Position numbers and translations under genes: made by a program. From Chrysoperla carnea (Eukaryota > Arthropoda > Insecta > Neuroptera > Chrysopidae), in contig NC_058339.1 in assembly GCF_905475395.1 (NCBI RefSeq), positions 73,064,520 to 73,128,519 on the forward strand: DNA of 64,000 nt, read 5' to 3'. Positions within the stretch are counted from its first letter, which is position 1. Every line of letters begins with the position of its first letter. Below the pieces are notes generated by a model. The model had not been told where the DNA came from. It saw nothing but the letters and a program-made list of their open reading frames with translations, and ran no database searches. This document shows, piece after piece, positions 1 through 64,000 of this stretch.

Positions 1-27
1 TAAGCAGAAAAATATCTTATTACTTAC

Positions 28-215
28 TAATACAAGTCATCCAATAACGAGCTAAAAGTTTTTCTCAAAAGGATTACATCTTTAATGCTACCAAATGGGA
101 AAATTGGTTTTACAAATGGAAGTTGACGCTTTTTCCAATAATCATAATTCCATGTATAAAATATTGTGAATATTCCAAGAAGTGAAGCTACCAATAAAAG
201 TAAATCAACCCACAT
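28..215 (-). CDS. Cytochrome P450, first coding exon only (CYP6-like, gene A, cut by window edge)
   Basis: This is the first coding exon of a fourth tandem P450; the rest lies beyond the left edge. It encodes 62 residues plus 2 nt: a hydrophobic N-terminal ER signal anchor (about residues 2-20), a basic YWKKR stretch, and the FPFGS segment of the proline-rich hinge, all shared with the three complete paralogues in the window. The exon length (188 nt) and the donor GTAAGT after a TA split codon are identical to theirs. A TTTCAG stands directly before the ATG, suggesting a 5'UTR intron. A microsomal monooxygenase is inferred from the paralogues; this exon alone carries no catalytic motif. Confidence 0.85.
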
Positions 216-265
216 CTGAAATTCAAATAATATAGATTTTATAAGTTACAATAATTTGAAATGTT

Positions 266-292
266 TAGGCAAAAGTATTACATTCATGTCAT
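266..292 (-). promoter_or_regulatory. Block conserved upstream of all four P450 genes (copy of gene A)
   Basis: On the minus strand this reads roughly ATGAATGTAATACTTTTGCC. Near-identical blocks lie 32-51 bp upstream of the start codon of each P450 gene (also at 10222-10248, 19114-19140 and 29087-29113), while flanking DNA has diverged. An AG lies directly before each ATG, so the block may sit inside a 5'UTR intron or may be the core promoter/leader. Its function is not known. Confidence 0.5.
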
Positions 293-3200
293 ATGAGTTA
301 TCTGATTAAAAAATGTACACCAGAAAACTTTGTACATTTCTTGAGTTTCCTCAAATGCATTTTTTTGTTTGTTTCTAAAATAAAATAAATCATCTGAGAT
401 TCTTTCGATCAATTTTTGGAAAATTGTTTTTAATTTGTAATGGTAACTAACAAAGTAATAAAAAATTTAAAGACACAATTTTTTTTCAAATTCTAAAAAA
501 TTATATCACAAAGAAAATTTGGGGGGCAAAAAATACCACACTGAACGTTTGAATGGTTTTGAAGAATTGAAACTGAAGGTTAAACATAATTATTGAATTG
601 GATTATTAATACACAACAATTCTTTGTGTGTCGCCAATAAGTGTGTTAAAAAAAGATAATAATATTTTGAAATATTCATCCTAACTAAAAAAAAAAAAAT
701 TAACAAAAAAAATCTTGAGGAGGCGAGCTCTATCATTTAGTCATATTTCCCTTTTATTAGATGCTTAGTGATGCTACTTAGAGTAATATTCAAATGTTTC
801 CTCTTAAAGTGCCATGAAGGGCGTCCAGAAGTCGGCACTAACAAAATGCATTTCTTTATCCTTAATTTAATTCACAGATAAATGTTCAATCTTTTTGGTG
901 GAACTCTGCAGTAGCGCAATTGAGATTAAAACTTCGAAAAACCAAGATTTTTCGAATTAAAAATTATAAGGAGTCATTGGTAAATTGACACACCCAAAAG
1001 GAGCTTTCTAGACTCTAACTAAACCTACATATATATTTTCCACTGTCTAGCCCAATTTGGAGAGACTGTAGAGTTGCGCGAATCCTCAAAAACCGTGAAA
1101 ATTTATGATATTTCGACATAAAAAGAGGCAAGGAGCTGGGGGGTTGGAGAGCTGACATTCCCAAAAATAAATATAAGATATTTTTAAAATCCCTTAAATT
1201 TTGTTCTAAAGGTTAAATAAGAGATTTATAGCACACGTCATGTCTCTCCGTTTGCCTTACGATAAAGTGCATAAGTCTAAATGTTTATAGGAAAAATACA
1301 ATTGACCTTCGTATGGATAACTGAAATTGACGCCAAAACAAATAAAATTGCATTACTTCATGAAACTGGTCTTAAATTGCAAAAGGTGATGAGATACTTT
1401 AAAATGATGTAGGTACTTTAAAAAGTATCTTTTATTTTTTAAAGTACCTTCAAGTTTCCTCAAGAGCGATCTAGAGGGATGGGGTGATCACGGGGTCCAC
1501 CCCTCTGAAAAAAGCTTGAAGAAGAAAAGTTAAAAAAAGGTGAATGATGTGAACAAGTTTTTTGTGTAAAGGGCTTGTATACGACAAATGTGTACAAATA
1601 AAAGAAAAGTAGAAGAAAGTAGGACAATTTTTTTGTCGAAGTGTCCCCGTTCATCGTAAGAGTCGCAGATAGATTTACGAAGACAAAAAAAAAACGTATT
1701 AGGGGTCCACCACTCAAAATCCCTGTCTTCATTCTGGGACACTCCTCCAAAAATTAATAAATTTTTATTTTAAAGTTTTAACATCACAATTTGTTTTTAA
1801 AGAACATAATACATTATTGTAAGCTCGTAGCGGCTAAACAAACTTAAATCAAGGAATAGTTTTATTTATTGTTTTTGGTATTTTTTAGCTATTAATTCAG
1901 TTTTTGCGACTTTTAGGATTTCTGATTAGTTATCCACATTTCCATTTTATTTTCTTTACTTTTTTACTAAACAAAAAACATATGTGTTTATAAAAATAAC
2001 AACAATTATTTGTAAGCCTTTTGTGTGAGGGTCTATGGGTCCCAACCCATTACCTAAGTTAAGCGGCACCTACTTGAAAAAAGTTTCAAAAAAATATAAT
2101 AAAATAGATATTATTACTTACTTCGGAAACCTTTATAGTACGCAAGCCTTATGAATAAAATTAATTAAATAATTTATCACAAATTAATAAATCACAACAC
2201 TTTGTTTTTAAATGTAATTTAAAGGTGCGATAGTGCGCACTGTAAAAGCTTCAAATGAAACACAGAAGATTGGTTCAAGGATAATTTTATTATTTAATAC
2301 ATTAAATAAATTAAATAATATTTAATCATTTTTTGCAGTGTTATGTTTTTAATAGAAGGGAGTATGTATTTATAATACAAGAACTTCAGTAGATTTTTAA
2401 CTGAATAAGATCCAGTAAGTTAATTCTGGATGTAGTAATCAATTTTTTGGGCCATGCTTGTAGACTGACAGGTATTAAAGATAATTAAAATTGCAAAAGC
2501 GATAAAAAGATGCTTTTTTGATATATTATTTGGCCCCTTAAGGGAGTGTGAATTACGTTTTGCTATCAAAAAATAGTTGTGCTACCTATAAAACGCAGCA
2601 GAGGCACATAGTAAAAAAGTTAAACATATATTAAGTTCGTACATATTAGCCCAGTCACCTGCCAGGTTTTGTTTTATGATTTATTTTTGCGAATAACTGA
2701 AAATACAAGGGGTAATTTTGTGAGCTTATCACGAGTTGTTGGGTCATTTTGCTGCCCGAGGTGTGGAAAAAAAATATGGCCATTATTAAGCGCGAAATTT
2801 GAATTGAACATGGAAATTTCGGTTTTCTTGAGTCTATCTTTGAACAGAGGGGTCAGATCAAAAAAGTTTTCAACCAAAAATTGTATCGAGAATACATATG
2901 CACAATTTTCCGCCCACTAAAGGCTATTTCAATTTCATGGACCCTAGATATGAACCCTTACGCCCATTTTTTCCGTTTTTTTTTTAATGATTTTTTCGAG
3001 TGGGAGGGAGACTCTAAAAATAATATTTATATCAGGAAATATAGTGGTTGTTATGTTGTTTCACCTTAGTTTTGATTTTTTTGAATATCCCTACTTCCGG
3101 CGCCAAAATCTAACTTAAAAATACTATCCATTGTAAGTTCTATAAAGAAAATATAAAAGAAATTATAGTGGACTCATCTCCACATAAAACTGAAATTAAA

Positions 3201-3670
3201 TTCCCTCGCGCAGTACATAGTTGCATTGATTCCGACAGACTTGTGTGAATCATAATTCTATTGACTCAACTTTTTTGTGAGTATGAGTTTGTCAACTCCG
3301 CCGCGAAGTTGTTAAGATTTCATAAAGTTTTTCCAGTGTATAATACATATTGACGAAAATGCCTGTTGATATTAACTACATTGATTTATAAATTTTCAAT
3401 TAAGATTAAAATAATTTGACCTTCATCATGACAACAATTATTAATATACAGTTTATTAAACAGACAATCAGACAATACGATGGCCTAATATTAGATAAAT
3501 AACATTATATAGCGAAAGGATTACATGCAAATAATTATCATCCTACTTGAATCAAAGTGACATCATTCAAATTATTTGTATTTTTTGATAATTTTTATGT
3601 TTTGATAATGACAAGTTAAAAATTAATTTCAATAACTTTTTAGTTACCATAATCCGTATAATTTTTATCA

Positions 3671-4030
3671 TTTAAGGAGATCCCTCACCAGTAATAGAAA
3701 AAAATAAATTAGTACAAAATGATCCAAATTTTTAGTATGTTGTAGTTAACGATACATATTATTAAATCAAAAAAAAAATTTGGGTATCTTATCGATCAAT
3801 TAAGACAGTAATTCTTATATAAAAATACACTAAATAACATAATCATCCTCATATCATGCTATGTTATTTAGTGTATTTTTAATTAATTAATTACTCTCTT
3901 AATTGATCGATAAGATACCCAAATTTTTTTTTTATTTAATAATATGTATCGTTAACTACAACATACTAAAAATTTGGATCATTTTCTACTAATTTATTTT
4001 TTTCTATCACTGGTGAGGGATCGTCCTTAA
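3671..4030. mobile_element. Foldback (long inverted repeat) element
   Basis: Two arms of about 165 bp, nearly identical in opposite orientation, flank a short central loop around 3842-3858. The outer ends read AAGGAGATCCCTCACCAGT and, inverted, the same with one inserted base. There is no coding capacity. The structure fits a non-autonomous foldback or MITE-type element. Confidence 0.75.
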
Positions 4031-5077
4031 CCCTGCAGACATATACGACAAAAACAAGTGAAAAAAAAACAATTGACTGAGTTAATTATTGAAATACCTT
4101 GTATAGAAAGTGTTGAATATCAATGCTTTCATTATTTTTTTATAAATTAGAAGAGTTTATAAAACCATCACAATTATGGCGGCCTTTCGAACGCCATTGA
4201 TTTGATTTTCGAAAGTACTTTCTAGAATTTTTTCTGTTTTTCGAGAATGTTTCACAAGGTCATTAGTTGAAGCTACCTGCAAATTTTCCTCTCTATCTTT
4301 TATAGTTTTGGAGAAAATGAACACCAAATTTTTGTCCTAATTTGGGCCCTCACGGATAAACAGTGACATTTATGAAAAAATGTTTAAAACAAAAGGAGTG
4401 CTAGAAGGAATTTAGTTTGCAAAATAGAAAAACAGCTAGATAATCTGCATTCTTATTCTTGACACACCCAAAGAATAAGAAAAATCATGTTCCGGACGAT
4501 TGTCTTAACGTCCCTTCGCCCCGTGATATAAACAGTTAAATGCATACTATAAACCATGTAATGTGAATTTTTTGAATCAATTAAAGCTTTATTCATTGGG
4601 CCATTTGGGTCGGTTGAGATGCTGTGTGACTTTTTCGTAAAGTTCACCGTTTTCGAGATATTAAATTTTTGAACCAACAAAAGTCCTAGAATACAGAAAC
4701 ATCCTTTTATTAAGTTCTGAAGACTAAATGCAGATTGAAACCTCAATTTTGTATTTTTTTGAAAATGTTATTTTTAGAGTTTTTCGAAACATTAAACTGT
4801 TAATATTTCGAAAACGGTAGACTTTACGAAACAATAACTGGAGATTTTTTCGACGTAAAATGACAAAAAACATACAGTATATTTATTGGTTCAAAAAATT
4901 GATAATTGACGGTTAATAACACGGGGCAAAAGAGGTACTCATGCTTTGAGGTTTCAGGGATGAGAATGTACCTTTAGCTTCCCATATTTTGCAAACGAAC
5001 TCCTTCTTACACCTAAACTATAGTAAATAAGATCAAATTTTTAGATAAATATATATTTTTTATTAAAACATAAGCAA

Positions 5078-8000
5078 TTAATGTTTATAAATTGTTCCAC
5101 GTTTATGAAAGTCAATAATTGGTTCAACACTCGGCACAAACATAAATGATGCTCCCACATTTTTTGGACGTTCTTTTATTTTCTCATTAACTGCCACATC
5201 AAAATTTGATACAATTGTAGCTATTGCTAATTTGGTAACAAGTGATCCGTATCTCATTCCTATAGATAAAAATACAATTCAAGTGAAAAAAATATTAGAA
5301 AAATATAGGTATTAAAGTATGTACGAGCACCAAGGCAATTTTAAGTAAAAAGCTTGCTTTTTTTTATATGAAGTTGGACTAAGCCCAAATTAATTCTGAA
5401 AATCTTAAGGGGGGGGGGGGGGCCGGGGAGGGTTAGTTGTCCGATTATTTAAATAAATAAATGATTTCAAAAGTAGGCATATTTAACATTAGATTTCTTC
5501 AAAACTAGTCGATGAAAATTAAAAAATAAAACTCTTTAAATTAAAGTTAAAATCTTAATAAATGATTGAAAAAAAAAAAAAAACTGTTGTGCCCGACTAA
5601 TTAAGGAGGTATGAGCATGGTGGAGGGACACAAATTTAAAAAATATAAATCTGCATTTTTGATTATGACTTCATAATATAAGACGAAAAGTAAGAATAAA
5701 ATTTTTCAATATCTGGAGTAATTTTCAATATATCGAAAATTGAAAATTTTGTTTAATTAGTTAGCTTTCAATATTTCGAAAACCAAGGCAGATATGGAAA
5801 AATTGGATTCTTATTTTTCGCCTACATTCATAGGTTTGGTTAGATTATATTGGCTGTCCACGAAAGACACACTTAGGCTATATAGAGCCCATTGTGATAC
5901 CATAATATATGTGTTTTACCACCTTTCCGCTGATAATTTCATTTATCAGCTCCTCAATTTCAGAGACTGAGTGCACCTCCTTCATGCATATAACATTCAC
6001 TACACCAGCCCATCACAACTATTAATTAAATTAATTTTGTTTTGAGGGCGGGAATCGAACCCGTTACCCTAAGCATACCGCAGACGGAATTGGTTATGCC
6101 TTAACCAACTGAGCTAACAGGGCGACTACATTCATGAAGTTATAACAAAATTCATCATCAAAGTTGAAAATAAGGTACAAATAATTTCAGCCCTTAAAAC
6201 CGAATGAATTATTAAGAAATTAAAGAAGAAGATTAAAAAGAAATAAAACCAACCTAAACACATTCTTGGACCATCACCAAATCCAAAGAAATTAGCTCTA
6301 GCCTCAATTTTTGTTTCATCATTATAAAATCGTTCTGGTTTGAATTCTTCAGGATCTGAGTAAAAATCAGAATCATGTTGTATGGGATGAACAGGAATTA
6401 AAACTGATACACCTTTATCAATTTTTAATCCTGATTCACCGTCATTTAGTGGGGGAAATTCGAAAGGTTCTGTACATTCTTTTACTGTTGCAAAAACTAT
6501 TGAATTAATACGTAATGTTTCTAAAAATTACAATAAAATTGTTTTGTTAAAATTGAAAATATATTTGTTAAATTCGTGTTCCAAATTGTGTTCCAAAAAA
6601 ATCTATATAAACATTTACCCCAAAAAAATTTATTATCAATAAACAGAAGATTAAAGAGCTACTTTTCTTAAAGTAGTCCAACTTTTCATGTTCATTTTTT
6701 TCTGGTACATGATAGTTCAAAGTCCCTAGATCACAATAAACACAGTTTTGGAGCCTCTTGTAGGACAAAATTCTGAATTATTTCATTTTAAAATTGTTAT
6801 TTTTAACACAGTACCTTATAGAAGAACTCACATTAATGTTAATTGTACAAAATTTAATCGGTCATTGAGATTCAAAAAAGTTTTCATAATGAACAAATTC
6901 ATTACAGATTTTATTTATACAAAAAAATTTTACCTTACGGCGCAAAAAGAACACATAAATAACTTTGGCTTTTAACGCTTTTATTATATTTTCAGAGCAT
7001 TTTATTACATTTACGTCATAAAAATTGCCTAGTTGTGACTAGTTGACTAGGCACGTGACGGTCGGATTACTTTAAAACACTAATAGAATATTTATTTAGA
7101 ATTTAATTGAATTATTAGGACTGTAAATAATTAAAATAAAAATTCTGATACTGTACGAACAGGACTGGGTTTATGAAGCTTTTGAAATCAACTGACACAT
7201 TTCTATATTCGTCAGTTTACTATTATTATAATTTGGAACACAAACCTAATAATTCTTTAGTTTTTACCTTGCAAGCAAGAATCTAAATAAGCCATTTCTT
7301 GTATGGCATCATATGTAATTTCATTATTATATTTAGCTTTAATTGTGTCAATTTCTTCTCGTAATTTTTCGAATACTCGAGAATTTGCAGCTACTTCATA
7401 TAAAAACGCTCGAATAGTTGCTGCAGATGTTTCAACTCCATCAAGAAATAATGAAACGATATTTGAAACTACATCATCTCTCGTAAAATCTGTTCACAAA
7501 TCCAAAAAATAATTCAATATAAATATGGCTATAATTTGATTCATTATAATTAATGTATATAATTACTGTAATTGTGAGCTAAATTCTGGACATAATTTAA
7601 TCAATCAATTTGTTATAGCTATATATCACATTGATTGGCCCTCAACTGCCCTCGCCGGGCACGGGTCTTTGTAAATGTCGGATAAGTCTTGAATTAATAA
7701 ACGGAATTGAAAAAAAATCCTACTTTTGATTCTGAGTCTATGTTTATTTTTTTCAATTCTTTATTTCTTCTTAAGATGAAAAAAATTAATAGCACACAGG
7801 TCCTAGAGGTCCGTCACTTAAGTTCTATTCCCCATCATTTTATATTTCTTATTAAAAACGCGAAAAAATATAATATTTCGACATAAAAAAGGGAGAAAAG
7901 GCAACCCAAGAGGTATATCTTTGACACTATAATAATGTACTGAAATGTATTGAAGTAAAAATGCATAAAAAACCGAAAAAAGTGATTTTTCCTTTTGGAA

Positions 8001-10182
8001 TCTCCCCAAAATTACTGAAATTAACTCCCTTTTTTATATATACCCATCTTCCTAACAACCCTTTATACCAGGAGCCGCAGAAGATACTCAAAAGTTGTGT
8101 AAAACAATTCATACTAACACCTCAGTCGAAAGCATACATTATCAACTTTTTGAGGTGTAGCTTAAAATTTTTATCATCTCCTAGCGCTTTGTGTAGAGGA
8201 TTCAAAAATTTTCCATTTATTTTTATGATCTTAAAAAGTATCGCTGAATGCACAAGAAAATTCTGCATGAAATTAATAGTACCAATGACAAGCTTGTTCT
8301 TTTCAGCTATTTAGCGGTATCGTATTCCATCTTTGACCTTCGATACAGTGCAAGTCTGTATTTAAAGTAAAGAAAATATGACCAACATTTGGGATAATAT
8401 TTAAATCTCCCCTCTTCAAGTTTTATTGTAACATAAACTTTATCTCATTAAAATAATACAAATTGTCCAAAATTTGTAAAAAATTCTAATAATTTACCTT
8501 TATTTTTAAGCTGTAGATTGCTTAAATAATTTAAAAAATCATTAATCTCTAAATTGTTTTTTTCTCGATGAACCAAAATATCATTTATTGCATTTCGAAA
8601 GTAAGCTTCGCCTTCTTTTGTCATCATCCTAAAACATCATATATTCTAACACAGGAAAATAAAGGTTTTTCTGCTTAAAAAAATCAAAGTAAAGTTTTTT
8701 CACCGGGATTATCTTTATTCGGATGCAAGAAATGACCTACGAAATGCAGTTAAAAATTTATGGCAGTTTCAGCCATGATAAAATTTTTTCGTGAGTTAAT
8801 TCTACATAAAAAATGTTCTTTGCAAAATTTCCGAGGAAGCAATAATTTTCGAAATATTTAACTGAGAAAAGTTAAATTCGCTTACTCTACTACACGAAAA
8901 ATATCAAAAATATTTTAAAAAAATAAGTAAAAATAAATATTTTAAATATTTTTTAAATAATTTTTTTTTTAATATTTTTTTCAGCCAAATATATTGAGAA
9001 CTTTTGTTTCTACGAATATTTTGCCCAAAATCTTTTTTATTTAAAATTAACTAACGAACAAATTTTATAATAGCTAAAGCTGACATTAACATAGTAGCTA
9101 ACGAGATATTTGTAAAAAACCTATTTTCGCTCCCTTTTGACCTTGAATTACTTTTTTCCACAAATGATTTTGCAATGGACTTTTAATAGATCAGTTCTAG
9201 CATCGAAATAAAAATAATTCCGCTGAAAAAACTTCATTTGGATTTTTGAAGCAGATCAGTTGTTTTTTTTTTGCTATTTCTCTGGGTTATTTGAAAAGAT
9301 GTTATATTTTTAAACTGTTGCACTATGCCTCATTACTTACCTAGTTCCAATAAACTCCAATAATGGTGGATCTACAATCATTAATGTCCAAGTGATATTT
9401 GTGAAAAAACCTGTTCCAACAAACATTTTATTTGAAATTGTTTTGAAAGAGCTGTTTGGATTTTCAAATGAATCCGATTTTATATTCAAGGCACTTAAAG
9501 TGAACACTTCAGTTGTAAAATTGCTTGCAACTTCTTTTGCTTCAAGACTTCTTGTTGAAGCGTCAATATTTTGTTGAATATATGCTACAAGACGTTCAGA
9601 CACTGAAGCCATATTTGGAAACATTTGTTTTATCTAAAAAAGAAACAGCGATGAAGATCATAATCTATATAATCATGTAAAAAATCTACTTTTAAGGCTG
9701 TAAATCCAGGTGTTATATGTGCCCGTGCAATTTTCCATTTATTTCCTTTTAATAAGAAAGGATTGTTACCAATTATAGGATCATTTTTTGCATTTAAACG
9801 AGCAGCATTATCTTGAAAATGATTGAAATATTTCACCAAAATTGATCTGGATAATTGTGGATCACGCAAAAATAATATTGGCAATCGTCCAAAATGTAAT
9901 CCAAAATATTTATAATCTTTATATTTGCTAAAATTGGAAATGGAAAATTTTTTAGTTTTTCATATCAAAACAAATAATTTATTATTATACTTACTAATAC
10001 AATTCATCTACCACCGTGCATAAAGTCTTTTTTCCAAGCAGGGAATCTTTAATACTACCAAATGGGAAAATTGGTTTTTCATATGGAATACCTCGTTTTT
10101 TCCAATAATCATATTTCCAAGTAAAATTTATGATAAAAATTCCGATTAGCGAAACTACGAGTAAAAGCAATTCAATTAGCAT
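5078..10182 (-). CDS. Cytochrome P450, CYP6-like (CYP3 clan), gene B, complete
   Basis: Predicted 506-aa ER-anchored haem monooxygenase; in insects this clan typically oxidises xenobiotics and endogenous lipophiles using NADPH-P450 reductase, but the substrate cannot be read here. Coding exons: 9995-10182, 9690-9927, 9341-9633, 8498-8628, 7268-7489, 6254-6520, 5078-5259; phases join without a stop. N-terminal anchor at residues 2-20, hinge FPFGS near 39-43, I-helix DGVETS at 300-305, K-helix ETLR at 358-361 (created across an intron), PERF at 419-422, haem loop FGDGPRMCLG at 438-447 with ligand Cys445. The I-helix has Asp where most P450s have Ala/Gly. Exon 2 uses the donor GTAGAT and exon 6 GTTGGT. 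The start is chosen as the first Met of the anchor, directly after a TTTCAG. Introns carry a SINE and other repeats. The total of 507 codons including stop is normal for the family. Confidence 0.9.
5409..5422. repeat. Poly-G tract
   Basis: An uninterrupted run of about 14 G in the last intron of P450 gene B, conspicuous in AT-rich surroundings. Its exact length may be affected by sequencing. Confidence 0.7.
5832..6125 (-). mobile_element. tRNA-derived SINE, copy 1
   Basis: On the minus strand the 5' end resembles a tRNA: an A-box-like TTAGCTCAGTTGG and a B-box-like GGTTCGATTCC, spaced too far apart for a functional tRNA. A tRNA-unrelated body of about 200 bp follows. It is flanked by 10-bp target-site duplications CTACATTCAT at 5822-5831 and 6126-6135. 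A second diverged copy lies at 33305-33588. It sits in the last intron of P450 gene B. Confidence 0.88.
6695..7075 (+). repeat. Three-copy interspersed repeat, copy 1
   Basis: About 380 bp homologous to 24345-24700 (same orientation) and to 22275-22600 (inverted). It lies in intron 5 of P450 gene B. No coding potential is shared between copies and no clear termini are visible, so I call it only an interspersed repeat, probably transposon-derived. Confidence 0.7.
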
Positions 10183-13100
10183 CTGAAATAGAAATTATAT
10201 TTTAGATATACTCACTAAATATAGGCAAAAATATTACTTTAATGTTGTGCAAAATATCTAGGATCAAGAAGATTTATAGTTTTTCTAACATATTTAACCG
10301 AATCAGGTCAAAAATCAATTTTTTTAAGAATTTCTCGTTTTCTTTGCCTTCAATCACATTTACATTTATTATAAAAGTTGTAGAGGATAAAATTCTCTAA
10401 AAATTTTTTATATGTGTACTATTAAAATAAAGGTTTGAACAAATATTCAGCTTATTTCGTTAAATACCAAGGTGAAACACTAAAATGATTGGACTAATCT
10501 ATCGATTCTATAGGCTCAAATCTATATCAATACTACTCTTCAGATATTTATCAATACTAGGTATACTATAACATCACAGAACTCAAAAAAAACTTTCGTT
10601 CGAAAATTTCTCTCTCCATGTGGCCTCAATTTTAGTCTGTTTGCAATAAAATTTGAATATCTAAGTTGCTTTTGATATTTGAAAGTTCCGAGTAATAAAA
10701 TCTGAGCGTATATTGGAAACTTCTTCGTTAATATTAGAAATATTTAAATTTTTATAATAGATAAAATTATCGAAAATAATTTACGATGTTCTTTCATCAA
10801 AAGATTTTTCTCAGTTACAAAAATTTAAAATTTTCTGTTTGCATTAATAAAATGGAAATTCTTTTATAATTAAAATTATAAAAGCTAAATTTACAAGTGA
10901 TTGTCAAGTATCCTTAATATTTTTAATAAATGCTTCAAAAGTAAGAAAATTCGTTTTTTCGATTTCGTAATTCTTTCGCAATTGTCTAATTTTTTAAGGC
11001 TCTACATAAATTCAATTATAAAGATTTGTATAATAATTTTTAAGATTTTTACCCACCTTTACCCACTGTTTAATCACTCACAACAATTACAAAGTGGAAA
11101 TCTTCACAGTAATCTCGATTTGCGTTATTAAATAAATTCCGTACACGCGAAAAAATATTTAACGACGGAGTACGGTAGTAATATTATTAATAAAAACAGA
11201 CAAATTCCCAAGGCTGATAAACATTGTAGTAATTGGTAGATGTCTGATAGAACATTTTAATTTTCAACTCGTAAAATAAAGTCGAAAATTGTATGGTATC
11301 TTTATGTTCTCAGGTGTCCACTTTATATTACAAGAAATTTACACAAACTATAAAAATTTCCCGACAAATGCTTTTCCTTGTAGCTCTAAACTAAACCGAT
11401 TTTTTTGGAACATAGCTAAGAACACTCTCGACCAAATTACCTTTCTAAACAATTAAAAATTTTAAATGGGTTCATCCGTAGGTTTTTCTAATTCTTTGGG
11501 TGTGTCAAGCATAAGAATGCAGATTATCTTGCTGTCTAGCTATTTTGCAAACTAAATTCCTTCTAGCGCCCGTTCTGTTACCTATAGTAATATTTTGTAC
11601 GGTATCATATTTGGCTTATAACGGCCCATGTCTACATTCCATTGTCAGTCATTTCTTGCATCTAAATAAAGATAATATTTGTGAGAAAACTTTAATTGGA
11701 TTTTTTATGCAGATCGGTTGTTTTTATACCATGTGTATATGTAATATATATCAAGGTATACTAATTTTGGTATGGGTGTTCATAAAATCCGTCCGTCCGT
11801 CCGCCCGTCTGTGAACACGATAACTAAAAAACGAAAAAAGATATCAAGCTGAAATTTTTTACAGCGTACTCAGGACGTAAAAAGTGAGGTCGAGTTCGTA
11901 AATGAGCAAGATAGGTCAATTGGGTCTTGGGTCCGTAGGACCCATCTTGTAAACCGTTAGAGATAGAACAAAAGTTTAAATATAAAAAATGTTCCTTATA
12001 AAATATAAACAACTTTTTATTTTATTTATTTATTTTATTTTATAAACAACTTTTGTTTGTAATATTTTTACGTAAAATCACTGTTTACCCGTGAGAGCGC
12101 AAATTAGGCTCAAATTATATAGTATGTATTATATGGGAATATCAATTATATATATGTGACATGTATGTATGTGTAATGTAATAGAATAATCAATACCGTC
12201 GATACATGGTATTTCAACAATTTACTCAGTCAATTGTTTGTTTTCACTTGTTATAAAACTAGAATAGTGTCATCTTAAATGCGACACACTTTATATATTT
12301 AGATTATTTTTCTGCAGATAAGTTTGATATTTATCGAAATATTTTGATTTTTATGGAGAAACTAGATTTTTGAATGAATAAATTTTTTAATTTGGAATGT
12401 AACTTCTGTATTTGGAATGTATCTTACAATTAGTATACGTCAAATGAAGTCATTTACTAATTAGAAAGTGATTGGTTTGTCCACTGAGGGTGATATTCAT
12501 GACGGCTTGTTTAGTTATGATAGCTCATTGAAGAGTGTACTTGATAGTACCTAATACTTTTAATAGATTTATGTTTATTTAATTTGGCTCAGTAAGCTTT
12601 AATAACTTTAAATTATTAGTCAAACATTGTTTAAAGATGGGGTACAATAGATTAACAGAAATATTCGTTATATATTTCAAGAGAAATTTGTTATTCCGTT
12701 CAGATCATTATTTTAATGAAGTTGTCATGTTCCTTTAATGAGCGTATTGTTTGTGCAATTATGCTGAAAAAAATAATTTTAAAAAATAATCTTTAGAAAA
12801 TTTTCACTTTAATTTTTTTGTTTTTATTATAAATATTTCCATTTAAGGCGAATGCTCGTATTTTCCCAATATTTGATACATAATTCGCATAATAAGCACT
12901 TGATATAGGAAAATACAAGTATCCAAAATAGAAAAGTATACGAGCTCTGTTTCCTATCAAACCAGCTCATTAAATTTTGATTTGTAGATCGAAAAAAAAT
13001 CTGCAATAGTGTCCCATTTTTGATCGCAAGGGCTAAAAACTTCAGAATCCAACCAACTCCTCTATAGTCGGCAATTTCAACCCAACCAACTCGCTCTATT

Positions 13101-14192
13101 TTTTCCGGGTCTTTTTTTTCCGATTACGGGAATTTTATATGAGAGAAGTAGACTGCTTAGTTAAAGCAAAAAAACTGTCGAATGAAGCAAATAATTATAA
13201 ATATGAGTACCTATAAAAGAAATAAATTTTTCTGAACATTTCGCTCGGATCATACATAATAATCTAATTTGCATTTAATAGATAATAAAAAAAGCCGATT
13301 TTCTATATTTTATATTGTAATTTTGTATCTAAAGAATTTCTAATTGCTCTATGTCTAACCATCTTATTCCACTGTGCCCCAATCATTCTTCCATTAAATC
13401 AGATTAAATTTTATTTTTAAAACTACAAAAACAGTATTTGTTCCACTATCCCCCATTTTCTCTTATATAGAACAATCCTAGAATAATGGTTCCGGGAGAT
13501 GTAGGTACGGAAAAAATTCGAATGAGATGGTTGGTGGTTTAAGATTCGATTTTGTAGATAGATAGATAAGTAGCGATGGATCAACCTGCCACTTTGCACG
13601 ATAATTCGTCTCAGTACCTTCAATCAGAAAGGACATAATTAAAAAATAACAAGCAGCCCTTACCCATAATATACCGTGTGTATCAGAATAAGTGGTCTAT
13701 ATTCTAGGGGATGATAAGGTACACCATAACAAGCATTTTAAGAAAAATGTGTCCGGAAACTTAATACTAAGAGAAAAATTTAGTATGGAACTTTAATGCT
13801 AAGAAAAACTTTATCTAGCGATAGACAAAAGAAGTATTAATGTTAGCTCGAATAGATATAAAATAATTAACGGATCCGTTGTTTACAATGTTGTATATTG
13901 CATACCATGCATACATACATATATTTAAAGTAGGTTGATGTAACAATTTTTGAAAGTAAAAAATGTTCATTAAAATTCATATTAAGTAAGTCCTGCAAGA
14001 AATTCTACATATGATGTACACCTGACAGCTAGTATTTCAATAGACCAAAACTAATCGTTTCGAATAAAAATGTATTTATTGTAACAATTAACAAAGAATA
14101 TTATAATAAAATATTTACAAATAAAAAGTCATAACAAATTTTTTGAAGATAGAACTCAATAGATTTTCGAATCGAAAAATTCGAAAACACAC
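10183..14192. other. Intergenic spacer between P450 genes B and C
   Basis: Contains the conserved upstream block of gene B (10222-10248) and a complete inverted copy of the 0.5-kb dispersed element (about 11755-12255). No gene is recognised in the remaining AT-rich sequence (10,250-11,750 and 12,260-14,190). Confidence 0.6.
11755..12255 (-). mobile_element. 0.5-kb dispersed non-coding element, full-length-looking copy
   Basis: In the minus orientation it starts near GTGAAAACAAACAATTGAC, runs through a CACGGGTAAACAGTGAT-like segment and ACGGTTTACAAGATGGGTCC, and ends in a GACGGACGGACGG-rich tail near ACCAAAATTAGTATACC. Partial copies lie at about 4045, 4290, 17660-17890, 23120-23230, 23830-23900, 28200-28330, 34010-34450, 35005-35600 and 60610-60905. 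There is no open reading frame. The class is not certain; Helitron-like or a MITE are possible. Confidence 0.7.
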
Positions 14193-17100
14193 CTATTTAT
14201 CTTTATAAATTGTTCCACGATTATGGAAATCTATAATTGGTTCTTCACTGGGGAAATATATAAATGATGGACCCACATGTTTTGGGCGTTCTTTTATTTT
14301 CTCATTTACCGTAAAATCAAAATTTGATACAATTGTAGCTATTGCTAATTTGGTAACAAGTGATCCGTATCTCATTCCTGGAAAAAATAAACAAAAATGC
14401 AAGAAATAATGAAATAGATATAATCTGCAATTTTTTGATTTAATCACTATTTTTACTGATAAATATATAAATAATAGTACCTGGTACGATCCAAATGAAA
14501 AATGGATTTTAATCAAGCGTTCTAAATTATCGATTCTACATTGATGGAGAAAATTTATTTTTAAAAAAAGTTACTTATAAAGGGTATATTTCATATAAAG
14601 AGTATAAGAAACTAAATAAAATCATTTTTAAAAACAAATTTTTAGGAAAAAGGCTCCCATAAGATGAAAGGGGGAAAAAGAAATAGCAGAACAATTAATT
14701 TTTTAGGTAAACGATTTCCACCAGTATAAATCCGGACTCCAGTGTCTGTGAAACCCCAAAGTTTAAGCTTAAATCCACGCCATTATTCTCCTATATTTTT
14801 ACTTGAATATAAGTAACTAGAATTCATACTTTTCCTAATCTCCATAAATCAACTTGCCTCTCTATTTGCAATCGGATGGCGACGCCTTTGCTCAAGTTAG
14901 AAGGGAATTCATAGCTTAAAAATACCCCTTAGAAAAATTCTAAAAGATCGAGAATAATTTTTGGTTCACGTGATTTGAATAAATATCATTTCTTAGTGTA
15001 CTTTGAATAATTAGAAGAGAATAATTCAGGAGTTCATATTTGGCGATAAATCTTCCTCATCCTTACCTAAACACATTCTTGGACCATCGCCAAATCCAAA
15101 GAAATTAGCTTTAGCTTGATCTTTTGTTTCTTCATCATAAAAACGTTCCGGTTTAAATTCTTCAGGATTTGGATACAAGGTTGGATCACGATGAATACAA
15201 TAAAGTGGAATCAAAACTGATACACCTTTATCAATTTTTAGTCCTGCAGTACCATCCTTTTGTGGTGGGAATTCAAAAGGCTGTGTACATTCTCTCATTG
15301 ACGTAAGAAGTACAGTATTAATTCGTAACGATTCTAAAAAAAATTAATTATTTTACTGAGATTTGAATAATCGTCTCGTTGGTAATTATTGAGTTTGAAG
15401 AGCAAAGATGTATACAGGATAAAATTCTAAGAAAAGGATTCCTTCGCATCGATGTTTTGATTCGATGTTTCATTAACGAGATAAAGCTTCGTTAATTAGA
15501 TATACTAAAAAAATAAAAATGGGAAACTTTTTGTTTCATTGAAAATACGAAATATTTGGGTGCTCTACCAGGGCTCATTTCAAAGATAAGTGAACTTCGA
15601 GCTTCTTCAATTTACTTGAAAACTCGAAATGTTGTCATGACAATCGGAAATTCAAGAATTTCTCAAAGTTCCATTTAGAATAATTGTACTCTTAGTATAA
15701 TTTTTTTCTCCCAGTTTAATACTTAGGGGAAAGTGGTCTATAATGATCCCTCAGGGTAAAATGATTCCTCGTTATTTTAAGTAGTATATTTATCGATAGA
15801 AGGCTTTCACGCGATCAAATTAATGGTTCAACAAAGACTTATGGTGATGTATAAGCTATAATTTGTGTTTCGTAGCAAAAATATTAACTTTACTGCTTAT
15901 GATCTATGGTAAGACAAATTTTAACGTAAAATTTTTTTTTTTTTATTAGTTTTTGCCGGCTCGTTATTTTACTTTTTGCTTTTGTTGACTTTTAATAATA
16001 TTATACACATTTTTATAGGTATATAATAAATTTTAAGGTCAGTTTTTATGACCACATTCAAATATGTCGTTACGGGTAAAATGATCCCCTTTATATACTT
16101 TAAAATGGTCCCTATTTTGTGTGTAAAATTAAAATAGGTAAAATGATCCTCCATCATGTAACGGGTTTTGAATGTGTTAATTGAGATGAATTTACCAGTG
16201 ATTTTTGTTTTCATACTAATCGTTGATGCTATGTAAAAGAACAGTTAATATTTTTTGTGATCTATTTGATAAAAAATGCAATGGAATCACTTTTACCCAC
16301 TATTCTTACAAGATCGTTCAAAACGATCCCTCTTGAGAAATATTGAATAGTTCTAGAAATTTGAACAGATCAAAAGAAATTGACATGCCAATATTGTAAC
16401 ATTTGGATAAAGAATTCAAAAATATTTCGACGTTGTGCATATGTCGAATATAGTTTGGCTATAAATTACATTTTTTCTTAGGGGGGTCATTATAGACCAC
16501 CTTCCCCTGCTGTCTAGTTTAGTAGAATTAGAAACTTGATGTATTGAATTTTTAGAGCTTTACATAAATAATTCCGCATCAATAATTCCGTATTCAACTT
16601 AGAGACAAATCGTATGAAATTTTATTTTCTACAATTACTTTTGATTTATAAAATATTTCAATGTCCCTAAAATACATAAAAAATAAACGATGTTTAACGA
16701 AGCTCTATCTCGTTTAAAATTCAGAAAGATCTATTAATTTCAAAGAACCTATATTTTTGGAATTGTATTCTCTGTATCACTGTGTTCTTAAAATGCGACA
16801 ATTATAAAGCACTCTTTATAATACCTGACAAACAGGAATCTAAATAAGCCATTTCTTGTATGGCATCAAAAGTAATTTCATTATTGTATTTAGCTTTAAC
16901 TGTGTCAATTTCTTCTCGCAATTTTTCGAATACTCGTGGATTTGCAGCCAGTTCATATAATAGACTTCGTATAGCTGCCGCAGAAGTTTCAACTCCATCA
17001 ATGAATAATGTAACGATATTTGCGAGGACGTCATCCCTTGTAAAATCTATTTCCAAATAAAACAAAAAAAAATTTGATATTAAATAATTTGAGTGTAAGG

Positions 17101-19082
17101 GCATGCTTGAGAGTTCTTTCACAACAATTTCAAACAAATCATTCAGCAGAATCGAAATTTATTGAACAGCAGAGATTGTATAAGCGAACAGCACTTGTAT
17201 AGCGATTAGCACACGGTTTGAAGGAATTCTTATAGCATTAGCAGTTTCAAAACTATAGATAGCACATATACTTAATGTCACAAAAAATGCTCGTTTTACA
17301 TATACTTAATATTATATGTAAAACGAGCATTTTTTGTGACATTAATGAGTATACATGTTTGCTGACTAAACTGACGCACATTGGAGATACCAGCTAATCT
17401 TTGAAAAAATTTATAATAATTTACCTTTGTTTTTAAGATGAAGATTATGTAAATAATTTAAAAAATCATTTATCTGCAAATTATTTTTTTCTCGATGATT
17501 CAAAACATCATTTACAGCATTTCTAAAGTATGCGTTACCTTCTTTTGTCATCAATCTAAAAAGAAAAGTTGCCCCTTTTATAATCGCTGCATAAAAATTA
17601 AAAATAAATTTCTGTACATGAAGGCTTTGATTGCTTTCAAATCCACAAAATAAGGGGAAAATATATATACAAACAAGTGAAAACAAACAATTGACTGAGT
17701 TAATTGTTGAAATACCATGCATAGACAGTGTTGATTACTCTATCACATTACATTTAAACTTTTCTATCTCTACACATTTTACATTTAAACTTTTCTATCT
17801 CTAACGGTTTACAAGATGGGTCCATGGGTCTTACAAGACCCAATTGATTACCTTAATGTAGAGGTCTTTGAACTCCACTTTCGGGGGAAGGGGGTGCATT
17901 TTGTGATGGATTTTTGGAGATGCAAATGCATGCAATACATTACTGTTAAAATTACTTACCTAGTTCCGATCAACTCCAATAGAGGTGGATCGACAGTCAT
18001 TAACATCCAAGTTATAAATCCCTGAATACCTGAAGATTCAAACATTGTATTGGCAATTGTTTTAAAAGAACTATTTGGATTTTCAAATGAATCCGATTTT
18101 ATATTCAACGCAGCTAACGTAAATACTTCAGTTGTAAAATTGCTTGCAACTTCTTTTGCTTCAAGTTTATTATTTGAAGCATTAATATTTTGTTGAATAT
18201 ATGCTACAAAGCGTTTCGAAACGGATTCCATATTTGGAAACATTTGTTTTAGCTACAAATAAAATCAGATAAAATTATAAATCTTTTGATCTGCAAGTGC
18301 GGACCCAGAAAGCGGTGATCGGAGAAATTAACGTCTTCAAAATATACTTAGCATAAAAAAAAAAAATATTCCATTAAAAAAAAAATCAAATATCTTGCTT
18401 TTTTTAAATTACCCAATTACTCATAGAATTCTGAATTGATTATTCAAACTAATTTACGCATTGTCAAATCAAATTCGACACTTAAACTATAAACATTGTA
18501 GTAAAAAAACTTATTTCTTTCGAAAGCATGAAAAATTCATAATACCCACTTCAAAAAAATTTCTGGATTCGCACTTGATATGTACTAAAATCATACTTTT
18601 AAACTTGTAAAACCAGGTGTTAAATGAGCCCTTGTAGTTTTCCATTTATTCCCCTTTAGTACAAAAGGATTGTTTCCAGCAACTGGGTCTGCTTTCGCAT
18701 TCAAACGTATTGCATTGTCTTGAAAATGATTAAAATGTTTCACCATAATATCTCTACCTAACTGAGAATCACGAATAAATAATACAGGAAGTCGTCCGAA
18801 ATGTAATCCAAAATATTTATAATCTTTATATTTGCTAGAATTGAAAAATATGAAAATATTTTTTATTTTTCGCAAAAAGTTAATTTTTACTTACTAATAG
18901 AATTTATCTATTTGCGTACTAAAAGTTTTTTTTCCTAGTATTGAATCTTTAATACTGCCAAATGGGAATACTGGTTTTTCATATGGAATACCCCGTTTTT
19001 TCCAATAATCATATTTCCATGTAAAAATTATACATAAAATTCCGATTAGCGAAGCTAGCAATAATAGAAAATCAACCAACAT
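14193..19082 (-). CDS. Cytochrome P450, CYP6-like (CYP3 clan), gene C, complete
   Basis: Predicted 507-aa microsomal P450, tandem paralogue of gene B. Coding exons: 18895-19082, 18597-18834, 17960-18252, 17425-17555, 16825-17046, 15067-15333, 14193-14377; every exon except the last has the same length as in gene B. It shows an N-terminal signal anchor, I-helix DGVETS, K-helix ESLR at 358-361, PERF at 419-422 and haem loop FGDGPRMCLG with Cys445. The reading frame is intact with conventional splice sites, so it is probably functional. Intron 5 carries a 784-bp terminal-inverted-repeat element, intron 4 a perfect 32-bp hairpin and intron 3 a piece of the dispersed 0.5-kb family. The substrate is unknown; a detoxification-type role is inferred only from the clan. 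Confidence 0.9.
15725..16508. mobile_element. 784-bp terminal-inverted-repeat element with internal subterminal repeats
   Basis: The ends AGGGGAAAGTGGTCTATAAT (left) and the inverted AGGGGAAGGTGGTCTATAAT (right) form TIRs of about 28 bp. Inside, the motif GGTAAAATGATCC recurs at least three times (near 15755, 16074 and 16136), as expected for subterminal transposase-binding repeats. There is no transposase-length reading frame, so it is non-autonomous. It is inserted in intron 5 of P450 gene C. The superfamily was not determined because no clear target duplication is visible. Confidence 0.75.
17272..17345. repeat. Perfect 32-bp inverted repeat (hairpin)
   Basis: Arms 17272-17303 and 17314-17345 are perfectly complementary around a 10-nt AT loop. 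It lies in intron 4 of P450 gene C. It may be the remnant of a small palindromic element or a site of cruciform-mediated rearrangement; no function is evident. Confidence 0.8.
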
Positions 19083-20334
19083 CTAAAATTAAAAAGTACA
19101 TTTTTGATTAATATAGGCAAAAATATTACATTCATGATATACAAAGTATCTAAAGTCAATAGTTAAATGAGAAACTGAAACAACAAGCTAATATAGGTAT
19201 AAAAACTAAATTATTTCTTATAAATTTGATTTAGTTAAGTTTAACTTAAGTTCAGATTCGTTAAGTTTAAAAATCAAAACTTACATCAATTGAGCAGGTA
19301 ATAAGTCTTCAGGGTAGGAAACGATTTCAGAATAGGTACTATTCTTATACAATAAAGCATTTTCAAATATAACGCGAAGCGCACTTTCTTACGAAATTCA
19401 AGATATGAACGCTATGAAAAAGTGCGCTATGAAGATATTTGATATAAAGGCTTTCGGCGCTCATTATCAGGTATAATGAATAATTTGTGAACGAGTTGTG
19501 TTACGATAATATATCGCAAAACGATAATAAATCGGAATTATTGTAAAGCTATGGACAAAGCAGGGCTGTTATTGGGCACTAGATTGCGAAAATCAGCTTA
19601 CGCCTCCCTGGTCAATAAAACAACAAAATTTAATTTTTGTTCTATTTGTTTTTTTTAAATATGTATTCTTAAATAAAGTTAGGTATATTTTTAAACATCG
19701 ATTTCAATTTTTCCCGGGTTCTAAGATGGCAAATTGTTTAAAAATCTACTTTTGATTCGATATACTTATTATGGCCAAGATTGTTAATCTATCTTGGATC
19801 ATGGTTGATCAACCGTTAATAGTATTTTATTATTTTCAATATTTTAAAAATGGAAAAAAGTTACAAAAAATTGGAAGAAAATTAATTTTTAATTTAAATA
19901 TGTAGATCAATCTCTATCTCGAAAAATGAGTCGACATTCTAATCTTGACGGCATTCATATCAATTGTTAGCATTCCTCAAATACAAATTTCTCGATCAAA
20001 CTCTTGGCACTTTTTTAAATCCATGGTGCTCAAATTTTAAACGCTCAACTTAATAATAATATTATTATTCGTTCTTTTTTTACAAAACATTGTTGTTCAG
20101 AACATGTCATAGTTTCAATAACAAAAAAAAAACTGAGATTTCAGTTAATAACAAATAAATAACAAATAAAATAACAAATAAATAACAATTATAAAAAATA
20201 ATAACAACAACAAAAAGAAAATCCTCTCAACTGAGATGTCAAATACTAAAAGACACTAATAATTCTAAATACGATAAATTAATTAATTAATTAAATTCGT
20301 ACAAATACGAAAGTCGCAAATCATAAACCATTAG

Positions 20335-20945
20335 TGACCGCATATTGTACTCCAGGCTTAGAGAAGAACATCATCCATAGAGTATGGACATTTATCAATT
20401 AGGTACTTTTTTACGGCCGTCACAAAAGTCGCTCTGTCCTTTTCCATAAAACCGTAAATGATTTTGCAGTTTAAAAACTTATTCTATATTTTGAAGCTAA
20501 GTTACGAGATCCTTGATCTACACATTTGTAATTGCAACACGGAGGACAATAGCCACGCTTTTGCCTTGTGAAACGATTAGAAATTACTTTATTTTGGTGA
20601 AAGTAGTTTTTATTTTTATTTTTAATTATAAATTTGATCATTTCGAGTGCTTACAGACCATGGAATGGTTTTAAAAATGGGTTTGCAACTTTTTACTTTT
20701 TTTAATCCAAATATAATGCTTATTACTTTTTGAGTCCCATACTATAATCCCGAACGACATTATCGAGCCAAAGCTTGTATAATATATAAGTAATAAAGAA
20801 TTCATATCAACTCTTCCCTTCATTACTTTGATTTGATAACAAACTGTATTAATTTTGGCGATGTGAGCTTTCCATCTGATGTTACAATCAAAATGATTCC
20901 CAGAAACTTTATAGTATTTGAGAGTTCAAGAAAAACGTCCAACCA
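20335..20945 (-). pseudogene. Non-LTR retrotransposon reverse-transcriptase remnant
   Basis: On the minus strand a frame with one frameshift gives IKFLGI, then NIRWKAHIAKINT, then LLLIYYTSFGSIMSFGIIVW. These match the FLG...W..HI and YYA...YGI..W landmarks of the C-terminal reverse-transcriptase domain of non-LTR (jockey/RTE-like) elements. Multiple stops follow, so it is a dead fragment. The clade cannot be assigned from this short stretch. Confidence 0.65.
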
Positions 20946-22274
20946 ACTTTTAATATAATTAATTTGATAAAATTAATAAAGAATTAAACCACACGTATTA
21001 TTATTATTAAAATTTGTTTCTCACCTCTTCATAAATATTCGAAATTAAATCACTGAACAAAAAATAGTTATTTCCCACAAATTGTTTCCAATACCGAATT
21101 TAAATGTAATTATTAACTCTTCTACGGTATATTCAATCTAAAAGTGGAAACATATTCGATACGCATAAAATATATTTGAGAATAATCATTCAAGTACAGC
21201 CAAATTTTCAAGGCTATTAAATTATTAAACTATTATTGTTTCAGTTATATATGAGATAACTCAAGAGTACTCATGTTTATTTAATATTTATTAATATTTT
21301 TGTTTATTTAATTTGATCCATTAAGTTGTAATAACTTAATTCAAAGTGGTTTTTTGTATTTTATCTCATGCGGAAGGTCGTCAGATCAAAACCCACCAAT
21401 TATATACATAATTTATATCAAAAGGAACAAAGTTCCTACCGAAAAATATAGATTAACGCACTGTATCGTTTTAAACACGATAATGTAGCTACACTATAGA
21501 AGGTATAGCAAAAATATAGTTTTTTGTACAACGTTATTGTTCATTCAATTTGACCAAAAATGGTCTTTATAGAAAAGCAAGACAGTTTTATTGGATTTAA
21601 TACAAAATTTTTACCGAAGAGTGAATCGATTTCACTGAAACAATTATACAAAATAACAATTTTGATACGAAGAAACTATTTTGGGTAATACTTTTTAGTC
21701 CTTTTTTGCATAAACTATTTGGTTTGCTTAAAAATGTTTCGAACAAAAATGTTACTTTTTTAATCAATAACAACTTTCTAATTTAAAGTATTCATCTATC
21801 AATTACCTCTTATTGAGTAGAGTGAGCTTTTCATTGAGCCTGAAAACTTAGGTCCAGTTTAATGCCTGCGAATATTTCAACTAAAAAAACATCCTGTATA
21901 TGCTTTCATTCAACATTTGCTATTCACAATATGATAAAATTATAATTCATGATTAATTACAGGAAAATCCTTCGTTTTCAAGAAATTATTTTATACGCAT
22001 GAGATACCTTAATAGCCGATCAAATTTAACAGAACATTCAAAACTTCATTGATTGAAATATTAATTGATTATAGTTTGTTTTTGTTTTTATTTTTTGTGC
22101 ATACACTAACTATTTACACTGTGCAAGTGCGGTCTACGGTGTAAGTAGAAAAGGATAGCCAATTTTATAATGATACTTTAGATAAAACTATCTATTTCTA
22201 ATTACACCGATTGTAAAAAGCCTACACACAAAGAACATACGAGGATATTATAGATATAAATTAATTGATTTTAC

Positions 22275-22600
22275 AAGTGTTTTCGTAGTAACTTTTAAAG
22301 TGATTCGACTGTCACATGACTAGTCAACTAGTCAGCTAGGCAATTTGTATGACATAAATGTAAAAAAATGCTCTAAAAATATCGTAAAAGCGTCAAAAAC
22401 CAAAGTTTTTTTATTTTTTATTTTTGGAAAGCACCGTAAGGTAATTTTTTTTTGCATAAACAGAATCTGTGATAAATTTCCTTCATGATGAAAACTTTTT
22501 TGAAGCTCATTCACCGATTAATTTTTGTACAAATTCAAAATTTTGTCGCGCAATAGGCCCTAAAACGGTGTTTATTGGGATCGGGGGATCTTTAAAATAA
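22275..22600 (-). repeat. Three-copy interspersed repeat, inverted copy
   Basis: Reverse-complement homology to 6695-7075 and 24345-24700. It includes a tract with repeated CTAGTCAACTAG-like sequence and a conserved segment around AGGCAATTTGTATGAC. A diverged continuation is visible to about 22760. Confidence 0.6.
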
Positions 22601-24090
22601 AAATTATACAATTAAAATTATTGTGAATTGTTCCATAAAGTACTATGTTAAAAATCACAATTTTAAAATAAAATATTCAAAATTTTACCCCATAAGAGAC
22701 CCCAAAACTATGTTTATCGTGATCAAGGGATTTTGAACTATCATTAACCGCAAAAAAAAAATGAACATTCACCGTACTTGCTCAAACAGTCGAACCACTT
22801 TAAGGACACACTAAATCGTAGTTTATTTTTCAATTAAAGTTGGCTAACGAATTTATTTGATACGGAGCAAGGCCTCTTTTGCTACGACACTGAGTCATAT
22901 GGGAGCTTAATAACATTTATTTTTTCAGTTCTAAAAGCCTGATAATTCGAAATGGATAGAATTTTACATGTAATAATGACTTGCAAAAAATATAATCTTC
23001 ATTTTTTTTATGATAAATTTATTGAATAGGAATTAATTGATGACTTTGAACGAATAACAGACGTAACAGGATGCGAATCCTAGGCCGCTTTTATTAACCT
23101 TGCACTTGGTTACAACACAAAAATTTTTATAGTTTGGAAAAAATGGACACCAAAGCTTTGTCTTAATCTGCGTCCTCACGGGTAAGCAGTGATGTTTACG
23201 AAAAAATGTTTCAAACAAAAGTTGATTATTGAAACTAAATTCCTTATCGCTCGATCTTTGTTTTCTGGTTGGGAGTCAAAACCAAAAAAACTGCAATAGA
23301 CACGAAAAACTGACATCCAGGTTCCCTAGGACTCTAAAACTTTTTCAATCGATTCAGGTTTCCATGAATTTTGAGAAAATGCAAAAATCTTTTTAAAACT
23401 GTCAATTTGTATTTTTTGTCAAAATTTTATGTTTTATCGTTTAAAAAAAATTGAGTTGTGAAAGTTATCAAAAGGTAAAGAAAACAGATATAATTTAAAG
23501 TAAGTACAATGCAATTTTTATGTTAAGTCATAATAAATATCCTAATCAAACCAAACGTAATGTACTCACATATTGGGTTGACTACTAAATCATAAGTATG
23601 TCTTTCTTAAACTGGTACTACAATTATTTCATACAGTAAAAACTAAAAGTAGCTATAAAATTAAATTCTTTAACGAATCAAACAAGTATTTGACCTCTCA
23701 AATTAATACCTTAAAAATTTTTAGAAAAATATATTGTAAATAAAAAAAGTAAGGGCTACATTTACAATGTACCAAGGGATGAATGGAATATAGTTCCCAC
23801 CGAGTGTTTCCACGACACCTCTCGGTTTTTTTTTATAAAGAATAACTTTTACATTTAAACTTTTGTTCTATCTCTAACGATTTACAATATGGGTCCTTTT
23901 TCATTTGATTGTATTAGCAAAAAATGCACAAAATTGGTATATTTCGGTCAATTTTGAAGCTAAAAAGTCGAAAAAAATAAAAATAAAAATGTGCTCAATT
24001 ACTTCAGCTAGAACTATCTATTAAAAACAAAATTATTTAACTAAAAAAAAAATTTTATTTCACTAAAAAAATTTTACAAAACACTAATTT

Positions 24091-27000
24091 TTAATTATCT
24101 TTATAAATTGTGCCACGTTTATGAAAGTCCACGATTGGTTCTACATTCGGAGCGAAAAGAAATGATGGGCCAATATTTTTTGCACGCTCCTTCGATTTTT
24201 CATTCACAGTCACGTCAAATTTTGATATAATTGTTGCTAAACCTAATCTGGTAACCATTGTTCCATATCTCATTCCTAAAAAGTTCAAATTATTTAATTC
24301 ATTAATTGAAATTAAACAAAAAATGAGCTTTTAAAGCATATTAAACATAAAGTCTCTTGATCCCAATAAACACAGTTTTAGGGCCTCTTGTAGGACAAAA
24401 TTTTGAATTATTTCATTTTAAAATTGTGATTTTTTCCACAGTGCCTTATGGAAGAACTCACAATAATGTTAATTGTACAAATATTAATTGGTGATTGAGC
24501 TTTAAAAAAGTTTTCATCATGAAAATTATCACAGATTCTGTTTATGCAAAAAACCTTACGGCGCTTTCCAAAAACAAAACATAAAAAAACTTTGGTTTTG
24601 GACGCTTTTACGATATTTCTAGAGCATTTATACATTTACGTCATACAAATTGCCTAGTTTACGATATTTTTATCCCGGACTACTTTAAGCAGAAAATGTA
24701 TTGAGGAGTTGTCAGGGCCGTATTCACGGGGGATTTTTACGATCGGTCGCAAAATCGAGCAATGCTTTCAGTGAGTATTGCCTTATAAAACTTAACCAGA
24801 GGGAGGTGTAATATATAATAAAGAAATCTTCATTTGACTCACGAATGATATCGCTTTGTTCGCAATTTTACACCACAGTGATTGTAATTTCCGTTCGATA
24901 GTAAACTGACTAGTAAACTTGTAAATTCAAAATCTTTCAAAAAAGGACCAAAAAACAACCAAGGTATTTTGGTAACCTGTTTACAATATTTCGGTTACTT
25001 ATATAAAAACTGTTTGAAACGTGTCATACCTAAACAAATTCTTGGACCATCGCCAAACCCAAACAGATTAGCTTTGGCCTGAACTTTTGTTTCGTCATCA
25101 TAAAATCGTTCCGGTTTATATTCTTCAGGATTAGGATACAAATTCTCATCATAATGTATTGAATAAAATGGTAGAACCACTGATATTCCTTTATCGATCT
25201 TCACACCTGGTTCGCCATCTTTTTGCGATGGGAATTCAAACGGTAGTGTACATTGTCTCATTGCAAATAGAACGGCTGAGCAAATGCGTAAACCTTCTGA
25301 TATACAGCTATCTAAATAAGTCATTTCTTGAATTCCATCATACGTAAATTTATTGTTATTTTTATTCAAAATTGTGTCGATTTCTTTACGCAATTTCTTG
25401 AAGACTCGAGGTTGTGCCGCTATTTCATATAATATACCTCGAATAGTCGTTGCAGATGTTTCTACTCCATCAATAAATAATGTTACGACATTCGAAACTA
25501 AATCATCCTTCGTGAAATCTGCAATAACACAAAACAAAATTTATGAAAAAGCTACTGTCCTTCAAATTGCTCCAAAGTCTTAGAGAGGATGGATATTTAT
25601 TTTATTTAACTTCAATATTTGTATGTATGTTCGAGTTAGATCTTGCAACTGAATTTTAAGGTATGTTATCCTTAACCGATTGAGCTGAAATTTTACATTC
25701 ACGTTTAGTTTGGATGACAATGCATAAAAAGTTGAGTGATGTCATTCTAAAAAAAATTTGGCAAGACTAATACGAAATACGAATAACATACGTAAATTAG
25801 ATGAAAATGCTTTTTTATGGTAAGTATGAGCCTGATTTTCCCATTTTCCCATCGCTTCGCTTGTAGATTTTTGAAAAAAGGATATCGTACACTTTTTCAA
25901 TTACCATAAAAATCCTTGAAGATGAAAAAAGTTTTAAGTCATTTTCTCGAAAATTAAAGGAATTTTTAACGAAAAGAAACCACGGAAACTAAAATTAATG
26001 GTTCTCACTTTCCAATTTACTTTATTTAGGTACTGGCAAAATGCTCAAAGAGTTCTAACAATTTCGGATATATATTTTTTGAAATATTATAATTTAAATG
26101 CAAAAAAGTATTTGCGAAAAAAATGTCTTTATCGTTAAATAAGTCGAAAAATAATAAAGATACAAAAAAAATTTTGTACCGCAAACATTTCCAACTTTTT
26201 CCGCAAAATATTTTACCGCCAATACTTTTTTTGCAACTTTTCGAGTTATATAACTATTAAGAAATTTTTGATTTGTTTTTTCATATAACTCAATTATTTC
26301 TACGAGTCACTCGATACATACTCTTTTTAAAATATTAATTGAGCGCCTCCAACTTTTATAATAGTCAAGTATGAGTTCGACTCATAGCAATAATTATTTT
26401 CTACTTTTTAGTACAATAAAAGCTTGTGCTTTAAAAAGTATTTTTTATTTAAATTTTTTTATATGTACACCCTTTTAATATTTAACTATAAATAAATGCC
26501 TTACTAGATAGATTTTTTAGCACTTGAATTTTATATTTAAAGAAATGCTTCTCAGGAAAATTCTCGAACCGTACCGTCACTTTTGATATAATATGATATA
26601 GTAGTGGTGATTTTGAGGGCTTAAATCTGCCCTCTTAAATAAAGATTAGACAAAAAACAGCGTTTTATATGTTAGAGTGTAGTTTTAGAGTTCTATTAGG
26701 ATAAACCTTGTCCTTCTTAAAATGATTGTCACTGGATTTCCCCTTCTGTAAGCTGTAAATATTCCCCTATAAGCTTTAAATAGCCATAATTCCTTACCAG
26801 CATTTTTTTGATACAACGTATAAAAATGGTTGAAGATGTCATTTACCACAATATTGTTCGTTTCTCTATGAACTAATACATCATTTACTGCCTTTCTGAA
26901 ATAATCTGCTCCTTCTTTTGTCAAAATTCTGTAAATACATTAAAATTATTAGTATGCCTAATAAAACATTTCGGATTTCTTGGCTTAAAACTCTGCTCAT

Positions 27001-29045
27001 TCAAATACTCATTGAAATTTTTGAAACTTCAACGGAGAAGCGATGCAGTCAATAAAAACGGAACAACCGAAATTCCGAATTCGAGCTTCTTTTCTGAGAA
27101 AATTGGAAAAAACATAAGTATGTTTTAATCAACAAAAGTCCTTGGTTCTAACATGGTCTGATTATATTATCATCACACGTCTGATTAAATTGTAACAAGT
27201 CTGGTATCGTGGGTGCCTATAGAAGGGTTTTTTTCTAGAAAGAGGATAACGGAATTTTAAGTCTGGCATCTAAGATGACTGTGCGAATAACAAAAATAGT
27301 TACGGATGCTATGGATATAACAGTGAGTTCTCCACGGACAGTAAAGTGTTTAAAAAAAAGCTATCGAACTAGCTGTGAATTACCCGCTTCGCATGGGCAC
27401 TTCATATGTCATCACTTAGTCTTTTTTTCTTCACAATTTCGTTTAATATCTCAAATTATCAGTGTTTCTCTACTATATTATGCATGTATTATACATAAAA
27501 AACCTTAATTTTGAATGGCTCTGTCTATTAGAAAAACCGCATCGAAATCCGTTGCGTAGTTTTAAAGATCTAAGCATACATAGGGATTAGCGATAGAGAG
27601 ACGGAAGCTACTTTGTGTTATACTATGTATTGATATTGATATATTAATTTAAACAAATAGAAAGAAATAAAAAATTACGTAGAAGCCGTGTTAAGGCTCT
27701 TGAAACTTTCATTTAAACAATTAAATCATAAAATCAATTATACTTTGCTTACTTAGTCCGTAATAAAACTGACAATCCTGGATCCACAATTGCCACGGTC
27801 CAAGTTATAAATGCTAGTAAATTTGAACCTTCTAACATTGTTTTTGCAATTGTTTTGAAAGAACTTTTTGGATTTTCAAATGAATCCGATGTAATATTCA
27901 AAGCACTCAATGTGAACACTTCAGTTGCAAAGCAACTTGCAACTTCTTTTGCTTCAATACTATTTTGCGATGAGTCAATTTGTTGATGAAGATATGCTAC
28001 AAGACGCTCAGATACAGCTACCATATGTGGAAACATTTGTTTTAGCTAAAACATAAAATCGTAATTTTGGAACCTTTTAGTCTAGTCATAAAGTTCAAAT
28101 TGATGAAATTTAGAGATAAGGATCGTACAAATACAATTGGTGATAGCTCGTTGGATTCAGAATATCTCGAAAAATGTGCCGGAAACATTTTTTACCAAAT
28201 AAATAAGTGAAAACAAACAATTGGCTGAGTTAATTATTGAAATACCATGTATAAACAGTGTTGATTACTCTGTCACATTACACATACATACATGTCACAC
28301 ACATATAACTGATATACCCATATACATACTATTCAATTTGCGCATAATTTCCTCTTTAAAAATCTTGTTTTTTAATTTCATAAAAATTAATAGTTTTTGA
28401 AATATTGTCTAAAAAATATATAGGTACCTTTTTTTTCATCTTTAATTGTTTTTTTATTTTTATAATCTTTTATGTGCTAACAAACTCTTCCGGCACATTT
28501 TTCTAGACATTTGAACTGTATATATAGAGACTAATTAATTATTAACAAAAACATACTTTTAAAGCTGTAAAACCAGGTGTTAAATGACCACGTTTCGATC
28601 TCCATTGTTCTCCTTTCAAAACAAAAGGATTCTTCGCAACTAATGGTTCTGATTTTTCATTAATATTTATTGTATTATCTTGAAAATGATTAAAATATTT
28701 CACCATAACATCTCTAGCTAATTGTGAATCACGAACAAACAATACGGGATGTCGTCCAAAATATACTCCAAAATATTTATAATCTTTATATTTCCTAGAA
28801 TGAAAATTTTGTTTAAAATCTTTCAGTCAAAAAATAAATTTAGGAATGTATTCTTACTGGTAACAATCATTTAATACGGAACATAAAGTTTTTCGGGCAA
28901 GTAGAGCATCTTTAATACTACCAAATGGGAAAAATGGTTTTTCATATGGAATACTCCGTTTTTTCCAATAATCATAATTCCAAGTGTAAAATATTATAAA
29001 AATAACAATAAGTGAAGCAATTAATACAAGAAAATCAATCAACAT
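24091..29045 (-). CDS. Cytochrome P450, CYP6-like (CYP3 clan), gene D, complete; lacks one intron
   Basis: Predicted 507-aa ER-anchored P450. Coding exons: 28858-29045, 28557-28794, 27753-28045, 26798-26928, 25030-25518, 24091-24275. The 489-nt fifth exon equals exons 5 and 6 of genes B and C joined exactly (222+267), so the intron interrupting the K-helix is absent. Motifs: N-terminal anchor, I-helix DGVETS, K-helix EGLR, PERF, haem loop FGDGPRICLG with Cys445. Exon 1 ends in CA rather than TA, giving Gln at the junction. The frame is open throughout. It sits at the upstream end of the cluster, with about 10.7 kb of gene-free DNA beyond it. The substrate cannot be inferred. Confidence 0.9.
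24345..24700 (+). repeat. Three-copy interspersed repeat, copy 2
   Basis: Homologous in direct orientation to 6695-7075. It is in the last intron of P450 gene D, whereas copy 1 lies one intron earlier in gene B, so the two are more easily explained by separate insertions than by duplication with the gene. Confidence 0.65.
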
Positions 29046-30776
29046 CTGTAATTAAAAAAAAAAAAGCATACATTTCTTAATACGTATAGGCAAAAGTATT
29101 ACATTCATGACATGAAAGTTTCTAAAATAACAAATCTGCTTTCAGAATCATATTCCATTGTTAATTTGAGATAGCAAATGTTTATTCCAGTGTTGAAAAT
29201 TAGATATTCAATTTTTAATTATTTAAAACATAAAGCATTTGAATCTAGAAAAAATATTGGTCTCGGGTTAAAAAGTAGCATTTCCCAATTCAAAAAAAAT
29301 TAGATTGATTTAAGTAAATATGTTCCGAAGGTTTCACGAATGAAAATTATCCAAGTTAGACTATGATATTTTTAGGGAAGTTCTAATAATTGATGCGATA
29401 CATAATTAGAATGAAAATTTGTAATCTGCTTAATGTTTGGGCTTAATTTATCAAAATTTCTTGGTGACTTTAGGTGACTCGAGTGACTCTTTCATGTATA
29501 TGATTCAACTTCAACACAATATTACATCAAATATAATTTGTATTGCATAAAAAATTACAAAATGGGAATGGGTATGAAATTTGATTATTATATAATTTTT
29601 CCAATTTCTCAGAAACTACTGAAATTAGAAAAAGCATAAAAACCAGTCTATTAGGAATTCAAATAGATTTTTTTATGTTAAAAAATGATAAAAATAAAAG
29701 TTCTAGAGTTTTTTTACTATCTACAACGGTTATATTTAACTTTTTTTGATAGGACGAGTATTTACGCCGCAAAAAACTGATTGTCATTCCTTTACGCCCC
29801 CACACTTCTTCACCCGTACATTCAGCTGTTGTATTTTTTATCCAATATTTGTAATCGCTTTTTCGTGGTCAATTTCTGGCTTAGTGGAAAAAAATTCCTC
29901 GAAACACTTTTTATGAATTTTATGTGATTAGTCTATTAATGTTTGAGCACAAATTATCAAAATTCGTAATCCAGTTCTATTATTTGAAAAGGTTGAGAAA
30001 TTTTTGAAACATTTAATCAAGAAATAGATGGTTTTGACGAACCAAAATAACAAATATACAACACTATAAGTTAAAACCTTAAAACCATTACTTACAATTG
30101 AATCAATTTCAATTTCTATATCCCCAACAAAATAAAATTGCCCAAAACTTTTAACAACAATATGAAAATTCACAACAATTAGACAGCTTCACAAAAAACA
30201 AAATTTCACCATACACTGACGAATCAAAATTGGTATACGCACCTTTTTGAATACCAAGATTACTGATTGAATTTTAATTGTAATGATTTTCTTTGATTAA
30301 TAGTAATCAAGAGAGCGACTATAACAATAGAATATGTTTTGATCACTTCCACAACAATTGTATTTTATTCACATACAATTAATAAATTGCATGCAATACA
30401 AGAAAATTAATAATGATAGACTTAAATATTAATAGTGATTATAACAAGGCTACGTTAAGTATTTTATTTTTTTTTTAAATAAAAATGCGAAAATTAATTT
30501 TGAAAAAATGATGGAAAATTATTTTATTTATTTGAAATTATATGAACATCTTAGGAAAATAGCACATATTTAATTAAATAAAAGTTAATTTTCATGATAA
30601 TTATTGCATTTTCTAGATAAAAACCCATTGAAAATTAATATTCTTTGCTATTTCAATTTTCACACTACTGAGAGACATCATCATAAGAGTTTGTAATGGT
30701 TAGTTCGTTCTTCTAAAAATGATAATAGCCAGCGGATTGGCTATTTTTGGTCATATAGCTAAATAAAATAAAAAAT

Positions 30777-31476
30777 AAAAAAAATCCGCCTGTTTTAAAT
30801 AAAATCTGAAAAGAAAGAAACAAGTCTAATCACTACATATTATAAAACAAAGTCGCTTTTTCTGTCCCTATGTCCCTATGTACGCTTAAATCTTTGAAAC
30901 TGCGCAACGGATTTTGATGCGGTTTTTTTTAATAGATAGAGTGATTCAAGAGGAAGGTTTTTATGTATAATACATCCATATTATAGTAGAGTAAGGAGTT
31001 GAAATAGGGGTTGAAAGGGATATGCTTCAAAAACTAAAAAAGTTGTGCATCGATTAAGCTCAAATATTGACACGATATACAACCAGCTTCAAAGATCTAT
31101 TGTTTTTATCTACTTTTAACCTTCGGAGGGTAGAAAGGGGTAGCGAGAAAGTGGGAAGGAATTATCGAATATTTACAAATATACCTAAGTGGGGTATCAA
31201 ATAAAAGAGCATGACGTGTACATTACAAAACTGTTATCCCACGCAAGGAAATGTGGAGGGAAGGGTGCAAGTGGGGATGTTGCCCAGCAAAGCGGGTAGT
31301 TATCACAGCTAGTAGTTTACATAGCGATTTTAACAGTCGAGGTCTATTATTGGGGAATTTTCCTGTTAAGATTTTAATGGGTCCTGACTGTTAAATGCGC
31401 GATGTAAACTACTAGACTTGTTTCTTTTTTTCAGATTTTATTTAACACAGTCGGGTTTTATATTTTTTTAATTATT
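30777..31476. mobile_element. 700-bp element with about 50-bp terminal inverted repeats
   Basis: The left end contains TTAAATAAAATCTGAAAAG followed by AAGAAACAAGTCTA; the right end carries the same in inverse orientation (about 31420-31476). The interior includes the CGCAACGGATTTTGATGCGG motif seen in widespread insect repeats, of which a second fragment lies at about 27530-27620. No transposase frame is seen. Confidence 0.65.
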
Positions 31477-33304
31477 TATTTTATTTTAGAGTTTTTAGTG
31501 TCACAGCACTAAAAAAAACCATATTATATTAATACTTTTTAAACCAATTTATTATTCCTAATTAAATTAAAACATATAATTTATATATATTTTGTTATCC
31601 CCTATTTTGATATCCAACTCAATAGATTTTGGTTAATTTTTTTTTTATTATTAATTAGCGTAGGTATTACCTTATCGTGCCGAAAATCCGGCATTTTGTA
31701 TTTTTTTAAACACCTATCTAAGAACACTTGGGTTTTAAGACGAATACAACGATACTTTAATTGTCGAAATCCCACAAGCCGTTTGGAAGAAAAGGCATAC
31801 ATACATACATACATAAAAGATACCCGCGAAAAACATAACCACTCTTTGATAGTCAGGTAAAAAGACTAAAAATTCGGTCACGTGATTTTTTTTTCTAGTA
31901 TTGATTTCAAATGTAAAAAATTCGGGCCATGCTAACGCCTAGAGACTGTTAGAGTCTCTAGTTTTAGAAAGTTTGACTAAAAGACATTTTCTTCGAAATA
32001 TTAATTAGCTCATTTGCGTTTGTCCGTTTTTTTTATGGGTGAACCCAGTTCTTAATCCAAAGAGAGCAAAACTCAAATTTTTGGCTTAGAGGAGGGCAAT
32101 TAGAATTTGTTAGCTTACAAAATCCATGGTAAGCCCCCACGACCAAGAAAGGGGAACAGTCAAATTGACTTGTCCTCACCTCTGTACACCAAAGCTCTAT
32201 CCGTAATGCACTACCATAATTCAAAAAAGAAAAAAGAAATATAGTTAGCTATAAATATTATAGCGTCTTCAGAAACGGCAATCGTAAAATATAAAGGAAG
32301 AGATGCAAAAAATGTTCCTTAGGAAAAAATAAACGTCTTTTGTTTAGAAACCCTTTTTTTTAAACTTCTTTATTTTCCTACAGGAGGCAAAACTTTCCTT
32401 TTTTAAAAAGATCATTAATAATTAATAATAGAAATACTAATTTTAAACCAAATCCATCCGACAAAATCAATCGATTTATATTAGTCTACTGCCAATCCTA
32501 TCATCGAATTGTATTAAAACTGCATATTAAAATTTTGTTTGTACAAAGTAATTAAAAACTATAAAGTCAGATTAAAAAGATAATTAGTAAATCCGTAAAT
32601 AAATATTTAATTCTTGTATGTAATTATATTGATGATTATTTAAATAAGGGATTTAAAAAAATTAATTGTCTGTTTAAATACTGTAGACAATGATGAATTT
32701 ACACCTAGACATGTGGGGCCTAGGCCTAGTACAGTACAGGTTTATGGTGTGCCATCATCTGAAGTAATTGCTTGGGTCAAATTCATCATGGCGGCGATGT
32801 GGAAATGTTGTTGTCATTGTAAGTTCGTAAGAAAAAAAGTAAAGTGATATGTGATAAGTATTTTTTTAAATCAAAAAGCGAAAAAGTCCAATGAAATCAC
32901 GATGTTTTTGTAAATCATTTTGTGATATGAAAATTTGACATTCAATGTATTTTTTTTTTTAATAAATGTCTCTATATTTATTGTATATTTTTTTGATGTT
33001 CCTATATTCTTTTGATAGATGTATTTTTTTGATAAATATCCCAAACTGCCCAAGCAATTAGGCGATGCTCAGTTTAAGATAAGCGATGATCAGTTTATGT
33101 ACGTCATGGTCTAACGGCGTGGGTCTAGGGCGACATAATTTTAGGGGCGAAACAATTACAATAGTAAAAATTTTATGGACAATTGAAATTTAAAAATTAA
33201 TTTGGATTAGTTTTGAATGAATGGCAAATTTTAGTCAAATTATTCTTAGATTTGTGTATTATTTTTAAAGATTTTTTTTTAGGGAAACTATAAGTATAGA
33301 AATC

Positions 33305-33588
33305 AACCCTAGTAGTTCAGTTGGTTAAGGCGTAACCAATTCCGTTCGCGATATTCCTAGGGTAGCGGGTTCGATTCCCGCCGTCACAACAAAAATTAGT
33401 TTAATTAATAGTTGGTATATGGGCTGGTGTAGTGCATGAAGAAGGTGCACTCAGCCTCTGAAAATAATTGAAAAGCTGATAAATGATATTATCAGCGGAA
33501 AAGGTGGTAAAACACATATATGGTATCACAATGGGCTCTATAGCATAAATGTGTTCTTTGTGGACCAATAATATAACCTAACCTAACC
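33305..33588 (+). mobile_element. tRNA-derived SINE, copy 2
   Basis: Plus-strand copy of the same SINE as 5832-6125: A-box-like TTAGGC-type head with TTCAGTTGGTTAAGGC, B-box GGTTCGATTCC, the shared body with TGGGCTGGTGTAGTGCATGA, and a CCTAACCTAACC 3' tail. Short TATAGAAA repeats on both sides suggest a target-site duplication. It is diverged from copy 1, so the family is not very young. Confidence 0.85.
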
Positions 33589-34259
33589 ATGATTATAGAA
33601 AAAAAGTTATCTATAAGTGTTCAATTTATAATATTTATGTACTTAAACCTATACTTAAGTATAAATAAAAAATTTGATTAATTTTATTTGTTATCTGTTC
33701 CTAGATAACAAACATGAATTTGGCAAAATAAAGAGTTATTCGATTAAAAAATTTCGTTTGTGATAGATTTTTTCTGAGAAATTGACGATATAATAATAGT
33801 CTAGCCAACAAATTAAAATTGCTGTAATATAGAAGTACTAGTCGTAAAAATACGTGCGATAGCTCCTGATAGCTAGTTAGATTCGCAATGGTGTCTAGAA
33901 AAATGTTCCAGAAGCACTTTTCAGCACATAAAAGTGCAAACTTTATAAACATTTAAAGATGGCAAAAAAGGTATTTCGTTTTTCGCCAATATTTAAGAAA
34001 TTTAAAAAAAAAAAGTGAAAACAAACAATTGACTGAATTAATTATTGAAATACCATGCATAGGCAGTGTTGATTACTCTGTCACATTACACATACACACA
34101 TGTCACACACACATAACTGATATTTCCATATAATACATACTATTTAATTTACACCTAATTCCAGTCCTCACGAATAAACAGTGATGTTTACGAAAAAAGT
34201 TTCAAACAAAAGTTAGTTATTTTTTTATAAGGAATATTTTTTATATTTAAACTTTTGTT

Positions 34260-34453
34260 CTAACTCTAACGGTTTACAAGATGGGTCCGATACCAAAATT
34301 TTTTGCGTAGCGTCAATATTTTTAAGCGTTACAAACTTGGGACTAAACTTACATATATATATAAGTTTAGTCCCAAGTTTGTAACGCTTAAAAATATTGA
34401 CGCTACGTAAAAAATTTTGGTATAGGACCCATCTTGTAAACCGTTAGAGTTAG
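34260..34453. repeat. Near-perfect 92-bp-arm palindrome
   Basis: Arms 34260-34351 and 34362-34453 match in inverted orientation with about two mismatches around a 10-nt AT loop. The left arm is the terminal part of the 0.5-kb dispersed element (34010 onward), so the palindrome looks like two element ends joined head to head. An AT microsatellite follows immediately. Confidence 0.8.
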
Positions 34454-35004
34454 AATATATATATATATATATATATGCATAGTGTAAAGATTCTTAAAGA
34501 TAGGAATTCTATCACACCCAAATTTAACGTTCCTGTGTTACTGCAATATTTTTCAAAATTTTACTATCATAGTTTCTATATTTGGCCCAAGGAGTGGTAT
34601 GAGTGGTGAGTGAAAATTGGAAAGTACGATTTTTAATAAACACTTCCGCATAGAACAAAAAGGACGCGATATCGGACACTGCTTAGGGCGACATCGATAC
34701 CTAAATCCACCACTATGAATACTGTGCGTATATAAAAATTTGGGTACCCATCAATGTTAATTACTTTTATTTTCAAATATTTGAAGCGAAGCTCATTACA
34801 TTCATATTTGGAAAAAGGCAATAATAACCTTCATAATAAAAATCTATTAAACAAATTATGATTAATAAAAACCCATACTCATATAATAATAATAATGTTA
34901 TAGAACACGCAAGTTTTTTTTTTCATTTCAATAATTTTATACTGTTTAATAAGTCCTCTTTAAAAATTGAACACAATTTATATATAAAAAAAAAAAAAAA
35001 TAAA

Positions 35005-35600
35005 TAAATAACTGAAAACAAACAATTGGCTGAGTTAATTGTTTAAATACCATGTATAGACAGTCTTGATTACGCTATCGTTTTTTTTATGTCATGTAAG
35101 TAAAGAAATATGGCCACTCTTACATAGCCACACATACATGTCACATACACACATAACTGATATTCCCAAATAAACATACTATTTAATTTGTACCTAATAT
35201 CCGCCCTCACGAGTAAACAGTGATGTTTACGAAAAAATGTATCAAACAAAAGTTGATTATTTCTAAACATAATCTAAAAGTTGAACATTATTTACATTTA
35301 AACTTTTGTTTTATTTCTAACGGTTTATAAGATGGGTCCTACGAACCCAAGGTCCAATTCACCTATGTTGCTCATTATTTTCTTAGCCTCACTTTTTATG
35401 CCCTAAGCACGCTATAAAAATTTCAGCTAGACATCCCTCTTCGTTTTTGAATTATCGTGGCGATAGACGGACGACCGAAAATGGATTATGTGATTTTATG
35501 AAGATCCAAACCAAAATTTTGATCGTATAATCAATATTTTTAAGCGTTACAAACTTGGGACTAAACTTAGTATACCTTGATATATTTCATATATACATGG
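35005..35600 (+). mobile_element. 0.5-kb dispersed element, plus-strand copy
   Basis: Begins near AACAATTGGCTGAGTTAATT, runs through the CACGAGTAAACAGTGATG and TAAGATGGGTCC segments and ends at CTTAGTATACCTTGAT. It contains the terminal sequence that is palindromised at 34260-34453. No coding frame is visible. Confidence 0.65.
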
Positions 35601-38600
35601 TATAAAAATTTCATGAGCAGCAGAACTCCGTCAATAAGGTTAAATTTCCCCCTCGTTAATTCTTTCGTGTTTTTGAATACATTAAATATTTATATACATC
35701 TGCGGATTAAGGCAGTATTCTGGTCTAAAAGTTAAAAAAACAAACGATTTTTTTTAACCCCCCGAACTAAAAAAAGGGGTGTATATGGGTTTGACCGCTA
35801 TGTGTGTGGATCTATCTGCATTTGTCTGTATGTGGCATTGTAACGCCTAAACGCATGAACCGATATGGTTTTTTTTGTTTCGTTTGAAAGGTAATTTAAT
35901 GGAGAGTGTTCTTAGATATCCTTCAAGCGCAGGTTTATGGTTCCGTACCCAAAAAAAAAAAATGGGCTATTATCTTCAAAATTTTTTCAGTTTGGGAAAG
36001 GCTTTAAAGAAAAAGGTAATTCAATGGAGAGTGGTCTTAGAGATGTTTCAATTAGTGTAAGTTTAGGAAAAATTTGGCAGATTTTTTTAAATTTTGTAAA
36101 TTTTTTGCATGTTTTTAAAGGTTAGACCCTTAAGAGTTTGTCCTTAAACGGATTTTTCAAAATACAAAATATTTTACTAGATACAGCAAATTTTCTGGTA
36201 ACGAAGTTCGAAAATTGATCACTCTGTACTGTGAGATTCTGTTGCTTCAGAAGAAGGCAAAACAGCTCGGTTAGCAGAAATAATTTAGAAAGGCAATGCA
36301 TGTGAAGTAGAAGAAGGCCCAATGTATGGATCTGGGATCGCCGATTAATCCAAAGTTCAGAGTAATATTATTATCCGAGTTACTTTGTCGTAATTGTCTC
36401 TCAAACTTAAAACGCAGGTACAATTTTATCTTTCCCCGTATCATCTAATTATGTAAAATAAAGTACTTGAACTGTACTATCAGTCATTGTAAAAAAAAAA
36501 AATCTATTAGAAATCCAAAGAGAGAATTAATTTCTCGATAAGATTCTATATAGCCGCCGCAACAATTTTGAGGATCCAAATTTTCCAATTAAATTTGCTC
36601 TCTATGAAACATTTTCAATTTCTTTTGTGTATGTGCGGGATTACCCTAGGCAGTTCTTTGAATAATGGTTAATCCAACCCTGAATATTTATATTAAAGGG
36701 CGAGAAAGAAAGCTAGAAAGGGTGCGCAACGTGTTAAAAACCGCTAAAAAAATGATATTTCGATATAAAGGATTGCTGAGATATTTCAACATTTAGATTT
36801 TCAACCCTGCTACGAAGTTGCGCAACGCATCGAAAGCTGGAAAAAACTATGATCACTTAGTTATAATCCTGTTTTCCCATTGCCTTCTTTCAACTCAATC
36901 AACCTCCCTCCCGTAACTCCGAGCTTCAATTATTCATAGATATATTATTGTAAATTATTTATTTATTTATGCAGTATACGGATGAAATAAAAATTACAAA
37001 TATAAATTACATTCTAAAATTATAAATAACAAAAAAACAATCCTATCTTATATATTAATACTCTAGCAAGTTTTTTTCTGTCCTACCATTATCTTCCTTA
37101 TTTCTTTATCAAATTTCATAATTCACTCCTCATTTTCAAGTTTAATATTATGCCTAGGTTTGACGAAAAATATACTCACGGTCTAAAAATGACCGCTTGG
37201 GAAAAACACGCTAGACAAATAATTTGAACGAAGAATGTCATAAATTTAAATAATAAGTTTATTATAGGCAAGTTTTATTAAGGCAGTTTGTACAGATGCT
37301 TTCCGAATACACTAGACATATAATACTCAAAACATTATTATAGGCAAATATGTTAGTTTTGACAGATTCTTTCCTAATACTTTTCTAATACTCTAGGCAT
37401 AATTCCTATTTTTAATACATGTTCTACTAATATTGATTTAAGAATTTTTGATTTTTTTCACCAATTTTCCACGAAGTTTGTTGTTTGTTGTTTTTAGCCA
37501 CGGGTACATGGTTGCTACGGATTACGGTAATTACGGGAGCGGAACTCCACACGGGTCGAACTAGTTATTCTTTATTAATTGTTACACAGAAAAAACTCAA
37601 TAATCCGGCACTATTAAAAAACCAGAGGGTGTCAGATTATTGGAATGTACAGATTACTGGATTGTACAGAAAAATTTATAATAATTAAAATAATAGTGGC
37701 ACGAAAATAATTTTTTTTTAATTAAAAAATTACTAAAAAGGGCACCCCCGCGGTCTATTGAAGTGCAGGATTAGAGAGATTGTACTAGGTATTTACAACT
37801 TTTGGAAATATGTACTAAATTGCAGGTAGTGTTTCTCTAATTCCTGTTTAGTTCCAAATCCAGATTCTATCCTTCTTTTATAGATTCAGATACTATCCAA
37901 ATGACACCAATTTAATCACTCTATAGAAATTGAGTTTTCACATTTTTAATTTGAAGAAAAAAAAAACGATATGAGATATCAATATATCAATATGATCGAT
38001 CATTAATTTTAGACAAAGAATGAATAATCATGACATTTTTATCAAAATGATTTCATGTAAATTATCACCTCCTAGAGGTAACAACAAGATAATTTTCTTT
38101 TGTTAAAAATGCAAGCCATTTACACTTCCATATGTGCCACAAAACCACAATGGGTATGTAAACATTATAAAATTCAAAGTGGCAACAAGTGAAATTTACA
38201 AATTTTTAAAACTCCCGGATACGGAACCCTAAATTCGCACTTGAAACATATCTATAGATAGTGTTCTTATAAGAACACTCTCCATTAAATTACCTTTTTC
38301 CTTAAAGTCTTTTCCAAACTGAGCCGATTTTGAAGATAATCGCCAAGTTTTTAGTTTTTTTAAACTCGCACTTGAAACATAGCTAAGAAAACTCTCCATT
38401 AAATTACTTTGCAAAGGAAACAAAAAATACGAGCAAACAGACACACACACATAGCAGTGTCAAACTTATAACACTCCTTTTTAGTTTCGGGGGTTAAAAA
38501 TGAATTTCATCGATTTTTTCATTAAATAATGGTTGTGTTTGAACATAAAAATTTTCACATTTGAAGATGGAAATCCCACGATATGCATTTCTACTTTTCT

Positions 38601-39766
38601 ACGATAAATCCACATATTAATGAATCACGTTAACATCCACAAAAAACATTAATATAAAAAAGGGCAGTAGTTCTCACAGAATCCTAATAAACTCGATTAC
38701 GTCAGCCCAAAAAAGTAGTAAAATCTCGTAGCGAAATGTCCTCTAAAAAATATTAATAAGAATGATATAAATTTATTGAGTACGTTTTCGATAAAGAAGC
38801 ATAATTTAAGTAAATTTTCGGTGACTTCAAACCCTCACCCCATCTCTATAGGAGAAAATAAGAAAATCGTCAACCCCTTCTCTCCACTTCTAAAATGATA
38901 AGACATAGGAATTTTTCAAACATTTTATTAAATATCAAAATTTAAATTTAAAATATCAAAGTATTTTTAAAGTTTAAGTAAAAAATTTACAAACTTTTAC
39001 AAAATAGGCAATTGAAAATTTGCAGATATCTCCATACAGTGGTATTGTAAAAGATTCTTTAAAAAAGATTAAAAATTAGAAAGTACCAGCTTTTAAACGA
39101 GATATTGCTGTTCCAAATTCGATAATTTTTCACAGCGATACACAGCTGTTTTAAATTTTGATAAAATTTAGTAAAATAAACTTTTTGTTTTAGTATTTTG
39201 GTTGTGTATATAATTACCTACCTAAGTTAGGTAATTAGTAACCTGTTTCAAATATTACTAAAAAATTATCATTAAAACATTTGAATGCCCTTCAAATAAT
39301 CTACTTTCCTACAATTAAAATAATATTTAAAATTTTGTCATACATTAAAATCTCTTTACCTAAATATAACTAGGTACTATTTTTCAAAACCAGCTCTGCC
39401 CTTGCCTCTCAGCTCATCTATAATCCATTAGTAACATAAATTCCATGTTAGTTTCAAAGACACACCATCTTATACCGGCAACGAATTCGCTCTATAAGTT
39501 TTAGATTGAATTAAAACCTCACTCTGATTCATAAATGGCAAACCTTAGATGAAAGCTTTAAATTAGAAAATTGTTCTTTAATTTTTAACCCCCGGACTAA
39601 AAGAAAGGGGTGTTATAAGTTTGGCCGCTATGTGTGTGCGTTCAAATATCCACACCATATCCCAACAATAGGAATAAAAATAAAGCCTTAAAGAGAAAAT
39701 AAAAAGAAAGCAAATTAATTTCAATAAATAATTTTATTTACAAAAGTTTTATATAAAAAATTTACG

Positions 39767-42700
39767 TTACAGTTGTGTTTTGTGTTCTATTTTTTTTAAA
39801 TGTACACCGATCATATTCAGTCGATTGGTATCTGATCGGATTTTTTCAATATTTATTTTCATTTTATTATTATCATCAGTCTGTTTATCAATGGTATCAG
39901 CACCACAAGTTGCTGCATGCGTACGTTTATGTTTTAATAAATTACCAATACATGAGAATCTAGCACCACATGATAAACATAAATGTGGTTTGATACCAGT
40001 ATGTAATGAATTATGTGTTATTAAACTTTCACGATATGCAAATGATTTTGGACAAAACTGAAACAATCAACAAAAAATATTTAAATATTTAAGAAATGAT
40101 ATCGTATACAATTGGCTACACATGTTCTTTTGTATAAGCCAACATGTATAACTGTACAAGTCACTTGCGAAGCATTTGAACTTTTACGAGCTTTAAATAC
40201 AATCAAACTGAACGTGTCTATCAAAGACATACAGACTTGTACAAACTCGGGCATATTTTTGGGGGGTTATAACTTCTCTCATCATCGAATTCTTAATACA
40301 ATGAAAAAGTGTCGAAAGACAGATTATACGAATTCTGTCACGTATTGCAAAAATCGTACCATTTTTGACCCGAAATTCCACTTTTTGACACAAAAACGAA
40401 AAACTAAGTATTTATCGTCCAAACTGTTATCTATGAGATATGTTTGGTCGCTGATTATGAATATAATGTCAGAATGCTGATTACGAATTTCTGTCAAGAA
40501 TTTCATTTTTTTTACACAAAAATGAGAATTTTTGGCTAAAAATCTGACATTGGATTCGTAAATATTGCAGAGTTTGATGGGGCATGTTCTGACATCAAAT
40601 TATTTTCAAAATACATATGAGCTACCAATTAATAACAGTAAACAGTGGCAGATTAGGCAACTGCCTTGGAGCCCTACATTGCCTTAGAGTTCCGGAGAAA
40701 TTTCAAAAGAGGAAAAGACAAATTTATACAAAAAGGTCGCTACAATGAGTATTATGTTGATTTGCTAATACTAAAAAAACAAATTTTAATGAGAAGGACA
40801 CAAGGATGCGCAAAGTTGATTTACGAAAGCTAAAAAAAATAAAAGTGGGGAAAGGATAAATTATGTTATGACAAGGCTGCCGCACACAAGATGATTAACG
40901 AAGATTAAACAAAAGTCGACTTTTTTCACATCGCCTAGGGGCCCCGTTGTATTTTATTGCCTAAGAGCCCCGGCATAGATTAATCCGGCACTAATATTAA
41001 TTAAATTGAAATTTGTATGCAATGTTTTAATGTCCGGTTAATCTTAATCTACTATATTCGGTGGTATGAGAATAGGTCATAAAATATTTTTCACCCTACT
41101 ACCCTCACTCTAAGGTGGTAAAAAAGGAGATGATATTTTATATATGAAAATCTCATTTAATAATTTTATAGAGAAATAAATATCAAAATGCTACAATGTC
41201 AATGTTAATAAGGTTTTCTTAACTTCATATGGTTTATAATATTTACAAAGAGAATTATAATTATTCTTCTCACAAGCTGTATGTTAGAAATGTTTCTTTA
41301 TAAATCAAAATAATAATGCTATATGTATAAAGTTGCAGGTTAATTAAGAATAATAATCGTTGATCGAATGAATCGTGAAGTTCACGGGGTCATCTAGTAA
41401 TAAAATATTATAAATAATTGATTTACCTGACATTTGAATGGTTTCTCTCCGGTATGACTACGTTCATGTATTTTTAATTGTCCTTTCCAATTAAATGATT
41501 TAAAACAATAGTTACATTTGAATGTTATAACTTCTGTTGTTGTATTATTATTATTATTATTGTTATAATTTCGATGTAATTTCGTTTGATGTGTATTTAA
41601 TGTATATTTATTTGCAAAATATTTCATACAAACATTACATTTAAATTGCTTTATTAAATCATTACATTCATTTAAATAATTATGTTGTTGTAAGAATGTT
41701 TTCGATTTAAAATCAGAACGTCCACATTTCTCACATATGTACGTGTATGTTTTACGTTTTTCACCTTTATGAGAATATTTTTTATGACTTTCTATGCTAC
41801 GAATATGATTGAATGTTTTATCGCATGTACTACAATCTGTGAATTAAAATACAACATTATTAGTACAATCATCTTGGGCCTTCACCTCCGTAAAATTGAA
41901 AAAAAGTGAAACTTCCTGGAAATAGCTGTTTTTATACATGTTTTAAAAAACGAAAAGTGGGAGCGTGGTAAATTTATAGCTCACTTTCAAGACAAATATA
42001 CAAAGGACCACACACGATCTGATAGGAAAATTGCTTTCTGTGGAAGTTTTTCAAATCGCCACCAAATGTTCTTCGGATCGTTCTGATTAAAAGCTCTCAC
42101 GGCCACAAAATATTTTAACGGGTAGTTTTCGAGCTACAGGCGTTCAAAGCTACACATCTTATTCTATGGACCGTGGGACAGAAAGGGTGCTTAATAAAAT
42201 GATGAATACATACTTGAAATTTCGTGAGACTATCTGAAAAAAGCAGCAAGGAATTTGAATATTTTGACAGATAAAATTATTGCACCGATGAGCTGGTCTA
42301 CTACCTCGAACTTGCCGTACTTAAGTATTTTTGCCTTTCAATGCATACATGGTTCATTTTTGCTGAATTGTTTAATGCTTATTAATGTTATTAAGTGGCC
42401 ATAGTATCCGACCAATTCACGGCTATGTTTTTTTATATCGATAGCTTAAATATGACTTCATCGTGTTCCTTTGAGAACGCAACGCTTTCGAAAAAAATCT
42501 TACAGAGAAGTTTGATGGACTTGCCAAAAGGCAGCCACTCACGAAATTTCAAGTATGTATTTATCATTTTACAAAGCACCCTTTCTCTTATGAGGCCCCT
42601 ATCTTGTGGTATTTGGTAGGGCAGCGTGAACATGCAGAGGTACGTGGAAGAAGTTTTCCAAAACCACGTCGCACCATTTGCTCTACTTACGCGTTGCTAA

Positions 42701-45700
42701 CCATCACACAAAGGCTACACAAGGTCGGTTTTTAAACTTGCTTGGCCCGCGCGTAGTGCTGACCTCAATCTTATCGAATACATTTGGGCCAACCTTAAAA
42801 GGCGAGGTCGGTTTTTAAACTTGCTTGGCCCGTGCGTAGTGCTGACCTCAATCTTATCGAATACATTTGGGCCAACCTCAAAAGGCGAGTTCGGGCAAGA
42901 GTACCAGTGTCAACTACGCTAGGAAAGTTTAAGACTGCTGTGATAGAGAAGTGTCGAAATATACCACAATCGGACATTCAGGATGTTCTTTTGTTAGAAA
43001 ATTTTGTAGGATCTTTTTGTTAGAAAATTTGACCGTATGAACTTTCTTCTAGCCAGTTTTTTAAACGTTTTAAAATCCTTAAATTAGGGTTTAACTGCCT
43101 CTCAAAAAAAAAACAATTTGAATTAATGAATTGACGACATTCGATTATATGTACTTACGTAATATGTCCAAATGTTCTTTTTGCTGATGTTCATTTCGTT
43201 CTATTTTATTCACAAAGACTTCTTTACAACAAGAACATTTAAATTGCCTTTGATTGGATTGTTGTTGTTCGTGTTCATGCTTTTCAAGATGTCGTTTAAA
43301 CCAGTAACTATCGTTTTTAAAAATACGATCACAATATTTACACTTAATACTTTCACTGTGACTAATATCTAAAATTTAAGAATACGTAAATTAAGGTATT
43401 TACATTTTACTACATACATTTTAATTTTTATAAAATTTCATAATTTATTTTTCACTACCAAAAGTATCCTATTATTGATCCCCACATGTGTATGGTAACC
43501 AAAATTGTTTTAAACTTACTTTTAATACTATTTTTAGTCTTTCTTAATTTTTGTAGCCTTGTTTGTAAATCCAATGAATATTCCGTATCAGATTCTGAAT
43601 AAATATCATCATTTTGAACATTATCATTGAATAATTCATTATCGTTTTGTTCATTACAATTTAATTTCATATCACTTTCAAATTTAATTACCATTACATT
43701 ATCATTATCGTTATCATCATCTTTCATATTTTCTTCTTTAATCCAAATATTATCAATATCATTATCATCATTATAAATATTATCATTATCGATCTCTGAT
43801 TTTACATCATCAAAATATTTTTCATTATCACTTTCAGATTTAACTTTATCAAGTTGAATAATATTATCATTTGATAATATTTCAGGTATTGCATTATCAT
43901 TTATTTCAGATTTAACAATTAATGATTTATCATTTATTTGATTTATCACATTATGTACTTCATTTGTTTTTCTAATTGATGTGTCATTATCATTTTCAAT
44001 TGTTTTATTCAGTTTTAATTTATCTAAATTTAATGCTAAATCATTATCATTGATCATTTTATTATCATTTAATAATGATAATAATATTTTTTTCTTTTTG
44101 GTCTCTTTTAATCTTGTATTTGATGGTGTATTTAGTTGTAACTTGTAAATAAAAACAAAAATTACCTTTTTAGATCATTTTCATACTCGGATTTGAAAAG
44201 TCCGCTAGGATATGCGTACAATATTTAGGAGGTGGCAACAGCTGTAAAAAAATCTCATACGAGCTTATGAATCCAGATATTCGGTTTTTAAGTTTATTTA
44301 TTCAGGATTATTTCAGAAGATACAGGATTTTAAATTCAGAAGTGTTAATTTTGTTTGAAAAGCGAATATCTTGGTCCAAAAAACTCATACCAGAATTTTT
44401 ATAGCTCATTTTTAAGAAAAAGAAACAAATTTTTGATTGCTCTTAGCAAATTTGTTGTAAAATAATTTTAAAAATTTTTGTACGCTTCTAAACTTTTTAT
44501 AAAATTTTGGGATGACATTTCCCACCCTTTCAACCACTCGTACAAAGCAGCAAGAGGTGATACAAATTTTGGGTATCAAATTCTGCAAATTTTGTTTAAG
44601 TTATTTTTTGGTTGGTTATCTAAAAAACGAACTATTAATCATAATAGATTAAACATGTGTCCATCCTGTATAGTTCGGATTTTCTAAATGTGACTATAAA
44701 AGCGGTTTATTATTACTTACTTTCAATTTTGTATCAGTATTATCTACTCGATGCGTTGTTAAAGGTAATTTTCCACAGGTGTTTGCATGTGTTCGACGAT
44801 GTTTTAACAAATTTCCAATACATGAAAATTCAGAATGGCATGCTTCACAAGCATACGGTTTGACTCCTGTATGTATTGTCGTATGTGTTATTAGCGATTG
44901 TCGATGTGAAAAACCTTTATTGCATACCTAGAAAACATTATTCATTTAATTTTCCTTTTACTTAACATACGAGACGTTTAATATCAAAGTCAGCTCAACT
45001 AGATTATTTTGGGTTTGTTTTATGTCTTAGATTCATTCTAAAAGCTCCTAAATGAGCTCTAATCGGAGCCGACTCAACCAATGACCTCGTCAGAGCAAAT
45101 AAATCAGTCATAAAAACTCTAAATAATTTTCTGAATACTTTTTATATTCTTTACGAGAAGTATTAAATATGATAAAACCTATACTAATTAATTTTTCGAA
45201 AATATGAAATGTTTAAAATTTTATTGATTAATGCTGAAGAAGTCTTACCCTTACTTTAGCTAAATTTTCATGAAATCTCTGATTAATTCTGAAAAAGTCT
45301 TCTAGGAGAGTTCAAAACATTATAAAAATGCAGTCTTCAAACTGCTTAGTAAGTTTTGCATAGATCTATTCATACTTTTTCAGAATTTTTTAGACTTACT
45401 CATTCTTCTAGAATTTTTCTTCAGAACATTGCAAGCTAAATTAGACTATTGGCAGAAAATGTTTCCACCAGGGCGCAGAAATTTATAAAACGAATTTCCA
45501 CTAACAATTATTTAAGGAATACAATCTACAAACCGTACATCGATCTGTTTCTGACATATTTACAGGATCGATTTTTGAATCATCGCAATTTTGGTTGACA
45601 AAGTTAAGCTTTGACGAAAAGACATTGCCGGGCAACAGGACGTCAAAAATTCACTCGAAATACTCGATATTTGCAATGACGATGCTTTTAAAAATGTCTA

Positions 45701-47464
45701 CCAAATGCTTCGCGTTCTGGTAGTTTTACCTGTGACATGAGCGACGAATGAACTCTCCTTTTCAACTTTGCGTAGTCTCAAAACAAATCTTAGATCGACA
45801 ATGTCTGAAAATCGGCTAAGCCTTTTAGGCGTAGAGGTCAATGCGCATAGAATTTTGGAAAAGTTTTTTCCTGTACCTCTCACCATTAACTTAAAAACAA
45901 TTAACGAAAAATTGTGACCGAACTTTATGATTTAACAAGATGAACAAAAGTTTGAACCCCTCTCTCCTTACCATCCCATTTGATAATTTCCGCGCGCGGG
46001 CCTGTCTCATATTAATGTTTATAATATAAAAATCTTACCTCACAAACAAATGCTTTCTCCTTGGTATGTTTCCGTTCGTGTACTTGACATTGTCCATCAG
46101 TGTAAAAAGTTTTCGCACAATATCTACACATATACCTTCGTTTATTTGCATGTCGTAATTTATGTGTGTATAATGAACCTTGAGTCATCAATAATTTATC
46201 ACATTCATCACATTTATATCTGAAAAAATCAATTCATATTCAACACATTTCTAACAGTTTATCGTCAAAAAGTTTTTTTATCCGACTGTGCAACGCAAGG
46301 AAGTGGTAATCTTTTTATCAGGCTATATATGCATGTATTATATACATGTGTTCCTATATGGATCACGAAAGAACAAATGCGTGAACAAATTTTCATGATT
46401 CTTACGTCAATCGATTTGTCTTAATTTTGCGAGGGTCACTGAAGATATGGTAGTAATGAAAATTTAATACGAAAACCACCAGACGGCATATTGCGAAAAG
46501 AAAATTATGTTAAGTGGGGTATCATTAAATAGGTATTGAATAAACAAATCGATTTACGTAAGTCAATAAAATCGGCATGATCTAGTCGATCAATTAACAC
46601 CTGTTTTACGAGAGATACAAATATCAAATGTTTCATTATTTTCGTTAACCGAAAGGTACTAGCCACATATAAAAAATAACAAAGAAAATGGAACCCAAAA
46701 AATTTGCTGACCAACATTGAAAAGTAGAAACATACCGTCGTACAGTACCACATTTTGATTGTAAATGAACACTCAATTGTGTTTTATCCTTAAATTGTTT
46801 TCCACAATCGTTACAAACAGCTAATTCTTGATTTCTGCCTTCATGATACACTTCTGTATGTAAAACGTAATTCGTTTTATCTTTAAACGATAAATTACAC
46901 AAATAGCACCGATATTTCTAAAAAATTGTATCATCAATTTATCAGTTTTAAAATATTCTCCAAAATATGTATATAAATATTCTCCATCTGTTTGTGGATT
47001 TTCAACAAAATTTACTTTAAAATCAAGAAATTTTGGTCCATTTGACTGAATGACAAAAATTTGCTAAGATATTGCTTGAAATCGATCCGAGATATCGCTT
47101 TAAGTAGTGGTGTTTGGGCAATATCATAGAAACTATACATCCGATCATCAAATGAATCCGATTATTGTACTTTTTTGGGTCAAAAGTACCTTACATGCTA
47201 AGATTTATCGAAATTGAAGACAATAAAATTCAAGGCAAATAATTAATTTTAACAAAAATATTCTTATACCTTATATTTGTATAGTTTATCATTATGCATT
47301 GATGATTTATGCCGTATCAGACCCTTTTCTGATTTGAAAGTTTTCCTTTTCTCATTAGGACATTCACTACAAGTATATAATGCATTCGATTCATTTTCCT
47401 ATAAAAAAATTGAAATTTTTAAAAAAATTAAAAAAACATTTTAATCAATTAAAATACATACCAT
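39767..47464 (-). CDS. C2H2 zinc-finger protein, nine coding exons, 744 aa
   Basis: Probable nuclear DNA-binding protein with about 15 C2H2 (some C2HC) fingers. Coding exons: 47462-47464 (ATG only), 47270-47398, 46736-46917, 46039-46219, 44721-44927, 43520-44141, 43159-43368, 41427-41836, 39767-40057; all junctions keep frame. Exons 2-5 encode 7 fingers, exon 6 a finger-free acidic Asn/Asp-rich stretch, exons 7-9 another 8 fingers. The last two fingers of each half are alike (FSCIGNLLKHRRTH versus FSCIGNLLKHKRTH), and in both halves an intron falls between the two Cys of the preceding finger, so the gene arose by duplication of a multi-exon module. Two adjacent genes rather than one fused gene cannot be excluded: exon 6 could supply its own Met. 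Introns hold hAT and Tc1 transposase remnants. DNA target and partners are unknown. Confidence 0.72.
40643..40992. mobile_element. Candidate non-autonomous hAT-like element
   Basis: Begins CAGTGGCAGATTAGGC and ends in the inverted GCCTAAGAGCCCCGGC...AATCCGGCACT. The ends are only roughly complementary and no convincing 8-bp target duplication is visible. It lies in intron 8 of the zinc-finger gene, and there is no coding capacity. Confidence 0.4.
42181..42585. mobile_element. 405-bp element with 48-bp terminal inverted repeats
   Basis: The end starting GAAAGGGTGCTTAATAAAAT (left) recurs inverted at 42538-42585 with about three mismatches over 48 bp. The right half is homologous, inverted, to 57183-57360. 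It is non-coding and lies in intron 7 of the zinc-finger gene, next to a Tc1 transposase fragment. Confidence 0.7.
42610..43015 (+). pseudogene. Tc1/mariner-like transposase C-terminal fragment with internal 83-bp duplication
   Basis: Plus-strand translation gives WPARSADLNLIEYIWANLKR, the catalytic-core end of Tc1-type (DDE/DD34E) transposases that normally reads PARSPDLNPIE..W. The segment 42723-42805 is tandemly repeated at 42806-42888, shifting frame, and stops precede the core. This is a dead fragment antisense to the host zinc-finger gene. Confidence 0.8.
45450..45916 (+). pseudogene. hAT-type transposase C-terminal remnant
   Basis: The plus strand reads NTIYKPYIDLFLTYLQDRF, then after stops LPVT*ATNELSFSTLRSLKT followed by SENRLSLL. 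These are the landmarks of the hAT dimerisation region (LP....NERSFS.L...K..LR..M...RL..L). It is broken by several stops and a frameshift. It sits in intron 4 of the zinc-finger gene, opposite in orientation. Confidence 0.75.
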
Positions 47465-47650
47465 TATAATTATTAAAAAACAAAGGCTCTACACTATAAA
47501 TACTATAAATTTTCTTAATTTTTAACACTTTCAGTTTCTTCTAGTTGCAGTTTTTGAGGTTAGGATAAACACTGGTCAATATTTATTTACATTTAGAAAT
47601 ACTATAGATGAACAAGAAGTCACTTACCATATTTTTAAAGAGTGCTGCTA

Positions 47651-47871
47651 TTACCACCCGCTAACGGATATTCGTGGTTAAGGATCACAGGGTGAACGAA
47701 AGGGCATAACAACCAGTAGACCAATCCTAACCCGACCCCATTAAAAGCATGGTCAACCCCTGGATCATCGGTAAGACCACACGAGAGAAAATTCTCAATC
47801 CGTGACTAACTGTATATCCAAGGATATCCATGTCTGAAATTACAGGCACGGATATCCGTGGCGGGTGGTAA
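47651..47871. mobile_element. 221-bp MITE
   Basis: Terminal inverted repeats TTACCACCCGC..ACGGATAT.CGTG at both ends (left 47651-47678, right 47846-47871), with TA at each junction consistent with a TA target duplication. Non-coding, with relatively high GC inside. A related fragment may be present at about 51990-52040. Confidence 0.75.
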
Positions 47872-48846
47872 TACACTACGTTGTTTTAAACCAAGACTTC
47901 TTTTTTCCGTGCGGCTAATCGTAATTTTTCAAAAGCTCTTAATATCCCAAGACGAACATTACTCGGATTTATGGTTGCCAGTTTGACACCTCCAAGTTCC
48001 AGTCGGTCAAGTTCTTAAGTCGGGAGGAAGTAAAATTGATCCAACTACATATATCACCCATAATACTGTTCAATTTACAAAGTAGCGCTGGAAAAACAAG
48101 TTTAAAGGGAAATATTGATTTGACATCAAGTCAAAAATCCTTTTTAAACTTTCTCCTTTATGGAGTAAAATAACCTGTTTTACTACTCAGTTTTAGAAAC
48201 TACTAGACACTACAACTTTACAAAGTACCCGTACTAAGTGAAATTAAAAAAACCACCGACAATTTTTCGGGTACTTGTAGCTAAGAACACTACAAAATAA
48301 ATTACCTCTTTCCTTAAAGTCTTCTCCAAACTGCGGTATTGAAGAACATCGCTTAGTTTTTACTTTTTCCGGGTACGAAAACTCGCACATAACTAAAAAC
48401 ACTCTCCATGAAATTACCTTCAAAACGAAATAAACTCAAAATCGGTCATACGTTTAGGTGCTACAATATTACAGACACAAATAGCGGTCAAATTCTTTTT
48501 TGGTTCAGGGGGTTAAAAAATCAATTTGTGAGTGGCATGTTTTTTTTTGTAAATCCAATTTTAATAAAATCTTTACTATTTTTTCAAGGTACTATTTTAG
48601 GCAGAATTTGATAAATTTTATCGGCGTATAAAAATTTCATATTTCAATGGAATTAACTAACTCATCACTCGGTATCAAATCACCTAAAATTTTTAAAAAA
48701 TATTCCGTTGCATAACTTTCGAATACATCCATCACTTTTCTCTTTGTGAAGTAGAAAATTTTCATTTCTCTGAAATACAAATTTAGGAGCAGGAAGAACA
48801 GGATAAGGTTTTTTATACACAAAATACAAGAATTCGTTTTTCAAAT

Positions 48847-48852
48847 TTTATT
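48847..48852 (-). terminator. RpL3 polyadenylation signal
   Basis: AATAAA on the minus strand 36 bp after the RpL3 stop codon, the expected place for 3'-end cleavage of a ribosomal protein mRNA. Confidence 0.7.
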
Positions 48853-48887
48853 GTAAATAAAAAATACAATAAATAATTTTAATCAAC

Positions 48888-51800
48888 TTAAGATGAAGCA
48901 CCACCGGCTGGTGTTTTTTCTTCCTTAACACGGTCCTTCTTAAGTTGTCCCATAAATGAAGCTTTATCAGCTGGCGTTTGGAATCGACCATGACCAAATT
49001 TGGATGATGTATCAATGAATTTAAGATTAATTTTCTCTAATGCAGCACGTTTGGTATGTACAAGTAATGACTGAAAAACAAATCATACAAATATTTTAGG
49101 ATAAAATTTTTCAAACCACTTAAGAAATTCTCAACAAATATTTAATGAATCTCAGTCCTATCATTCAACGTCATAGAATTATTCAGAAATAAATTTTTGG
49201 CTCTAGATTGTTAACATCATTGAAAAACTTTAAAAGAAGTCATAGTTTTGTCGGGGCACATTTACGATAAAAACTCAACTTTAAAGTATTTTCTAAATCT
49301 TATCGCTTAACTAAAAATTAGGGAAAAAACTTTCCCCTGAAAAGTCTGCTCCTTGAACGAGGCACTCGTAAGCAAAATTCTGCAATTATTCAACATTCAA
49401 ATTAGACAAATGGGATGGACGACTAGTATATACTGTTTGCCTTCTTGAATACTCAAAATAGAGATAATTTTATGCGGCAGTAAATGTTAAATAACGTAAG
49501 GGGGTAGGGAATACCCCATGATGAAACTGGGAAGTGAAAGAACAAAATGTATAATGTATAATTATTCCTTTAAGAATATTTTTTCGTGAACTTTTCGTAA
49601 CAAGCGACAATCAAATAGTTAAAATTTTATCGTGATCCCAACATAACCAAAACTTACAATAACAAAAAAGTGTACAAAAATATCGCTTACCTTTCTCAAT
49701 GTGATAACACGTTTCTTAGGTCCCATACAACATCCTTTTAGCATAATGAAATCATTATTGACCTCACCATAATGAGGGAAACCGCCCATTGGTGTAATCG
49801 ATTTCTCTGATAAATCGTATTCGGTTGAAGCATTATTTTTAATGACTTTTCCATCCTTGGTATGGATACCAAGTCCAATACGATAGATTTTCTTGTTCAT
49901 TTCGGTACGATGATGATAACCTTTTTGACCTGCACGTGCTACCGTGAACGATACACGAGAAGGATGCCATGCTCCAATACAGGCAACTTTACGTAAACCT
50001 TTGTGTGTTTTACGTGGTAATTTCTTTGTATGCCAACGTGATGTAACACCTAGTAGTAATCAAAAAAACCAGAACAGAGGGTTAAATGTGTTGAAATCTT
50101 TTGATTATGTAATAAAGAATAGGAAAGGAATGAACTCAGTAGGAAGGCAGCATGAGGTATTTCGTCAAGTGAATCAGAAATTGCACATCTCATGTTTTTT
50201 CATCATGTTAATAGTTTTTTAGTCAAAAATTATGGTGAGTGGAGATTAAAGTGGCTTTTTGAAAGGTGCCCTTGAATCTTCACCAGCCGAAGTAGCTTTT
50301 CTTTTAGTTTTCTTGGTATGTACTTGTTCTCCGAAGTATACAGAAGAAGCCTGGGTAATTGAATAGACGGGGTCGACCTTTAAAAAGGTCTGGAGTGACA
50401 TCAACTGATGGAAGGTGTCAAGTCAAAAACTTTTTAGCCTATCAAGTTGATAGGAATTTTTATTTTCTTGGTATGCATTTGTTCCTCGAAGGGTAAGAAA
50501 CTCAGGGTGATAAAACAGGCGGGCTCGATCTTAAAGAAAAATCTGGAGTCTTTGAAAAAACTTGGACACGGTGACTTTTTTGTTTGTCAAATTAGTAGAA
50601 TAGTAGAAATTTTTTTCTTCATGATTTGTTGGTTTGGAGTCTTTCTTCGAAATGTACAGAGGCTTGGGTGATTGGACAGGCGGGCTCGACTTGTGAACAG
50701 GCCTAGATGTCACAAACTGATTGAAGGTACGAAGTTATAAGCTTTTCTTTTTTTTTTTGTAGTTTTTGTTTGGAGTCTCTCGACCTTGAAAAACTGGCGA
50801 AATTCAACTTATCTGACTTTCAAGTTAATGGTAATTTTTTTAGGACTTCCTTGCTATGTATTTGTTCCTCGAAGTGTACAGAAAAGACCCAGGTGATTGA
50901 ACAGGCAGACTCGATCTTTATTTTGTTTTATTACTTTGACTGATAGTTTCAAGGGCGCTTTTATAGGGAGGCACACACACAAAATCATTAGCTATGTTAA
51001 ATGAAGGTGTGAGTTTTAAAATTCGCAGACAAAAGACAATTCACAATTTTTAATAAAAATAATCCAGCAAAATTAGCAATGTCTAGTTTTTGCCCGATTG
51101 TGTTCGAGTTAAAAATAAATTTTGAAGAAATTGATTTAAAAAAAGACTATGTCCACTATCTACGAATAATTTTCTTTTCTAATTTCCTTTCCAAAACTAT
51201 TCCTTACCTTTGTATCCTTTTCCCTTGGTAACACCAATACAATCAATCATTTCATCTTGAGAGAAAACTTGTGTAACTGGAACTGGTTTTTCTAAATGTT
51301 CACGAGCCCATTGAACTTTTTGTTCAATAGTTCCACCATTCAATTGAATTTCCATAATGTGAGCTTTCTTTTGACGTTGTTTCAATAATTTCATCTAGAA
51401 TTTTTAATTAAAAAATCTTTAGAAATGTCGAAATAAAATAAAATTTTTTTTTACAAAATAGAAATAGGACTGTGCTTAACATGGTTTATCTCAGTGATCA
51501 TTGCCAGAAAGGCTACACCAAAGCTATGGAATATGCTAACCGATCCACTTGCAATAAAGCAAGGGAATACATGATCTACGATGTCGCGTTAAGATACTGT
51601 TATGGAATAGCAGCTCCCGCACGCGGGGTCCTTGAGGAAGGATTACCACTGACATCGAATAAATGAAAATTCCTTATTTTAATCCCTAGACGTTTTCAAA
51701 AAGGCTTAGAAAATAAATGCATATCTGTATAAAGGTGAGGTTGTTCGGACACTATCATCGTGTGTTCAGCGTGAGTCTCAGGTTAAGATAATTTGGAGTA

Positions 51801-54800
51801 GATAATTAGCCTGAACAGATAATGAACATAATAAGTTTTTCTCAAATTAATTTAGCGGTAATGAAAGCTTCTTTCAAAGAACTCTGCATAATAATTTTTG
51901 AATTTATTTTAAAATACATTCGTAACTCACAGGGACGTAAGGGCCAAAAACACACACCAGTATCAACTCAATTCACAAGGTTTAAGTCAAAAAAACCTGT
52001 AGACTTGTGCTAACTCGAATCCATTGAAGGCATGGCCAACCAGTAGATTAGTGAAATTATTCAGATGAATGAAAATTAATGATTCTTTAAAATTGACATC
52101 CTAACCTCAAATTAAGTGGTTTTGAAATGCTTGTTTTTCGCGAATAATAAAATTACCTGGTAGCTAAAAACAACGAACAAATTTCGTAGAAAATCAACGA
52201 AAATAGAATTAGGATAACATGTTTTAAAAATAGTTTTGCAATATCTATTGTTATTTCTCAATGATGTCTTCTACATTAAGAGAACATCTATAAAAACTGT
52301 TACTCAATACACTTAAGACTTTTTTGTTAAAATTATTTGTCTAACCTGTTTTTTCCTAAGCGGTACATTCTTACTACTAACAAGTATGGTCCTGTTAAGT
52401 GTGATTGCCTCTCGTCAGAAAATGAATTAGCCCCCGTTCAAAAACGTCTAAGTTTCCAAATTTTTTATGCGAAAAATACGTGAAATTTATATAAAATTAC
52501 CTGAGTGTGGGCAATAACACGAATAACTTTACAATATTTAACCATTTTCTTAATATCCTTCTCAATTGATTTACGTCCTAAATCGTCTTGCCATTTTTTG
52601 CTTGCTTTTGTGAATGCCTTCTTCTTACTCTTGTACCTATTTGGAACGTTAGAAGTAGAATTCAAAAAAATTATTGCAACCACAAACACACAGAAGTCTC
52701 AAAAATCTTTGCTGCGAAAAAGTTAAAGAAAAAATGGATTTGTCTCATCATATTGAGCGGAGACTACACATCCATAAAAATGTTGTGACCAAAAAAACAA
52801 ACTGCTCAAAGGCAATTTTTTGTCAACAAAACATTTCATAGTGGACTCTCATGCAGCCATTGGAGAGCTATTTTTTGAGATAATTAGTTTTAAAGTTTTA
52901 AAAAATTTCAAGAAAATTCGGGTGATAAAATAGTGTTAATAGACGAAAGAATTAAAGCTCTAAAAACGAGCCAACTGTCGATTTTATGAGAAGTACGATG
53001 GATCAGAATGCGATTATGTGTGCATCTATAAACTTTGCGAACAGAAGAGGGATAAATGAAAAGCTGGAAGGACAGGTTAAAACATCGATGGAAATAAATC
53101 TAATTTTATTACTCGTGGGCTTTTGGGGCCGCTTAACTTGAATATCGCAACAAATACGATACCCTAACTGGTGCCCAGGGAAGGTAGTATACACCTCGTG
53201 CCTTGGAGTTGAGAATGTGTTTAAAGAGAACATATTTCGACTAAACTCGTTACTCGGGGGTTTTCGAGATCACTGAATACGAATATCACTACTAAAATGG
53301 CTTCCGAAGTATGTCTTAACTCCAAGACACAAGGTGTATACAGCCATCCTTAAGCACCAAGTATCTCGGAAGCCATTTTTGTTTTCCCAGTTTTTCATTT
53401 CTACCTCAACATTTAGTTCGCAAAGTTTGAAGAATACACCCTCAAAAATGCTCACAATTTATCGACAGTTCATGGGTTTATTCCTTTATATATAGTTTCG
53501 GACTGTGCTTAACATGGTTTATCTCAGTGATCATTGCCAGAAAGGCTACACCAAAGCTATGGAATATGCTAACCGATCCACTTGCAATAAAGCAAGGGAA
53601 TACATGATCTACGATGTCGCGTTAAGATACTGTTATGAAATAACAGCTCCCGCACGCGGGGTCCTTGAGGAAGGATTACCACTGACATCAACATAATACG
53701 GTATCACTATTTTATCACACCAAAAAATAATTTAAGTTTAGTTTAAAAAACTTACCAATTCTTGTAGAAGCGACGACGGCAATCTTCACTTAAATGTTCG
53801 GCCCAAACAGTGACCAAAGCACGTAAGCCATGTGGAGTTTCAATGTACCCAACGCATCCTACAACAATCATTGGTGGAGTTTCCAAAATTGTTACAGCTT
53901 CCACAATTTCTTTCTTGTTTACCTCTGTACAAAAACAAATACTTGATTAGGTTTTTTTTAATTAAATTATTAAATTTAGCCTAGTTTGTAACACTTAGAA
54001 ATACACGTGTTCATAAAATCTACATAAATCAATTGACTCGACATCATGCTCGAGTAGAAGCCTATAATTGACTTTCGAAAATCAAATAAGATTGGAAACC
54101 AAAAATGTCAATTTTAGACCTTTGTTAACTCTGAATTGAAATAATTTAGCCTACGAGACAAAAGAATTGAACTCAAAGAGCAAACGCATTGAGAAGTGGT
54201 TTGGAAATATAGATGAGAATTTGAAAATTTACTCAGACCGCCCTAGAATAGTATCCACATGATTATTCAGGTAATAACCATAAACAGAAATATCTAAATC
54301 ATCACAGTAAATTTGTAACATTGAAATCAGTATATACAGGATCTTTCAATAATTGAACTGTACACTTTTCACAGAATTCACAAAAATGTACTTACTTGAA
54401 CCAGGTCTGTCAGCTTCACGTACCACGTGGGTCATACCAGCTTTGTAACCAATAAACGCAGTTAAATGGACTGGTTTGGTTGGGTCATCTTTTGGGAATG
54501 CCTTAACTTTACCACGATGGCGTTGGGATCTCTTTTTAGGATAGAATCCCATAGACCCATGTCGAGGGGCACTAAATTTACGATGAGACTGTAACGAAAA
54601 AAATAAAAATTTTAGACTAATGTTTAAGAAAAACCACCTAAAAGGTTGTATTGGACTAAGAAAATTTACTCAGACCGCCCTAGAATAGTATCCACATGAT
54701 TGTTCAGGTAATAACCATAAACAGAAATATCTAAATCATCATAGCGAAATTTTCTTCGAAAAATGAATTTAAAATTTATTTAGAAACATTAAAAATTTAA

Positions 54801-54877
54801 TTAAAACTTGAGTTAAATATTAAATTATAATAAAGATTACTAAGATAAACTTAGATTTTGATAAAAGTACTTACCAT
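48888..54877 (-). CDS. RpL3: 60S ribosomal protein L3 (uL3)
   Basis: A 409-aa large-subunit protein that binds 28S rRNA near the peptidyl-transferase centre. Coding exons: 54875-54877 (ATG alone), 54396-54588, 53756-53924, 52501-52636, 51208-51394, 49691-50049, 48888-49070; phases close exactly to 410 codons. It starts [13 protein letters not shown] and contains [41 protein letters not shown] (the histidine in this loop is hydroxylated in mammals) and [10 protein letters not shown], all hallmark uL3 segments. The length lies between the usual human and fly lengths. The unusually long introns host several snoRNAs in the sense orientation, so snoRNA production is tied to RpL3 transcription and splicing. 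Nothing suggests a defect. Confidence 0.97.
49148..49224 (-). ncRNA. Possible C/D-box snoRNA in RpL3 intron 6
   Basis: The minus strand shows a C-like box ATGATGT (49214-49220; the consensus ends in A), a D'-like CTGA within TTTCTGAAT and a D box CTGA (49152-49155), 77 nt in all. The terminal stem is weak and I could not assign a target to the guide before box D (GTTGAATGATAGGA). This is a weak candidate. Confidence 0.25.
50131..50212 (-). ncRNA. C/D-box snoRNA, U83-like (18S guide), RpL3 intron 5
   Basis: Minus strand: C box ATGATGA (50200-50206), D' CTGA, D box CTGA (50136-50139), and a short terminal stem (ATTAAC with GTTCAT, one mismatch). The 11 nt before box D, GCTGCCTTCCT, are an exact complement of the universally conserved 18S segment AGGAAGGCAGC. 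By the box-D-plus-five rule this points to the A in GGA. Human U83 snoRNAs are hosted in RPL3 and, as I recall, target the same 18S adenosine (A468 in human), so host and target both agree. It is a 2'-O-methylation guide acting with fibrillarin in the nucleolus. Confidence 0.8.
50290..50940 (-). repeat. Four diverged tandem units in RpL3 intron 5, possibly an H/ACA snoRNA family
   Basis: Four related units are anchored at about 50330, 50484, 50646 and 50870. On the minus strand each shares TCGAGCCCGCCTGTTCAATC, a CACCC..GG.TTC stretch and CTTCGAGGAACAAATACA. In the best units TGTTC and GAACA can close a hairpin that is followed by ACA plus three bases, as in the 3' half of an H/ACA RNA; the unit near 50330 ends AAGTACATACC. 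The hinge box is not clear and the unit near 50646 lacks the ACA end. The repeat is certain; the snoRNA reading is tentative. Confidence 0.5.
51468..51656 (-). ncRNA. U17: U17 (E1/snR30 type) H/ACA snoRNA, copy 1, RpL3 intron 4
   Basis: A 189-nt sense-strand RNA. U17 does not guide pseudouridylation but is needed for 18S rRNA processing. The 3' hairpin carries the two diagnostic motifs: ATATTCCATA (51525-51534; the usual m1 is AUAUUCCUA, here with one extra A) and AAACCAT (51481-51487, m2), spaced as in vertebrate U17, including the conserved GGCAATGATCACTG between them. The 5' hairpin closes with GATGTC/GACATC, followed by the hinge box AGATCA (51572-51577), and the RNA ends in ACA (51471-51473) plus three bases. 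A GTTAGCAT/ATGTTAAGC stem closes the m1/m2 pocket. The 3' end is 73 nt from the downstream exon. It differs from copy 2 at two positions. Confidence 0.92.
53090..53385. repeat. Degraded repeat with palindromic end in RpL3 intron 3
   Basis: The segment contains two related phrases (ATTACTCGTGGGCTTTTGGG near 53108 and GTTACTCGGGGGTTTTCGAG near 53250) and an inverted pair, AAAATGGCTTCCGA near 53295 and TCGGAAGCCATTTT near 53365. It looks like a transposon fragment, and no function is inferred. Confidence 0.5.
53501..53689 (-). ncRNA. U17: U17 (E1/snR30 type) H/ACA snoRNA, copy 2, RpL3 intron 3
   Basis: Second copy, 187 of 189 positions identical to copy 1, in the adjacent intron and the same orientation. 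The m1-like motif is at 53558-53567, m2 at 53514-53520, box H at 53605-53610 and box ACA at 53504-53506. The two differences lie in the 5' hairpin, where copy 2 forms a perfect CTGTTAT/ATAACAG stem and copy 1 has a mismatch. Flanking intron sequence is unrelated to that of copy 1, so homology stops at the RNA boundaries. Confidence 0.92.
54226..54312 (-). ncRNA. C/D-box snoRNA, copy in RpL3 intron 2, predicted 18S guide
   Basis: Minus strand: C box GTGATGA (54299-54305), D' CTGA, D box CTGA (54233-54236), and a strong terminal stem AAATTTAC/GTAAATTT. CTAGGGCGGT before box D is complementary to 18S ACCGCCCTAG as found in insects. GTTTATGGTT upstream of D' is complementary to AACCATAAAC, which follows a few bases later in 18S, though it does not abut the box. 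The plus-five rule predicts methylation of the C in ACCGC. This may correspond to fly Me18S-C1096, a name I recall but have not checked. Confidence 0.82.
54663..54748 (-). ncRNA. C/D-box snoRNA, duplicate copy in RpL3 intron 1
   Basis: Near-identical duplicate of the intron 2 snoRNA: C box ATGATGA (54736-54742), D box CTGA (54670-54673), and the same two 18S-complementary guide segments. The terminal stem is weaker because the 5' flank has diverged (TTTTCGCT rather than AATTTACT). Homology to the other copy ends at the RNA boundaries. Confidence 0.8.
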
Positions 54878-56095
54878 TTTGAAATCACAATATGAAATGA
54901 ACGATGGCTACGTTTTTCCGTGACGACTTGGTTGACGTAGCTTCACGAAACACGAACAAGTCTAAACCGGCTGTAAATAGTCATGCGTAACATAGGAAAC
55001 GATAGATTGTAGAATATGTTCGACTAGAATAAAATCTAATTAGGATTCCGTCTTCTGTATAGTAAAATTTTGTAACTTTATAATATGTATTACAAACTTT
55101 TTATAAATTTGCTTTCGTGTTTGTTAGTTTAAATTATTGTATTTAATACGACTATGGAAGCGGTGGCAACTAAATTTCTACCAACGTTTCCACCATATTT
55201 GATATATATACGTTTTATAATTTACAATAAAAATTTGGTACATACAAGCTTTTATAACACTAAAATGTAGATACTAATTTTTTTCCTGTTATTCATGTCC
55301 GTAAAAGCTTGAGAATGATTTGGAGCGCCTCGAGTGGTAACAAATATATAATCATCATCATGATTGGCATTCTTCTACTCCTGTCCAATTGGCGCTTTTC
55401 ATTTTTATCCACTGACCTTCATTTTTCTTTCATCTTCTATGTCCTTTATCCATATTCTTCGAATGATCTTTTGAAGAATCACCCTCCTTGCAATGATTCA
55501 TCAATCTTTCCAAGACGTCCTTAGTATATTAGATGTTTACGAAAAAATGATCAATAACCGAGGGAGGAATTAAAGCCTTGAAAAATATAACTGGCACCGA
55601 TTTGAATTTTTGCTCAATTCATTTATAGTTTCTCAATAAAATGTTCCGTACAAAAATTGCTAGTATTTTCAAGAAAAAACTTTTAAATTTAAAATTTTTG
55701 CTTTAGGAGCTAATAGCTGTTCGGATACTATTAAAAATTTAACAAAATTAGAGTGAGCATACTTGTTTGCTATTAAAAAAATCAACAATTTTGTTCGAAA
55801 ATACCCTTCAAAAACTCAGTGGGTTCGCGCAAATCTAATTTGGTGTGCCAAGTTTTAAACACATGAGATTCAACACACCCAAGGCCAACGGGCCAACATA
55901 TCGATACATACTATCGAATATTGAAATTGATATACTACGATGGACATATCGTATGTTCTATCATCCACTTGACCTTTTTTTTTTAATTCAAGGTCTATTT
56001 ATATTTTGATTTGAAGATAAAACTAAAAAATGTAATTAAAAAAGTACAAAAAAACCAAAATAAACTTCAAATAAATAAGAAAAAAAGCACCAATC
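54878..56095. other. Intergenic region between RpL3 and UQCC4 (divergent promoters)
   Basis: About 1.2 kb between two genes transcribed away from each other, so it must contain both promoters. The RpL3 leader lies around 54880-54960. I see no obvious TATA box and no pyrimidine-rich (TOP) start that I can place with confidence. Nothing else was recognised. Confidence 0.5.
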
Positions 56096-56636
56096 ATGAA
56101 TTTTTTAACTAATTCCATACGTACAAAATGTCTACAGATATGCACAAACTTTCGAAGGTACGTATTTTTTCTGGAATGCAATAGTTTGTATTTTTTAATT
56201 AACTTTCTAAAAATCAATTAAAAATTTACATAACATTTTTTTTTCCTGTAGTGCCAGATATATTTCTTTATCGAAAATAACTCAGAAATCAAATAAAGAA
56301 AGAATTGAACCAGAAGATGGGCCAATAAAATATTCACGTAGTGAAGCTGCACAATGGCAAGCCAGAGATTCTCGTATTGGTGTACGAACTGAAATGCCAT
56401 GGTTTCAACCGTATGTAATATCGTTAAGTTTAGGAATATTTCTATTATATTTTTGTGTATTTCGTGAAGAGAGTGATATCGATATTGGTTTAGATCGAAG
56501 TTTATTTGATCATATCGAAGGACTCGAAGAGAAACAGATCATGATACGTATTAATTATAATCGTGAGCATAATTTAGACACACGAGCATTAGAAGAACGT
56601 TTAGCTGAAATTCACCGATTAAAGAAACAATTGTAG
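56096..56636 (+). CDS. UQCC4: UQCC4/CCSMST1-family mitochondrial complex III assembly factor
   Basis: Two coding exons, 56096-56157 and 56252-56636, spliced AG|T, give 148 aa. The N-terminus is basic and free of acidic residues (MNFLTNSIRTKCLQICTNFR), suggesting a mitochondrial presequence. The family core follows: GPIKYSRSEAAQW, then MPWFQPYVISLSLGIFLLYF, a single membrane segment, directly followed by REESDIDIGLDRSLF, and a charged C-terminal helix. This order (PI.[FY]S.S.A, PW, membrane helix, REES..D) matches what I recall of human UQCC4 (C16orf91/CCSMST1), an inner-membrane factor needed for cytochrome b/ubiquinol-cytochrome c reductase assembly. AATAAA follows at 56707-56712. The family is assigned by motif memory, so the name is likely but not verified. 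Confidence 0.75.
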
Positions 56637-58832
56637 TTAGTTAATTGTTGCGATAATGATTGTTGTTGATAATTTATAAGGATATAATTTATTTTTTTGC
56701 TTTTTAAATAAAAAAATTTTATAAAACTCAAAAGTATAATTTATTTTGCAACCCTAAAGCATTTTTATTAGTCCAAGCAATGGCTAATGGATCTAAAATT
56801 AAACGATAAGGAGCTATTCGTACAGAATCGTGTCTTCATCGAGAATACTTTTTAAGATAAATTATCTGAAAACTAGCGTGAATAATTATCTGCAAGTTAT
56901 AAAGGAGTTGGTTGGATTCTGAAGTTTTTTGCCCTTGCGTTCAAAAATGGAATACAATTGCAGAAAACGGAAATATTCTATTCACGCTAGACACCCGTTT
57001 ATATACGTATAACGGTATAGCCTCAGACAAAATTAAAGGGTATAGAATATCGAGGTCGAATAGCCAAAATGAAATAAAAGATGATCCAGTCACAAACAGA
57101 AATGTTTGTAATTTCTGGATCAATTTTTACAAGGAAAAACTTCGCGTCCGCGGAAAAAGTCCGCGGGACATCATCCTTTTTGTTAAATGATCAATACATA
57201 CTTAAAACTTCATGAGTGGTTTCTTTGTTTTGGTGAGTCTACCAAACGTTTTCTACCACTTTTTTCGCAAGTGCTGCGCTTTCAAATGATCCCGATAACG
57301 TCATATTTAAGCTATTGTTATGAAAAAACGCAAGAGGGAATTTGTCGGACACTATGACCACTTGCTAACATTTGCATGGATCCAAATTTCAGCTCAATTG
57401 GAAACGAAGAAGTGGGTCAAATTTTATATTCTAGGATGTAAAAAAAATCGATGAGCCCTAACTTTTTGCCGCCTATAAATAAGCTCCTGAGGCGATGTCG
57501 ATGATGAGCATTTTCTTTCATAGGACATATATATGGCAGATCAACCATTTTCGGGATAAAGAGGAGTGTAGAAAAATGGAACCTAATCGTTCGGAAGCAA
57601 CGGTAAGTCAAAGCATCCTTTTCCATTTTTTATAAACTGCGAAAAATAGTGGCAAACAAAACTTTTTGGTACTTTCTATAACCGGATAAACTCAAGTACG
57701 ATTTTCTTGTTACAACATGCACTTTTATGGAAATATAGTGGCAAACACCGCAGACTGACAGTATGACACAGTAATTAGAAATCAAGCGTGGAAGAAGGCT
57801 GTTTGCCAAATTACTTTCCATAACGACCGCATAAACATTATACAATACTAGGGCAGAAATTTCGCTTCGAAACTAACATAACGGGCAACGTATGGCATGT
57901 GTATAAGGGGATTGCCCACCTCCCCCCCCCTCTTTTATATTTTTGCTCCTGGTCAGCACAAGGCATTAACATCAATTTGGAGAAGAAGTATTTGTGTTTG
58001 TATGTGTATATACATACGTACGTACGTTCGTACTTGTACACCGTGATATATCCTAGATATCCTAGATTCAATATGACACGAATAAAAAATGATATCGACT
58101 TCGTTGAGGTCAAGTTGATTGACGTGTCGATCGAGGCGTGTTAATGACACAATATGATCCAAAAAGAATTTCATTCAAAAGAATAACATTCGGTCGAGTT
58201 TTTATTATTTTAATTTTTTATAACTATTTATTACGCTGGGAAGTTATTCGTATGAAGCTCAAGGGTAAACCTACCCACGGCTTGTTATATTAATGAAATT
58301 AATCGAATTAAATAATTTTATTCCCAGTTGAACAGTTGAATTCTACTCATCTATGTTTTAAAGTATTTTGAATCCTAAGGCGGGAATTAAAACATGGTGA
58401 CATCGATTGATGGAATGCGCAAGTAAATAAGAAAATATTGATTTGATTTGTATGTCAAGTTTCAAGCATAGAGATAATACCATGAAGGCTATAAAGAAGG
58501 AGAACGATCGCTATGTACTAAAGCATTAGCGCACCTGTCCCTGAAAGTTTGTAGAATTTATAGTTCATTTTTCAGCCACCAGCCGCGCTGTCGTCGGTAA
58601 GTTAATGAGACAACTTAGCGATCCCAGCGCCTCACTTATTTTGTCCATATTTTGGGGACAATATTTTCTATTGCGATCGTTCTCCTTCTTTATAACCTCC
58701 ATGTATAGAATTAATAAGCTCTGTTATATATAACCTCTTTGGTTTTTTTGTTGTTATGTGAATCAAGTGAATGGAACATAGATTCCGTTATGTTATGTTT
58801 TATATTTTATTATTCTGTGACATAGATGGTGA
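56637..58832. other. Spacer between UQCC4 and the 16-finger gene
   Basis: Contains the UQCC4 3' end, a repeat homologous (inverted) to the 405-bp TIR element (57183-57360), an ACGT/AC microsatellite near 58008-58035, and a 228-bp MITE (58478-58705). No gene is seen. Confidence 0.55.
58478..58705. mobile_element. 228-bp MITE with 35-bp terminal inverted repeats
   Basis: The left end TACCATGAAGGCTATAAAG, continuing AAGGAGAACGATCGC, is mirrored at the right end (58671-58705) with about three mismatches. Non-coding. It lies about 130 bp upstream of the zinc-finger gene, so it may overlap its promoter. Confidence 0.7.
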
Positions 58833-60497
58833 ATGAACCACACAAAGAAAATGGAAAATAATTCATTTCATGGAGAAAAACAAATTAAAATCGAAAAAGA
58901 CTTAAATATAGAACTAGTATTAATCAAAAATGAAATAATTGAAGAAAGTGATACAGTAGATGATGAATATATTAAAGAAAAGACGCTAGAAGATAGTAAA
59001 GAAGCAAATGAAGGAAGTTATTTGTCCTGTGAAAATATTAAACTTGAACAACAAATAAATACAGAATTAATTATTAAGGAGGAAAAATTAGATGAAATTA
59101 TTGTAGACGATCAACGAACTGAAAATGAAGAACATTTTTCATGTATTGATTGTGGCAAGACATTTAATCGCATACAACTTTTAATTAAACATCAACGAAC
59201 TCATGCAGAAAAAAAACTTTATTCATGTGAAGTTTGTGAAAAATCATTTAATCTAAAACATAATTTAACGAAACATTTACGATTACATACCGGAGAAAAA
59301 CCATTCTCATGTGAAGATTGTGATAAAACATTTACACAAAAACAGCATTTAATAATACATCAACGGACTCATACAAGAGAAAAACCATTTTCATGTGAAT
59401 TTTGTAATAAAACATTTACACAAAATTCACATTTAATTCAACATAAACGAACTCATACGGGAGAAAAACCGTTATCATGTGAAATTTGTAATAAAACATT
59501 TACGTATCACATTCAATTAACTCAACATAAAGGAGTTCATACTGGTGAAAAATCTTTTCCATGTGACCTTTGTAATAAAACATTTTCATGGAAACATAAT
59601 TTAACGAAACATAAACGAACTCATACAAATGAATCGTTTACTTGTGAAATTTGTAATAAAACATTTAATCAAAAATATAGTTTAATTGTACATCAAAGAA
59701 AACACACGGGAGAAAAATTATTTTCATGTGAAATTTGTGATAAAACATTTACAAATAAAAGTCATTTAGCTTCGCATCAACGGAGTCATACCGGGGAAAA
59801 ACCGTTTGAATGTGAAGTTTGTAATAAAAAATTTGGTTACCAAAGTGTTTTAACTGAACATAAAAGAACTCATACCGAAGAAAAACTTTATTCGTGTAAA
59901 ATTTGTGAACAAACTTTTACTCAAAAAGATGTTTTAATTGTACATAAGAAAACTCACACTAGAGAAAAACCATTTTCATGTGAAATTTGTGATAAAACAT
60001 TTATTTACCAAAGTCATTTAGCTGAACATCAACGACATCACACTGGCGACAAACCGTTTGAATGTGAAATTTGTAATAAACGATTTATTTGGAAACAGAA
60101 TTTAACTCGACATTTACTCATTCATACTGGAGAGAAATCATTTTCTTGTGAGCTATGTGATGAAACATTTACTCAAAAACAACATTTAATTCATCATAAA
60201 CGAACTCATATTGAAGAAAAATCTTTTTCGTGTGAATTTTGTGATAAAACATTTACGTATCAAAGTCAGTTAGTTCAACATAAACGATTGCATACAAAGG
60301 ACAAACCATTTTCATGTGAAATTTGTAATAAAACTTTTACATATCGAAACGGTTTAATTGAACATTTCCGAATTCATACGGGAGAAAAACCTTTTTCATG
60401 TGAATTTTGTGATAAAGCATTTGCTCGGAAATTTACTTTAATTAAACACAAACGAATTCATAGACAAGAAACGTTGTTGAAATCAGAATCTTGTTGA
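58833..60497 (+). CDS. C2H2 zinc-finger protein with 16 tandem fingers, single coding exon
   Basis: A 554-aa protein. The first 100 residues are acidic and finger-free (IKKE-type and IKNEIIEES-type motifs, rich in Glu/Lys, with repeated SUMO-like IK.E). Sixteen consecutive C2H2 fingers fill the rest (about residues 103-545), most joined by TGEKP-type linkers and with near-uniform C.(2)C.(12)H.(3)H spacing. No ZAD or KRAB domain is visible. A TGA stands in frame directly before the ATG, so the start is secure unless an upstream exon is spliced in. The fingers are very alike, suggesting recent internal expansion. It is probably a nuclear sequence-specific regulator; the target is unknown. It is not part of the nine-exon gene to the left, whose fingers are more diverged. 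Confidence 0.92.
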   Translation: MNHTKKMENNSFHGEKQIKIEKDLNIELVLIKNEIIEESDTVDDEYIKEKTLEDSKEANEGSYLSCENIKLEQQINTELIIKEEKLDEIIVDDQRTENEEHFSCIDCGKTFNRIQLLIKHQRTHAEKKLYSCEVCEKSFNLKHNLTKHLRLHTGEKPFSCEDCDKTFTQKQHLIIHQRTHTREKPFSCEFCNKTFTQNSHLIQHKRTHTGEKPLSCEICNKTFTYHIQLTQHKGVHTGEKSFPCDLCNKTFSWKHNLTKHKRTHTNESFTCEICNKTFNQKYSLIVHQRKHTGEKLFSCEICDKTFTNKSHLASHQRSHTGEKPFECEVCNKKFGYQSVLTEHKRTHTEEKLYSCKICEQTFTQKDVLIVHKKTHTREKPFSCEICDKTFIYQSHLAEHQRHHTGDKPFECEICNKRFIWKQNLTRHLLIHTGEKSFSCELCDETFTQKQHLIHHKRTHIEEKSFSCEFCDKTFTYQSQLVQHKRLHTKDKPFSCEICNKTFTYRNGLIEHFRIHTGEKPFSCEFCDKAFARKFTLIKHKRIHRQETLLKSESC

Positions 60498-63190
60498 AAA
60501 TTTCTATGTAATTTTAAATAAAATAATAACTTTTTATTTGATAAATTGATTTTAATTTTAATTATACCAATACCACAATCATTGAGGCCTTTTTACTTCA
60601 CAAAAAATTTTCAACTGCCTATCTTTTATAGTTTTGGAGAAAATGGACACCAAAATTTTATCCTAATTTGAGCCCTCAAGGGTAAATCATGATCTTTACG
60701 ACAAAAAAGGTTTTAAACAAAAGTTGTTTTTTTTTTATAAGAAACATTTTTTACATTTAACTTTTGTTCAATCTATGACAGTTTAAAATATAGGTTCTAC
60801 GGACCCAAGACTCAATTGCCCTATGTTAATCATTTACGAACTTGGCCTCACTTTTTACGTCCTTAGCACGCTATACAAATTTCAGCTTGCTATCTCTTAA
60901 AGAAGAAGATGCACTATTAAAAAACTATTCGCACAAAAACTGTTACAAAAACAATCTTTGACTCTGTACAAGATTTAACTTCTCTCAATCGTAGCGTGTA
61001 CTTTGACATTTATTAGTTTGAAGGTAAAACGCAGAGGAGTCCAACAACACCAATATCATTAAATTTTAATCAATAGAACGCAAGCTATGGGTCAAAATGC
61101 AAAAAAATCATTTTCCAAGATGGCGGCGAAAGGGTTAATTTTGGGAATACGCAAAAGATTTAAGGTCTCCAAACAATTCCCTATTAAATAAACAAATAAG
61201 AAATCTAGTGTCACAAACTTTTGGGTCGCTCCTCTTCGATTTTCGTAAATGCACTAGTCTAATTCTCAAAAAACAGCTGACACGTAGGCATATGTGCCTT
61301 TTATATTTTATGAGACAACATTTGTACAAAAATTCAGCTTATTCCGTTAGATTCCGAGATAAAACCTTATGATGTATATATGAGGTATATGTACTTTTTA
61401 TTTGAAAGAATATATTATAGAAATTTGTATGATCTATGACCCCGGGCAAACGTACCCAGCATATTCGCTGAGAGGCACGCATTAGAATAATAAAAATTTT
61501 CTATTACTCGATGAGATTTGTTTTGATATCATTATTCCATTTTTGGTGCGTACTTTTAAAGGCACTTGATCATTCGAGTGCCTCACGTTTGGACATTGTT
61601 TAATCACTTACGACCTTTTTACCGATTCGCTTTTGTCTAAGTCTCGAACAGTTGTCAAAAAACTATACAAGTAGACATATCAAATAATTTCCCTCTTTGT
61701 CAAACAGCACTGTTAAACAAAAGTAGAAGATATATGGCGTCTCCTCTCTTGAATAGTATTTGACACACTGCTCGAAGCAAAACAAAAAAGAATCGTTTTT
61801 TTTTATTAAAAGGTCTATTAAAAATTATTGCTTTCCAAATGGATCATATAGAGTATAGACCTTTTTATTTTAAAATTACAATTCACTTTTGTTCCGGACT
61901 AATAAATGATTATAAGCAATGTGATAATATACCTACTTATAATAATCTGTGAAAAAAATGAAAACTTTCTGATTGTTCAAGGTCGATATAATCCAAAAGA
62001 TAAATGCTGAATTAATCCAGAAAAAATCAAACATTTCATTTAAAAAAGATTTTAAATGAAATGTTTTTTGAAAGTAAAATCATCATGTTTTTAATTGATT
62101 CTTTATTGAATAAACATTTGGATTCAGGGAAAAAAACAAAGATAACATCTTTTCAGAAAAAAAATACAAATTTCCATATTTCCTTGTATTTATCATTACG
62201 CCATAACTCGTAACCCACACATCACGTATACGATTATAATTACTATATACAGGTGTCTCAATAGTATTGTGACTTTCTAGCTCAATTTTTATAGGCATAT
62301 GAGTAATCTTTCAAAAAATATTTTTAACAAAAACTCGAAGAAAACCATTTTTAAATAATTTAAAACAAAATTCATCAAAATAATAATAGTTTAAAAGTCT
62401 ATGTAAGCTTTTTCTTAAAAATTTTAGTCTATAACAAGGGACTTAAAAATCAACTATATGGTTTTATTCATAACAAATTACTATTTTATGGTGCAAGCAA
62501 ATAGATTGCATCGTCAAATAACCCCCAGTCAGACACAAAAGGAATTGTTTTATATAATTTCAAATAAATAATATTAAACTAGATAAGATATAAAAAAAAA
62601 ACAATATTACTCATCCCCGCTAGACCCCCTCCGTCATATAAAATATTCTAATTTCTATTTTCATGCAATTATAATTATAGAAAAACTCTTAGCTCAACAA
62701 TTGCGCATGCGTTTATTATATCTGTATACTTTTTTGGGAGCTAGAATTTTGTAATGACCCAACCTTTTGTATCTTTTCTTGAATAGAAAAATATGAAAAT
62801 TTCCATTTTCAAAACAATACTGTAATAAATATTATGGTTGATTGTGAAGATATTTATTAATATTAATTATTTAAAGAAAATATATTGATAATAAAAACTT
62901 TGAAAATAATAATTTCTTTAATAATTTAAACAAAATTCCAAAATTTCGGGTTCATTCTATTTTGAAATTGGTAGAATTATGGTTTAAAATAAATTTATAA
63001 AAGCAGTTTTCGGTCACTTTGAAAGAAATTTTTATAAAAAATGTGTTTTTAATAGGGTATACGACAATAGGGACCTAGAAATTTCGAAAACTGAAAATAA
63101 AAATTTTCTTAAAGCACAAAATTTTAAAAATATTTGTAAATATTTTGATGAAAAATTTCCACTAATCAGAAATTTTGTTACAAATTTCAA
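60498..63190. other. Spacer between the 16-finger gene and histone H3.3
   Basis: Contains a diverged copy of the 0.5-kb dispersed element (about 60610-60905). Around 62,000-62,060 a short inverted repeat of ATTTCATTTAAAA is visible. Nothing else is recognised in 60,910-63,190. Confidence 0.55.
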
Positions 63191-63191
63191 G

Positions 63192-63253
63192 CCAATCAAA
63201 AACATGTTTACAATGATCCAATGAAATGGTATAATCAGTGATTACAGACCAAT
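63192..63253 (+). promoter_or_regulatory. Three CCAAT boxes upstream of H3.3
   Basis: CCAAT occurs at 63192-63196, 63218-63222 and 63249-63253, spaced 26 and 31 bp apart in the same orientation and 145-207 bp upstream of the likely end of the 5'UTR exon. Repeated CCAAT boxes fit NF-Y-type control of a constitutively expressed gene; that function is an inference. Confidence 0.5.
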
Positions 63254-63398
63254 AGAATTAAAAAGTAGTAAGCGTCAGCTGTTGTTTCAGTCTTTCATTT
63301 TGGTATCCATCTCAGTGTTCTGTTTCTGTTCTCATTCTTATTCGTATATTTGTCCGGATAGTTGTGTTATTAAAGTTTTTGTGAAAGCTTATTATCAA

Positions 63399-63701
63399 GT
63401 AAGTGATTAGAAAATTCAATTATTTCGATTAAAATTATTTTCAATCTCTGCATTAACATGCCAGTAACATTTGGTGATAATTAGTTTTTATTAATTTTTA
63501 AAATAAAAGTGAAAATTTTCATGTTTTATTTGTGATATATTGGTGACAATAAAATTGTCCGCCATATTGTTTTGACTGTATATTTCTAAATAAACATTTC
63601 ATTAGATGAATTAAAAATTTCTTTTAGTTTTAATTTCATCTCTCAATTAATTAAAACAAAAAAATTATTAATTTTAATTGAATTAAAATTTATTTCGTTA
63701 G
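63399..63701 (+). other. 5'UTR intron of histone H3.3
   Basis: The donor TATCAA|GTAAGTG at 63399 and the acceptor TTATTTCGTTAG ending at 63701 leave 14 untranslated bases before the ATG. An intron in the leader is typical of replication-independent H3.3 genes and unlike the intronless replication-dependent H3 genes. Confidence 0.75.
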
Positions 63702-63712
63702 GTTTAAAGTGA

Positions 63713-64000
<288 letters not shown>

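Follow-up and report, generated by a model that had tools for sequence, protein, structure and literature searches.

Two apparent, near-identical U17/snR30 snoRNA copies in neighbouring RpL3 introns of Chrysoperla carnea, with an m1 variant complementary to the species' own 18S rRNA

The window analysed here, a 64,000-nucleotide stretch of Chrysoperla carnea DNA, carries on its reverse strand an intact RpL3 gene, whose product matches L3 chains in the PDB along its length (best 823 bits). Introns 3 and 4 of this gene appear to contain two near-identical copies of the H/ACA snoRNA U17/snR30 (copies A and B, Table 1), which has a role in making the small ribosomal subunit, as a sequence-only reading had proposed; the family match, the motifs and the intact host gene bear out this assignment. 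The ends of both copies are the Rfam borders, which predict an RNA of 191 nt. Two U43-like C/D snoRNAs in introns 1 and 2 form a similar pair, with 2 differences in 77 positions and identity ending approximately at the mature RNA ends. In addition, the U83-like candidate of intron 5 has a 12-nt exact complement to 18S, located one nucleotide upstream of box D. ARAGORN reported no genes in the window.

Table 1. Features of the RpL3 locus (window positions; 18S numbering as in the text)
Feature	Position	Strand	Basis or remark
RpL3 coding region	48888..54877	-	1230-nt open frame, 409 aa, 7 exons
RpL3 exons	54877-54875, 54588-54396, 53924-53756, 52636-52501, 51394-51208, 50049-49691, 49070-48888	-	open frame
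RpL3 introns 1-6	286, 471, 1119, 1106, 1158, 620 nt	-	all 6 GT...AG
U43-like C/D snoRNA, intron 1	54666..54742	-	RF01174 52.4 bits, cut-off 45
U43-like C/D snoRNA, second copy, intron 2	54229..54305	-	RF01174 51.6 bits
U83-like C/D snoRNA candidate, intron 5	50132..50210	-	RF01179 29.3 bits, cut-off 50, E 0.085
U17/snR30 (SNORA73) copy A, predicted, intron 3	53501..53691	-	RF00045 45.7 bits, E 5.6e-9 (6 kb searched)
U17/snR30 (SNORA73) copy B, predicted, intron 4	51468..51658	-	RF00045 48.6 bits, E 9.2e-10 (6 kb searched)
m1 motif AUAUUCCAUA, copy A	53558..53567	-	sequence; UAUUCCAU fully complementary to own 18S AUGGAAUA
m1 motif AUAUUCCAUA, copy B	51525..51534	-	sequence; UAUUCCAU fully complementary to own 18S AUGGAAUA
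m2 motif AAACCAU, copy A	53514..53520	-	sequence; AAACCA complementary to UGGUUU, 18S 1000-1005
m2 motif AAACCAU, copy B	51481..51487	-	sequence; AAACCA complementary to UGGUUU, 18S 1000-1005
H box AGAUCA (ANANNA), copy A	53605..53610	-	sequence; directly 3' of 5' domain closing stem
H box AGAUCA (ANANNA), copy B	51572..51577	-	sequence; directly 3' of 5' domain closing stem
ACA box, copy A	53504..53506	-	sequence; 3 nt from Rfam 3' border
ACA box, copy B	51471..51473	-	sequence; 3 nt from Rfam 3' border
Second m1-like element, copy A (lead only)	53635-53643	-	UUAUUUCAU; pairs 18S through two G.U
Second m1-like element, copy B (lead only)	51602..51610	-	CUAUUCCAU; Watson-Crick to 18S 972-980

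Both copies cover the SNORA73 model (RF00045) over its full length (1-219 of 219). A chance match is excluded by the E-values, both for the 6 kb searched (Table 1) and for the whole genome (2.0e-8 for copy B and 1.2e-7 for copy A), and the two RpL3 copies are the only SNORA73 matches found in the 559-Mb genome. The comparison with the Rfam U17 model that had been proposed as a check gave a highly significant, full-length match at both places, but both scores lie below the curated gathering score of 74 bits, which is a database rule and not a biological trait. Consequently, a default Rfam scan of the window at the gathering cut-off called neither copy. With a strong insect U17 candidate ~26-28 bits short of the cut-off, annotation based on such thresholds may well overlook U17 genes in insects. 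The yeast-type snR30 model (RF01271) gave no match in the species' own genome and was also silent in 14 of 14 controls; a U17 3'-hairpin pattern had no matches in genome contigs and none in viral contigs.

The two copies are identical at 188 of 191 positions. They differ at positions 2, 49 and 54, where copy A (53.5 kb) has T and copy B (51.5 kb) has C, so that the 5' domain matches at 78 of 81 positions and the 3' domain at all 110. Over the slightly shorter span considered earlier, the reported identity of 187/189 was reproduced, as was its unrelated surroundings: ungapped 20-nt windows match at 18-20 of 20 positions within U17 and at 3-12 of 20 outside. The best shared ungapped block runs from position 3 to 192. 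With a gap allowed, blastn extends the match ~5 nt upstream (197 columns, 98.0%), and a repeat search under looser rules gives 215 nt at 93%. The identity ends approximately at the predicted RNA ends.

Landmarks named in the sequence-only reading are present, namely the AAACCAT m2, the m1-like ATATTCCATA, the AGATCA hinge and an ACA three nucleotides from the end, where the predicted Rfam border reads ACAGUC. The m2 motif is exact in the 3' hairpin of both copies, and so is the m1 core AUAUUCC, which is followed by A at position 8. When the two expected stems are imposed and the H and ACA boxes are kept open, the 5' domain folds into two stems under a closing stem; next come a small internal hairpin and then the 3' hairpin, whose pocket holds m1 and m2. 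The distance from the pocket top to ACA is 16 nt by hand count with these stems imposed, the free minimum-energy fold being different, and the published values are 14-16 nt (PMC7601244, section 2.3). Folded without constraints, the complete RNA does not adopt the H/ACA structure at minimum energy. Likewise, the stretch of the 3' hairpin reaches only -8.8 in the imposed form, compared with -10.2 when it folds freely. Fold stability is modest for both copy A (z -2.40; 3 of 200 shuffles as stable) and copy B (z -1.22; 26 of 200).

We then consider pairing with the species' own 18S, with coordinates referring to the 18S excised in the present analysis. In this 18S, AUGGAAUA occurs twice, at 964 and at 972, and UGGUUU lies at 1000; the rm1 and rm2 starts are 34 nt apart. 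The possibility that m1 and m2 could not pair with it was checked, and pairing was found: UAUUCCAU of m1 forms 8 Watson-Crick pairs with AUGGAAUA (-8.7 kcal/mol) and m2 forms 6. At the allowed spacing, shuffled 18S sequences give this 8+6 arrangement in 5 of 3000 cases and a 6+6 arrangement in 35 of 3000. The usual m1 would form only 6 pairs with the same site (-6.4 kcal/mol). The idea that the "extra A" noted earlier strains or weakens 18S pairing is rejected, since the test gives the opposite; the feature is better read as a substitution (CCAU for CCUA) predicted to improve pairing from 6 to 8 pairs, although by simple counting luck could account for the two additional pairs about 1 time in 16. 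Genome-wide, there are 137 occurrences of the extended site GCATGGAATAATGGAATAGGACCTCGG. In a published compilation that includes no arthropod, m1 position 8 is U in 14 of 14 organisms (UA in 11, UG in 2, UU in 1; PMC7601244, Table 1). Between the first rm1 and rm2, the 18S can form a hairpin of 12 pairs, including wobbles (-10.3 kcal/mol), and this prediction agrees with the snR30-bound rRNA helix reported in PMC12095548. Searching for further long complementarity between U17 and 18S gave a longest Watson-Crick run of 9 nt, which does not exceed the yield of shuffling, a length of at least 9 being reached by 200 of 300 shuffled U17 sequences; such complementarity was therefore rejected.

Altogether, we consider it very probable that these are U17/snR30-type snoRNAs from RpL3 introns that clamp ES6 through m1 and m2 and arose by duplication within the gene. 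Each copy would be freed from its spliced intron as an H/ACA snoRNA and would clamp ES6 of the pre-18S, with m1 on AUGGAAUA (964-971) and m2 on UGGUUU (1000-1005). The rRNA between the two sites would form a hairpin unlike the mature fold, and ES6 would be held in this way for early 18S processing, with no pseudouridine made. The m1 end CCAU, in place of CCUA, fits the local 18S. The likeness of the copies, seen in one genome, may reflect recent origin, gene conversion or constraint. The sequence, the host gene, the family match, the complementarity to the species' own 18S and the copy number in the genome are observations, and expression, intron processing, RNP assembly and function are inferred.

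The 5' domain contains another m1-like element, and this suggests a more elaborate mechanism in which U17 of this lineage would grip ES6 at two tandem sites, with m1 on the first AUGGAAUA (964-971) and the second element on the tandem repeat AUGGAAUAG (972-980); the copies would therefore be non-redundant, differing in how strongly this second anchor holds. Of the three positions at which the copies differ, two lie in this element, and both differences keep its pairing to 18S. In a post hoc comparison with shuffled 5' domains, 15 of 2000 formed a Watson-Crick run of 9 bp with the rm region (56 nt), and 255 of 2000 did so when two G.U pairs were permitted. By duplex energy the element does not stand out: 254 of 2000 shuffles do as well as copy B, and 1040 of 2000 do as well as copy A. 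The element of copy A is mostly buried in a stem. We regard this two-site grip as highly doubtful.

Other readings concern the identity of the RNA and the fate of its copies. Since all H/ACA guides share the layout and the 3' pocket, the intron RNA could be an ordinary pseudouridylation guide, but the significant full-length SNORA73 match makes this extremely improbable. It is more conceivable, though still unlikely, that only one copy works, its duplicate being silent or in decay. In copy B, a C.A mismatch interrupts an apical stem of the 5' domain that is fully paired in copy A, at a cost of 2.7 kcal/mol to that domain (-23.8 versus -26.5). Against such decay, all three changes fall at positions 2, 49 and 54 and leave the 3' domain untouched, the change at position 2 retains its pair (U.G to C-G), and yeast remains viable when its snR30 lacks the 5' hairpin (PMC7601244, section 2.3).

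The origin of the near-identity is the point on which an alternative weighs most. An ancient duplication, in which selection kept the snoRNA while the intron flanks drifted beyond recognition, is a serious possibility that we nevertheless do not favour: identity that ends near the mature RNA ends in both the U17 and the U43-like pairs is the pattern purifying selection would give, but the 5' domain, which is described as variable between species (PMC7601244), still matches at 78 of 81 positions, for which gene conversion or a recent copy is the simpler account. A recent RNA-level copy into the next intron seems quite unlikely. The shared block does coincide with the predicted mature RNA, and retroposition is one route of snoRNA spread named in PMC3412847. 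However, the flanks examined have no target-site duplication longer than 6 nt and no A-tail directly behind ACA+3, an A9 run beginning only ~16 nt past copy B, and we reject retroposition as unproven. Duplication inside RpL3 remains our preferred reading.

The lacewing RNAs share with U17/E1/SNORA73 (RF00045) and vertebrate U17 their size class (~190-220 nt), the H and ACA boxes, m2 AAACCAU, the m1 core AUAUUCC, an intronic host and, when the expected stems are imposed, the two-stem 5' domain, the small internal hairpin and the 3' hairpin with motifs in its basal pocket; they differ in the RpL3 host, in an m1 that continues with AU and in an Rfam score under the cut-off. Yeast snR30 has the same m2 and m1 core but is 606 nt long and not intron-hosted, and its rm1 and rm2 start at 801 and 836, a spacing of 35 compared with 34 here (PMC9176245). 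The yeast rm1 site, as given by a primer in the same source, also reads AUGGAAUA, yet yeast m1 is UAUUCCUA (PMC7601244) and forms 6 pairs with its site rather than 8; therefore, the extended pairing is not universal.

As for the host, the claim that it differs from others is sustained for those listed in a U17 review (PMC7601244): in human, U17HG carries U17a and U17b in two of its introns, and in Xenopus the gene for ribosomal protein S8 carries U17 in its six introns. Several copies within one host's introns are thus common to all three cases, while the host gene differs and RpL3 holds two copies. Cis-duplicated snoRNAs in neighbouring introns of ribosomal protein genes are likewise described for sponge RPL13A and many chicken paralogues (PMC3412847, PMC2653536), although the cases considered here are modification guides and U17 is a processing RNA. 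Among the titles, abstract beginnings and passages covered by our literature search, neither U17 in RpL3 nor an arthropod U17 was found; older fly RNA surveys may contain it.

According to PMC7601244, no H/ACA RNA of yeast other than U17/snR30 is essential. U17 is already known to have changed hosts and to occur more than once within a host gene, and host switching and duplication are ordinary in themselves; the RpL3 pair thus adds to a known kind, and the m1/rm1 variant is its informative part. This natural variant shows that as many as 8 pairs can form, and it offers a compensatory test of two outer pairs that lie outside the 6-nt yeast definition of rm1: covariation of these pairs would mean an m1 ending in AU where 18S reads AUGGAAUA and in UA where it reads UAGGAAUA.

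RpL3 is complete on the minus strand (54877-48888), with 7 exons and a 1230-nt open frame for 409 residues, and each of its six introns (286, 471, 1119, 1106, 1158 and 620 nt) starts with GT and ends with AG. The top PDB chains for the protein are 6xu6_CB and 4v6w_CB (823 bits; next chain, 744), which we take to be chains of Drosophila ribosomes. Beyond the gene, a 554-aa open frame (58833-60497, plus strand) carries many C2H2 zinc-finger-like repeats, judged by eye.

The sequence-only reading had placed two U17 genes in adjacent introns of RpL3, and both the host and the pair are borne out: copies A (intron 3) and B (intron 4) each cover the SNORA73 (RF00045) model end to end in the Rfam model search. 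The E values are significant at both places, but the scores lie under the curated 74; a default Rfam scan of the window therefore reports only two U43-like matches. A DNA search of the 559-Mb assembly (2 of 2 candidates scored) and a genome-wide model search both yielded copies A and B without a third U17 locus; 29 of 10237 first-look candidates were scored in the model search, so that the U17 count is a lower bound. The pair of U17 genes is real.

snoRNA features in the introns of RpL3
Feature	Position	Strand	Intron	Rfam match
U43-like C/D snoRNA copy	54666-54742	-	1	Rfam; 2/77 differences between copies
U43-like C/D snoRNA copy	54229-54305	-	2	Rfam; 2/77 differences between copies
U17 copy A	53501-53691	-	3	RF00045, 45.7 bits, E 5.6e-9
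U17 copy B	51468-51658	-	4	RF00045, 48.6 bits, E 9.2e-10
U83-like C/D snoRNA candidate	50132-50210	-	5	29.3 bits, cut-off 50

Copies A and B differ at positions 2, 49 and 54 of 191 and agree at all 110 positions of the 3' domain, counted from the H box. Their flanks are unrelated, as had been claimed: the best ungapped block spans positions 3-192, and a blastn alignment with a single gap extends this by about 5 nt on the upstream side. This likeness may reflect a recent copy, gene conversion or constraint, all alike compatible with one genome. Cis-duplication into an adjacent intron is a known snoRNA route (PMC3412847 and PMC2653536), and RpL3 holds a second duplicated snoRNA, the U43-like one, of which a genome search found no third copy outside introns 1 and 2. 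Its 18S complements (10 and 11 nt; neighbouring stretches 1171-1180 and 1184-1194 of the excised 18S) adjoin box D and stand upstream of D'. In the U83-like candidate, 12 nt lying one nt ahead of box D are an exact complement of 18S 438-449; since human SNORD83A/B sit in RPL3 introns 5 and 7 (PMC3412847), its hosting by RpL3 may be old. Intron 5 also contains about four degenerate units (50302-50918; families D3 and D4) spaced 152-225 nt apart. Intron 3 contains an inverted repeat (53169-53359; 46-nt arms, 80% complementary) adjoined by a sharper hairpin; the arm region of this hairpin has two diverged relatives at other places in the genome (80-83% over 66 nt), perhaps an old mobile-element remnant.

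Both U17 copies carry an H box AGAUCA, m2 AAACCAU, an m1 core AUAUUCC and an ACA box three nt from the 3' end. When the H and ACA boxes were kept unpaired and the two stems expected in the 3' hairpin were enforced, the computed fold had a closing stem over a two-stem 5' domain, a 3' hairpin whose pocket base places m1 opposite m2, and a small internal hairpin. The unconstrained fold differs from this form and the whole RNA is of modest stability (z -1.22 for copy B, -2.40 for copy A), which we treat as a caveat, because H/ACA RNAs take their fold on their proteins.

The 18S rRNA was cut from the same genome (minus strand of L008; the piece is 2156 nt long and is numbered here from that cut) and reads GCAUGGAAUAAUGGAAUAGGACCUCGGUUCUAUUUUGUUGGUUUUCGG at the rm region, with GGAAUA beginning at 966 and UGGUUU at 1000. 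These are the yeast rm1 (801-806) and rm2 (836-841), as derived from coordinates and primers in PMC9176245. The proposed extra A in m1 is more aptly taken as a letter swap. Specifically, U17 UAUUCCAU pairs gap-free with AUGGAAUA of its own 18S (8 pairs, -8.7 kcal/mol), whereas the usual m1 UAUUCCUA forms 6 pairs there (-6.4 kcal/mol) and regains 8 against UAGGAAUA, the form of human 18S. Pairing with the species' own 18S is thus possible. On sequence grounds, the snoRNA change from UA to AU, facing rRNA AU where vertebrates have UA, is a compensatory pair of changes and not an insertion, a reading that rests on one lineage and so one event, with a chance match of two letters at about 1 in 16. 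Position 8 of m1 is U in 14 of 14 organisms, no arthropod among them, in Table 1 of PMC7601244. Yeast combines AUGGAAUA with UAUUCCUA (PMC9176245 and PMC7601244), so the outer m1 pairs are not required everywhere.

AUGGAAUA occurs as a tandem pair, at 964 and 972. Taking the first as rm1 leaves an rRNA stretch with 12 pairs including wobbles (-10.3), against just 4 (-3.7) for the second; the first site therefore fits the yeast three-way junction, whose helix between rm1 and rm2 is missing from mature 18S (PMC12095548 and PMC3794860). Shuffled 18S reached the 8+6 arrangement in 5 of 3000 cases and 6+6 in 35 of 3000. The genome has 137 copies of the extended site, which places it in the rDNA arrays. 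A solitary 18S fragment lying apart from the arrays (L003, 1161-1650, contig 1) has AUGAAAUA rather than AUGGAAUA at rm1. Copy B has another m1-like element at its positions 49-57, CUAUUCCAU, which is Watson-Crick complementary to 18S 972-980; copy A pairs at this site by way of two G.U. Shuffling the 5' domain gave a 9-bp Watson-Crick run against the 56-nt rm region 15 times in 2000, and 255 times in 2000 once two G.U were allowed; duplex energies are ordinary against shuffles. Spotted post hoc, this element is a weak lead to a further rRNA-pairing site.

The working is most likely that of U17/snR30, which beyond complementarity we infer: the copies would bind ES6 in the sense reverse to that of a modification guide and would hold it through early 18S maturation. 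PMC7601244 describes U17 in six introns of a single Xenopus ribosomal protein gene and in two of human U17HG, as against two of RpL3 here. Altogether, the pair joins an already known kind and carries a natural m1/rm1 variant, which deserves following across insects.
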